From Paragonimus westermani (taxonomy: Eukaryota; Platyhelminthes; Trematoda; Plagiorchiida; Troglotrematidae): a stretch of 64,000 nt of DNA. Below are positions 1 to 64,000 of the stretch, piece by piece. The stretch spans positions 2,538 through 66,537 of the forward strand of contig QNGE01003278.1 of the NCBI GenBank assembly GCA_008508345.1. Direction: 5' to 3'. Both the position numbers and the translations under genes were made by a program. A model generated the notes under the pieces. That model worked only from the letters and a program-made list of their open reading frames with translations, was not told where the DNA came from and ran no database searches. How positions within the stretch are numbered: position 1 is the first letter of the stretch; each line of letters opens with the position of its first letter.

Positions 1-36
<36 letters not shown>
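1..36. repeat. (TA)n microsatellite
   Basis: A pure TA dinucleotide run opens the window. It is a simple repeat with no coding content and probably continues to the left. Confidence 0.97.
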
Positions 37-38
<2 letters not shown>

Positions 39-836
39 GTTCACTGTACGGAAGGTCTACGTGGCTTCGTGAGTCAGATCAAGAACATATAGTGGCAAGT
101 GGAGGTGCACCGGTTTCTTTCGATGTTATCTCAGCGTTGATTAACATGTTGAGATGCCTGGCGGCAGATTGTTAGAAGATATCGCCATGTTGGAACTACA
201 ATCACCATTATAAGACGAAGCTTTCTCCAGAAGAGTGGGCCAAGCTAGTGGAACTCTACGTTGAACCGTAACTACCATTTAACAGTCAAGTCCACCTTCA
301 GAAGACGGACGCATCAGTATCTAGACTGTTCACAGATGGTCTGTTATGACACCTTGTAACTGAAGCCTTTGGAACATTGAAACCAAAATGTGATTACAAT
401 ATTTGGGCACCATCATTGTTACTTCACGTCGGATTCAGATTGATCATCGTTGCCATTATCCTCAGCTTTGAGCAGTCCTCGTGGGTACTATGGCTGGAAT
501 TGCCGTTCGTTCTGACAGTGATCCACGAAGTTGTGGGGTGACAAATTTATACCAAAGAAGAGAACAAGAAGGTAGCGAAGAAACAAACGAACAACAATGG
601 ATTTTCGTAAAAGTCAGCAAGCTTGCGGATATAAACTCAATACTTACCGCAACACACTGCCATATCAGGAGGTGTTTCTAGCTGGAAGTGTGAATGGTTA
701 CAAACCCCCAATCTAGATGAATTACCATGCGCCTCGAGGCATTTATAGCCTGCTATCATGCCGTAGTCTGGCGACCTCACTGGTTTCTGATGGTTGGGAA
801 CAGTGGTGGTGTTGTTTGTAGCTCGGGTTGATGGTT
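37..836. other. No recognised feature
   Basis: Short open frames only, all broken by stops. I see no domain, RNA gene or repeat that I can name here. Confidence 0.5.
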
Positions 837-922
837 TTGGTATTGATATGTTCACCGAGCTTGGCATTTAGTTAAAACGTTTGCAACCTAAATGCCAAGC
901 TCGGCGAACATATCAATACCAA
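837..922. repeat. Foldback (hairpin) repeat, 35-bp arms
   Basis: The arms at 837-871 and 888-922 are reverse complements with a single mismatch (A at 854 against C), separated by a 16-nt loop. The words ACTGGTT(T)CT occur on both outer sides (about 779 and 928), so the structure may sit inside a larger repeat. It could be a small foldback transposon or a duplicated and inverted fragment. No coding sequence is visible. Confidence 0.85.
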
Positions 923-1454
923 GACTTCACTGGTTCTTTTAAACATCGGCAGCCACAGTGAACGATGTACGGTGCTGCATATATCACTTCCACATGTGCA
1001 GTACGTGGTCTACTATATCGGCTTTCGATCACAAACTAGCATATCTCCCAAATACGCGCCAACGAACTGTCGCGTTGCTAGTGTAGGCAGCCCATTCGAC
1101 ATTGGCTAAATTGCAGAAACGAAGGCAGTCGAATACTGAAGATCCACGCGCATCTTCCGTACGAATGGGTCACGTCTGTGATTAACACGACAAAACTGAG
1201 CGCACATGTGTAATGTGAACTTCGGTCGACAGATGGGCGCCTATGCAAAGCTACGAGGGAAGAAGACCAGTGAACTTACTGCGTGCCTTTGTTGTTCTCG
1301 TTGACAGCGAGTAAGTAATACTACAGACTGACGAGATGACACTACATAGATGGATGAAACGACTGGCAGTCTTCAACTGCTGCCTGCCGGCACTATCGAA
1401 GATAGTGACAGTGTCCACCCAACTTGTAACAACGCGTTACAGGTTGGCGGTGCA
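923..1454. other. No recognised feature; possible eroded LINE continuation
   Basis: The minus strand just below the LINE fragment at 1455-1695 may hold its continuation, but the frames are too broken for me to support a match. Confidence 0.3.
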
Positions 1455-1695
1455 AAGTGCACACTTTACAAACGAGCCGTCATTTGCCCGATTTAGCATG
1501 GTTTGCATATTCTTTTCGGAAGAAACAAGCAATGCGATATCGTCCACATATGACATCAGTCACATTACTACCTGGTAGAAGTTTTATTCAGAGATCTTCG
1601 GAACCTCTGAGTGCTCCTTCCAGAACATTGTCCAACACGTAGTTGGAGTGGGAGGGGAGTGTCGGATATCCCTGTCGAGTTCCACTTAACGTGGA
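1455..1695 (-). pseudogene. Reverse transcriptase fragment of a non-LTR retrotransposon
   Basis: Read on the minus strand, about 1690-1590 gives SGTRQGYPTLP, resembling RT motif B (usually SGVRQGCPLSP) of APE-type LINEs, followed by a hydrophobic NYVLDNVLEGAL stretch. After a frame change, about 1560-1485 gives SYVDDIALLVSS, the catalytic Y-x-D-D box, then a MQTMLNR helix. The two aspartates are kept. Order and spacing fit the palm of an RTE/CR1-like enzyme. Stops and a frameshift show that it is dead, and no EN or C-terminal part is attached. The clade cannot be fixed from this short piece. Confidence 0.7.
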
Positions 1696-2405
1696 GATCG
1701 CTCGAGGTAGCTACCCGCAACTGAGCACTCTGAACTCAGAATGGACACACAAGGAGTTTAGTAAACTGACATGCTTTACTGTAATTCCTCTGCGATGCAG
1801 ACAGCTTCAGAGAGCGTGACAGGCCACCGAATAAAAAGCTGCCGGTATGCCCAAAAATATCGTGCCACACACGTTCTGAGTCGGTTTTAGCTTTAGTAAA
1901 TTCTAGGGGTGGACCAACTCGGTAATCGTCATCTGGCATGATTCACACGATTCCGTTTTTTGGGCGTGAGCGACGGTGCATCGGACGGCTTCACACTCGC
2001 CGGAGTGCATACTAATTAGCAACGCCGCTGTCTTACTACAGAACATAGCTGTGGCAACGGGCAACTCGGTAAATCATGTTTGTACATATGGAACACTCTC
2101 ATGTACCATTTAGTTTTGTAATTTATCAGACTTTGGGAGAACGGAATAGTTTCACGTGCGTTGCCACTTACGAAACCAAAACGAGAAAGTTTGGGTGATT
2201 TTTATCGAGGCTCGATGGGCTGTTGTAACCCCACTGTGATCATTGTGGCCCGATACGTTTTGACTATGGCAAGCGAGAATTCGGACACACATCTTGCTCA
2301 GGTTGGGTTGATTTGTAGCTAATTTCGGAAGCTTGTTTGTGCTTAAAATTTGCTACTTTCAACAGAATGGTGGATGTGATCGTGGGTTGTACGACTTTTT
2401 ACCCT

Positions 2406-2445
<40 letters not shown>

Positions 2446-3290
2446 TTATGGAGGTGGATACGGAGAATTGGTATGTTAGTATCTCTTATAGAAAGCGATA
2501 TTTTGAGCACTTTCATCCCTCTCGAAGGAGCTGTATGATCTTGAGGTTACTGCCACTTTTACCCATATTACAACCTTATATGTTTGTTTTTGCGTGGTAT
2601 GCCATTAGTCCGACAACCGGTGTCTCAGTGTAGTTTATGGCCATTTTACTTTTTCCTTTCAACACAGTTAAGCTTCTGTTGTTATGGAACCTGCTGTGTG
2701 TTTATTTCACATGTTGTCTGAGTACCATTAGAACCCAACATCTCGATGTCAAGTCAAATTGATACGCCCAAACGACCTCCATCTGGACTAGGCGGCCGGT
2801 TAGTAAAAAACACCAAACTTGTCTTTTCGGAGTACGTGAACAAATGTATGTGAAACTAACAGCATTTGATTACAAGTCCGAATACTCTTTCTGCTAATGG
2901 TGGCAACCGTTCTCCGAGATACCTTTGTTCGCACTGTAATCTCTGGCTTTTTCCCACTGTTAACCACGCATTGTGGCTGCTTCCTTGTAGTCCAACTTAC
3001 CGCATATTATCTGTGACGAACATTCAGTTGTCATTATTTGGATGTGTTTGTGCTTTTTGTGTTGATTGGTCTACAAAACGGACTGCGGTTATGGTCGATT
3101 TCTCACTGGTCTGACTTGCCACGAGAACATGGTTTGCTGTATAACGTTTTGCAGCCCTGGTTGCAAGAAATCCAAAGCGAGCACGACTCAACACTTTTGG
3201 TGACTATACCCTCAGCTCTCTCCTCACTTGAAACTCCTACTTAGTTTGTGTGCTTTTATCTGGAAAGATGTCCTCCTCCTATTTGATGTC
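1696..3290. other. No recognised feature apart from a TA run
   Basis: Only short frames occur. The stretch contains the (TA)n run listed separately at 2412-2442. Nothing else could be named. Confidence 0.4.
2412..2442. repeat. (TA)n microsatellite
   Basis: Uninterrupted TA run following a CATACATA lead-in. It creates a spurious YIYIYIY stretch in one frame. Confidence 0.95.
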
Positions 3291-3480
3291 ACACGGTTGG
3301 TGGCATGCGATTCGGATTAGCCTGTCACAGTGACCGAAGCCAAAGGACGCCTGCGCTTATCCACCACTGTAACTGGCTTGCGCTGCACCAGTTGCAGTTC
3401 CACCAACACACCACGTATCCAGTGTAAACCCGAAGGAATAAGACTGGGAGGTGTGCCAGTGGGGCCTTTGTGTCCAGCCG
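3291..3480 (+). repeat. Dispersed repeat, copy 1 (second copy 44085-44255, minus)
   Basis: This stretch matches the reverse complement of 44085-44255 along about 150 bp, beginning at the shared GATTCGGATTAGCCT and ending near GGAGGTG. The frame starting at the shared GTGACCGAAGCC is open in both copies (VTEAKGRLRL..., MTEAKGRLRL...) and carries a CxxC or CxxCC pair. That suggests the 5' end of a retroelement open frame rather than pure non-coding repeat. After the shared block the two copies diverge abruptly. I do not recognise the family. Confidence 0.75.
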
Positions 3481-4603
3481 GCCAATGCTGGTTAGCCACT
3501 TGATTGGCCAATAAGGAAAGGAAACTCTTATCTCTCGGAAACTAAACAGAGAGAGGCTGCAATGACGAGATCTACACTGAGAAGAAAGATTTTTGAAGCG
3601 TAATACAAGAAGCTTTGCAGTATAGGAGTGCAGGTTAGTGCAACCGAAAGAAGATAGGGATTAAAAGCAAAGTTCTCATTGGACTCTGAAAAGCCAGACA
3701 GACCATTCATCATACCTTACATCAACAAAGCCTGAGAAAAGAATGGGTAGAAGACCACAGACACTCTAGTTTCTGAAAAGAAGAGCGAATTAATTGTCAA
3801 TGACCAGGATGTTAGCCGATGCAGTCATTAACACACACACACACACACACCGATCTTCAGCGCTTAGTGGTGGAGATTTGATGTGAACGGATCATCTGTG
3901 GCTCACTCATGTAATGCATGTGCAATCGGCAACAACAGGGGTAATATATCTTTATGAGTTCTTTCCGAATTGATTATTAGATTTTTAAAACACTGACAGC
4001 ACGTTCCTTGAAGCGCAACGTAAATATTGAAAAGCCGACAGACTCAAATCAAAACTACTTTCAAGTAGATGAACCCAGAAATGAGCAGGTATCCATATAA
4101 ACGTCACTTTCACTTTATCCACTCAGTCCATTATTTTCATATGATGTAATTAACCAATATTTACGTCTAATGGTTGTAGAGTAGATGGTGTATTCGGTGA
4201 CCGAAAAAGAGTTTGCTCTAGCTGAAACGTATGTTTAGGTTAGCCATATAGTTACCTGTATTCCCTGATCACTTTGCTATTGATCTGCTTTTGCGGAGCG
4301 GTTGGAATCTGTTCACTCAAGCCTTTCGATTGCATGTGTTCCCCCCTTCAAAACCAAAATGAAATGTGTCTCAAACAGCTAGAATTCGGACATTTCTGCT
4401 TGCCAAGAAAAGTAGATTTTCTTTTCCAGTTCTGCTGTTCGCCTGCCGTTTATTTAGTTCAGTTTGAAATTCGCAGATCATCCATTCAGTTTAGTTTAAT
4501 CCTTTCAAACCGTGCGCTACACTCAACTTCCTGATTGCTTGTGCTCATTCGGTGCACTATTCATTCAAACGTGGTCATTGTTACGTCTCCCTCTCTCCCT
4601 CAG
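3481..4603. other. No recognised feature; (AC)n run inside
   Basis: Contains a CA dinucleotide run at about 3831-3850. The last part (about 4560-4603) is pyrimidine-rich and ends in the CCCTCAG acceptor of the exon at 4604, so at least this end is intron. Confidence 0.5.
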
Positions 4604-4699
4604 TGTCGACGGTATAAATTATCAGCAGATGTCCGGGAGGCAGCTGAGAAGACGTTGCGTGCGTTTCAGGCTATCCGGAGCAGTGCCACAAAAGAGGAG
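4604..4699 (+). CDS. Internal exon of a SET1/SETD1-like gene (upstream exon of two)
   Basis: A pyrimidine tract ending CTCTCCCTCAG is followed by a 96-nt open segment and the donor GAG|GTTAGT, so both borders are canonical. It is phase 0 at both ends and encodes 32 residues from CRRYKLSADVREAAEKTL to SSATKEE, probably helical and basic. Its phase matches the exon at 5983, giving a smooth ATKEE/VAETQA join across a 1.28-kb intron. Identity as part of a SET1-like protein rests on the next exon; this segment alone has no domain I recognise. In the SETD1 family an RRM lies upstream of this region, and I did not find it in the window. Confidence 0.6.
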
Positions 4700-5982
4700 G
4701 TTAGTTTTTATTATGGATTTCTTCGGAGGTCGTGATTCTAAGTCATCGGACCACATCTTTCACAATTGAATTGCGCCAAGTCATGCTTCTTCCTCTGGTG
4801 CTCATACTAAATGACGGGAAGCGCTCAGTGGTCTTCATCGATAGTTATTATGCTCTACCGTCCCATCTGAGCTAGTACGTCTGTCATGTATATAGTATTG
4901 TGGTACTTCATTCACCCAAAAGGATTTTGTTTGGATCCGCGTATTCGGCTGAGTATTTCGGCAGATCTGCTACACTATCTGCTTCTGTTCACTTTTGACG
5001 CTGTTTTTCAGTATCAAGTTTCTCTTATTGATTATGTCCGTGAGTTATCTGGCGAACTTTTGCAACTGGCTGTTAGCCATGGGCAGAATGGTTGCATAGG
5101 CACAATGGGTTGTGCATTTTTAGAAATCAATACATTTGACGTGCCACTGTCGGGAGGTTTGAGTTTGTTCATGTTTCGTAATCAACCTGTGCTGTGGCCA
5201 CAACACAAATGTTCCCGCCTGATCTCAGTTCTCACTAAACCCTTTGGCTGTATGTCTTTTACTGATCTGCTTGTCGTTGGGACGGATTACAACTTAATGA
5301 CGTAAACTCATTTGTTATTCACTGGTTTCTTTATCGAGCAAGCTCTGATTTATCCACGTAAAAGCTGAATTCAACGTCCCCTATTGCCAACCACCTGGAG
5401 TAAAGGGAGGGGTTAACTGTCCTAATTCCTTTAAAAGAAACGTGAGGCGACTACTTCTGCTGGTTCGCAAGGTGCCGTCGATTAGACGAATCTAAACGTT
5501 CATCTATGTTCACAAAGTAGTTCATGCTAATATTACAGCCACGCTGGTTCATAGGAGTTTATTTTTAGTTCTATGTTTACAGTAAGCTTGTTCTGAACCA
5601 CTTCAGTTGTACTAATCGTCAGCAACACTTCAATTCATGCTGATTTTAATGCTTCCAGGACGTGAGATACTTGCTTATGTAATAGTTACCTTGTTTCTCG
5701 TTATCTCTTTGGTCTGGTATGAAGTTAAACAATATGTCACCTTTTTGTTTACGATATCGGACACTATGGATAATAGATACTAACGTAGTTAATTTCTGAT
5801 CCCCAGGGTACATTAGCGGCTCTTATTTACGTGTGTGTTTCTTCTTTGGTCATTCGGCTTGTGTTTATCTTATGTTTTGCTGTCTACTTTGATCCTCATC
5901 GTTGAAGATTAAACAAAGGTCTGTATGGTATTCACCTCGTGATTTTTCTGATGATTCCGTGTTTTTTTGACACACTCGGCAG
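4700..5982 (+). other. Intron between the two SET1-like exons
   Basis: Begins GTTAGT and ends CACACTCGGCAG. A 139-codon open frame at 4886-5305 lies inside it, but it has no domain and no clear borders, so I treat it as intron sequence. Confidence 0.55.
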
Positions 5983-7017
5983 GTTGCTGAAACGCAGGCT
6001 CTCATCACCGCGCACCAGACTCGTCCAACAAAAATCGAGTCCAACAGTCAGGTCTCCAAAAGAGTCCTCGACCAACCACCTTCTGGTCAAATTGACTTAA
6101 CGCGTTCTGTGACAGTCGACCCGCAGTCAACCACGTCAGTCACTCGTGAACCGCCTGCTTCTGACTTACTTCCCAACTCGACTACTGTTGAGACAGAGAG
6201 TCTGACTGCTGATTTGGCAGCCAAAGTAGATGATATGCTTTCGCTAATCCGTGCGACTGATGAACGCATGGCTGCAGCAGCCACTTCACATCCAAAAGTA
6301 TCAGGTAAATCTCTTTCAAGCTCAGTACAAGAATCTTTGTCGTCCACAATTTCTTCAGATATTGGTTTTGACAACGGCCGAAACATACGTGCCTCAGCTG
6401 TCGCCGCGGCTGCGGCACATATGCATGATGAAGAAGATGAAGAATCAGTTATGTCCCGCGTTGAACAGGTTGCAGCTTTCGAAGCAGCTTCGAAACTGTC
6501 TTCCAATTATGTTCATCCCGCTGGCATACCACCTCCACCACCTCCTCCACCTCCGGTCCATGCGAGTTCTTTTCACGTTCCTCCAACGAGTCCACATCCT
6601 TCCCATCCCCTGTCGCCTTCATCTGTCGATCTAGATTTGGATTCTCGGATAGAGATGCTGATCACTGGTCCTAAAACCAGCGATTTACGATCTAAGTCGA
6701 ACAAAACCTCCCCGATATGCTATACAGATTCCAAGCTCCCTGATCCAAGTACTCATTCTCCACCGAAAGCCGCAAACCAATTAGTACGGACCTCGGACAA
6801 TGGCCATGTGGCCCCTGCCTCCAGTCTTTTAGCAAGGAGACATGCAATAGCAGAAAAGATTGCTATTGTGACGGGTCGGGCGTCAAACTTAACCCCGGTG
6901 AAATCTAATGCGTCCAAATCCTTAGGTTCACAGTCTGAACGCACATCTATCCCATTAACATCAACTTCTCACTCTGTCTCCAAGGACGATGAACTCTACG
7001 ATTTGTTAGGCGTGTGA
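5983..7017 (+). CDS. Large exon of a SET1/SETD1-like histone methyltransferase
   Basis: This is the longest convincing host coding block in the window, about 344 codons from the acceptor CGGCAG|GTT to a TGA. It encodes a Ser/Thr-rich linker, an Ala-rich and acidic patch (AAAAAHMHDEEDEE), a run of nine prolines, and then LDLDSRIEMLITGPK. The LDSRIEML word after a proline-rich stretch is, to my knowledge, a mark of SETD1A/B, the catalytic subunits of COMPASS that methylate histone H3 lysine 4 in the nucleus. The catalytic SET domain, expected far downstream, is not visible, so either the frame splices on near the end (LLGC|GTGTGA or CGT|GTGAAG are weak donors) or the TGA ends an isoform. A strong donor-like CAG|GTAAAT lies inside at 6301-6309. 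The exon is well supported; the family call is moderate. Confidence 0.6.
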   Translation, partial: VAETQALITAHQTRPTKIESNSQVSKRVLDQPPSGQIDLTRSVTVDPQSTTSVTREPPASDLLPNSTTVETESLTADLAAKVDDMLSLIRATDERMAAAATSHPKVSGKSLSSSVQESLSSTISSDIGFDNGRNIRASAVAAAAAHMHDEEDEESVMSRVEQVAAFEAASKLSSNYVHPAGIPPPPPPPPPVHASSFHVPPTSPHPSHPLSPSSVDLDLDSRIEMLITGPKTSDLRSKSNKTSPICYTDSKLPDPSTHSPPKAANQLVRTSDNGHVAPASSLLARRHAIAEKIAIVTGRASNLTPVKSNASKSLGSQSERTSIPLTSTSHSVSKDDELYDLLGV

Positions 7018-10000
7018 AGCTTTGTTACTTTGCCGATATCCTAACATCTCAGACAGACTCCGTGTATGAGCAGTGTAATTTCTTTTGACTTTTTTTCTAA
7101 TCCAGAATCTTGACTCCCTATGGCTTCCCATGTGGTTTATGCGTTTGTGAAACTGATTGTTTCGGTTACGTTCTTATGCTATCCTTACCTCAGCAGTCCG
7201 AATTTTTATCGTCTCTTCAAATGAATTTCTGTCGGTTTGTCTGTTCTTCGTGGTTACTCTTACGTTAGCTGCAGTTGTGTTCTGCTCAAATTTCCCGCCG
7301 TTACTATTCATCAGGTGCTCAACAGGAGCAGCCCACAGACCAACAACTTGGCATTTGTATAAATATCTGAACGGTTGGCCAGCCATGGTCGGACTCCATC
7401 TGCCGAGCATCCCGCTATTTCTTCGTCCCCATCTTGATTTAATCGTCCGCCCTGTGCCGTTTTTCGCACATACGTGCCTCGCTTTCTCATACCCTCATCC
7501 CTTCGACTCGTCATTTTTCTTATTAGCCAATTCTTTTCTGTGCGCCGATTTTCACTCACTTCCCGAAAATTTTGCACGGCTGTTTGGTCGTATCACACTG
7601 AACCCGCTTTTTCATTCACTTAGCCAAGTCCAGTTATCGTTCCTGGTTTTGATGTTAAGAACGCTCGTGTTTAAGAGGCCCCAGTTTGCTGTGCTCTTCT
7701 GAAGGACCTCGTGAAATCGTAGCACCACCAGTAGTGGTTGGTGTGCACGTGAAACCTGTTGATTGATTCGTTTTTACCTCCTGTTAACAAATGATAGGCG
7801 GTTCTATGAGGTTAGCTGTAGGAGGTGCATAAAATTGTGCACCATCGCCTTAAGCGAGCACAACTCACCTTCGTTCTCAATCGACAGTGTGGTTCACCTT
7901 ACCTTCCGCATAACGCTGTTTCTTCAGAAAAATGGATAGTTACTGCAACAGGTGGATCTCCCTGTTGTCGGGTTACCGTGTACGGGTGTGGCTTTTATCG
8001 CTTTGCCGTTAAAAGTCGGATGTCTGAAAACCGCTTATTTGTTTCATTCGGCAGGGCTATCACAGTTTTGACCGGGAAGACTGGCTCTCGCTTGGCTGGC
8101 GAGATGATTATTTTGTGGGCTTTCTTTGACAACCTGTTGCGGTTCTGTGATGGTTGGCTATGATTTCGTTTAATTCAAGCAGTTGCTTGTGTATAATTCA
8201 AACCGGACCAACATAGTCTCTCAACAATTGAAATGCAGAGGAGTTTTTTCCGAATTTATGTAGTACTACCTATAGACTTTCAATGTGAGGTCGGTCATTT
8301 GCTTATTGGTTCAAATGTTCTGATGGACCAGGAATGAAGTTAGTGTTAACGCAACGCTAGGTGTTGATTCCAGACAACATATCCCACGCATCATCGTAGG
8401 CAGCCTTGTGCGATTGATAACCTGAAGCCCATTGACTCCCAGGTTTGTCATGTGGGGGCAGGTCTGCTCGTGGTTTGTCGGGCTTTCGCTGTTACCAGTT
8501 AGAAATTGTGCATAACAGTGGGCTCTGCTGGGGCGGCCACGGAAGGAGGTTGAATGAAGGGAACGAGTAGGTTTTTGGCGGGTGTGATTTGGATTCGAGA
8601 AGTGGAAGTTAGGCCAGTTAGTGTCGTGTTCTGTACGGGTAACAAGTGATCACAGGCGTTGACTTGTTTGTTGTTCCCCTTCGGCAATACGTCGTCGGTG
8701 TTTAAGAATGAATGAAGCTGCCTCCTTTCGCTGTCCTACGTTTGTTCGATTTGCACGCTTGATGAAAAGAGGCGGAAGCAGTTACAGTAATCACAGATCA
8801 CCTTGACTTTCTGGTCCGATGTAATTATTACCGGACTAGTCTATTAACCAGCAATATTAGAACCTTAAGCGGGTGTTAAATTCGGATCTTAGAATTCAGT
8901 GTTCTTCACTTTCCGCCTGTCTTTAAGTGATGTGTTCGTGCTAGCCGTTGGAAATTTTGATTCTCAAGATGGCCTCCACTCTCAAGACAATAGGGTGGGT
9001 TTTCGTCTAATGATCACACTTGTGGTACAATATCAGGTACAGGACCAAAATGCACGCAAACGTTGTCCAATTTGATTCCACGCGGTATTCTTTGAAGGGT
9101 TTGTGGGTGATTAACAAGCCCATCGACATAAACCGCCTAAGTCTTTGGCTTTTGTGGTGGAATTGATGGCTTCTCCGGGTGTGGTTGCTGCGGCCCCACG
9201 GTGACACGTGCAGCATTCCAACTGCCCTAACCGAGTTGTTGTATTAGGATTCCGCGTCTTGTATTTGGGGTCCAGTGAATGGTGGTGGGACTGTTCGATG
9301 TGAAGAAATGACAAGATACGGCGTACGTGTCACAACTTTGGAGGGTTTTCGCAACATCTTGTTGCTGCTTTATCAGGGACTAGGCTGTTAGGTTGGGCCT
9401 CGTGCTGCATAGGAGCGAGCGTGCATTTGGTCGCCAGTGCCACGTCCAAAAAGCGGACGAGGGGTAGTTAGATCACTGGAGATCGGAGGGGTCGCTTTGG
9501 TGAACTGATCATTGGCAGACCGGGTGATTCACTGAACGCATGCTGGTCTTAGATTTCGACAATACGAAAAGGTCGCTAAAGGCTTGTTCATTAATTGATA
9601 TCCTCCTCTGAACACAACGTTCTGGCGAACACGGCGTTATTGATCATTCAGCTTCTAGCTGATGCTTGGGTAAGCACATGCATTCAGATTTGATCTTTGG
9701 ACGAGGTAATGTGGCTGTTGATGTTACAGAGGTTGAGGAAATTCTTTAGTATCTGCGCTACACAGCTCGGCAATTCTTTCGCGGCGTTACGCAGCTCGCA
9801 GGCATCAGACAGTTTTAAGGACCACTTCGTGTCGTGCATGTGTTGCTTGTTCGCGCTTGTGTGTCTGCTTCTGCATTGCTTGCACGCGAGTTTGTACATT
9901 GCTTACGCCAGCTCATTGCGTTTTTATTAATCATTTTGCTGACTACATTTGGTCAACCACTTACATGGTACTGGCGACATTTTTTGGATGATTTACCCAT

Positions 10001-10772
10001 ACCATCACCGACTGCAACGTTTTGCTTTTGACGGTTTCAAGTGTATCCCGTTCACGAGCCCTGAGTTCAGCCGCTGTCCGTTAACTTACGAATATTACAC
10101 AGGTGAATCAAAAGCATCAATCAACGTGTGATTGTCGATACTTCGCTGAACGGCATCCGCTACGAAATCACATAGTGCTTTCAGCCGACACGGTGACTAG
10201 CTGAGTTGTTCTGAACATGAACACCGATACTAACCTTACCAGACTATTTTAGGTCTTCAAGGCTCATGACCACCCTATGTTCTGGTCACTTCACCGCCAT
10301 CTCTAGTATTTGACGATCGGGTTACATAATAATGCTCAATGTGGCGAATGCCGATTGTGTACCTCAACTCTCATCGATTTTGCTTATATTGTACACGTAA
10401 CGGAAGCGCGCCACGCAATTGCTACCCTGCTCCCTCAATCAGGTTGAACCCACCGTGAGAATGTGATATTGGGAAGCATGTTTTTGTCTTACCTTTTCGC
10501 ATTTCAGGTCGCACTGCGAGATGACCTGCATGTGGATATTGTCTTTGCCTTCCATAAATTGAAGGGTGTATTTTGTTCCCACGACTGGCGAATTCAGCGT
10601 GTCCTTCATATTGTTGTCGATACTTGTTCAATCGTGATGTAAAGAAAGCTGTAGCATGGTGCTGTGCAAGGTGATGCAATTACAAAATCACGTGACGAGT
10701 AATATGGATAACGTATCTTCATACAGGTTGAGCATCACCGACAAATGATCGTACCTGTCGCATTCCCGTAGA
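7018..10772. other. No recognised feature
   Basis: A 181-codon open frame at 7157-7702 (+) is rich in Phe, Leu and Ser, lacks any domain, and is matched by open frames on the other strand, so I do not call it. The first part may be intron or 3' UTR of the SET1-like gene. No repeat or RNA gene was identified in the rest. Confidence 0.45.
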
Positions 10773-10880
10773 TTTTCCAGTCGACCCCTTCCAGAAAGAA
10801 GCACAGGATTCGAGTTTCGCTCATTTTATAACTCGTCAGTAGTGCACTTTCTTGCCGGCATTGGTACTAGAATTCCAGCC
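10773..10880 (-). repeat. SINE-like dispersed repeat, copy 1
   Basis: Matches the reverse complement of 11150-11257. The core GTCGACCCCTTCCAGAAAG is identical in both, and similarity runs on to the GTCAGTAGTGCAC word. There is no coding capacity. The length and the CGAATCC word suggest a short interspersed element, but a tRNA-type promoter is not convincing. Confidence 0.7.
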
Positions 10881-11149
10881 ACGCTTCCCTGAGGCAACCG
10901 TATTCACCACTGCGCCATTGGGCACGACCGAAATATCATATGTGAACGCTCAACCACCTTCGCTTGAGTAATGGTCAGGTTGCCCGAGAGCAGACACAGT
11001 AACAGTCCTGCTAACTCTGATCGATAATCCGTCAATTAACACTTCTCTGTAGGTTGAAACCGCACAAATCATTCACTTGGTCAAACATATTTTGATTACC
11101 GATGAGTATTAGGGAATTTTGGTTTTCATGTGAATTGAACCTCATCCAC

Positions 11150-11257
11150 AGCCGGAGTTCTAGCCACGGCTGTGACAAGGTTGTGCACTACTGACGGGCT
11201 CTAACAAGAGCGAATCTCGAATCCAGTGCTTCTTTCTGGAAGGGGTCGACTAAAAAG
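11150..11257 (+). repeat. SINE-like dispersed repeat, copy 2 (inverted to copy 1)
   Basis: Faces copy 1 at a distance of about 270 bp, so the pair could fold into an imperfect stem. The stretch GGGCTCTAACAAGAGC within it is itself a small hairpin. The two copies differ by scattered substitutions and small indels, so the insertions or the duplication are not recent. Confidence 0.7.
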
Positions 11258-14200
11258 TCAATGGAAATGTGATAGCTGTGATCAGTTTTGGGTGATATTC
11301 AGCCCATATTTAAAACAAAAATCTCTTACTCCCCATCACTAGTATCGTGTCTTGTCAACTCGTCGTGCGCACAGTGGGCTGTATGAACAGAATGCAAGTG
11401 TTGTGGTGAGTCTCGTTCGCGAGAATTGACCTGAAGTATTGTCCAATTTCCAATCGATTGCGATGTGCGATTGATGGGATTTTTTTTTGTAAAACTGCTC
11501 ATCGGCTGGACAGAGGTCGGTTATTCATTGAATGAATGTCGAAGATTACGGTTACCTGTCACGCTTTGTGACACACATTATGTTCACTTCATGAAAGAGC
11601 CGAAATTCGACTTACGAGAAACAGGTGAGAAGATTACTGAGGATGTGGTAGGAGAACGGCTCATTCAGGGCTTGCAGCCAACGTAATAGGAAAAAGTCAG
11701 GATGATGGTAGTTTATGGAATAATCCGTTTTGGTTACATATGTACATGAAAATCGGGAGATTGGGATGCAGTGATTTTGAGGAGAAAAATTAAGCATTTA
11801 TCGAAAGCACTGGAAGGCCTGTTGATTAACCTAAAGCAAAGGGAAACAGCGGAGATGGGTGCACGAGCGAACACAACAAATAGGAGGTTCTACCTGCTAT
11901 TTTCTTGCTAACCGTTCTTGATGATTATTCACAACAATAGGCCGTAAGGAAATAGCCCGTTAGTGTAGAGAGAGCGAGAGTAAAACCGCATTGGTGCTGG
12001 GGGTTAGAGCGATTGAGGAATCAGTACATTTAATTAATGTAGATGGTATCAAGCTGTGCCATTCGATTTTGATGATAGACAACGCATAATAAGCGCTAAC
12101 AGATGTTCATCTGCTCCGTCAAATGAGCATACACGTGGACAAGAAGTGCTACTGGTGAATGTTGGTACGAAACGCATTCTGTTGGGTTGAAGTACAATGT
12201 GGGTTGGTGAGATTGTTTTGGAGTCCCTAGGTAGATGTTCAGTTAGGCAGTACAGCAGTTAGCTCGCCCATGTTTCTTAATCAAAATGGCCAGTACAGAT
12301 TTGTGTACAAACCGATCTGCAACCAGAAGCGAAATACATACCAAGTATCCCAGCAGTGACAGTTAAGCATCAGTGAGCCCCACTGATGTATTACTGTCTG
12401 TGATGGGGATGATGATCCCAACAGCGGGGATTTCGCTAAAGTTGATACTCCCGGGAAAATAATTTGGGCTTCAAACACCTCACTCTAAACATCGGTGCTG
12501 GTGATTCACATTTACGACGGATTAGATCATCAGCAGTGTTGTCTCCGAATAAATTTGAAGTGTTTAGATTCTCATCCAAAGTGTATGCTTAGGCATCGTT
12601 TCGTTCACTTTTTTCAATTAGATCCGCGAAGTGAATTCCAAACAGTTGGACTTGTGAACGTCTGCAGGCGAGATATATCTGTGACCGATCGTTATTCAGC
12701 CATGTGATCGAATGATAACAATAGATACGGATCCAGATTGCAGAAAAATGAAAGACGTGTGATGGAAGCGAATAATGGAAATAACACAATTTGCGAAATG
12801 TACTACCAAGGTAACGACGGAATCATGACAATTTGATTCGGAACATCAGTGGTTTCAAACGGTGTGTCGCAATCGCCTTGGAAAATGTCAAAACGTGTTC
12901 ATTATCTGACAGATAGTACGGAATGCTTCAACGCGATCAACTCGTTGACCACATTTTTGTAAATACTTGGTACTTGCACTCTGCTGCCCTATTTTTGACA
13001 CTCAAAAACCATTTGGGGAGTTTCGCCCAGTGTACAGTGTCCTCACAGTGCTAACAACGTACTGTTTCGTTTACACAAGCTTCTTGCCTTATGCACTAGT
13101 AACGTTTTCATTCAATGAAGTTCTGTTGTTGAGTAGGTGATGTAGCCATGGGTAGTCCTACTGGACGTGTAACAGCCGATGTTTTGTGGCTTCTCTTGAG
13201 AAACAGGCGTAAAACATTACCATTCTCTGAAGTTTTCATCGTGGGGTATAGAACAGACAACTCGGAGAAGTTGTATAAAGGCATAATGACACCTTTTCAC
13301 CAGGAATGCATCATTGCTTTCAATGCTGTGCCTTATTGTGATACCAACAATACACATACTGAAATGCATTCCGGATTAACGTTATCTTCGGGATTAAGAG
13401 AATCTGTCGGTTAAATGCCACTCTCTTCAATCATTACCCATATCGGTCACGTGAGGCAACCTAGTTCCGGTCACGGTTGAGGAGAAGCGACGATATGCTA
13501 CCCATCCACAAAAAACCAAGTGCGGCCGAGCGCTTTTGAAATATTGATCATTTTTCTTCTGTTGTCCTTGATATCGGACATCACAATTCCGCAAAATAGC
13601 AGTCATGTTGAAACGTCAATGCCGCCATATTTTGTGCGCGCAATTATAACGAAAAGTCGTACGGCAGAACCAGATAGTTCTATTCGGATTTCCTTGCGGC
13701 GCTCGCGTTTCCTTTTATGAATCGGAATTCGAGTCCACAATGCACTGAAGTTGTCAATTAAAAGCCATTGTGCACCTCTGCCTCGATCTTTTTGTTTGGC
13801 TGAAATTTCCTGTCGTTCGGTTGATTTCACTGTGATGGCTCCTTCGATCTTACGTATTGTCCGTGATCCATCCGCTGTAGACTTCAGCCATATCCCACAG
13901 CCACGTTGAGGTATTTACCTGAATATTTGAATGATCATGCCTCCGATCTCGTCAGCAATAACCCTGGCCTTGTTATCCAAGAACCTGTTCCGTTTGTGCC
14001 AGGTTACTAGTTTGCCGTCAATCGTGAAGACCTTAATCGATCGGAAAACTCTTGTTATCTCTAATTATGAACAGTCCGTTTCGTTGTCTTCTACACTCAC
14101 TTCAGTTTCATTTGGTTACCGATCTTGGATGGGCGCTATTTTCGTATTATATCATCCGTCGTGTCTTTGTTTATTCCAGTGCTCTGTTCATTTTGTCTTT

Positions 14201-15429
14201 CGATTTGCAAGATGTTCTAGGCGTTTTCGGGCTTAGGGTAGAAATCACCTCCCTCTTCGGGACAGAGGCACTCGACGGAATTCTGAGGGGATGTCAGTGA
14301 GTGCTGAATTTCCTTGTACGTTAACGTCTGAAATTGGCGCCCCTCAAAACATGAGTCGCCACCTGTCGTGAATTTCTGCTGCACTTCAAAACAAGGTGGG
14401 TCCTTGTTCATGAAGATGTAAACAGCTGCTTCTTCCATTTAATTTTGTATGGGAGTGGCTTCTACCCATCATGTGAAATGGTCGAGATTTTTTCTTAGGC
14501 TCGTTAGAAGTGAACAGAAACGTCCATCTGTTATACGTTTGCGGCATGCCATGTTACGACTAGTTAGTTAAGCGATGTTTTGGTTATTTCCTCATTCTGT
14601 TAACATTTTGGGTACGTTTGAACGAAAATGGTTGCATCGTTTGCATCATGGTCAGAAATACTATTCGTTTTGCTAAATCGAACATGTACCCACATCTCAT
14701 GTAAAAATCAACATACGCAAATAGAATTTTGCATTCTGTATTATCAGCTGGAATAAATAGCAGTCGTAGTAGTCACAGTGCAAACTGCGAAGAGTCGGCC
14801 GTTCTCGAAATGAATCCGGCCTCAAGTGTATAACAGCTCGTCCAACTCAGAAGATGTTCCCTTGCCATTGAATGTTCAGGTATCTCACATACCTGCCACC
14901 TTGATATTTATTAGCCACTAATTCCTTGTTAACGACCACGCGTATGGCCTCAATTGGTATGTGCTTGTTCACTGATCGGGACCTTGAGTCGGGTACCTCT
15001 TTGTTTCTGCCGGTTACATGTTCCATGCTAAAACTGAACCCCTATATCCTCCAGTATAGTAGATAGACCTGCAGAGCGAACGAGCATCAGATGTTTGTCG
15101 AATGCGACTTTTAATTTTAAGCAGGAGTGCGTATCTGTTGAAAAGTCTCAGGACTTTTCGTGGTTGAATTCCGAAAACAACTCGATGTTTTTCATTAAGA
15201 ATGTAGTAGGTAGCTTCATTTTTTTGTTACATGCCTTTCTGGACATTTTGCTTCTGGTGATTGTCCACATTTGAGGCGTTTGGCACATTTGCTAACCGCT
15301 TACCTTATTCCGATTAAATCGTCAAAAGGCTTCTCAAGGGATTCCTTTTCCATTTCCGAACTTCAATTTGCTAATAGACATTTTATTTAATTGCTTCTGT
15401 GTACCCTGCAGTTCACATCTGTCGGACAC
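11258..15429. other. No recognised feature
   Basis: Only short frames on both strands, none with domain content or good splice borders that I could support. Confidence 0.45.
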
Positions 15430-15600
15430 TTACCTATGAGCTGTATGGTGGAACAAACAATTGATGAACAATGTTACAAAACCCCAGCAGAAGCAATCAT
15501 GTGTACTAACGATGAGCTCTAGAACCAGCGCTATTCGAGAATAGCACTTCTTTTCGAAAAGTACTGACCGAAAAGTCCATACAGTTGGGCAGCTACGTTC
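15430..15600 (+). repeat. Diverged third copy of the SINE-like repeat
   Basis: The order GTGTACTAACGA, GAGCTCTAGAACCAGCGC, ATAGCACTTCTTTTCG, GACCGAAAAGTCCAT parallels the copy at 11183-11260 with many substitutions. The call depends on colinear short matches rather than on one long match. Confidence 0.4.
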
Positions 15601-18600
15601 ACTTGCGAGTGATGTTCAACTTACATCAACCAAATCTACTGTTATTTACCAGTTATGTTACAAAGCCATATTTAGAGTGACACCAACTGTTCACTACAGA
15701 TTTTAACACACTAGATCCGATGTAGGTTAAAATGAGATTCCTCTTGAATGAGAATGAGAGAAATTTCGGCGAACCTGATTTCTCTGGTGTGCCAAAATCG
15801 GTTGTTACAGTTAAATTACGATAACAACGGCCATGTGAAACGCGAAAGCAAGATACGTGAGAATGAAGTGTTGTATTGGATCAAACATTTGATATGTGAT
15901 CTATATATGTAATGAACGTAAAAGGTAAGAAAATTGTTTGCGAGGGCACGAAAAGTGACAACTGTCACAGAAACCTAGTAGCTAAAAAAAGAGGTACAAC
16001 GATGCCATCGGCACTGGGTCATTGTCAGTGCATTCCCTTAACATTTTGACTGCATCATTGTGTGGAGTAAACCAGATGAAGGATTGATTCAGGGAAATCC
16101 TACCTAATTTGAGTAATGCTTAAATATAAAGTCCAGACATGACGTCGTTAGTTGCGGTTACAGTTTGGAAGGATATCGGCCGCCACCCATCGAAGGAAAG
16201 CTGAACTAGCGACCCAAGAAAATGTAATCTTCCTGAGTATCCCGGTGATTTTCAGTGTTTATTTGGGTGCATATTCTGCGCGTATGTACACCTGTCCGTT
16301 TCTTATTGGGAGTGTAGATCCCAAACCGGAGCCTTTCCTTAAGAATGTGTAATGCGTTGCATCCAACGGTTTCTATGTCTTTCTTAACATCTCATCTAAC
16401 TTATTGATCAATTTTAGTTGAATTAATGGCAAGATCGTGTGTTAAACAAACTTGACTTTTATTCCGAAAAGCAGTCTGGTTTTTAGAAGTCCAGTGGATT
16501 TATTCTGCATTCTTGTTTTTTCCGTTCTGTTTGGATCCCGGATATCTCAGTTGGTCCCAGAATACGCTAGAACCAGTTGACTCTTTTTCGACTAATCGGA
16601 AAATATACTGTTGTTTTTCTAGCCATATCCTCCGATTGACTATAAGGGTTGAAATTAAAACCTGTTAAAGAAACATCGTATTTTATACCCTAACTTTTGA
16701 ATTTGAACAAATGCAGTAGTCGGCCGACTATGAAGGAATCAGGGTGTTCTGTAATGACGACGTAGTGAACTGCTTCGTGTTCATGTATTTTGCAGTCGTG
16801 CGAAGAGATTGTAAACTGCAGCAGACTTTGGGACAACGTAGAAATCATTGGTACAGTTTCGGGTGTGGATGGACATTTCCAATTGCAATTAATTTGGGCC
16901 TGTGCACCTTTGACCGATAGAAGCTTCGTGTGGTCCATTAGATTCTTTTGCCGAACATCCTCACCAAGTCCAAAATTTGAAAAAGAATCAGCAACGACAA
17001 ATACACTTCGGATATTTTTGATGATGAATAACGAAACTGTCACTGCCTAGTTCAAGTGCAAATGAACGTTTACTGTGCGTTGCAGTTCGAATTGCATTGG
17101 TTGCTTGCGAGCAGGAGAGTTAGTCAAAGAAATTCTTCTCTGTTCGTCGTGAAATGACACGTAACCTGGCTTCAGCATCAGTAAACCGTCTGGTATAAGT
17201 AAACTTATGTGAATTATAAGCGACCTGCCATAACTGACTGGTAGGTGCGTTTCCCGAATGAGTTGATTTGAAAGAGCATGGCTGACCACAATTCCTTGAA
17301 CGATGACGGAAGTTTCAGAAGAGCATGCGAAATGATTTATTTCCGACGAGTGTGTGAGAACACTGACCACTGATTAAACGCTTATTAGATGATGACCGGC
17401 TTTTACGGGGAATATAGCTCATCGTTTGTTGCACTCGCATCGCGTGTGCTAACAGTTGTTCGGAAAACATGTCATTTGGTTGTTGAGGTGGGGTTGAGAA
17501 GGTGATAAGCACCAGTTGGTGAACTGGATTATTTCCCAACTTTTTATCAGCAGTGTCAACTGCTTCATGGTGGATGAGAAGGAATCAAAAGATGTTAGTA
17601 TTTCGTGAGTAGACGGAGTCAGTTGTTCTAACAAGAGCCCTCAAAAAATAGAACCAAACCGTTTCAATTATTTGACAGTTGTGACGGTTTATGACCATCT
17701 AGCTCTATGTTGGGAAACAGTTGATTCAGTTTTTCCTGATTCCATGGCCAAATTTAATCCCTAAAGCATGCTTCTAAAGTGTCATGCGTGTTCGGAAGGG
17801 GTTTCGTGAGTGAGATTACGTATTTCTGTCGCATGCTGGGCTATCAAATCGGGGAAACTGGAGTAAGAACATTCTGAGCCTCTAAAAAAAACTCGATTTA
17901 TTAGAAGGACGATACCCCTTTTACAGGGAAACAATAGTGTTTACGATTATTACTGAGCTACAGGCGTTTTACGTTCTGGTTGGCCTGTTTGACGTCACTT
18001 TCTTCAAGCATTCCTTAAGCGGCTTGGGATTTTAAACGCAATACGCGTTCAAAAAACTTGTTTTGTTCACCATCCCATTCAAACGGATTCACCGCAGTAA
18101 CTGATCGTCGATTTGGACTGCCTGGCGTCGATCGGCCTGGATACTGCTTGGAGCGCACTGACGTGAGTTTTGACTGACAGAAAATTTTCCACTCACGAAA
18201 ACGCTCCAGACAAGTCTCGTTACTTTCTCCGAAATCTCCGTTGGGATGGTCTGGTCTTCGTAGGAATAGGTTCGACTTGCTTAAACCACAATCGAGGATT
18301 CAGAATTCACTCATTGTAAGTGGGGTACTAACAGATGTCTCGGTGAGGTCTTTATCAACCTCATCAGACTGAGATATCGAAAGCAATAAAACATAAATGA
18401 AGCGAGTAAAGAAAGGCATATCGAATTTACTAATTAGTGGTGGAAAGTGAGTTTAAATCAGTGTCGAGATAAAGGATTGAGCAGGCTACACGATTCAACT
18501 CACTGAGAGCAGACAATGTTAGTGAAATGTCCATTGCTACTGGAAGTAGCTGAAGTGATCCGAGCGAACGTGTTGATACAACGCAGTGGCGATGAAATAC

Positions 18601-18950
18601 CATCCAGCTGTGGAATATGTCAGCAGAAATCCGATCACCAAATTTGCAGAAGGAACCAAAATATGTGTGTAGTAGAACTTGTCTGAAATGTGGTTTCTCT
18701 GTTTTTCAAACATATACAGTACGGTCTGATGCAAATGTTACGTACGATTCTCAAAATAAGATATAAACCAGTAGAAACAACACTTCGATCAAAATGAACT
18801 AAGATGAAGGCGCAGCACGCTTTCGGTGTGCTTGGTAGTTATTTACAATTCGCTGTCGTCAAGACTACGGAGGCAGTAAAACCGGTTCTTCTATTGTCGG
18901 ATGAGGGTCGATACATTCAGTTCATCCTAAAGAATAGGATTTTTAGACAC
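15601..18950. other. No recognised feature
   Basis: The minus strand from 17634 to 16690 is unusually open, with few in-frame stops, and the plus strand is open at 16790-17049 after a TTTTGCAG acceptor-like site. Neither shows a domain, so no gene is called. Confidence 0.4.
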
Positions 18951-18955
18951 ATGAC
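18951..18955. repeat. Target-site duplication ATGAC (left)
   Basis: The five bases directly outside the left LTR are ATGAC, repeated exactly at 23724-23728 outside the right LTR. Five-base duplications are typical of LTR retrotransposon integration. Confidence 0.85.
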
Positions 18956-19192
18956 TGTTGTATCTGTATCCGATCCCCATCCTCTACATGCCTTACGGAC
19001 AATAACAACGCTAGTGAGAACAAGTCACTCAGTAGAAGCGCATCGTGTATTGTCGCATTTACATGCAATCGGGTCATTTTAAAGTACATGGATGAGTGAG
19101 CCGTTGGTCGTTGAGGCCGCGACCAATCAGAACACTCTTGGAGCCTTGGCACGAATGTGGGGTATGCAGGCGGCCTTGACGCCTATACAACA
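18956..19192 (-). repeat. 3' LTR of the TRIM-like element (237 bp)
   Basis: TGTTGTAT...ATACAACA. It agrees with 23451-23687 at all but about two positions over 237 bp. It lacks 36 bp that the other LTR has at its upstream end (minus-strand sense). The missing piece lies between two near-direct copies of CGCC(T/C)ATACAACA, which suggests deletion by slippage or recombination. Confidence 0.85.
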
Positions 19193-19390
19193 CCACCTCC
19201 GCCTTAGCTCGAATGGCGGTCAGAGCTATTGCGTGTGTTGTGCGTAGGACATAATGTAAATTGCAAATTGATGCAGTAATGTAGGTTAGGTAATCACATC
19301 CAGCCTCCTGTACAAACTGTTCCAAAAGACATTGAAGGAACACATCTCCTTTGACCGTTTGAACTGTATACTGCATAAGCGCATGAGCCT

Positions 19391-19463
19391 CAGCAGTAGT
19401 AGTGGTAGTTGTAGTAGTTGTTGTTGTAGTAGTAGTTGCAGTCGTAAAAGTGGATGTAGTAGT
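19391..19463. repeat. Trinucleotide microsatellite, left part (TAG/TTG/GTA)
   Basis: Imperfect run of GTA/GTT units ending GTAGTAGT directly against the ribozyme fold at 19464. With the similar run at 23167-23217 it brackets the R2-like LINE, so the LINE inserted within this repeat. Confidence 0.85.
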
Positions 19464-19541
19464 AGTCGGCGCGCTGAACCACCTCCTCGTGGTGCCGACT
19501 GGGCAGTCTTGGTGTAAGCCTTGATTGGCTAAGCGTTCAGC
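19464..19541 (+). ncRNA. HDV-like self-cleaving ribozyme at the 5' end of the R2-like LINE
   Basis: All parts of the double pseudoknot can be placed. P1: AGTCGGC (19464-19470) pairs with GCCGACT (19494-19500). P2: GCTGAA (19473-19478) pairs with TTCAGC (19536-19541). P3: CCAC (19479-19482) pairs with GTGG (19489-19492) around the loop CTCCTC. P1.1: the CC of that loop can pair with the GG of GGGCAG (19501-19506). P4 is a weak stem, CAGTC (19504-19508) with GATTG (19523-19527). The J4/2 strand GCTAAG carries the expected catalytic cytosine (19529). The CTCCTC loop and the GGGCA joining segment match the hepatitis delta ribozyme. R2 elements are known to carry such ribozymes at their 5' ends, where they release the element RNA from a co-transcript. 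Cleavage is predicted just 5' of P1, at the microsatellite border. Confidence 0.85.
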
Positions 19542-19633
19542 AACTCCAGATAGGGCCAACCACTCTACCTGGTTTTAAAGTACTGGTTACAATCGATCAA
19601 TACAATGAACTTACTGCCAGTACCTCCGTGTAG

Positions 19634-22600
19634 GCTTCTACCAGTACACAGGATAGGCGAGCGGAGTACGCCTGTTCAGAATGTGGCCGATTTTGCAAGT
19701 CGAACGCTGGCTTGTCGGCGCATACTTGTATGCATCGACGCAGGAATGATCGAGAGCAAGATGTTGACGCCCAGCATGCCACGGTCTTTGACTGCGCCGA
19801 CTGTGATCGCACCTTTTCCACCAAAATCGGTCTCAGTCAACACAGGAGGCATGTTCTTCCAGTCGAACGCAACCGTGAGAATCTCAACCACATGAAATCC
19901 GCCGGAAAAAATTGGTCTCAGCAAGAATCGGCTTCCCTTCTGAAGTGTGCCGATGAACTGGCCCCGTCGTGCCCTACTCGAAGAGATCTCCATAATCGGC
20001 TCTTGCCACTTTTCCCAGGTCGTACTCTGGAAAGCATCCGGACGCGTCTGTATGCACTGAGTTGGCAGGGGAATCCTGTTCCCATTGCCAATCCAGTCAC
20101 CGTCTCGCAGACCAACGTGACGTCTGGTACTGAGTCCCAAGCTGCTGGAAACTCCGAGTGGTTTGCCCGTTTGATCCAAACAGTGATTACCCAACTTGAG
20201 TCTAATAGCGAGGCTTCTTTACAAACCGACGGACTACTAGCTATTGCCCGCGGTCTTCAGGCAGGTATTTTCACGATGGTACAAGCTAAGTCGCTGTTGA
20301 ACATGCATGCCGCACAAGCGTTTCCGTACACCTGACGACTGACTACCCGACGACGTGCTCTCATTAATGTCGGAGCCCTCGTGACCAGCAAACAAATACG
20401 GAGAGCTAACTATGCAGCGATTCAAACGCTGTACCACCAGCGCAGGAAAGATGCTGCTTTTGCAGTTTTTTCTGGCAATTGGAGAACTGCCCACAAAATA
20501 AACCGTGGCCTTCCGGATAGTTCTAACGAATACTGATCCGAAGTACTGTCGGCTCATCCGCACCCTGATGAGCGACCGTCCCGCACGATTCTGCCTCCGG
20601 ACTGGTCATTGGTCGACCAGATCACCGGGGATGAGGTATCACGCACCTTGAAGCAAATGGGGAACATCGCTCCAGGTTTTGGACAAGCTTTTGCTCAAAA
20701 ATTTGAAGCGCATGAAAGCTGATGTCCTGGCTGGATACTTCAACCTTTTCTTTCTGACCCAAGGTTGTCCGATCAATCTGTGGCGCTCTCGTATCACGCT
20801 TGTTCCGAAAGTTAATAATCCTTCATCTCCAACCGAGCTCAGATCAATCGCCGTATCTTCAACGTTGATTCGTTGTTTTCATAAGATATTGGCTGATCGT
20901 TGGAACACGCGCTTGCATCTGCCCGCTCCTCAGTTTGCTTTCCTGCATCGTGATGGTTGCCTCGAGGCGACCTCATTGCTCCATGCGCTACTTCACAACT
21001 CATACACAACCTCTTCAAGTCTGTGTGCGGCCTTCATCGACGTGTCCAGAGCATTTGACTCCATCTCGCAGGACTCTATTATCAGATCGGCCCAAGCTTT
21101 CGGCGCCCCTCCAACTGTGACACATTACATCGCGGACTCTTATCGCAATGCTTCCGTCACGCTTGGCAGCACCGTCCTCCGGTCCCAGCGTGGCGTTCGC
21201 TAGGGTGACCCCCTGTCCCCGCTTTTGTTTATCATGGCGATGGATGAGGTGCTTGCTGTTTCTCGATCGGAGCTTGGCTACCAATTCCACGACACACTGG
21301 TCAGCGGTTTTGCCTAGGATGACGATCTGATCCTCCTGGCTGAAAACCCCACGCGACTCTGAGAAGCTTGCAGCCGCTGCTAGTGCTCTGTAATCATCCG
21401 GGCTGCAGATCAACACGCGTAAAACGAGGCTTATGGTCATTCGCGATGATCACAAACACAATGTGACTGCCATCTCCAATGAGTCTATCCAGTTCGGTCC
21501 GGATACTATCCGCTCACTAAGCGCCATTGACACGGTGACCTACCTAGGTATCCCGTTCACCTGGAAAGGTAAAGCATTCACTAATCACCGTCTGCAGCTT
21601 CGCACGATGCTGGGTGAAACGACCAGAGCGCCCTTGAAGCCGTATCAAAGCTTGGATCTGCTGAGACAGCATTTCATTTCGAAGATGAATCACTCGTTGG
21701 TACTGAGTTGAGCGCACCAGAACACGCTCAAAGCAATGGACTGTGCCATTCACTAGTTTGTTTGGCAGTGGCTGTGCCTTCCCAAGGACACACCCATCAG
21801 CTACATCCACACCTCAATTCGTTTGGGGGGTCTGGGCATCCCGAGTTTATCCACCACTATCCCCATCTCGCGCAAATCTCGACTGGAGAGACTGCTCTCT
21901 AATCAATGTCCAGTTCTGCGGAATGTGGTCAAAGACCATTCGTTTGGCCCTATCCTGAGGGAAGTAAATGTCCCGGTACGCGTCCAGGGTGTAGTGGTGA
22001 CGAGCAAGGAGGAAGCCCACTCTGCATGGTCCAATAAGCTTTATCACTCGCTTGATGGCTGTGGTCTTCGGGAAGTATCACGCTCTCCACTCTCCAATCG
22101 TTGGCTGTTCAATCCAGATCGCATCTTCCCCAGGATCTTTATTCGTGCTATCCAGCTCAGGTGTAGTCTGCTGCGGACCAAGGTCCGAAACTCACGAGGT
22201 GACCGAAGCGGCCAGTCAGTTCTCTGCCGTGGCAACTGTGGTCAACCAGAAAGCCTCGCTCATATTCTGCAATCATGCTGGATCACTCACGATGCGCGTT
22301 GTGCTCGACATAACCGCGTGGCTAAAGACCTGGCGAGACGACTGCGTAACTTGGACTATACAGTCTTCGAGGAGCTGCGAGTACCAACGGCGAGCTCGTT
22401 TATCAAACCCGATGTGATCGCGGTTCGTGGCGGCGCTGCTGTGGTGCTTGATGTCAGTATAGTGGACGACTACCGTTGCCAACTTGCCTGGACCGACAAG
22501 ACTGCGAAATACGGTACTGACTCCCATAAAGCTGCCATTTTGTCCACGCTCCATACCATGAGCTGTGAGGTGAACTCTGTCTCTCATTCACCTGTGATTA

Positions 22601-22749
22601 TTTCCTTTCGCGGAATCATGTTCCCTGCTTCATGTAGCGCTATTCTTCGACTCGGATTGCCTTCTTATGCAGTCACAGATCTATGTCTACTAACTGTTCT
22701 TGGTTCCCTGAAAACTTACGACACCTATATGCGGGGAACCTGGCGTTGA
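19634..22749 (+). pseudogene. R2-like ORF, decayed: zinc fingers, Myb, RT, endonuclease
   Basis: A finger YACSECGRFCKS...H-x3-H (19667-19735) is followed by a second, FDCADCDRTFSTKIGLSQH (about 19788-19845). A Myb-like segment has the word WSQQESASLLKCADEL (about 19914-20080). After stops at 20333 and near 20535 and frame changes come RT motifs: LVPKVNNP, FIDVSRAFDSI (motif A, 21036-21068), SQRGVR-stop-GDPLSPLLF (motif B, TAG at 21201 where CAG is expected), and GFA-stop-DDDLILLAE (motif C, TAG at 21315). The last 309 codons (21823-22749) are open. They hold the knuckle C-x3-C-x7-H-x4-C (CRGNCGQPESLAHILQSC) and KPDVIAVRGGAAVVLDVS, a PD-x12-D endonuclease core, with a downstream KTAKY. The enzyme would nick the target and prime cDNA synthesis there; this copy cannot make it. 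Confidence 0.88.
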
Positions 22750-23166
22750 CTGTTGCCACCTCCCTGACAGTCGTCTCTCTATGAAGGACATTCTGTCCCG
22801 ATGCGTGAGCCTTGACTGTAATAGCACCTTTGTGCCCTGAAGAGCCTGTGATTTTGTGGGATTTACTCTGTATAATATTTCACCTTTACCGAGTTTTATT
22901 TCTCCTATCCTGTGCCTCCACTTTTCTGCACACAGGTTGGTACACACCCGTAACTTTTTTGTTTGATGCTTGAACTATTAACGCTTGACATTCTTATGCG
23001 AGGACCTGTTGACTGTACAATGTTGCCAACTACGCAGTGCGTAACATTTGACTGTGAGCTTGTTTGTGCATACTCCCCATTCCATTTCTCTTATTTCATA
23101 TTGGTGTCGCCGCTTGTTCTTTCTTTGCAAGAAGCTGTGTAAATTGATCTTCAAAATAAACGATAT
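22750..23166 (+). other. 3' UTR of the R2-like element
   Basis: Non-coding tail from the TGA after TWR to CGATAT, with a polyadenylation-type AATAAA at 23155. R2-type RTs recognise their 3' UTR RNA, so this stretch is probably the cis signal for reverse transcription. I did not work out a fold. Confidence 0.6.
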
Positions 23167-23217
23167 AGTAGTAGTAGTTGTAGTATTAGTTGCAGTAGTA
23201 GTAGTTGTTGTTGTTGT
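23167..23217. repeat. Trinucleotide microsatellite, right part (TAG/TTG)
   Basis: AGTAGTAGTAGTTG... ending TTGTTGTTGTTGT. It abuts the R2-like 3' end. Confidence 0.85.
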
Positions 23218-23431
23218 ACAACGCATCCAATCAGTTTTGGTTAGCGTATGACAGCATCACTCCAATGTGATTCCGGAAGTTGCAGATTGTTCCGTTTAAT
23301 TGAACGAAGCAGCCCGGAACGGCCGTCAACGAATAGAATGAATCGCCAGTATCTTTCGCAAGATAGTAGAACGGTGCGGGATCGGATTAGAAGTATTGCA
23401 GATCGAACACAGCTTGAGGCCAAGGCAAGTT

Positions 23432-23449
23432 ATCCTGCCCGCGACGCCA
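23432..23449 (-). promoter_or_regulatory. Primer-binding site, complementary to a serine-type tRNA
   Basis: On the plus strand the 18 bases read ATCCTGCCCGCGACGCCA, that is a tRNA 3' end including CCA, one base from the LTR. A G before CCA is the discriminator base of eukaryotic tRNA-Ser, and ATCCTGCC resembles the T arm and acceptor of that tRNA. The tRNA identity is inferred; the position and CCA are directly visible. Confidence 0.75.
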
Positions 23450-23450
23450 C

Positions 23451-23723
23451 TGTTGTATCTGTATCCGATCCCCATCCTCTACATGCCTTACGGACAATAA
23501 CAACGCTAGTGAGAACAAGTCACTCAGTAGAAGCGCATCGTGTATTGTCGCATTTACATGCAATCGGGTCATTTTAAAGTACATGGATGAGTGAGCCGTT
23601 GGTCGTTGAGGCCGCGACCAATCAGAACACTCTTGGAGCCTTGGCACGAATGTGGGGTATGCAGGCGGCCTTTACGCCCATACAACAACAAACAGAAAAC
23701 AAGTCTTGTTCGCCTATACAACA
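23451..23723 (-). repeat. 5' LTR of the TRIM-like element (273 bp)
   Basis: Full-length partner of 18956-19192. It starts TGTTGTAT, has an internal ATACAACA at about 23680, and a final CCTATACAACA at 23714-23723, followed by the ATGAC duplication. Confidence 0.85.
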
Positions 23724-23728
23724 ATGAC
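23724..23728. repeat. Target-site duplication ATGAC (right)
   Basis: Exact copy of 18951-18955 on the other side of the element. Confidence 0.85.
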
Positions 23729-25429
23729 TAAACTTCATTATGTGTATGCATTTACTTTTAGGTCGCAATTGCCTTACCAAAATGACAAAGCTTCTGGGCT
23801 CCACTGTGAAAGTTGATCTGATCAGACCGACCAGGTTCGCTGTGCACCCTGGTAGAAACCAGGTACTGTGCACGGGATTTGTCAACACCCAACCATCTGC
23901 CAGGACGAGATGAATTCATATATGTTTAACAGCTGGAGTCTAGGTGCTACTCATCACAATATTTCTGACATAGTGAATTTTTACAGGTGTCAAAGGGGAA
24001 AGTGACGGCATATTACAATATGCCTCTTCTTTTGTGGTGTTATACAATACATCAATGTATTGCAGTTAACTACAAAGGAGAGTCAGTGTATATGGCCAAC
24101 ATTGCCAAATACGATATACTGATAGGAAGTGGAACGTCATCATGCAATAATGGAGCAAAAACCAAAAAATATCGCACGTCGCTTAGCATTTTGGCAACCC
24201 CCTCCGTATAACTGAGTGGTTTCCTTCAGAAATCTAAATTTCCGCACATCAATAATTCCAGCGGCTTGTTGCACCTCCAAATCAACGTAGTTCAAAGGTC
24301 GTGCGCTGGGCAGAGCTTGTTGGTGGATTCGCATAATAGATTCTGACTGAAGTACGGAATCTGGGGAATTACACTGTCGAGTACCGTTTCATGAATGTAA
24401 CGTTTTGTTACTGGAATGTTATGAGGTAGATACCATAGTGACGTGTTTTTCGAACGTTGTTCCATATAACCAATGAGGTATTGGCGTTACATGGCAAGCA
24501 CACTTTAAGACGGTTTAGTCAATTGTATCCAGTAGCATCTACACGTTATGCATGGCACATTTGTACAGTGCAAAGTAGCTTTGGTACCAGGAGTTGTTTC
24601 CCTTGGAACGGCAAATTGTTGTACTAACCGTAGCCTACCAGTGTGATCTGAGTCCACCCTGATATTTCGTGCAATCCGGATTGTTTACGGCGCATTTTAG
24701 ACCGAAGCAGTTCTCCAGAGAAAACACCTTAATCTGGTCAGAAGCTTTAAACTAGCTGTACACGTCAATCACCATAACGTAGCAAGTTGCCGTCTCTATG
24801 ATACTCATTCGCAGTGGCAATATACATACTGGTATGAAGAAGGTTCAGTTCAATAATCAAGCCACAAAACCACCAGACTATATTAAAGAGCTATTATATT
24901 TGTACTCAGTCCATTTTCACTCAGCCACTCTGCTGTTGTTACCTAGTTTCGATCGGATAGTCTGTTTATTAGTTAAAACAATAGTAAATGGTTGTTTCAC
25001 TCCTTCTAGACTGCTCTTTGAGAACAGTAGATTAGAAAGCTAAAAAGGTTTCCTTTGCCTGATCATCAACAAGTCTGAAAGTGGTAAACAAAACGAACAA
25101 TGAAATCGGTTGATAGGAGCTGATACTGTGTGCTCACTTCGTCGTAAAGTTATTGTTTAAACGTGTGAATTTTAAAACACTGAATTCTCTTTAACCACAT
25201 AGATAAGAGTAAACAGGGACTAAACACATCTACGGCGTATTGGTACTCCTGATAATGCAGACAGGAGTAGTTGAGACAAACGAGACAATTAATACCTCCG
25301 AAAAATTCACCGAGGTACACAATATGGTGTAGAAGTGCAATGTTAACGGCTCAAAAGAAGGTTTATTTTTTATATTCTCACTATTTAAAGGTGACCATTT
25401 AGCCAACAACATAAAGCACAAATTAAATT
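23729..25429. other. No recognised feature
   Basis: Short frames only; nothing named. Confidence 0.45.
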
Positions 25430-25870
25430 CTGTGAAGACTCGAACTTTCGCGGCTGCTCGGTTGCGCTTGGTTCAAAACACAAAAGGATCGGTTCTTCAC
25501 AACCACGAAAGTAGTTTGTCAGACTCTTTTGTCTCCTATGTTGTATACCATTTCAGATGCAGTTGCAGTGACGTTTACATGGACAGAACAGGTTGACAAT
25601 TATCACAGCGAGTTGCCGAATATATCCCGAAGTGGTTGAAACAACTCGGTGGACTGAGTGCTCGAAACCCAACATCATCGATTGGAAGACACCTCATGAC
25701 GACAGGTCATCAGATTGATACATTAAACTCATTCAGGATACTGTTATGCATTGGGAATCCAAACTTACTGGCTTTCTGAGAAGCGATGCTTATCCGAACT
25801 TACCAGTCGGCTTTGTGTTCACAAAAGTGCCTTAGGCAACCTGCCGGGTTGCAATGGTCATGATTACACA
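25430..25870 (+). pseudogene. Penelope-like element, GIY-YIG endonuclease end
   Basis: Successive frames give FAAARLRLVQNTKGSVL, then VVYHFRCSCSDVYMDRT, a stop, QLSQRVAEYIPKWL, SSIGRHLMTTGHQIDTLNSF, and after another stop EAMLIRTYQSALCSQK. The order fits the C-terminal linker and GIY-YIG nuclease of Penelope-like retroelements: a CxC pair beside the Y...Y strands, the R-x3-R-x2-E helix, and the H-x-x-x-T-G-H word. At least two stops interrupt it, so it is a dead fragment. No RT domain of the same element is seen upstream. The nuclease call by motif order is fairly firm. Confidence 0.65.
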
Positions 25871-26773
25871 ATTGTGCTTGTACGCTTGTCCAACCCCTGT
25901 TTGCCCTTATCTGTATGAAGTACATAAATTGTATGTTTTACGTTTGCGACTGATGGGAGTAGACGGAGTAGTAACATGCCGTACTGTGTCTTGGTGCTCT
26001 GGTAAAATGGTCAGTTTGATTGATCCTGAGCCCACAAATGTTAAACGCCCGTAAAATCTTCTTTTGAGCGTAGAGGTCACACCTGCGCATTCGGATGTTA
26101 ATGGCCTTACCAACGGTAAACATCTGGAAGTTCACCCGTCAGGATGGACTTCCTAAATCATAGTCGACAACGTGTTGAAGATCCTCTTCTCTGGGAGATT
26201 TATCAGAATTCCTCGGATGAGCAACACTATCGCCTGGAACCCTTTTAACGGCACGGTAATTCAACTAATCAATATGAGGTTCACGTACTGTATAAGACAT
26301 TTACCTAGTAGGACGACCAAAATATGATGCGCAAAGCAAGCAAACAGGTGATTATACACGGAAGCTGGTTTTAGTATATGAATGTCCGTCTACAAGGTGA
26401 GACATGATGAAGGTGATTGTATGGAAACTCACAAAGGCGTGGGCTGCAAGCGGACTGATTTTTTGAGCGTCCTTTGGAAGCAAGACTGACAGATACACAT
26501 AGGGTAATTTAGACCATAACTCGGCAGTCTGACTAACTTTGCGAATAGGACTGATTCAGAACAGCTCTGCATGAACAATTTATGTCAACCGCAGTTTATA
26601 AAGTACCAGTGAAAATGACGTCGTGTGCCCAAAGCAGTGAGATTACGAATGCTAATGCTTGTCGAGGTCACTGACATCCGATTGCACCATCCTAACCTTA
26701 GCATAAAAAGCAACTCAAATATTAAACACCTAGTGTTGTGAATCCAAAAGGCGGACGACACAAAGGTTGCTTT
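25871..26773. other. No recognised feature
   Basis: Ends at the assembly gap. Short unrelated frames only. Confidence 0.4.
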
Positions 26774-27342
26774 NNNNNNNNNNNNNNNNNNNNNNNNNNN
26801 NNNNNNNNNNNNNNNNNNNNNNNNNNNNNNNNNNNNNNNNNNNNNNNNNNNNNNNNNNNNNNNNNNNNNNNNNNNNNNNNNNNNNNNNNNNNNNNNNNNN
26901 NNNNNNNNNNNNNNNNNNNNNNNNNNNNNNNNNNNNNNNNNNNNNNNNNNNNNNNNNNNNNNNNNNNNNNNNNNNNNNNNNNNNNNNNNNNNNNNNNNNN
27001 NNNNNNNNNNNNNNNNNNNNNNNNNNNNNNNNNNNNNNNNNNNNNNNNNNNNNNNNNNNNNNNNNNNNNNNNNNNNNNNNNNNNNNNNNNNNNNNNNNNN
27101 NNNNNNNNNNNNNNNNNNNNNNNNNNNNNNNNNNNNNNNNNNNNNNNNNNNNNNNNNNNNNNNNNNNNNNNNNNNNNNNNNNNNNNNNNNNNNNNNNNNN
27201 NNNNNNNNNNNNNNNNNNNNNNNNNNNNNNNNNNNNNNNNNNNNNNNNNNNNNNNNNNNNNNNNNNNNNNNNNNNNNNNNNNNNNNNNNNNNNNNNNNNN
27301 NNNNNNNNNNNNNNNNNNNNNNNNNNNNNNNNNNNNNNNNNN
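26774..27342. other. Assembly gap (N)
   Basis: 569 N bases. It interrupts the Gypsy integrase fragment on its right side. Confidence 0.99.
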
Positions 27343-27571
27343 GGCCTTGATCAGTCAATATGCTTCGCGGTATTCCGTGATCCGCTATGATGTGCTCCAT
27401 CACAGCCCTGCACACCGTGCTTGCGCGCTGATCGGGTATGGCGGCTGCTTCGATCCACCTTGTGAAGTGTTCGGTCATGATTATGATGTATTGATTTCCG
27501 GACGTCGTTGCTGGAAAGGGGCCCATCACTAGATGTGATGGGCTCAGGACCTGAATTAATGAAAGATCCAT
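27343..27571 (-). pseudogene. Gypsy-type integrase core fragment, cut by the gap
   Basis: The minus strand reads VMGPFPATTSGNQYIIIMTE, HFTRWIEAAAIPDQ, and HGIPRSILTDQG up to the N run. These are the first strands of a Ty3/Gypsy integrase catalytic core, including the ILTDQG strand with the second Asp of the DDE triad; the usual first Asp (DIMGPFP) is replaced (LVMGPFP). The final Glu would lie in the gap. It is probably part of a longer element hidden by the gap; on the far side of the gap I see no continuation. Confidence 0.8.
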
Positions 27572-28639
27572 CAGTAGTACCGTCTGCTCGAAATGAGACT
27601 TATATGAACCAATACTTAATAATCACTGTGGTGTCAGTGCAACTGCTGTTTTTCACGAGAACAGTAGGTGTGTCACACATGATTGAACGGTATGCCTGTT
27701 ATTCTTTGGTGTTGCCATATCATCAGAAATTGTTGACTGTGTGACCGTTTTCAATGAAGAAACCATTTTCAGTGTATATAAATGTACCTTGTTTGATGAT
27801 CTGTTGAATAGTTATCAGCTACTGCGTGCGGTATTCCAGTAAAGGAAAGAAGCAGGTCAACCATGCTCCTTGGCCATGATTTTACCATTAAGTGTTAATG
27901 GACAGCCAGTATCAGGTAGGTAGATGCCTTATTACGCTTGGGTGTTTGAAGACCCACTGAAAAAGAGGAACACAATGGTTGCTCCCATTTCAGTCGATCA
28001 TAGTGTGGAGTGTCTGTCAACAGAGGCAATTTATAATTTCCTCATATCTGCTCCAAGGATTCTGTAGTCAACAAGAGGAAATATAGTTTTGAAAAATCTT
28101 TGGCAAAATTGCTTGCAACGGATTGCGTCAGGATTACCCCGATGACGTCACTTACTGCATCTTGTTTACTGGGCGTATGATCGCCCCATTGTTCCCGTTT
28201 TCAGTAAACGTTAGTGTTTGTATCTTCTTTATGGATTGGAATTCAAGCCGTACGGTCGAGTGCACAGTAGCAACAGGGACTACCTAACTGGCGACGCTCT
28301 GTGTTTAGTAAGGATCTCACATGAACAATAGCAGTTTCAGTGAATACAGTGTAACTGATTCAGCAACAGTAACATCCGTGAATCAATGTGGCCCGAATGA
28401 AACTGATAGAGACGTTGATGCTCAGTTTATCAATCACGTCTGAAATTTTGAACTTCAAGCTATGTTTCACGAAATGCTTCATCACAAACAGCATATGTGT
28501 AGTTGCTTATGACGTTGAAGCCGAACTGATTTTCGAATTGTGATTCAGCTAATATGAGGCTGTTTCTCAAACGTGGTTGGCTGACGTGAAGGACGCAGAA
28601 AAGATGTGAACGGTTCTTCAAAACTCAGTGCGACAAAAC
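27572..28639. other. No recognised feature
   Basis: Short frames only. Confidence 0.4.
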
Positions 28640-28935
28640 AATCCGGGTATTACGATTCAGCTGTGGCAAAATTATCCCGCGATCTTGGTGGTGATGAACT
28701 ATTGAATACACTCATAAATAGTGTTTGGTAGCAGCCGCCGTTGTTCATCACCCGGTACCGGCACCTCAGGTTGGTGAAAAGTGAATAATTTTGCTACTTG
28801 CGGGAATTCACTGAATCAAGAATACGGAGAGCTCGATATTCGGACAAGAATGGATGTTCATTTCAGATGCTGACATTCCTACCCGAGTTCTGAACATGAC
28901 TGAACAAGTTGCTGACATTGCTTGACCAGCTGTGG
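28640..28935 (+). pseudogene. Possible Gypsy gag remnant
   Basis: The words GYYDSAVAKLSRDLGGDELL and, after frame changes, ISDADIPTRVLNMTEQVADI resemble the helical capsid region of Ty3/Gypsy Gag (a Y-x-x-x-V-x-x-L-x-x-x helix, and later a LAEMAD-type helix). The match is short and broken by stops. It could be chance. Confidence 0.3.
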
Positions 28936-29794
28936 CTGCCGATTGTCAACGCCTGAGTGAACATTAGAAGTAAACTATAGTTCACACCATATTACAGCAA
29001 CCAGTCAACCGAGAAACCAGATTCAAGGTCATTATCAAAACCTCCAGCTACATTCTAGCAATACAGTGGCCAGGCATTACGTTCGATTCTATTCAGCTAA
29101 CTAGTCAAAGCTTCACAACCGTTACTAATTCGAGCATAAAGAAACGTGTTTCCCTTACACTCGGACATATGCGTTCATTGTCCAGATTGTGAAACCACCA
29201 AAAGGACGAAGAGAGAAATGGCAAAACTTCCACATTGCTGCAAGCCGCAGTTACTTGTCTGCAAAATCTGAGAGCAATCTAGTACGCTATACCTGGACAT
29301 TTATATTCGCGACAAACTTGGTGGAACATTTTTTCCGGGTTACGAGAAAACAGAAATATTCAGTTCAGATTGCCATCAGTGGAGACAATGCTGCTCTGGT
29401 ACAACAATGGATGATGCAGGAAAAATTCACAAAGCTTATTGGCAAACCGTAAAAAATGAACGGAATCTCTATCAGTACTCGCGATTCGTTCAACCACATT
29501 TTGTTTGAGAAAAATTGTTGTATCATCCGAACCTCATTAACCGATTTTAATGATAACCAGGTGATCCATGTAAGAGCCGGCATTGGTCCTTAGTACACCC
29601 GGGTCAACTCGGTCAGTTAGCAGAACCAAGAATTGGACTCACTCAAACGCTGGAACCTTGTGTGATAAAGATTGAGCTCGGTTTGTTGATAGACAGACGT
29701 ATCAAAATAAATTGATATACCAAGCACCTCCACAGTAAGATTTTGAGCACATCTCCATAGTCAAATTCAAAATGGATATGCCAAACAGAAAATG
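28936..29794. other. No recognised feature
   Basis: An 87-codon frame at 29189-29452 has no domain I recognise. Confidence 0.4.
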
Positions 29795-29911
29795 ACAACG
29801 CTAGGAGCAAGCCGTAATACTTTACGTTCCAGCCACTTCGGGTAGCTTTCCTTAGGAAGGTCATCCGAGGTGGTTGGAACGTAGAGTATTACGGCTTGCT
29901 CCTAACGTTGT
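29795..29911. repeat. Long foldback repeat, 47-bp arms
   Basis: Arms 29795-29841 and 29865-29911 are reverse complements with four differences, all transitions. The 23-base centre itself contains TTCCTTAGGAA, so the fold closes almost completely. No coding sequence. A foldback element or a duplicated inverted fragment would explain it. Confidence 0.88.
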
Positions 29912-32900
29912 GTTATTCTCAATATGTCTATCAGTAACATGTTAAACTCGACGCCCAAACTGTTTTACTTCATACGTACGAAATTTGGTACGCATATTTT
30001 ACAACAAATACGCCAAAGGTTTTTTAGACGAAACTGTGCACTCGGAAAAGGAGTGAATTCCTTGGGAAACTCAATGAAAGGATTATTTAGCCGCATTTTA
30101 TTCATATGGGAAAGTTGTTGGTAGAAAGCCTTTCACTCGTCGATTTTTCGAGTAAGTTTGACAGTTAGTTAGTCTTGTTCTATACCAATGTGGTAGTGAT
30201 TTTGCATGACAAAAATGTGCTTTCTTCGTTTTTCTGCGGTTGCCCCCATAAATATACTTCTAACCAAATATCTTTTAGACAGACATAAAGTGGCTTTCGG
30301 AAAAGACCGGTGAACATCTCGTGGGACGACATTGTAATAATTCGAAGAGATCAATTCCCAGTGCAAATGGTTATAAACTTATCACCTACTGACCATTAAG
30401 TAAAACCGTTTAAAGTGGTCTGAAGAGTTCACAAATGTTAGTCCAAGATTATCTAAACACTGATTTACAAACTACGGTAGCCACTTTCATCAGACGATAA
30501 CAGTACGGTTGTGTGCACAAAAGATTGTACAAACCCAACATTTCTTTCACGCTACTGCCCCCATAACAAGTGATGTCCGCGCAACAGTGACCTGCACCAG
30601 GCCGACAGGCACGCGCGAATTCGTCAAATTCATCCATAACAGACTGTACCTTGCGCGATCGGCTATCGCACATACTAACCAACGATTTTTTTCAGATTGT
30701 TTTCACAGATGCCTTTTTCAAGTGTAAACACATGACTGAAACGGCCGAGAGTAGCTGTTTGAAAATCGGTACGCTAGCCAGTTTTGCGGGGAACTGGGTA
30801 AAATAACACTACGTATGAAACGCCATCATTTTAGAAAATTTGCTGCGTCCTATCTCAGATGATCGACTTTTCTGTGTCACGTTATTTCAGCGTGAGTACG
30901 TATGAAAATAGAGTTTTACATCAACCGCATGGTGTCTTATCACACAGCCACAATCTGGACGTGCAAGTCAGATTCAACTTGCTCACCCACAACTTTGATT
31001 TGCAATTCAAATTAGGAAGTGAATAACCTTCGGCTAACCCAATATTCAAATGAGCAAATAAATCTGAAAAGATAAATTTACGAGTCTTGATCAGACGTCA
31101 TAACGGACGACATTCACCTGGCATGCCCTTCTACAAAACACCGCACAAACACATTACTGACTTAAACCTCGTCTGTTTGCGGGAAAAGATGTGCGTCCTA
31201 TTTAGGAACACAGTTAGAAGCGCGAACTGTGTATCGAATTCGGATCAAAAACGCTCTACAACATCAACCGCAATAGAATCACTGAGGAAAATAATTGAAA
31301 TTAGCCAACAGTCAACTGCAGCGGATCCAGGTCGTTGATCGTGCGACGGGTCATTGGAAAACATTGTCTCTACAGTCATGCGCAGACAAACGTGAAGACG
31401 AACATAACTCTGCTAGCACGTCATATTTTCTGTTGGATCGGAGGATAAAACAGTTAAGCTCTGCAGTTTTTCAGTGAATTGGCAAAGTGATCTACTTCAA
31501 GCTGGTAGTACTGACACGGTGAAGTCTGAAATAATGGCATAGAAACAGTACCTTCCCCAGTATTTTCCCTGCGACATCTGCTATCTCACAGAGACAAGTT
31601 CTTAAAGCGATATGCAGTTTCTACTACGGATTTCCCAGTCTGTGAACTGAGCCCGGATTGATTAGGTGGCTTACGATCGCAACAGACTTTTATCGCAAAG
31701 CCACACTACGAAGGCAACAGCCGATCTTTTAAATATCACTCAGACTTATAACTTTGGAATAGCGCACACGGGACAGTCAAGTAATTCGAGTTCAAACCAT
31801 CCGGTAACTAACGTAGGGATGGTCCACTCGGTCACCAGCTTCTTTTTTTGAGAATATACAGATTAGTGGCACAAATGGATTCGTACAATCCGTCATAGTC
31901 TTGGGTAAATGAACTGTTTAGGATTAAAACACTGAGTTCCCTTGATCCAGTTCACCAAAGCGATAAAAGACATACATCGCGAGATGTTGACATTTCGTTT
32001 ACTCTCTTCAGTCACGAACGTAAAACATTAGAATATATAGGACATGCGGTTAGGATTATTATATACTGATACATTGTTTGAAAAGCGACAGTAATCTTTT
32101 AACATCGTGGGCTCTGTTAAAAGTCTCACTAGTTTGCATTCTCTCAAATTGTAGGCTTTCATACAACGTTTAACCGAAGGTTATTGAATATTACGTAATT
32201 GAGCTGGACAAAAAGGGATTTCACTCGAATAGCCAGGATCAGTAGGCCAGAACGCATGCAAAGCTTATTAGTTCTGGAAGTGGATGCACCTGATGTACTG
32301 CAACCCACCGAACAGAGTCCTAATAGGCAGAAATATTCGCCAAAGGGTCACACCGGCTTCTATTAGGCTGAATTATTTGGTCACAAGCACACGCCACGTC
32401 AACGGGTAACGCAGACTGACAAAATACTGTCTAGTTCGGCTGGGTAAATTAAGTTACGGGATCGTATAACCGTTAATGCATTGACCAAACCCAAGATACG
32501 AAGGATACCAGCCTATCACAGTAATGAAGCTATGGATATTGGAAGAGAAAGCTGGTTTAGAAAGTTATAATGCCCATGGTCCGTATGTTTTCTACCGTTC
32601 AATACCTCAGGCAGTAATGACAGATGTCAGTGTTAGGTCATAATTAGAGAGAAAACTCCGATAATTCCGGTGCCCTCTGATGTTTGTCTCAACAAATAAC
32701 TGAGTGAACTGTCCTCAGCTCAATCGTTTCCAACTAGTACAGTTGGACTGCATACCCCGCTTCATCATTTCAGATTGTGTAAGGTCCTGATGGCGTCTGC
32801 CGACCAAATACATCTGCGATAATGGCTGCATGTTCCGGTAAAGGGTGAATCACACAATGAAAGTGTATGAGTAGTCGTCCAATAAAAATACAGTCCCGGT

Positions 32901-35734
32901 AAATTGAGGCTACAAACAGTCAGTATCCACTCCTACCGATCCAAAAGGCACTAGTACAGCATGATCACGCAAATGTTCTAACAACGATCAGGATCGGTAA
33001 CATCCCACAGTTACGAACAGCCTGTCCCGATCACTTTTTGTGAATGTCTTTATCGAACTGGTCTGTATATTCTGACTTTTTTGTTCGAATCTTATATGTG
33101 TAAAACCGTCGCTGTCCGCACGGAGCAAGACTATACCGGTAGTGGAGCACAATGATGGTGTAACAGTAGGGTTCGAAACAAATAAACTTGTTTCTGTAGA
33201 GAGACCTTACACATTGGTAGAGATGCAAATGACAACAGAACAGACAGCAAACAATCCATTTGCGATTCAACTTTATCAGGAATTAACTACAAGTGAGCTA
33301 CCGATGTTGGAACAAAGTAGTCATTGTGAGCCACCTTCAAGTTAACAATGAGAAGACTAATTTCTTCAGTGTAGCTAAAGTCAGTATTTTTCATGGTTTC
33401 ACTGTGAAAAGCATCTGCCGGAGTCCATCGGCGTTTTCAAGTGACGTGAGGTCTCGGAAAGGTGAGGGTGGTGCGTCACATGGGCTCTACAAAAGCTGTT
33501 TCAATCCGTCGGCGATTGGAACGATTTACTAAGAACGCGGACACATACATGCCAGCTGTTAAAGTAATGTTTTACAACAGACCCGATAACGTTTGAATCT
33601 TATTATTATTATTATCAATATTTGAAGTACGATTGATGACGTCAATAGTTGATTTAGTCTAAAATGGTGGAGAAGAACTCGACTGTAAAACTCACTTGGA
33701 AGAGGACAGCTTCAGCTATTGCAACTCGCTTGTGGGCACGTGTCCGCATGACCACATAAGAGGTGTGTGAGCCACGTGCACAGAAAATCATGTGGTCGTG
33801 TAGATGTAATCTGTGATTGAAACCACCTAGACACGGACGAGTTGAATACATGTTTGTACTTTGTACACGTCGTTCTATTTGCCTCTCGGATTTTTACACC
33901 AACATCATTCAGAGGTGATAATTGTGCGTAACAATAACTTCATTCCATTCTTAGCTCGCTTCACTTTTGATTATTTTAGTATTGTTCATGCATGCCCTCG
34001 AACACAACCAATGCCTGCGTTTTACGCTGCAGGTTACACGGGGACGGTAGAGACAACCTTGAGGAGCAATCAAATCACGTGTTATGATCGCTCTGACCAA
34101 TGGGCAATTCGAGTAGTCGGTCAATAGAACTAGCGCCACCAAGTATAGACGTGATTGGCTTGGCCGCGACACTCCCAACTTGTCGGTTGCGATTTTGAAA
34201 CTAATTATGGGGCGAGAGTGAAACACTTTCCTTTGTTTAAGATACATACGTTTCATAAGATTGGTTTGGAAGCAGGCAAGCTGAAGATAATGCCAGTAAC
34301 CGCTCGTCAAAGTACAGTGAAGGTGTGCCATATATGGAAGCGATAATTAATGCATATCACGGCGCTCTAATTTTTGAAACTGTTCATTGTCACATTAAAA
34401 ATGGTCAGTTTGGCGTATGCGGAATCCTTTCATTGATATGCTCTCATCATACGATTTTACTTATAAATTCTGGGACGAAATAGCGCCGATAAACAATGTG
34501 ATTTGACGGCGAGTGCCGTTGTCACATGTACAGCATCTGATGTCACCTATGGAAAACTGAGTGATTATGTATTGACCGAAGAGGGTTCAGCGTTTTAATG
34601 GATTGTTTCATTTTCAAACAGTAGGAAGAGGGAACTGAACTTATAGCTGAACGCAAACCCATGAACCACTGGGAGGCTAAACAGGAATCCTTCAATTGTC
34701 CACAGTATATTATTTACAGGTTGTAATTGCGTACGCGGGGAGAAACACAATGGGTGTCCACAGGTTTACGGCAGGCAAATTGCGCTGATATTAGAAACTA
34801 GAATCAATGTCATAGGTTTCCCGTCGAGATTAGTTGAGATACGCTGAAAATCCATTAAGAATTTATAGTCTGAAAACAGTTTTTGGGCATTCAATAATTG
34901 TGGTTATAGACAACTTTTCACTTCGGACTTAACATGCTTTCAATCAGGGTGAACGATAGAAAAGTTCACTTATCTATTAGGATGGGATGGGTGTGAAGCA
35001 ACACATTACTCTGGAGCTAGAACATCAACAGCCGATAATACGGGGGCAGAGGTAGAAGTTTCTTTCGACCTAGAAATTCCGGTAAAACGAAGGTGTGTGT
35101 AGATTACTACAGACGTAGAACAGAGACACGTGATCAGGCCAGGCTCTTCTAAAGGCGGCATACAACTAGTGATCAGGAATCCGGAGTCCACTATCTCACT
35201 AACGTTGTAGTTTAGACCAAGGTGGCACCAACCGAAACACAAAATGTGTGCACTTTCAGTGCTTGGCCAACTTGCGAAAACATGTGCACATCAGGTCTTC
35301 GCGATCACCGAAATCCAACTGAAAACACTGACATTGATCTTCCCGTCTTTCTACACCGCCATGGACAGCAGGCGACGTCGTTTCGTGGAGCAACAACAAA
35401 GCTATTCGTTGTCGACAGTTTGACGGGAAAGTTCCAAACAGTCTTATTTATGAAACCTCTGAGAAATTAAATTTGTATATTTCATCAACCATTAAATGTT
35501 CGACCGTTTTCTACGAGCTACACTTTTTTGCAACACCATATCATCACGGCTGGCTGACTTGTTTTGGTAAAATTCAGTCAGTCATTAACGGATTAGTTGA
35601 AGATAGATGAGGTTGAATGTTTTCTGTTTGTCATCATCCGCCCGTGGTAAAACCACGGGATTTCGCCTTTATGCATAGGGCTAAACACCGGTGCTCATGT
35701 GCAGATTATCATGTTCTTAAGATAATCAAGACAT
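29912..35734. other. No recognised feature in 5.8 kb
   Basis: Short frames on both strands; a (TTA)n run at about 33601-33616. The part nearest 35700 may hold the eroded start of the Gypsy element that follows, but I cannot read it. Confidence 0.4.
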
Positions 35735-37245
35735 TACTGTCAGCTTTCTTGGCAACTATATATTCTTGAAGATCGATCTGGCTGGTACCACTCACCAGGT
35801 CTCATTTGCCGACAAAGTTATCACTAAGATACAATCACCGGTTTATTCGGACTTCCAAGTATACCGCCTAGGATTGCATAAAGCCTCACAAACAGTTTAC
35901 CCTCTCATTTACACAATAAAGGTACATTGCCCACAACCGTGAGGTTACGACATCTCGACTCGAACACTGAATTAATTAAAGCCGATGATATTTCAGAAAC
36001 CGCAGTCGGACATTTTTTTCACCAACACATCGCACAAATGAAAACTCGCCATCCTTCTTCGCTGGAGGTCAACCTCTGAAAAAATATGACTACGGTTGCG
36101 AGCTGTTAACTATCTGCTCAGTCATTCGTCATTCCCGACACGTTCTCGAAAGAAGCCATTGGTTGCTGTACTCCGTAATCCACCCGAAAGTCATTCGCCT
36201 GCGAACTTTGACAAATTAAACTGCGCGGTTGACCTTCCGTCAGAAGCATGCCACATTTCTGATGGCAAGGCCTTACGGTTGATTGCTCCACTCCGAACGC
36301 TATTTAACCGGTCTAACTTCTGGAAACTAAACGCTGCGCTTCCCGCCAGCAGTCAATGTTGCGCTTAACCTATCAACAACTGCAACCACCTGTTGGCATG
36401 ATCGTAGGCGACGGTTACGCTGGATATTCGTGTTGAGTATTTGTGCGCCTTTACTATGAGATGACTCGAAGTTATACCAACTTACACATTCTTTCAGAAG
36501 GACCGTTATCAAGTAACCTTGGTCTGAGATGTAGAATGACATCTGGAATTCGACACGCGCTTGTGTAGCATGTCAACTGGCTACAATACACGATTACGTA
36601 ATAGCCTCGATTGGCCGATATTCATCAGTGACGTCTCCACTATTCCGCTAAAACATCGACATCGTGACTTCTCTACCGCCGTCTAACTGTACGTCCCAGA
36701 ACCTGACGGTGAACGATCACATCATTCGTCAGTCAAAGCCATCCTGCTTTCCAACGTTACCGCTGACACGGTCTCGTAAATTTCCACCAGTCTTAGCAAC
36801 ACCACGTGATTCTATCTCGAGTGCGACAACCGATTGTGATTTCCAATTTAAAAATGATCAAGTCGCGGAAACACTCAATACCTTAGGATGCTACGAATTC
36901 AGCTGAACGCTTTCAATGATAACTCAGAGCATAGCCCAGTGCGATTAACTCACCCAGCTGAACAGAAGCACTGATACTGTGTCCACTAAGCACCCGCGTA
37001 ACCCTCGCGACTGTCCCTTATGCTTTCGGTACCAAAGTTCTTTACTCCCAACTAGCAGGTTTTTCTGGGAGTTATTTGTCCACCGCCGTGATCAACTGCA
37101 TAAATTATATTACTTTTCGTCGACAAATCGCTGTGGAAATGCGTCATTATGTGCAGACTGGTGCCGAGCAGCACGAACACGATGGTTTGTTACCCAACAT
37201 ACGCGATTTGTGCGAGTGGACGGTTGGCAATGTCTTTCGTAATGT
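35735..37245 (+). pseudogene. Decayed Gypsy pol: RT, connection, integrase
   Basis: About 35745-35920 reads FLGNYIFLKIDLAGTTHQV and later YRLGLHKASQTVYPLI, the RT motif A strand (normally FSKIDL...) and the following MPFGLRNAAQTFQR-type helix. About 36150-36320 reads LVAVLRNPPESHSPANFDKL and IAPLRTLFNRSN, the RT-RNase H connection. About 36556-36785 reads CVACQLATIHDYVIASIGR and IDIVTSLPPSN, the second half of the integrase H2C2 finger and the first core strand. About 37040-37235 may be the integrase tail (TRFVRVDG). Stops and deletions separate all the pieces; RNase H is mostly gone. Element family not fixed. Confidence 0.65.
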
Positions 37246-38036
37246 CCTCAGAAATGTTTTTTATACGTCAACGGTGAGGTCACGTTCATAGCAGACATCA
37301 ACTGGAATAACACCTAACTACAATTAACTGCTTCAGACCTGTGCACAGTGACTACCCCGACATGTTATTGCAGTTGGGTTCTGTAATATCACTCACCCAG
37401 CCTTCGGTTACTGGAGCTCTTGTCAGCACATCAGGCGGACCTATTCTAGAATCTTGTTGCCTACGCCGCCAGTTTTCCTTATTACTCGTTCTGGACACAA
37501 AGTGAATTAGCTGGAGCATTCCTTAACATTCGCAAACGTGGCATTATTCAACATACAGTACCGGAAACACGTTGTAAACAGCAAAATTATGTGTTCATCG
37601 TTTACCAAAAATTGCCAGAGGGGTGATGGTAGAGTTGTCTAGAATGTAGCAAGGAGGCAATCTAGCTAAATTTTGGTCAGAACTGACCTGCTGGTCGTCA
37701 CATGAACTAGTTAGTTTGTTGGTTACCGAGCAATATCGAATCGTGATTGTTAGAGTAACCACGGCGGGCTGGAGACAACAATAACGGTGACGCGATGTCA
37801 AAATTCAGGTGAACAGCTCAAAATATCGAACTTGGATAGGTACGACTGAGTGAATAATAGCAGGTTATACTTCCAATTTGTTTTATATAAGTAAAATCTA
37901 ACCTGAAGATGTCGCCTGCTCTGCAGTGATATCTGATTCCGTACACGGAAAGACCGCTAACAACCGTTGTGTAGTTTGCAAACGAAATGTATTGATTAGT
38001 AAAGAATTCGATCGTCAGAAATCCTGATAGCAGCTG
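37246..38036. other. No recognised feature
   Basis: Short frames only. Confidence 0.4.
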
Positions 38037-38094
38037 GATTTGAACCGTGTCAAGACGCGGCAAACGCTCTACCAGCTCGAGCTACGAAGCCAGC
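38037..38094 (-). repeat. tRNA-like sequence, probably a tRNA-derived SINE head or tRNA pseudogene
   Basis: The minus strand reads TAGCTCGAGCTGGTAGAGC, an A box with the D arm and one extra G, and then GGTTCAAATCC, a perfect B box, at about tRNA spacing. The acceptor and T stems do not close, so it is not a working tRNA. Such a pair of boxes can drive RNA polymerase III, as in tRNA-derived SINEs. No second copy was noticed in the window. Confidence 0.6.
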
Positions 38095-39439
38095 CTGGGT
38101 GCTCTGACTGTTTCGTTCAACTAATTATGGGGCCAGACATAAATGATCCTTGTTATAATATCACGCTGTAAAAGTGTATAGCGCAGCCTGTACAGACCAG
38201 CCATAACAATAAATCTGTTTGGTACGCAATTTGGAAACGACTAAGTCAAATGACGTTGTTCGCATACTGAATACTCACCGACCAGAATAAGCTTCACCTT
38301 GAGTTCCTCGGAAACTCCGAAGGCTCGTTCAAGAAGGCTATATTGACATTCGTTTGGAAACAAACCTTCAGCAGAGACCGTTGGAGATGGTTACTCGTAT
38401 CTGTGAATTTACCATGCAGAGCAAGCGTGTAATGTTGTTGACATCATGATTCCCCAAAACGCAGTCGTCGTAGGAGGTAAGCAGAGCGATCCAGTGGAAA
38501 ATAACCACCAGGTGCAAATTCACTGTTAGTTAGGATAAGAAGTGCAGATACTCCGATGTCCGTCGTAAAATGAATATATATGGTTGGTACAAACGCAGAA
38601 AACCTGCCGGTTTTTTTATCGGTTCCCTTTTGCACCTCAGAAAACCGCAGCATTATGAAACCCGTCAGCAAATCAGACGTAAGAAAACCAACACTAATAA
38701 CTCCCCGATTAACTCATCACTCATGGGCACCTTTAACGAGGTCAGAAACAAACGTTGATAAGACTATTCAAATGTCACCTCTCCCATCTTCCCTGTGGAA
38801 GGGGGTGTGACCACTTCAAAGGGCAAGCTAATATGATAATTTAGGAAAAGTGCTCAGGCAAGAAACCATGACCTGGAATTTTGTTGTTCCAGTAAGTTAA
38901 GCTCCAGAGCCAATTCGGTATCATGTGGAGAACTGAGAGTAACGTCGCAACTAAACATAGCTTGTCATCTACAATCAGGCAGACCGGTTCGGGATTGTTG
39001 AGCTGTTCCTAAAAGGGCACATTCATCCATCAAGTCGTCAATACAAACTGTGGTCACGTGGACCATCTTTACAACAACCTCACCAAGAATGCAACCACGA
39101 GCCAAGAAAACCAACATCGACCATTCTTTGATACGAACATTTCCTATTTCCTTAATTTCACCGGTCAAGTGTTTTTTGTGAGTTCCACACAGAGTCTTCG
39201 TAAGTTTACTTTTTAGTTGACAACAGCCAATGTGGCGAACAATTGTTTTCGATCATACTTTCTCAAGTCAATACAGTTTCGTCAAGAAGTCATGACACAC
39301 CGCAGAAAAAACAAGTGACTGTTAACGCATAACAATAAAGGCTACTACTGGACTCCACACAATAATTGGTTAGACACGGACCGGACGTAGACTGGATGTT
39401 GCATCACACGATCAGAGGCGAATGCTTGTGTGGTAAGAC
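38095..39439. other. No recognised feature
   Basis: Short frames only. Confidence 0.4.
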
Positions 39440-39800
39440 TGGATGTGATCGACCTGTGGCAAAGACTGAATAAATTACGTTTGAGAGCATAGGTTAAGGT
39501 TGTGTTATCTGATTGCAATCGATTCGGCGGTCGCCAGAATGCGCCGACTGACTGTTTTCCGTTGAGTGCTGACAAATATGTAGACAACCCGGAATGCATT
39601 GTTGACGTCTGTGCGATAATCGGTGTCAGCTAGATGTGCAACAATGGCGCTAATAATTGGTTTACGACAACCGATTCCGATCCCAGGTGGTTGATATACG
39701 TTGTTCCTTTTCGAAAAGCGCCTAATCATTCGACCACCAGCATGAAAATTAACACACAAGCATTGACTAATCGTGGGCAGGTAGCTTGTATTTCGGGCTC
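39440..39800 (-). pseudogene. Penelope-like element, GIY-YIG end (second remnant)
   Basis: The minus strand reads CVNFHAGGRMIRRFSKRNN, then ISAIVAHLADTDYRTDVNNA and FRVVYIFVSTQRK, then ILATAESIAIR and, past a stop, NLCSQT. The order is the same as in the remnant at 25430-25870: the R-helix, the SAI-x-x-HL-x-x-T segment, the F-x-V-x-Y strand, and the AEA-x-AI / LCVQK tail. The two remnants differ clearly in sequence, so they come from different subfamilies or are old. RT is not seen. Confidence 0.6.
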
Positions 39801-40889
39801 AATCCTATCGTAAGCATTATTGTCAACCAACTTCTTAAGGCTGCCGCTGGAAAGGTGCGACTAACTGACCGGTACATGCACCAATTTAACTGACCTGTTT
39901 AGACGGGAAGTTTATAAGCTCGTCACTTTTCAGCTGTGGGCATTAACTCATGCGGCGTTAGGGCCTTCATAATTAAAGTGATGAACGGCTCCGGATAAAC
40001 GTATCCCTCAAGAGGTTTTGAACAGTTTCCAGTTCCTGATCTACTGCGTTATTGGAACAAATCATTCCTAGACTATTTGCTAGGCAGTGGACTACATTTC
40101 GTTCCTGTTTAAAGAACACGAAACTGTTGACATTGGTGTATTGACCCACCACGTAGGGTTGCGATATACCGACCGACTCAGTGTACTGCCTCGACGTCTG
40201 GTCAATTTGATATTTAAGAACCGGAACTCGTCGTCAGATTAGTCATCTGAGATGAAGTGTACTAAAACGGGTACAGCATTAGGAATCTCAAGGACGGTTG
40301 TTGACTCATTCTGCGATTAGATAACAACAAATATATCGTACACGTAGCAGTACTGCTATAACCCTACCAGCAGTGCGGAATCAGAACACGAGACTCGAGA
40401 GCATACTCTGGATTTCTGCCACTCCGAATGTCAGGTTAACCACAAATGTGACCAGACTAACAATCAACCAATCAGCAACCTATTGATCCAATTTAACCAG
40501 ACCACCAACGGGTGGCAAGACCAGTAAGCAGGCGATAAGATAAAAACACCGACCATCTGCAGAAGTGAGAACGCGTCCGCAACATCTCCATTTTCAACAA
40601 AAGAGTTACTCACATGTAGTAAGAGTGGTTTCTGGGGTTAACACTTTCACGTCCAATTGTTTGGCGAACACGATTAGATCTGCAAAGATCCAGAGTAGCT
40701 GAAGTACCTGGGAGTGTTTGTCATGTTGACGTTAACGAGAACGTATCTAGCAATATGTCAATGGGTAGCTGATTGTTGTTCCGTTGGCATTCCTGGCTAT
40801 CATCAGCTCGCTATCCCAAGTGACGTCTCCAGATAAAGTTTCCAACCCTTATTCGATAGGCAACATTGTCCTCACGACTGACGATTGGA
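39801..40889. other. No recognised feature
   Basis: Short frames only. Upstream RT of the Penelope-like remnant would be expected here on the minus strand, but I could not find it. Confidence 0.4.
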
Positions 40890-41688
40890 CCTGGTAATTA
40901 AGTTTCTCCAGCGTGACGCACATTCCGCAATTCGATTGCATCTCTCGGTCGGAAATAACTGGGACGTGTTCCATGATGCCTGTTGAACTGCGCCTTTGTC
41001 GACCTCTTTCTTTCTGTTGGAAGGATCTTTGGCCGCATGACGCCAAGTGGAATCCTTGACTGTCGTCTCAAAAATGCTTCTGCCGGTGAATGTTGTTTCG
41101 GTATCGCTGGGTTAACTGTTGAACGGTAGGCTCTCAGAAAAACATCAGTCATTTCCCGTACTTTACCTTCTTGCAATTTTCGTAAGACCCTCTTAATAAC
41201 GTCTACAAATCTCTCCATTTGGCCATTAGACTGTGGGTGATAAGCTCCAATGCCGTACCAGGATGCATCTGAAGCAACAATTATTATTTCGGGTCATAAT
41301 GGAGCAAAAGCAAATTGGAGATCGAAATTTGTTCGATACGTACGAACGAATACTGGCGAGCTTCTGAACACAGTCATGGACAATAATTTGTAAGTGGATG
41401 ATCCAATGGTGCATGAGCATCATGCATATAAGGCACGGGATTATCGTAATAGTTTACCAGGTCTAGGTACGATTCGAGGGTAGTCTTATCTGATGGTGGG
41501 GACATTTCTGTTATAGCGTTCATCTTTTCTGGATCAGGCCTACCACCCTACAGGCCGATAAAGAAACACAAGTATTAAATACTTTCCATGAAGGAGCATT
41601 TGTTGGACTTGACGCAGAAACCATACTCTTCAATGTATTTAAAAACCGAAGCAAGGTGTGATTGGTGATCTTTCATTGTGGTACTATC
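40890..41688 (-). pseudogene. Gypsy pol fragment: RT end, RNase H start fused to integrase
   Basis: On the minus strand from 41688: MKDHQSHLASVFKYIEEYGF, KSNKCSF, GRPDPEKMNAITEMSPP and YLDLVNYY, the RT thumb and connection of Ty3/Gypsy. Then comes IIIVASDASWYGIGA, the first strand of RNase H with its catalytic Asp, joined directly in frame to YHPQSNGQMERFVDVI, the late integrase core (Q-S-N-G-Q-x-E with the catalytic Glu). The integrase continues with FLRAYRSTVN and SPAEAFLRRQSRIPL. So most of RNase H and the front of integrase are deleted. Stops and a frameshift elsewhere mark it as dead. Confidence 0.8.
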
Positions 41689-41689
41689 A

Positions 41690-42005
41690 GTAATGTTGGG
41701 TGTAGAATGGATTGATAAACTGGGATTATTCGATGTGTCATTGAAATCAGTCTGTAGTCAAGTCTGTTCAATCACTAAAATTATGCTGGTCTATCAGAAG
41801 CCTAGGTCGTTGGTTGATGCGGACGTGAAGGCAAAGACGGTTTCACAGTTTCAGGGACAGTATCATAACCTATTTGAAGATGGTCTTGGTCGGTTTACAA
41901 AAGCAAAGGCCACCTTGAATGGAAGTTCCATTCAACAACAACCTTCCTTCCAAAGTAAACGTATACCGACTGTTGTTTTCTCGTCCGATAGTTCACGAGA
42001 TACCA
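41690..42005 (+). pseudogene. Gypsy protease-RT linker fragment, inverted against its neighbour
   Basis: The plus strand reads MLGVEWIDKLGLFDVSLKSV, then VSQFQGQYHNLFEDGLGRFT, KAKATLNG and FQSKRIPTVVFS. This is the segment after the protease (ILG-x-DWI-x-x-LGL) and before RT (F...LG-x-x-x...P-x-x-x-KRPVP) of a Gypsy element. It faces away from the pol fragment at 40890-41688 and touches it within a few bases. Together they look like one element split by an inversion. Confidence 0.75.
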
Positions 42006-42599
42006 TATCCAGTCGATCGAAGCTCACACAATACTACATTAAGATAACAATCGATCAGTCATCAAATAGCTGACATCCGTCAGAGATTAGCCACCTAAAC
42101 GATCAACGTCGAGAAGCGAGAGCACGTGCAAAAGTGTGGACTGGCCTAATGGTGCAAACCACGTAGTATTCGGATACGGTTTCAATGGTCATGTTGAATT
42201 TTTTTGAGAGCTACCTGAGGCTACACTGCACACGCTATTTTTTGTTGCAAGTAGGTCAATTTTTTCCTAAAACGTCTTGATATGCAATCTGACAAAAATG
42301 TACAGTGGTGTGTGGCGTTCACTCCGCACGCATCATCTATGTGCGTTCACAAACAGAATAAACGACCAAGTTTGGTAATTATCAATCAGACTGTTTCGAC
42401 CGCGTATGCAAAGCATCCTGATTCGCACTCTCGACTGACGTTAAGGCGTGCACTCGTTTAGCGTTATCTGTCGACTAGGTGAAACGTGTAGAATAACGCT
42501 TTACTCGGTCGATCTATTTTCACGTGAGACCACCATTTCCATCACCACTTCACTTGACTAGACGGTGCCCGAGTGCCATCGTCGTCATTATTATCATCA
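42006..42599. other. No recognised feature
   Basis: Short frames only. Confidence 0.35.
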
Positions 42600-43050
42600 A
42601 AATGGGCTATACAACAGAGGGGTTGGTCGATGTTCAACTAACACCGCTCTGAAGAGAAGAGCAAAACATAGCCAGGAAAAAGAGTAAGCGAAGGAAGGGA
42701 ACCTGATTACCAAAATCACTTATGTCTGCAAGCAAACACTGAACATCAGGGGGGTTACATCGAGCAAACGATGTCAAAACAATACTGTACTTTGAGGTGA
42801 TCTGACAGACTGGGCATTTCGATCAACTGTTGAGCCAAACTGGACGAGATTGTCAACAAACCGACAGGGCTGCTCATACCGAACGGGCCAATAAGTAGAG
42901 GTGTGATGGAATCAAAACCTCGAGGTTGAGGATCGAGAGAAGGCTGACTAGAATGACCGGAAAAGTAGAATGTAGTCCCGTAGTCATCCATCAGCTGTCT
43001 TGTGGTACAGGCTGTTGAGTCAAAGGCTTTGACTGGGAACCTTTAACGTC
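42600..43050 (-). repeat. Dispersed repeat family X, copy A
   Basis: On the minus strand this copy runs from GTTCCCAGTCAAAG, through CAACAGCCTGTACCACAAGA, a TGGCCCGTTCGGTATGAG block and CTCGTCCAGTTTGGCTCAAC, to a tail ending in TGATGATAATAATGACG. The first blocks match copies B and C, the tail matches copy D. One frame is open over 78 codons (42755-42991), so part may have been coding. I do not recognise the family; an RNA-copied element with a short trinucleotide tail is likely. Confidence 0.6.
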
Positions 43051-44084
43051 CCCTTGTTTATGTCTGGGCTTTTCTAGAAACACACCAGACCACATACAAC
43101 CACGAAAGATCACAACATTACTAATCCCACTCGAGTACACAGGCAAAAAAATAACCACACAATTTACACGAATCCATCCAAGAAATGACAAGGTATTCTC
43201 TGTAAAAATTAAGTTTCCGTACACAGCCTTATCACTACCACCTCAAAATAACCTGTCATCCTGGACAGACAGTATTAGCAGGTGTTCGGCAATAATAAGC
43301 AAGAGATTAAACCATAGACAATGTGATTCAGAAAGATCAAATCACACTTTCCAAGTAACCAGTTAAAAGCCCGTGTATGCAGTGAACAAACGCTACTTCG
43401 CAGTGTGAGATTAACCTTGAGATCGTTGAATCGCTCGCTCTTGAATGTCTACCCGTATAATCTTCCATCTATCTTTCTGTGGTGAAAACATGACTCATCG
43501 ATTTCCGTCAAATTCCAAAACAAACAGTGTTGGTATCTGACGGTCGACATGAATGCCTCCAAGTAACTGAATTGTGTCGAGGGAGATTAACCGGTTGGAC
43601 GAGGAGTATTTGATGAATATCTTCAGAGCCATGGGTACCAAGAGGGAAACAAAAGTAAACTAACTCCTTTCACTCTGTGCGAATGAATGTTCTACCAGCG
43701 CGTACGTAAAAATGCGCCAGGTTGAAAATGAGGACCGTGTAAATTTGATAGCAGATTCCCGTTCATTTTGTTGCCCAACAACGTACCTCAGAACATTCAA
43801 TGTGTAACAACCAAGGCATTCCAGTGATATTCGTTTAAACTCTGTAAGCCAGGCCTGTGTGCTAATCACATAGATCAGACTAAATTGAGTAATCTCGTCG
43901 TTTGAAGAAACAGATTCTCCTGCTGTTCGAGTGATAAACGTACGGTTGTTAAACACGATTGTCCTAACCTCCTCCAAGTTTATATCTATTCGTCACGTTG
44001 GGAGTGCAATATATATTTACTAACGTGACCATTCCAAAGTGGTCAATACTAACCATTTGAGCTGTTTGTACAGTGGTGCCACCT
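43051..44084. other. No recognised feature
   Basis: Short frames only; the minus frame at 43660-43977 has no domain. Confidence 0.35.
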
Positions 44085-44255
44085 CCCGGTCTTATTCCTT
44101 CCGGTTTACACAGGATATGTGGTGTGCGGGTGGAACAGCAAGTGCTGCAGCGCAAGCCAATTGCAGTGATGGTTAAGCGCAGGCGTCCTTTGGCTTCGGT
44201 CACTGTGAGAGGCTAATCCGAATCGGATGCCGCCAACCGGTGTCACTGACGTGAC
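44085..44255 (-). repeat. Dispersed repeat, copy 2 (partner of 3291-3480)
   Basis: Reverse complement of the repeat at 3291-3480, with about 150 bp shared. The frame MTEAKGRLRL...CKPEGIRPGG stays open, with substitutions spread between the copies. Confidence 0.75.
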
Positions 44256-46639
44256 CCGGGGATTGCTCGTCATCAGACCAGCTTGTGTACGTGGTTAATT
44301 GACTTTTCCATTATCGACGACATGTTGTTGGTTGCATTTGGTGCGTGGAACCACGCAGATTACACTGGTCGGTTAACGCTTTTCTACATGTATCTTGAAG
44401 TTTACCCAGATCGAATGGAGTTTTCAGTTCAGATTGTGCCTCGCTTGCACCCCTAATGAGCTGTTCTAGATACGTCGTGAATCTGGCTGCGATTCATATC
44501 AACATTATATGTTCCTATGGACCTATGCGCTGCTCGGGATTTGTAGTCAAACTGAATAATTAATGGTTGCGTATCAGAAGTTTTACAAATAATGAGAATG
44601 ACAGTCCAGTATGCTTAATTATGAAAGACCTGAAAGGTGAGAGAGAAACGGAACCATCCTAAAATAAACACCCTGAGAGAAATTCTTTATATAGATCCGT
44701 AAGCGGTCTATACTAAAATTGAAAAAGGACCGTTACGGTAATAACGGGAAAAAATTACTTCCGCATCAATGCATTTATCCGATGACGGAATCCAGCGATC
44801 AGTTGCGATGTCACAACAAATCACTTACTAATCGGCACCTGTCTTTTTTCCTATTTGGTACATAAACAGCAATCACAAAACTAAAGCAGCTTCATCACTT
44901 TAAACATTCTTAGTGTGATTGTCGAAGTACAGGAATTATGGAGTCTGAGGTATGGCGGAAGTGAACGAATGTAAGTCTACTGATTTGAACCATAGAAATC
45001 TAGAATGACATTCTCTTCAGTTTATCCGCCAAATGCTAAACTGAACACAGAAGTGTCGAGCATTTATCCACTCACGTGTGCACAACAGGCTGACCGCTGT
45101 GTGAATCTTTGAATCACTCAATTATTAACTAAAACGGCTGTTTTATTGCATGTGATACCCAAAACTATTTACTTGTAAACGCTGGATCGTCGCCTCACGA
45201 GGAAACCGTTCACTCACCCGTCGAGTATGCATTACCGCATAAACAAGCGTAGTGCGGAGAGCACTTCTTAAATGCTATAATTTACGACTGACAGTTCAGT
45301 CTAAACCAGCACCTACTTTTAATTTCGCAGCACTCGCATAAACAAGCGCGGTTATGAGGCAACTGGGTCTTAACGAGATGTAGCAACCAGCACAGACCGA
45401 TGACACATGAAGTTGAACCAAAGTGTGGGGACCCTGTCAAAAGTTACTCACCCCAGACAAGCCGATTGGTTAGGGTTTGACGAATTAGCCATTTGGTGCT
45501 CCATTCAACGAGTTCCCTTTTTATTGAGAAAAGTCATCAATGGTTCCAGTCCACTCACGTGCCTGCTATCTTTGCAGCTATTGAGTCAAAGGATTTCGCT
45601 AAGGACCCTAAGGGTCATTGCCCAGGATTGGTAATGCCATCAGTTCACAGTCATTAATTTTCACACAAAATCTAACACTGCATCGGCTGTTTCGCAGTAG
45701 ATCATATTGCCCTATCCGATGCATGCAGCGAGGTGGGACGACCTTCCCCCCATTATTAATTTTAGCTTAGTTTTTATGCCATTTCCAAACTTAATTTCAA
45801 GTTATTTTACCTGATATCCAGAAGCAGCTTCCGTAGCCACGTAATGATGTACCTCCGACCCCACTCTACTCTAAAGCAACGAAGCAATCAAATTCCTATT
45901 AACGAAGCTTCGCTGTTTTTGCCCGGAACGTCGGTAAATATAAGCACCTTCGATAAATTCACTGCGGAAAAGACAAGCTGACAGGCTGCACTAGTTTGGG
46001 TGCTCGAAGCACAGAAAGTTAACGGCTACTTTTTGAGAACTGTAATTCAGGATAGCAGACTGCGGACTGAATTGATTGTACGAACACACCGTTAGGTACG
46101 ACCTTCATGGATCAGTGCATGACGTCACGCCCTCTCCTTCTTATCAGAACTGGCTCAAGATTGTCGGTTGTATAAGGTTTAGCTTCAAGAACGTTGATTA
46201 TATTCACATATGCCCCTCATTTATTCCTTAGTTAACTAGATGATGCTTCCATCAACCACAGTGAACAAGAGTTCAGAATGATCCGTCGTGCGATAGGGCA
46301 AGCACAAAATGTAGAAAGCCATCCTATTCCTCTGAATTCCAACTTGTGCCGGGCACAAACTTCACGGTCATTAAGCTAAGCAGGCAACGTTGCTTACGGA
46401 AGATAACGGAGGATATCGCAAGCATCTTGAGTAGTACTAGACACCTCACATGATGTGAAACGGGACTTCTGAAAGAACGTCACCGTGGTGTGACGGTAGA
46501 CCGAAAAGGTTGGCTATTCGAAAAAGCCAATGAAATGAATTAGGCCGTCTTAACGAGGAACGCTGGTGAATCGAGGGCACAGTCACTGATGAGGCTATTG
46601 GAGACAGATGTTACACCTGTTCGTAATACCTCAAGATGA
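44256..46639. other. No recognised feature
   Basis: Short frames only. Confidence 0.4.
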
Positions 46640-46800
46640 ATACGTTAAGCAGAACGATCCGCTGGCTCTCTATTTTTACTCCATTACTCCTTTTAAAGGT
46701 TATTCAATGGGTTATCAACCCAGGACCACCCATTCAGACCAAGGTTCACGACTTCATCACAGCCTTGCAACGTTCCACAGTTGCCAAATCGGATAATCAT
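46640..46800 (+). pseudogene. Possible Gypsy integrase scrap
   Basis: GYQPRTTHSDQGSRLHHSL resembles the T-T-D-x-G-x-x-F-x-S strand around the second catalytic Asp of Gypsy integrase. Only about 30 residues can be matched. Confidence 0.3.
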
Positions 46801-47224
46801 ACATCATGACCACTTAATGAAGGTGCTACTACATCACTAGAGGTTTTAGCTGAACTATTCTAACCAGTCCGCATGAGTGAGAATGCTTCTTTTAAATCGG
46901 ATGGGTGTACCACAGTCCGAATATACAGGGGAGATACTAGTCGTCTGAGAATCAGCCACCGTAGTGACTTAGAACAGCACGGAAGTGGAAAATGGAGGAC
47001 AGGTCGGCTTCCGGTAAATGTGTAAGCCAGATTTTTTTTTATATATTAGTTGAATTCTAACAGTATCACATGCACCACCGCAATTCCTCATTAAGAGGGA
47101 ACGTTCGGTCAGCCTGAACCCTTAGGAAGACATGCGCAGCGATGTAAACATCAAGTAAACATATCGCCGGCACTCCGTTGATACACATCAGTTCAGGTTA
47201 AGTTCTGAGGAAAGTAGACGCACA

Positions 47225-47437
47225 ATGAAAGTGACGTCTGTCGAAGTTGCTCACTTTCCCACACTCACTCAAGCTCGTCTAATCACTATTATCACAGATG
47301 GCGAAATATTAGTGGCCCGTACCAGCGTCCCACAACCAGGGACAGAACATGCACTAGCTGATGGAGGAGTCCAAATTACAGTGGATCTGATTACCAAGAC
47401 ACCTATTCTTAAGCTAACAGAAGCGTACATAGCTTGA
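47225..47437 (+). pseudogene. Possible Gypsy protease-RT linker
   Basis: A 70-codon frame with DGEILVARTSV followed by VQITVDLITKTPILKL and an IA ending. The pattern (x-LVAR-x-x-V ... I-x-V-x-x-x-N-x-x-x-x-P-x-x-L ... IA) is seen in the spacer between protease and RT of Ty3/Gypsy elements. Weak by itself, but the opposite strand just to the right has a similar piece. Confidence 0.3.
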
Positions 47438-47750
47438 AAGCAGAAACCGAGGCAAGTAGAAGCAAGGCGCCATCAGCAAGACAGCTTTCACTGTCAGGCA
47501 CCATTAAATGAATCTACTTTACAAACCACTCAACCAAACAACGTTAACATTCACACCACCCAACCTAATTAGTTACTGTCCATCCATACGTTTCCAACCG
47601 CTGATCCCATGGGTCACGAGGGTACCAATCTGGACGAGGAACCGGACCTACATTGAATTAAACCATCTCTCCAATGCCACGTCATCTATCCACCTCACAC
47701 AAATCGGAAAAGTATGCTCGGAATGGCATCACTAGTAAATGGCCTCGTCT

Positions 47751-48430
47751 TCAAAGTATGTGTAAACCCGGAGGCCGAGCAAATGAATTAGCCTGATAAT
47801 TACTGCTAAATAACCACGTCCAGACCACATACTTGCGCACATGCTGACGACTTTCCATGCGTGCGACTGAAAGCAGACAGCGATAATCAACTATCCGAAT
47901 ACCATTCACACCTTTCACCTTGAGCGGTGAGAACATCGAACCATCGAGTACAACACATATGTGGTTATCATAAACGAATATTGTTGATCGACGGTAAGTG
48001 TGACGACACTCCGAAATTTGGAAAGGCGAAAGGTTCAACACATAACTAAAGGTGAAAACTGCTCGATCTACTCAAATGCCCACCATACGAGCTGCAGTTA
48101 GATCTACGTCAGAACAGGAATTAGGATTATGATTGAGCTAACTCCCTTACGAATCACACGATTTTGATCCCACTGTTGAATATGGGAACCATCACTGTGG
48201 GACCTTGGTAGAGGTGTTCTCCGTCATCCACGATAGTTGAAACGGCCAAGCCTCTCACCAATGTTTCGTCACCTTCGTTGGAAGATGCTAGTAAACCGCC
48301 TAATCCAACAACCCTGTTGCGCTTGAAAGTCAAAACACAAAACTCAACCTTGATGAGCAACTCAACATCTGTCGACCACAGCAGTGTTGCAAGGTTGCGG
48401 CGGCACCGCAACGGCAAGCCAGCTACACTT
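47751..48430 (-). pseudogene. Decayed Gypsy protease-RT linker and RT start
   Basis: The minus strand at 48417-48154 reads CRRNLATLLWSTDVELLIKV, LASSNEGDETLVRGLAVSTI and TVMVPIFNSGIKIV, the linker pattern (x-LEPS..., ARGLA, V-P-I-x-N-x-G). At about 47990-47751 it reads IRIVDYRCLLSVAR, WTWLFSSNYQ and ANSFARPPGLHIL, resembling VDYR-x-LN, TLDL-x-SGY-x-Q and KTAF-x-TP-x-GL-x-x-F of Gypsy RT with a deletion. Order and strand are right for one element. Confidence 0.45.
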
Positions 48431-49139
48431 ACTCTCCGGATGTTCCACCCAATGGTCTAGCTTTCTGTACTCCCTATAAATGAGTGCACCATTAGTGTCG
48501 GTAATGGTTCCACTGACAAAGGGAGTCCATAGAACATGTAAGCTTAAACAGTAAGCTGACATTCACCAGAGAAAATGCGACCTCTATTTTATTAGCCATC
48601 CTAATTAACCAAGTCTCGAGGTCGGAGGTCAGTTTATGCCAGAGGATGCACCTTGCTGATTTGTAATAGAAACTGTCATGAGGAATGCTCAATTTGATAC
48701 CTAACATAACGCATCTTTCTGGGATCCAGCCTGTTTGACTCACAAATCACTGTGCCACCTGCATCCCATGAGGCTTGTGGGACCCAGGTCCAGTATCCGT
48801 AAGGACCTTCGAAGTTACAACTGTTGAACTGGTTTGGTACACACGCTTTACTGATGATTTCATCAGTTTATTGAAAGGCAACAGTTGGGGTCATGGCCGA
48901 ACGACAGTAAGACCAAATCGAAAACGCACGAACTGTATCTAAGTGTAAATCCCAATAAAAACGACAACCCTCAGCAGACCCATACCATATGTAATTAACA
49001 GGTGTGTGATCTCTCTTGGACCAAGTCAGACTGAGGAAAGGGGGCGCCAGGTGAAATCATGGTGTGTATACCTAAAACTAGCACTAGTGAAAAAATGGCC
49101 GATGGTCAGCACACAGTTGCAAACCTCACCAACTCATCA
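48431..49139. other. No recognised feature
   Basis: Short frames only. Confidence 0.35.
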
Positions 49140-49299
49140 TCATCATCATCATAGACAGCAATACATCAGTGGTTAACACTAATGCTTAACTGCCACACAA
49201 CCATGAAGAAACAGCAAACCCTATATAGAAAGAGAGAACGAAAAAGAAGGGGACGGGAAGGGACCTAACTACTGAAAATGACTACGTCCCTATTCAAAC
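49140..49299 (-). repeat. Dispersed repeat family X, copy D (tail part)
   Basis: Contains the (CAT)n run 49137-49153 and a GAAGGGACCTAACTACTG block that parallels GAAGGGAACCTGATTACC at about 42697 in copy A, in the same orientation as copy A. It is cut by the assembly gap. Confidence 0.5.
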
Positions 49300-49998
49300 N
49301 NNNNNNNNNNNNNNNNNNNNNNNNNNNNNNNNNNNNNNNNNNNNNNNNNNNNNNNNNNNNNNNNNNNNNNNNNNNNNNNNNNNNNNNNNNNNNNNNNNNN
49401 NNNNNNNNNNNNNNNNNNNNNNNNNNNNNNNNNNNNNNNNNNNNNNNNNNNNNNNNNNNNNNNNNNNNNNNNNNNNNNNNNNNNNNNNNNNNNNNNNNNN
49501 NNNNNNNNNNNNNNNNNNNNNNNNNNNNNNNNNNNNNNNNNNNNNNNNNNNNNNNNNNNNNNNNNNNNNNNNNNNNNNNNNNNNNNNNNNNNNNNNNNNN
49601 NNNNNNNNNNNNNNNNNNNNNNNNNNNNNNNNNNNNNNNNNNNNNNNNNNNNNNNNNNNNNNNNNNNNNNNNNNNNNNNNNNNNNNNNNNNNNNNNNNNN
49701 NNNNNNNNNNNNNNNNNNNNNNNNNNNNNNNNNNNNNNNNNNNNNNNNNNNNNNNNNNNNNNNNNNNNNNNNNNNNNNNNNNNNNNNNNNNNNNNNNNNN
49801 NNNNNNNNNNNNNNNNNNNNNNNNNNNNNNNNNNNNNNNNNNNNNNNNNNNNNNNNNNNNNNNNNNNNNNNNNNNNNNNNNNNNNNNNNNNNNNNNNNNN
49901 NNNNNNNNNNNNNNNNNNNNNNNNNNNNNNNNNNNNNNNNNNNNNNNNNNNNNNNNNNNNNNNNNNNNNNNNNNNNNNNNNNNNNNNNNNNNNNNNNN
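49300..49998. other. Assembly gap (N)
   Basis: 699 N bases lying between two oppositely oriented parts of repeat family X. Assembly failure at repeats is the likely reason. Confidence 0.99.
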
Positions 49999-50290
49999 AA
50001 CCAAAGCCTTTGGCTCAAAAGCCTGTACCGCAAGGCAGCGGGTGGGTGGCGGTGTACCAGAAGTGGTACGTTTTTCAGGAAGAGATGCCAACCATCTTCC
50101 AACCCCCAACCTGGAGGACCAGGAGACTGTAGTTTGTCAGACCTCTACCTGTTGGCCTGCCTGGTATGAGTAACTCTGTCCAGTTTAGCCCAAAAGGTCA
50201 TAGAGATGCGCAAGCCGTCACACCACGTCAAGGTCCAGTCTCACCGTGACGGAACCTCACCAACTATTATCTGAGACATGTGAGGTCAAA
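49999..50290 (+). repeat. Dispersed repeat family X, copy B
   Basis: Shares CAAAAGCCTGTACCGCAAGG, CAACCTGGAGGACC, GTCAGACCTCTACC, GGTATGAGTAACTCTGTCC and CAGTTTAGCCCAAAAGG with copy C and, inverted, with copy A. The frame PKPLAQKPVPQGSGW matches SKPLTQQPVPQDS of copy A, so this end was probably coding. Confidence 0.6.
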
Positions 50291-50924
50291 CAAAAAACAG
50301 ATTCCAGAGGATTTGGTGTTTACTGCTGCTCATAAAAAAGCCCGCCCAGCGGAAGACAGAGCTTGTTGCCAAATCAAGTATGGCCAACTAATAGGCTGAA
50401 GGCTGTGACAGTTCCAGCTTAAGCGACAGCCATGGAATCACCTGGACAGTATAAGCGAAATTCGATCCGAGTAAAGTTAAATCGACACGTTGAAAACTCT
50501 TCTGAATCCCTAAGTGTGAAATGGTAGACGTTGAACAAATCTAGCGTCCGAGCTCAAGCGGTCTACTGGCCAACCTAATTTCAAGTGCAAACAGTGAAGG
50601 TAACTACAATAATTCGTATTCTACGCCTAAAGCAATGGAGGAAGGAAGCCGGTGCCTGGGATTTGAGTGCAGTGTTATTATGATCACCTATATCTGCTGG
50701 GGGATTCGAAGGACAATCACCAGAGACCGAGAGAGGGAAGGATACAACAGGTAAACAAAACCGAGTCGTGAGGACAGCAGTAATCTTTTCAGCTTCCTAC
50801 CCTGCTATACACAGCAGTCAAGAAAAGCCAGCTCATACTGTAAGACGTCCGATGCAGTGTGGAATTGACGGTGTTGTGAGTATCCATGGTGGTATGTGGG
50901 CTGAGATAGTGCCAGGACGCGCGG
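50291..50924. other. No recognised feature
   Basis: Short frames only. Confidence 0.35.
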
Positions 50925-51190
50925 GCCTAGAAGGGAACGACCGTCGTAAGGCGGCCGGCGGGTGGCACTGTAGTATGATTAATAACTTTTTATCTGGAAA
51001 AAAGATGGTGATATGTTTCTAATCCCTCAACTGGAGGCCATAATGCGTCAGACCTATATTCTGTGGCATGAGTGGCTCTGTCGATGACGAAACTGTCAGT
51101 TTAGCCAAATGGTGCATCACCATGTGCACCGCAACAATCAGTCTTGGTGACATCTCGGTGGAAAGCAGCCTGCCGTCATTATGATTGACA
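50925..51190 (+). repeat. Dispersed repeat family X, copy C
   Basis: Colinear with copy B: CGTAAGGCGGCCGGCGGGTG, CAACTGGAGGCCATAATG, GTCAGACCTATATTCTG, GGCATGAGTGGCTCTGTC, GTCAGTTTAGCCAAATGG. Diverged, no open frame kept. Confidence 0.6.
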
Positions 51191-53537
51191 TGCATGTTGA
51201 GTGTCCAAATCAGCAGTACCGTTCTGTATGGGAAGACGTATCTCTACTAGATTTTGAGCACGTATGCTCTGTCCTAATTGCAACTTACCGGTGTAACCAT
51301 TTTCCGGATAACACAAGCGCCACCATCAAGTACAGCAGAAACGATGCCGCAATTGAATCTTGTTCGTGGAAACTGCACGCGGACGGCGTCGCAGTATTAA
51401 TGTCACGGAGCAACCAAACGTCTGATTTGGCTGTCGAGCCGTTTCGCAGTACCGTAACCGTTTGTTAGAGCATGCGCTAGACAAGCCTACCTACCATTTG
51501 CAAATTATGTCAAGTAACCTACTTCAACAGTAAATAAGGATGATACAGTTTTCCAAGTGCCGTGGTTGAATGGTAAAACAACTGAGCACTTTAAAAAGGA
51601 AAACAGTCAAACGCAGATTGTTACTAGAAAAATGAGATCCAGGCATGTCTCAAGGGTAAGTATAAGATTTCTGTTGGACTTCTGCAGGTGTGAAAACAAG
51701 ATTAATGATTCGAACCATTGATCATCGTGCAATAGGCCTTAGACATTGAAATGCAGAATGTGGGAGAACTGAAAGTGAGCAAAATGCACTGTATCCAGCA
51801 GAACCAATACCATAAAGGTATACCTCATAAGTGTGATTACGATTAAACCCACACTGCTGTCAGTAACATGCCGAAATAGTACGGAGGTGATACGGACAGA
51901 AGATACGAAAAACAGGTCACAGATCAAGTTCATTAACCTAGTAACCAATACCATAGATTGCCCACAATGAAAACAGGCCAATGGTGCCTCTTGGACAAGA
52001 GAGTGTTCTTCGATAAAAATGGACTCGGAAACAAAGCAAAGTGAATTGCATTGACTTAGGGAGAGTCAACTACAAAGTGGGAAAGCCCTTACCACACAGG
52101 CGAACACAAAGTTTCGTGAAATGCACAGATACACGTTGACGAAACAAATTAGAAAACCAGTTCAAAAATCGGAACGTCAACGTTTGAAAAAGAGTGTGCC
52201 GCGAAGAATCCCGGTTGGGTGTACTACTGGAGCGCCCAAAGACTTTTCCAATTGAGATCGATTGCAGGTATTGATTACTAACTCGAAAGTTTATTTTACG
52301 GAGTGCAAGAAGCCAGGATGAAATCGTGCAAAAATACCGTCTCATAAAATCAGACACCGATCGCTGTGATTCTTCAATCGTAGACGTTTATGTGGTCGAA
52401 CATCCCGGAGGTATTGTATCTGTCGAGTATTCAATGCACCCGCACGTCGGCTGTGAACGTTCAACGTTAAATGACAAAGAATTAATCAAACACGAGCATT
52501 TAGACGTAAATAGAACGCGGACCATATCTTAAAAATGCACGGCTGAGAGCACTTTGAAATGCATTAAACGACAATCAAAGCTGTCATCATTCTAACGGCT
52601 TGGGAGTTACAGAATACATCCATCAACTGAGCCAAGCTCATGCGTAAGAAAACAACACCGCTAAGCAGCCCACTGGGAAAGGAGAATTTCTATACCACTC
52701 CGGGAACAGTTCACAAGGTCATGATTGCTTCATTTTCAACTCGGTGTTAAAGAAATCGTTAGTTCGATCAGTGCAGAGCCAGAACGCAACAGTTATCTTA
52801 ATGAACAGAAACGGGTAAATCATATTGGTCTATATCAACCAAAAAACATGAACTTCAAATTTCGGTTTTATCCTAGACCGTCAACAGGGCACACCTACCC
52901 TAATACTTATTTCTCTTGCAGGATAAGTTAGTATTAGCATGCTGAAAGCAATACATTGATAGTGAAAAGATCTAGAACCCTCACTAACAAATATGGTGAT
53001 AATTTCCCAAGTGGTTCATTCAGAGTGAAAAACAGTAGTTAACCTGTTTCTCAATAGAGATCAGACAGATTTCCCTAGCACACTCGTGATGCGGTGTGGT
53101 AAACAAGCAGAAGAAACTTAACACCATAGCACACAAATTGCACACGGATTAGACAGTAGCAGGCTGTTCAAAACTGGAGAGAAAACTGGGTCAATGATAT
53201 TCGCCGCTGGTTCTACTGAACTACCCTGCTAAATACACGTATGCAAAACCGGTGAGCTATTAAAAACAGGAAAAAAATGGGTAAGTGAATTCTAATCAGA
53301 GGGGAAATACTACAAAAAAAAATTATGATAAACGCGCGATGGATTAAGTAAGGCAGAGGAATCGAAATTCACCACACAAAACTAGTCCAATCAATCGGAG
53401 GTAAGTGTGACGTAACCGGGAAGAAAATATGTCCGATGCCTAAGAGGAAAGTCCCACAAGAAACAAAAATGACGTGGAAGCACCAAAACACGTGAATGGA
53501 TCCATAAAAGTAAGAGTACTAGCAATTTGGTGCGTAC
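51191..53537. other. Unrecognised; probably intron of the PRL-like gene, at least in part
   Basis: The exon at 53538-53612 (-) has a donor facing this stretch, so its near end is intron. I looked for the next PRL exon (starting with a basic K/R-R-G segment) and did not find it. Confidence 0.35.
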
Positions 53538-53612
53538 CTGCGTATCATTTCAATTGACACATCAAAAGGTAAGCCAAGTTCGATTAGAGCAACTGCGACT
53601 AGGGCAGGAGCC
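53538..53612 (-). CDS. Exon of a PRL/PTP4A-type protein tyrosine phosphatase
   Basis: The minus strand shows TATTTATCTTTTCAG, then 75 coding bases, then CAG|GTACGC. The codons give (R)APALVAVALIELGLPFDV followed by SIEMIR. This is the segment right after the phosphatase P-loop: the split Arg codon at the 5' border is the last residue of the HC-x5-R loop, and the two helices that follow match the PRL family (R-A-P-x-L-V-A-x-A-L-I-E-x-G). PRL phosphatases are small, prenylated enzymes of the plasma membrane and endosomes. The exon begins and ends where, as I recall, the vertebrate genes do, which supports a real gene. The catalytic Cys exon and the C-terminal CaaX exon are not found in the window. 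Confidence 0.82.
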
Positions 53613-55679
53613 CTGAAAAGATAAATAGAAACCGAAAACGTGAGTGGATGGATTGGATCGGCGTGAACCGCAGTGAATGGAAAATGAAAGACGCTTGTAT
53701 GATACCACATCAGCTTCCAGCTGTTGCAGATCTGAGGGTCAAACGGTATAGAGCGGGATGAGGGGTACGGGAGCCGATCAAAGCGCATCAAATACACATG
53801 TACATACACGTGGGGCGAGTAGCTGCACACTTGAGGCAGAAAGCGAAAAATGTTGATAGCGACCGGTTAAAACAGATAAGATGATATGTAACCGGTGCAC
53901 ACAAGGACTCGCAGGATAGTACTTATGGATGGTTGCTGACTTGACCAATGCGATGGAGAGACCCGACTTCATTCACCACTAGCACTGGTAATCAGGGCGC
54001 AAGCGTTCTAGTGTTCCCGCAGTTACATTAGGGGGCACCTCTGCACCTTTATAATCAAGTATACACGTGATGTGGTGTTGGACATCAAACACCGCCGGCA
54101 CGGTTATCTTCGTCCGTCCTGCTGGATAAACGATTCGAATTGTCAAACAGATTAAAGTTCCGCAGTTTACTTCTTAACACACGAATTTCCGATAAGTCGT
54201 TTTGGATTATGAAAGACAATCAGTATGAGAACATTTCCAATACACACCCACCCCTACATGCACACAAAGAACATTCAACCGACCTCGTTTCTAATCGCAT
54301 ATACTAGTGAACATCAACATGTACCACAATTCACATGACTTGTAATACTGTGGAATGCAAACACAGGTATCTGAGTGGATATCACTTCACTTTACTTGGC
54401 AACACCCAAATAAACCCCTACATGCACCACCTCAGTGGTGAAGGTACTCATCGACGATTCGTTTACTATTGTTTTTCAGCATCCAGACGCCCTACTGTGT
54501 AATTTTCAGTTGTTTTTAATCTATTCGATATCAGATTTCTTACAAAGATTGATTTGAGAAACACTGATTTTCCCTACCAGAATGGAAACCCAACTAGATC
54601 TAAATTTGAAAAATGACCCATAATTTCTTTCTGCTGGCAAACGTTCTCCAATGGGTAATTCAGACCATACATTGGTCAAACCTTCTGTTGTCGTCATTCG
54701 ACAAGTAAGTCACTGCTCGAACTGCAACTTATGACAGACAAACAGAAATGCCTTCTGCAGGACTGGCATATTTTCCATTGTTCTGTCCATTGCAAACGAT
54801 CTGTTTCCACATCTGGAGTTCCTAGGAGAAAGATATTGTGCGTGCAGCTAAGTTCTTATCCTCTCATCTAAACAAACTCTGTCGAACAAAAAAACGCACA
54901 CGCCAAGCAAACACCCATGCAACAGTGAAACTGACTTCATCAGCAATTTCATGGTAAAACAAACTTTAGGAAATATGGAAGGCAATGAAGCAGCAAAGCG
55001 TTGTCAGTCTCCCCATTCAAAAAAACTCCTGCAGTATCGAAGACTTAGACTGCAATTTCGGAATTTCGCTAAAGGTCACCCCACCACCAATGTACACGAA
55101 CTGTCTTCTTCAACCGACATAGACGTTCACTGACGCTTATTCCGAAACACTCAGAATGCGCGACCAACTGGTCAACCACTCAAGTTGCACAGCCTACAAC
55201 GGCTAGGTAAAGTACTCCGTATGCCAGGTGACGGTTTACCGTACCGAACAGTCCATATCGAAATCACTAACAGTTGGGTGAAACCGTGTGGTGGTCACGA
55301 AATATGAGGACCCTGACTGCTCTACTGAGCAGAGTGGGCAGGTGTCGCCTGCCTGGCTCCGTAGCTCTCCATTGGGAATCGCACCCAAAGTATACGTGAG
55401 AGGGTGATGCTACATCCTCCGAGCCATAGCTACGTGAATTGTGACCACATCAGATATTCCGCTAGCGCTGATGTGCATTCAAAAACATATGAACGTCTTG
55501 ACTACCCACAAGGGCAAACGACTAAGAGTGAATGCTAGCAGAGAATCTCGCCAGCCTCCGAACAGCATCAGTGATTAGAAGATGCTCAAGCCAGAAAAGA
55601 AAACGGTTCACTGAAATCTTTAGGCTGCCTGGGACATTCTAGACTTCCCGTAGTATTACAGCAATATCGTCCGTATGTG
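53613..55679. other. Unrecognised; probably intron of the PRL-like gene near 53613
   Basis: Begins (minus sense) with the acceptor tract of the PRL exon. No HC-x5-R exon was found up to the CR1-like element. Around 55330-55360 GGCAGGTGTCGCCTGCC forms a small hairpin of unknown meaning, possibly in the 5' region of the LINE that follows. Confidence 0.35.
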
Positions 55680-58200
55680 ATGAGACTCATGAAATTGCCT
55701 TCTGGTATTGCGTTTACATCAACGCGGCTTCACTAGTTAATAAACCGAACGAGCTTGGAAATCTCTGTTCTTGGTGAAACTCGTTTGTAGTGGAAGTGCG
55801 GAATGGCGAACTGCCCAGGCCTGGTGTGTCAGCGTTTCGCAGTTATAGGAAAATCAGTGAAGGGGGTGGTGTGGCGCATTAGTTGGAATTTCACCTAATG
55901 ATCTCAAAGAATACGTGACAGGATGCTTCGGAAATCAGTCCGGCAAACAGTTGTCACTCACTTGTTTGGCTGATGTGACTTACAGATCACTCGTGGATGC
56001 GGCCTTGCCTAACGCTCTGCGTATGATACCATCTTTAGGTTATACCCAAAAGTTGACACTGGAAGGTTTTAATCACCCGGAACCAGACTTCAAGAACACT
56101 TTAGTCAACACTGCAACATCCTTCTCTGCTGGGGATTTCTCCGAGGCATTAACGAAAGCTGGTCTACTTCAGCATGCTCACGAACGCACGTGAGGGCAGG
56201 TGAGCCAGGCGTCTTCTTGTCTTGATTACATTCAGCTACTTACACGGAAACAGACAATATTTTGTGAAATATGGGTCTATACATCTATTACAAAGCAACT
56301 TTTACGTGGATGATGATAAAGCCTAGCAAGGTTGATTGACCTGCATTGCTCACCATACTCAGTCTAGATTATCACTTGCAGCTCACAACTGAGATCTCTG
56401 ATGTAGTTAACAACCACGTTTTAGCATGGTGTTCCAGGCCTAATGGAAAGTGTAGACGCCTACAGAGGAAAACCTAATGTCCGATTACTTTGAAATGCTC
56501 GGCTTGAAACAGGTGCCAATCAGAACAAGTTGAAGTTTGAGTTTGTTGTCACGTGACACAATCGTACCAAGGATGCGATCAGTGAGGGCGGAATTTGCTA
56601 TCAACGCGGTCCTGCTGGAAAACTGAAGGTGAGTCCTAAGCTTTCCACAGTGAAGTGGCAACACACAATAATTAGGTCTAGCATTTCGTAAATGCAAACC
56701 TCTGGTAGATTTACGGGTACATATGCAGAGGCAGTCAACACTCTGAGAAAACAGTGCGTAAATGTACATAGCTGCAAATCGAGAACGATTTTTGAGTGCA
56801 CAGTCGGCGACGTAACGGAACAACCCGAAATTCCAATGTCACACATCAGATTCAAGTTAGAGAACCTATTAGTCCACATATTACCAGGTCCAGACTTGAC
56901 GACCCTGTCCTCTTGAAAAGTTGTGTCACGAAATTAGCCAAACCGCTTACATATTTACTACATCCTTATCAACTGCCATTTACCGAAAGCCAGGAAAGAG
57001 TTCACAATCAGGCATATCTTCAAAGGTGGGTGCACAGAGTACCCAGCAAGCAATCGACCAATAGCATTGCTTCCAGTGGTCTCGAAAGTAATCGAGAGCT
57101 TATTAGATGACTACCTCTGAACCAAGGTTGAAGACCGCTAACCCACCACCAAGGAGCAACATGGATTTCGTAGAGAATACTCAGGCGTCACGCATCTGCT
57201 GACTGCTCCTCACTTTTGGACGAAGACAGCCAACGCAGGATTGGTCATAGACGTTATTCACCCTGATTTTGTCATTCTTCCACAAGGTTCATTTTTTGCC
57301 GCAGAAATTCAACAGCTGGGGCCTTGGTGAACATTTACTCAGGTGGCTTGGGAATCATCTGACTAAAAGTAGGTTCAAAGTCAAGGTGCATAGACAGTTA
57401 TCAGGGTGGTTCCCCGTCAACAGTGGCGTTCTGCAGGGATCCACCTTAGGACCCATGTTAACCATTCTTTTCGTTCTTCAGCTACCCAGCATAATCGGAT
57501 CACCCATGACAAGACTCGAGTGAGTTCTACAGTGCCCGGAAGACGAAAACGCCACACGACAATTTGAACCGTCGAAATCAGTGGCCTACAGAGGATAGTT
57601 TGCTGTTAAACGCTAACAAATGTAAAGTTATGCACATTCGTCATCAAAACTGTGCTGATTACTACCTTGGGGAAACAAGGCTACACACAGCAGACTGTGA
57701 ACCACACCTAGGGACCCTTGTGAGAGACTGTTCGGGTCCGTCCACAAGTTGTGCAGCCATGGGCTCAGAAGGTGCAAATAACCCAGAGCCACTTAGAAAC
57801 AAGTTGTGAAACATTCCACCCTTAAGTGTTTCTCACTAAGTTCGCCTCCACAATCCGCTCACATCTGGAAACAAACATATAGGCCTGTTGTCCTTAGCTC
57901 AGAAGAATGTGGCGTCTATTGAAAGCGTTCAGAAAAACGCAACTAGAATTAGAAGGCTCAGAAAAGTCCCCCACCTATAAAGACTAGCAGAATTAGGTCG
58001 ATTCTCAACTAACTACTGACTCTTCAGGAGAGATTCGAATTTTACTTATAAAATGCTCCACATCCAAGGTCGTCAACTAGCGCACCTCCTCCCGCCAAAC
58101 AAGGATGAACGTCTAGGGAGTCGCTCACATTGAAACGCACTGCCCAACTCTGAGGTCATGGCAGAATCGGTTGAGAGTACAAGGTAAGACGTCGTCGGCA
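55680..58200 (+). pseudogene. CR1-like LINE, decayed: endonuclease and RT
   Basis: About 55709: VYINAASLVNKPNEL, the start of a CR1 APE-endonuclease. About 55850: EGGGVAH (RGGGVA). About 56060-56190: LEGFNHPEPDF and FSEALTKAGLLQHAHERT, the GDFN catalytic strand (Asp changed to Glu-Gly) and following helix. About 56935-57110: PLTYLLHPYQ and SIASSGLESNREL, the RT front. About 57300-57460: FNSWGLGEHLLRWLGNHLT and SGVLQGSTLGPML (motif B). About 57600-57720: LLLNANKCKVMHI and YYLGETRL. To about 58190: SHLETNI, ACCP, LPNSEVMAESVES, the C-terminal domain. The YxDD box is missing or destroyed near 57520. Many stops and shifts; it is a dead copy. Confidence 0.85.
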
Positions 58201-59640
58201 CACACGTGAGCTGCTTACCAGCGTTACAGGCTTCCGAAAGGTTATTCCAGCTCATTCCCACTGGTCAAGTGCTCATATCTGATGGTATGTTGTTTTGGCG
58301 TGCTTCAATGTTTGTTGCTCATGTATTCGCAAAAATAACTTTAATTTATTGTTACCGATCTTTACACCCACAAACCGTTCAGATCAACACAAAAACAGGA
58401 ACGCACAAGCAACCTATGATCATACGACGACGAGAATTACCAAATCATCTGAGTATCCGGGTAAACGCGTCGGCTAGATCAAAGCGAACGGACGCATCAT
58501 CAGGCTCCGGATTGGGGAATAGACTACCATGTGAAGGCTACCTGCGAAATGAGCGGGGTTCTCCTCGTGAACAAACAAGTATTGCCAGCGCATACCGGAT
58601 TTACAGCCGACAGTCGAATCTGCCATGAAATGCCATTTAAGCCCTTTGACGGTACTACGATATGGCGTGTTACTCCGCCCCAACGAAAACAAATGGGCTA
58701 GCGGACAGAATGTTCTCCGTTTGATGCATGTGCAGCTACGGTCCCCACCAGTCACGGACAAATCCCTAGGAAGGCGTACGAACTGTCATGATGACCACCA
58801 AGTCCAAAAGATACGAGCGGCCGTGAAAACCAAGTTGATCATTGGCCCTCGGCAACAGGATACCGATGCCACAACGGCCTTGGTTGGTCGTGGACTCCCT
58901 ACTGCACCAGACCTACCTTCCTTTGAGCCTTCGAACTATCATACTGTTTCTGTTGTAACCCCAGACAGGGAGCACTGAGCTTCCTGGATGTATGCATTCC
59001 ATCCAGAAAGTGTACGAACCATGTCACTACTTGTCCCCGGCTCCTTAGTGGCCTGCAAACCCAGTGCTTCATCCCACTATTTCGTGGGTTAGGTTTCTTT
59101 TAGGCCAAAGGATCCGGGTGGGTCTTCTCAAGACAATCCTCTATTTCGGCCTGGATAACCGAGAGGTATTGTCCTCACAATTATGAGCCTATATTAATTG
59201 TGGATTGTGTATTTCGTTCGTACCGTAATTCTTTGGTAGGAGTGTCGGCGACCGGCCTTGCTTCTGTGTCCCATTCTACCGCGCCAAACCAATCAGTCCC
59301 ATTTTCCCATTTCCGTAAAATAATACTTTGCCTGGTGACTCCCAATCTGGTTTTCGCACACACATTATAAACTCTTTTCACTTGCTGTTCGTGGCGGAAA
59401 TCATAGCCGAAATGACGATAGGTCAAACAGTGATGACATCTTCCCTTGACTGACACAAATGCATCAATTGCCATTCCGAACACCACTTAAACTTGCTACC
59501 TTCAATGATTGAACACACTGTTAGTTGGGTCAACAGGCAGCTGTTACATAAATATCAGCTGGAACCCAGCTTAGAAATTTTGGCGCAATTTTAAAACTTC
59601 GATTTCCGCCTGTAGCTCCATTATTTGCATACAATGTGCG
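58201..59640. other. Unrecognised stretch between two LINEs
   Basis: A 140-codon frame at 58206-58628 (+) and a 101-codon frame at 59181-59486 (-) are open but show no domain. Some of this may be the 3' end of the CR1-like element or the 5' end of the RTE-like one. Confidence 0.35.
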
Positions 59641-61400
59641 ATAGTCTAGAGGTCATGCGGCTCAAGCCATTAGCGAAGCCAGTATCGGGATTGCTTTGAG
59701 CAATACGCACAGAAGACAGTAATTGAGTGGATACCCGTCAATAGCCGTCTTTGTGCTGTAAGATCTGAAAACACGGGTAGACCATCCAGAGGCGCCCATC
59801 ACAACCTATCTGTTCGTTGTTGCAGCACATGCCCCTGCAGACCGTAGTCTGGACACAAAGACTGCTTTTGTCACCAGCTCCTTAACCTTTTACACACCGC
59901 GCGGCGCACAGCCATCGTAGTTCTGCTTAGAGACTTGAACGTCCAAATAGGCGAACTAAGGATGATGGGTGTGGTTCACACTCTTACGGTACAAGTCGAA
60001 CAGACAACGGTGAACGTTTATCCCGGCTGTGAGCTGACAACAATGTTTCTGTAGAGCAATAAATTTTCAACGTTTCTGAGGTTAACGGGCCACCTGATAG
60101 CCTCCACTGCCAAATCAATCGTGGATTCACACTGACCAGATAGTCGTCAGATATCAATGGCGTCGCTGTTTCTAAGAATGTGTCAATCTAGGGCATCTGG
60201 GTGGATCCCTGATCATGTACTGTAGCATGTGTCCGGCTCATTCCGCATGCGCGGGAGGCCACTTCAAAGTCAAACACAAATTGATATACCTGGACTGGTA
60301 CGAACATAAACACCCTGCGCCTGTTACGGCACGTTTGCTACCAGTTTAAGACGCCCACTCGCCAGGTAACACTGAAGCACAATGGGCAAGCAGTACGCGT
60401 GGCAGTGCCTCGTGGGTGTTCAGCTTCCAACCAGTCACCTGAACTTTTTGACGCTAGCAGGAATATTCCATCCAGCAACGGAAGCAAGTAATAAGATAGA
60501 CAGGACTGGCAGACACAAAGCGCTGTCAAAATGGAATAGGGTATTGTCACCGGTAAATCTCGAAAGCTTTCACATCTCATCCGTGTAATGAGATTGGAAC
60601 GGAACGGTTTCCTGATTGGAGGTTCCGCCGATCAGAATTCGCGTACAAGCTGCTACAAGCGGAACTCTGATCGATCGGCACCAATAAACCAGGAACGTCG
60701 ATCAGGTGCGATATTGAATAGAAATGCTCCTCTAAAGAAAGGTTGTTATGCGCCCAATAAACTGGGATTGGTTAATGTCGCTCAACTATCTACTCTGAAT
60801 TTTTCGATTCGGTAGCCCAGTAAGTGACAATCTGAATGAGCAGCAAGCCAGTTGTGAGCGAGGTGATTTGGTGAGCCTATTCAAAACCCGCAACGACGCT
60901 TGGGAAACTGGGTTGAACACTTCTAACAGCAGTCCAACTGGCCACTCGCGACCTTCACGATACATTTGGGCTTTGTTCTTTGGTCCACTGACCTTTCTCC
61001 GCCGAGTGTATAATGTAACTGTAAGAACAGTCCTACTGTACGGTTGCGAAACCCGGTGGAGGAGGTTCATAGTGTTCGTCTGACCATCAGCATTAGCGAA
61101 GTATGGTGGGAATACTGTGTCAGCAACGAAATGTCGTCAGAAGGGATGGACACTGTCGATCCTTGAACATAGTGACTTCCTGGAACGAACCTGGTTTGGC
61201 CACATCTTATGACTTACTGCCTGCCATGCCGTGATATATTTGCAAATGGTGGGTTGAGCTGGAAGCAGCAGCCTGGTGGCCTGAATATGGTTTGGGTTCA
61301 GGGTATGAACGCACTGAGGATTGTTTCATCAGGGTGTTTCCGGTTTCCTGACTGGGGTCTAAAGGACAATGAACACTGTTGGCTGAGGATGTACTAAATG
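59641..61400 (+). pseudogene. RTE-like LINE with most of the RT deleted
   Basis: In shifting frames, about 59800-59880 reads LFVVAAHAPADRS and about 59930 LETWTSK (GDLNAQ-type strand). About 60070-60240 reads ATW, SWIHTDQIVV and YQWRRCF, the endonuclease segment with the W-x-x-D-I-D/H strand of APE-type LINEs. Then at about 60970-61050 it reads RVYNVTVRTVLLYGCETR, the start of the C-terminal domain of RTE/Jockey-like elements, and at about 61140-61390 WPHL (GHVL), FANGGLSWKQQPGG and FPDWGLKDNEHCWL. The catalytic RT core (motifs A-C) is not found between them. The order is right for one internally deleted element. Confidence 0.75.
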
Positions 61401-61618
61401 GTGAAGAGCATAAATTAATGGTGTTGTAATATTTTGTGTTATTTCTTTCATCCTTGAGTTTGTAATCGATTCACGTTTTACTTTTCAGCTGTCATACGTC
61501 AATTGTTATACGGATAAAGCTTATCACACGGGCCTCCTACTCCTTATGACTCAAGATTGATCGTTGTGCCGTCGAATCTGATTATTCATAACAATTTATT
61601 CGTCTAAACAATTACGTG
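61401..61618 (+). other. Leader region before the CsRn1-like gag; LTR not proven
   Basis: A TGTTGTAATATT word at about 61423 resembles LTR starts of this element class, but no second LTR is in the window to compare, and I see no convincing primer-binding site. Confidence 0.3.
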
Positions 61619-62178
61619 ATGGAACGGATCCTACGCCCTGAAGGTTTGACGTCGACCCCAACGCAATTAACGCTTCTAAACAACGGTTTTGTACGTTCAT
61701 TAATTTCTTGTCGTCTATTGACAGTCTCCATCCCAACAAATTGACTACGTTAATCAATTACATCTCGCCCTCGGTCTACGATCATATCTTCGAATGCGAT
61801 AGTTTTGACGATGCGGTCTGCACACTACGGGACCTATATGTGAAACCAAAGAATGAAGTATTCGCTCGTCATCCGTTAGCGACTTGTAGACAAGGTTGAC
61901 AGACGCTGGACCAATTTGCACAAAGATTGAGGTCGCTTGCGAAAGACTGTAACTTTGAAGTCACTAGTGCCGAGCAGAATCGAGACGATGCGATTCGAGA
62001 CGCTTTCATAAGTGGTCTACTGTCTAGCCAGATTCGGCAGAGATTGTTGGAACAAAGAGTGTTGAACTTTCAGGCCGCTTTCGATCAGGCCAGATCGCAT
62101 GAATTGGCGGAAAAACATTCTCAATTATACCAGGCCATTCCAACTAACACCTATGCGGAACTCGCTTACAAGCTTTGA
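61619..62178 (+). pseudogene. gag of a CsRn1-like Gypsy element
   Basis: An ATG at 61619 starts MERILRPEGL. After a frameshift come FLSSIDSLHPNKLTTLINYI, SPSVYDHIFECDSFDDA, LYVKPKNEVFARHPLATCRQ, a TGA, QTLDQFAQRLRSLAKDC, ENRDDAIRDAFISGL-like and IRQRLLEQRVLNF. This is the capsid-type Gag seen in the CsRn1 branch of Ty3/Gypsy. No zinc knuckle follows; the frame ends and protease begins at once, so the nucleocapsid part is deleted. Gag would form the particle in which the element RNA is copied. Confidence 0.8.
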
Positions 62179-63999
62179 CAGATACTGGCAGTTCTGAAAG
62201 TTATGTAGCGTCTGGCATAGTGTTGCAGAATGTCTGGAAGGTTCACAAATCTCGTAACAAGATAACAATGGCCTCCACCACTCTGTCAGGTGACACGCGA
62301 GGTCACGTCCGAACGTCGATCAGGAACAAAGATGCTGTGTATGAGAGTGAAGCTGTCAGTCCTACCGCGTTTATGTACAGACGTTCTTCTTGGTCACGAC
62401 TTTATTAGACCTCAAAAAAGTGTTGAAATTCCAAAACCACCATTTTCACTCTGTTCATTGACACCATCTCACACCGAACCTCCTCGTCTTCTTCAAAACC
62501 TGATGTGAAACTTCAAACCCATTGCAACAAAATCCAGAAGACACAGTCCAGCTGACGAAAAGTTGACACGCGATGAAACTCGACGTTTGCTCGCTGAAGG
62601 AGTTATCAAGCCTTCCTCCTCCCTTTGGGGAGCTCGAGTCTTGGTGGTCGCTAACGACGGGCACAAGAGAAGAATGGTAGTTGACTACAGCCAAACAATT
62701 AACAAATACACCCTCTTGGATGTCTATCCCCTCCCAAAAATCTAACAGATGATCGAACGCATCGCCACGTACGACACCTATAGCACTCTGGATCTGAAGA
62801 GTGCTTGTCATCACATTCCTATTCCAGAAGAAAAGCTTTTTACGGCTTTCGAGACATGCGGACGTTTGTGTCAGTTTTGTCGGATTCCGTTTGGCGCGAC
62901 GAATGGCGCTGCTTGCTTTCAACGGACTACTGACAACATAATAGCACGTGAACATCTTTGGTTACGTTGACAATATTACAATATGTGGAACCAACTCCGT
63001 TGAACATGACCTCAATCTTCGAAAGTTCCTAGGCGTGGCCAGAAAATATCGATTGACTTTCAATGAATCGAGGAGCATCATCGCCGCCAAACAACCCAAA
63101 CTTCCAGGGTACGAGTTATCTAAGAACAGTATTAAACCCGATCCTGATCGCCTGAAAACTCTGCAAGAATTAGCCCATCCCCTTAACTTGAATTCACAGC
63201 AACGAATAGTGGGATTATTCGCTCACTACTCATGGTGGATATCTCACTTCTCTGATAAAATCCACAAACTTGTGCATAAGAACACCTTCCACCCACCCAA
63301 TAAAGTCACAGAAGCCTTCGAAGCTCTGAAAGACCAGTTATGCAAAGCTGCCATTTCTACTATTCAGTACGATACCCCTTTGGTTGTCGAGACAGACGCC
63401 TCCGATGTGGCAATCGCAGCCACTCTGAATCAAAATGGTCGACCGGTAGCCTTCTTCTCGCGTAGTCAGTCGTCCAGTGAACGGCACCATTTCGCCGTAG
63501 AAAAGGAAGCGTATGCTGTCGTGGAATCCATACGTAAATGGAAACACTTTCTGCTTCGCAACCATTTTAAACTTGTTACTGATCAACGTTCCGTCGCCCT
63601 CATCTACGGCAATCAGCACAGAGGGAAGGTTAAGAACGATAAAATTGAACGTTGGAAACTGGAACTGTTGCCATTCAAGTTCGATGTTGTTTATCGACCT
63701 GTTAAAGATAAGTGAGCGGCAGATGCACTCCCATGTAATTGTTGCGGGGCTATAATGACAAATGTCGACTTGAAAGGACTACATGAATCGCTTTGTCATC
63801 CAGGCCTTTCTCGTTTGATGCACTTCGTCCACGCTAGAAACCTCCCCTTTTCTGTGAAAGATGCTCGAAACGTTGTTGCCAAATGTTCAGTATGCTGTGA
63901 AATCAAAACTCGTTTTTTCTTCAAAGCTCGAGGTGAGCTCATAAAAGCCACAGAACCATCCGAAAGACTGTCGATTGATTTTAAGGGTCCCCTTCCATC
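62160..63999 (+). pseudogene. pol of the CsRn1-like Gypsy element: protease, RT, RNase H, integrase start
   Basis: Protease: LTDTGSSESYV (catalytic DTG, about 62174) and VLLGHDF (about 62388). RT: AEGVIKPSSSLWGARVLVV, RMVVDYSQTINKYTLLDVYP, a TAA, STLDLKSACHHIPIP (motif A), QFCRIPFGATNGAACFQR (motif B); then after a frameshift NIFGYVDNITICG, where the second Asp of YVDD is Asn. Connection: IKPDPDRLKTL. RNase H: VVETDASDVAIAATLNQ and VEKEAYAVVESIRKWKHF. After a TGA at 63713 comes the H2C2 finger of integrase, LHESLCHPGLSRLMHFVHAR with CSVCCEIK, then the start of the core (SIDFKGPLPS) at the window edge. Stops, shifts and the YVDN change make this copy inactive. Confidence 0.88.
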
Positions 64000-64000
64000 A

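Follow-up and report, generated by a model that had tools for sequence, protein, structure and literature searches.

The window, i.e. the whole analyzed stretch of 64,000 nucleotides from the trematode Paragonimus westermani, contains a 3.7 kb non-LTR retrotransposon of the R2 clade on the forward strand (19464-23165; all features described below lie on this strand). Its 5' end is formed by a 78-nt segment with the fold of an HDV-like ribozyme (19464-19541), its 3' end by a segment terminating in CTTCAAAATAAACGATA (23125-23165); other copies of the element share these termini. An imperfect (TAG)n/(AGT)n tract, designated repeat family D1 (19391-19463), borders it on the 5' side and a (TAG)n tract (23166-23219) on the 3' side. 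Further outwards lie two LTR-like repeats of 242 nt each (18954-19195 and 23449-23690), which are 98.8% identical to each other; the left one contains TGTTGTAT...ATACAACA, and these two sequences form the inner ends of the repeats.

The protein-coding part of the window copy comprises a region with two N-terminal C2H2 (CCHH) zinc fingers (19667-19860, delineated in part from an intact copy), a reverse transcriptase piece (20679-21200; RVT_1, E=7.2e-11, with matches to R2 chains) in a broken frame, and a C-terminal piece (21823-22746), delineated by the alignment of the intact copy, with the region KPDVIAV...VVLDVSIV, which we take to be the endonuclease motif. The window copy has kept the ribozyme fold, and its reading frame is interrupted by stop codons and frameshifts. 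A stop-free frame of at least 1090 amino acids is found in nine copies (from 20 long regions, of which L033 and L049 are interrupted by runs of N). Searches with an intact copy recovered both C2H2 fingers, a reverse transcriptase (E=1.3e-30) and, over residues 299-1056, the PDB chain 8gh6_A (E=1.2e-118), presumably the Bombyx R2 protein; three chains named R2 are also matched. In a tree of 37 rows, in which no R4, HERO or NeSL sequence was knowingly included, the element falls in a clade with 100/100 support together with three Clonorchis sinensis and five unnamed proteins. The nearest named proteins are those of Clonorchis sinensis R2, mostly with 54-66% identity across part of the C-terminal query. 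Unnamed relatives are at least equally close, one with 66% identity to the C-terminal query and five with 56-60% identity across 96-100% of the long one. The R2-type reverse transcriptase and C-terminal endonuclease, as judged from the PDB chains and the tree, place the element in the R2 clade, and the R2-like LINE identity proposed in the initial annotation is borne out by these features, the fingers and the clade with the Clonorchis proteins. Two CCHH fingers, as seen in the intact copy, are the mark of R2C, a group described in trematodes and in two vertebrates (PMC5035012). The nearest named family is probably R2NS-1_CSi of Clonorchis sinensis, to which the matched Clonorchis proteins would belong, judging by name and host. 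Three further proteins, 34-43% identical to the R2 protein (P0048, P0070 and P0102), are filed under the names of bacterial MAGs and might represent eukaryotic sequence in those assemblies.

The 5'-terminal fold and its conservation

Alignment to Rfam models combined with a check of the individual pairs resolves the segment 19464-19541 into a nested double pseudoknot with the helices P1, P2, P3, P1.1 and P4, which is the arrangement defining the HDV-like class and the layout of both RF00094 and RF01787. P1 comprises seven base pairs between AGTCGGC (19464-19470) and GCCGACT (19494-19500), and P2 a further seven between GCTGAAC (19473-19479) and GTTCAGC (19535-19541). P3 (ACC, 19481-19483, with GGT, 19491-19493) encloses the loop L3, TCCTCGT, as assigned from the alignments to the HDV and drz-agam-1 models. 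In P1.1 the loop residues C19485-C19486 are assigned opposite G19501-G19502, i.e. the start of the GGGCA segment (19501-19505), which supplies both the P1.1 strand and the beginning of P4; the latter (CAGTC/GATTG, with an inner GGT/GCC helix and a GTAA loop) extends over 19504-19527. The catalytic position is occupied by C19529, the first letter of CTAAG, and the letters of L3 agree with the conserved ones in the models. All 27 assigned pairs of the window copy are standard (25 Watson-Crick and two G-U), and the predicted cut lies immediately 5' of A19464. The initial annotation had claimed five placeable HDV helices, a 7-bp P1, the GGGCA segment and CTAAG starting at the catalytic C, all of which are recovered here; its six-base loop CTCCTC is replaced, the Rfam alignments favoring the above reading of P3 and L3. 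The minimum-energy fold, which is blind to pseudoknots, is only mildly better than that of shuffled sequences (z=-1.43).

The check by HDV-model score proposed in the initial annotation yields a match to the Rfam HDV model, RF00094, over 19462-19541 at 32.8 bits, which lies below the curated cut-off of 50. RF01787 (drz-agam-1; 19468-19533, 20.4 bits, cut-off 37) and RF02682 (14.8 bits, cut-off 44) likewise fall short, and no family reaches its Rfam gathering score anywhere in the window. We retain the assignment on structure, since these cut-offs delimit single Rfam families and not the structural class. The E-value of the RF00094 match, 0.0027 as computed for a search of 261 nt on both strands with 4227 families, corresponds by our own arithmetic to about 1.6e-4 for one family across the whole window and to about two chance matches in the 823-Mb genome; hence, this score alone is insufficient as proof. 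At E<=0.001 RF00094 gave no match among the 86 of 4705 genomic candidates that were scored, which is uninformative as the control genomes likewise gave 0/14. At E<=1 it finds 10 of 20 other element copies (best 36.8 bits), the remaining 10 staying outside this threshold. A descriptor of the fold free of sequence constraints matches the window at starts 19463-19465 only; as at least one match occurs in 164 of 532 shuffled windows, the sequence-free fold was dropped as evidence. Among patterns that include sequence, a 21-base core occurs at 71 places in the genome, and the core combined with GGG and GGCTAAG at 62, the reversed pattern in each case giving none. The core CCUCCUCGUGG has been quoted for two R2 elements (PMC5035012). 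RF00094 treats P2 as unpaired, and the P2 pairing thus contributes nothing to its score. What sets the fold apart from a chance match is its agreement with the consensus letters, the P2 pairing outside the score, its location at the 5' end of the element and the other copies.

A survey of 93 candidate copies, of which 87 passed the motif (L033, L059, L069, L074, L095 and L107 being dropped; L077 and L078 lie on the same contig and are identical over the 99 bases compared), recovered the P1 strand with at most two mismatches in 79 copies, the other eight having no recognizable P1. The residue equivalent to C19529 is a C in 81/87 copies and is lost in six. Across 45 distinct copies, more than half of which were found by a pattern fixing the core letters and from which rows with damaged P1 were not removed, 87.3% of the cells in P1, 97.1% in P2 and 98.5% in P3 are paired, in line with the conservation of P1-P3 that had been named as a check in the initial annotation. 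In the same 45 rows four pairs show double changes against a shuffle mean of 1.7, a count reached in 34 of 500 shuffles; covariation within the family is thus not above the shuffles and is not used as support for the helices. The family is young and its copies are too alike for covariation to furnish such proof. In four of the nine copies with an open frame (L035, L045, L047 and L048), the ribozyme has the sequence that is most frequent in the family, with all helices. One of the others, L038, has lost P1, and another, L044 (the same place as L005), has lost the catalytic C and one P1 pair. In L038, L071, L075, L117 and perhaps L072, the 5' strand of P1 is lost immediately ahead of CGCTGAAC or slightly further upstream, an approximately shared point of loss that resembles reverse transcription stopping at P1 of the ribozyme.

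TAG repeats and the surrounding LTR element

At the 5' junction the repeat tract ends at 19463 and the ribozyme begins at 19464, so that the claim of a ribozyme starting exactly at the TAG border holds. Within the 21 nt upstream of the 79 P1-keeping copies, at least two in-phase AGT units are present in 70 and at least three in 62, as against 0.55% and 0.03%, respectively, of 100,000 random window positions. Seven of the eight surveyed copies outside this set have at most one such unit. The last 19 bases of the element occur at 102 places in the genome (reversed pattern, none). Of 20 fetched 3' flanks, 12 carry two or more TAG units in phase (11 of them three or more), the other eight being out of phase, degenerate or devoid of TAG, and in some copies merely 2-3 TAG units are present on one side. 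The counts at both ends indicate that the preference for TAG is strong and not absolute. An exact 28S 20-mer has 0 matches in the assembly; in this assembly without the 20-mer, most of the copies studied are found in TAG tracts instead of the 28S location of canonical R2.

As AGT is both the repeat unit and the start of the element, most junctions are uninformative with respect to the cut. Nine of the 79 copies have at most one upstream AGT unit, and in these G at +2 and T at +3 are invariant (9/9 each), A is present at +1 in 6/9 and positions -1 to -3 are mixed; these copies were picked by resemblance to P1, a bias favoring this result. In L114 and L115 AGTCGGC directly adjoins plain non-repeat sequence. 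The conserved sequence in copies with non-repeat flanks starts at the cut predicted from the fold.

The LTR-like repeats around the window copy enclose, apart from the R2 copy, an inner part of about 550 nt that includes the TAG tract, and we read this host as a small LTR element with an internal TAG tract in which the R2 copy is nested. A 5-bp flank duplication, CGAAG, surrounds the LTR pair in L034, and none was seen around that of the window copy. Matches to the host inner part are found just upstream of L004, L007, L010, L013, L024, L025, L029 and L034, among others, and LTR matches flank the R2 copy on both sides in six cases, in the same sense in five (the window copy, L034, L043, L046 and L049) and in opposite sense in L032. 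The inner part of the host occurs at at least 41 places, 20 of which, among the matches listed and none already known to hold R2, were fetched. Five of these (L088, L094, L095, L098 and L099) have a ribozyme-bearing 5' end, and in two (L081 and L087, by eye) the TAG repeat passes into inner R2 sequence. In four (L083, L086, the latter by eye, L089 and L097) an insert-free TAG tract continues to the far flank of the host. L090 reaches the far flank late, and the other eight pass into N, remain within repeat or have different sequence. The insert-free tracts imply that the repeat preceded the insertion, and together with the repeat at 70/79 5' and 12/20 3' borders they point to insertion into pre-existing repeats.

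Known relatives, possible translation start and functional interpretation

HDV-like ribozymes of R2 elements free the element RNA and set its 5' junctions (PMC3774820). The 28S-specific R2 elements resemble the present one in the HDV-like fold at their 5' end, with a P1 of 6-7 bp and a P2 of at least 5 bp, and in release from a co-transcript (PMC3774820), which in the present case is a prediction; they sit in the 28S gene, whereas the copies examined here are mostly in TAG repeats. In the zebra finch R2 junction the 28S flank begins with TAGCC (PMC12222951), so that 28S and the TAG repeats targeted here have a TAG following the junction in common. A close parallel in setting is Dong of Bombyx mori, a member of the R4 clade, whose HDV-like ribozyme cuts at the border of a TAA repeat in vitro (PMC3774820). 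Like the present element it has such a ribozyme where a trinucleotide microsatellite meets a LINE; however, it belongs to another clade and a TAA repeat, whereas the repeat here is TAG and the protein is R2-like with two CCHH fingers and groups with trematode R2 in a tree without an R4 sequence. R2 elements with other targets include R8, R9 and the non-specific R2NS families (PMC5035012). R2NS-1_CSi, itself of the R2C group, is described as lacking target specificity (PMC5035012), as opposed to the family here with its location mostly in TAG tracts. Togen, with (TG)n targets, and microsatellite-specific HERO are also LINEs with restriction-like endonucleases and microsatellite targets (PMC4640811), but they belong to other clades, and the accessible part of their description makes no mention of a ribozyme (PMC4640811). 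In the literature searched, mostly exclusive of subscription papers, no R2-clade element in a microsatellite was found. Thus, HDV-like R2 ribozymes and the Dong ribozyme at a TAA microsatellite border are already published; within the literature searched, novelty appears to lie in an element of R2C type with TAG repeats as its target, in many cases those inside one particular small LTR element, and in an AUA at the first-Met position of its relatives. The ribozyme and the element are ordinary in type, and it is the target and setting that look new.

The AUA in question is the ATA codon at 19550-19552. In the open-frame copies the frame begins at nt 15, right after a stop within P2, and AUG is absent upstream of residue 85, which lies inside finger 1. 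Among the five closest long proteins, the first Met of three aligns with residue 25, the position of this codon, and the peptide that follows is shared as well; the fourth starts with a Met immediately ahead of finger 1, and the fifth within finger 2. The residue-25 codon is ATA in 79/87 surveyed copies and ATG in none. It is conceivable, given this shared peptide, that translation starts at or near the AUA, the first base of which is 9 nt past the last ribozyme base; the alternative is a start at residue 85 with the loss of finger 1. In six pairs drawn from four copies, the codons before the first AUG show 6-12 replacement versus 2-4 synonymous changes, and the part from the reverse transcriptase to the end 31-80 versus 30-54 in five pairs and 1 versus 1 in the sixth. 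The changes before the AUG thus show no constraint, which counts against the AUA start.

Taken together, these observations make it very probable that 19464-19541 is an HDV-like self-cleaving ribozyme forming the 5' end of an R2C-like retrotransposon of the R2 clade in a TAG microsatellite. Self-cleavage and release from a co-transcript we infer from the published R2 and Dong ribozymes (PMC3774820). The element would probably be transcribed from outside, and the ribozyme would cut between T19463 and A19464, as suggested by the fold and the agreeing starts of the copies, to give an RNA starting with AGTCGGC. Translation might then begin near the AUA behind the ribozyme. By analogy with published R2 elements, target-primed reverse transcription would begin where the target is nicked ahead of a TAG. 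The end of the cDNA, being complementary to AGT, could then pair with AGT repeats upstream, so that 5' junctions would be uniform.

Some of the same data might be read differently. The fold could be a relic of ancestral R2 that has lost self-cleavage, another promoter or processing route having taken over in this lineage. The covariation not exceeding its control, the loss of the catalytic C in six and of a recognizable P1 in eight of the 87 copies, and the damage in two of the nine open-frame copies would fit such a relic, but the four open-frame copies with the most frequent ribozyme and every helix, together with element 5' ends that coincide with the predicted cut, make it very unlikely. 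Still further from likelihood, and in our view barely credible, is that the 5' end is conserved as a transcription start or through a preference for integration at AGT and that its HDV-like pairing is a coincidence: sequence-free folds of this kind are indeed common by chance and most junctions cannot separate the element from its target, but the consensus letters of the HDV model are matched, P2 is complementary despite being unscored by RF00094, and copies with non-repeat flanks still start with AGTCGGC or nearly so. With regard to the flanks, the element might have produced the TAG units itself during reverse transcription, with no pre-existing target. The copies with just 2-3 units on one side are compatible with this, but repeats on both sides and the four insert-free tracts of the host LTR element render it very improbable.

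Starting from the preferred reading, that of a self-cleaving ribozyme on an R2C-like element inserted in TAG repeats, one might speculate on a broader scenario, which we regard as doubtful. In it an R2C element would have moved from 28S to TAG repeats while keeping the TAG adjacent to the nick, and would now reside largely in the tract of the LTR element, whose transcripts would replace those of the rDNA; the ribozyme would free the element, its AGT end would re-anneal and translation from the AUA would follow. The family itself illustrates how an R2-type element could change its address with its working cycle preserved: as the predicted RNA end equals the unit of the target repeat, one end would serve both release and joining. 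Should the AUA start and the LTR nesting prove correct, translation linked to a ribozyme and beginning at a non-AUG codon could be studied in a natural setting other than rDNA, and the family would provide an R2 protein whose target is a short trinucleotide.

Two further arrangements of copies were observed. Directly behind a full copy in L037 (5217-5358) lies an internally deleted element of about 140 nt with the ribozyme and the last bases of the R2 tail. A ribozyme-bearing SINE family was considered and rejected, as the exact pattern, which diverged relatives would escape, occurs at just two places; the full copies of the two contigs (L018 and L037) share their upstream flank, and this is hence probably one duplicated locus. 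In L016, L018/L037, L048, L052, L062, L076 and L137, a related copy ends immediately before the element starts, and in such head-to-tail arrays a cut at every 5' end would give unit-length RNA.
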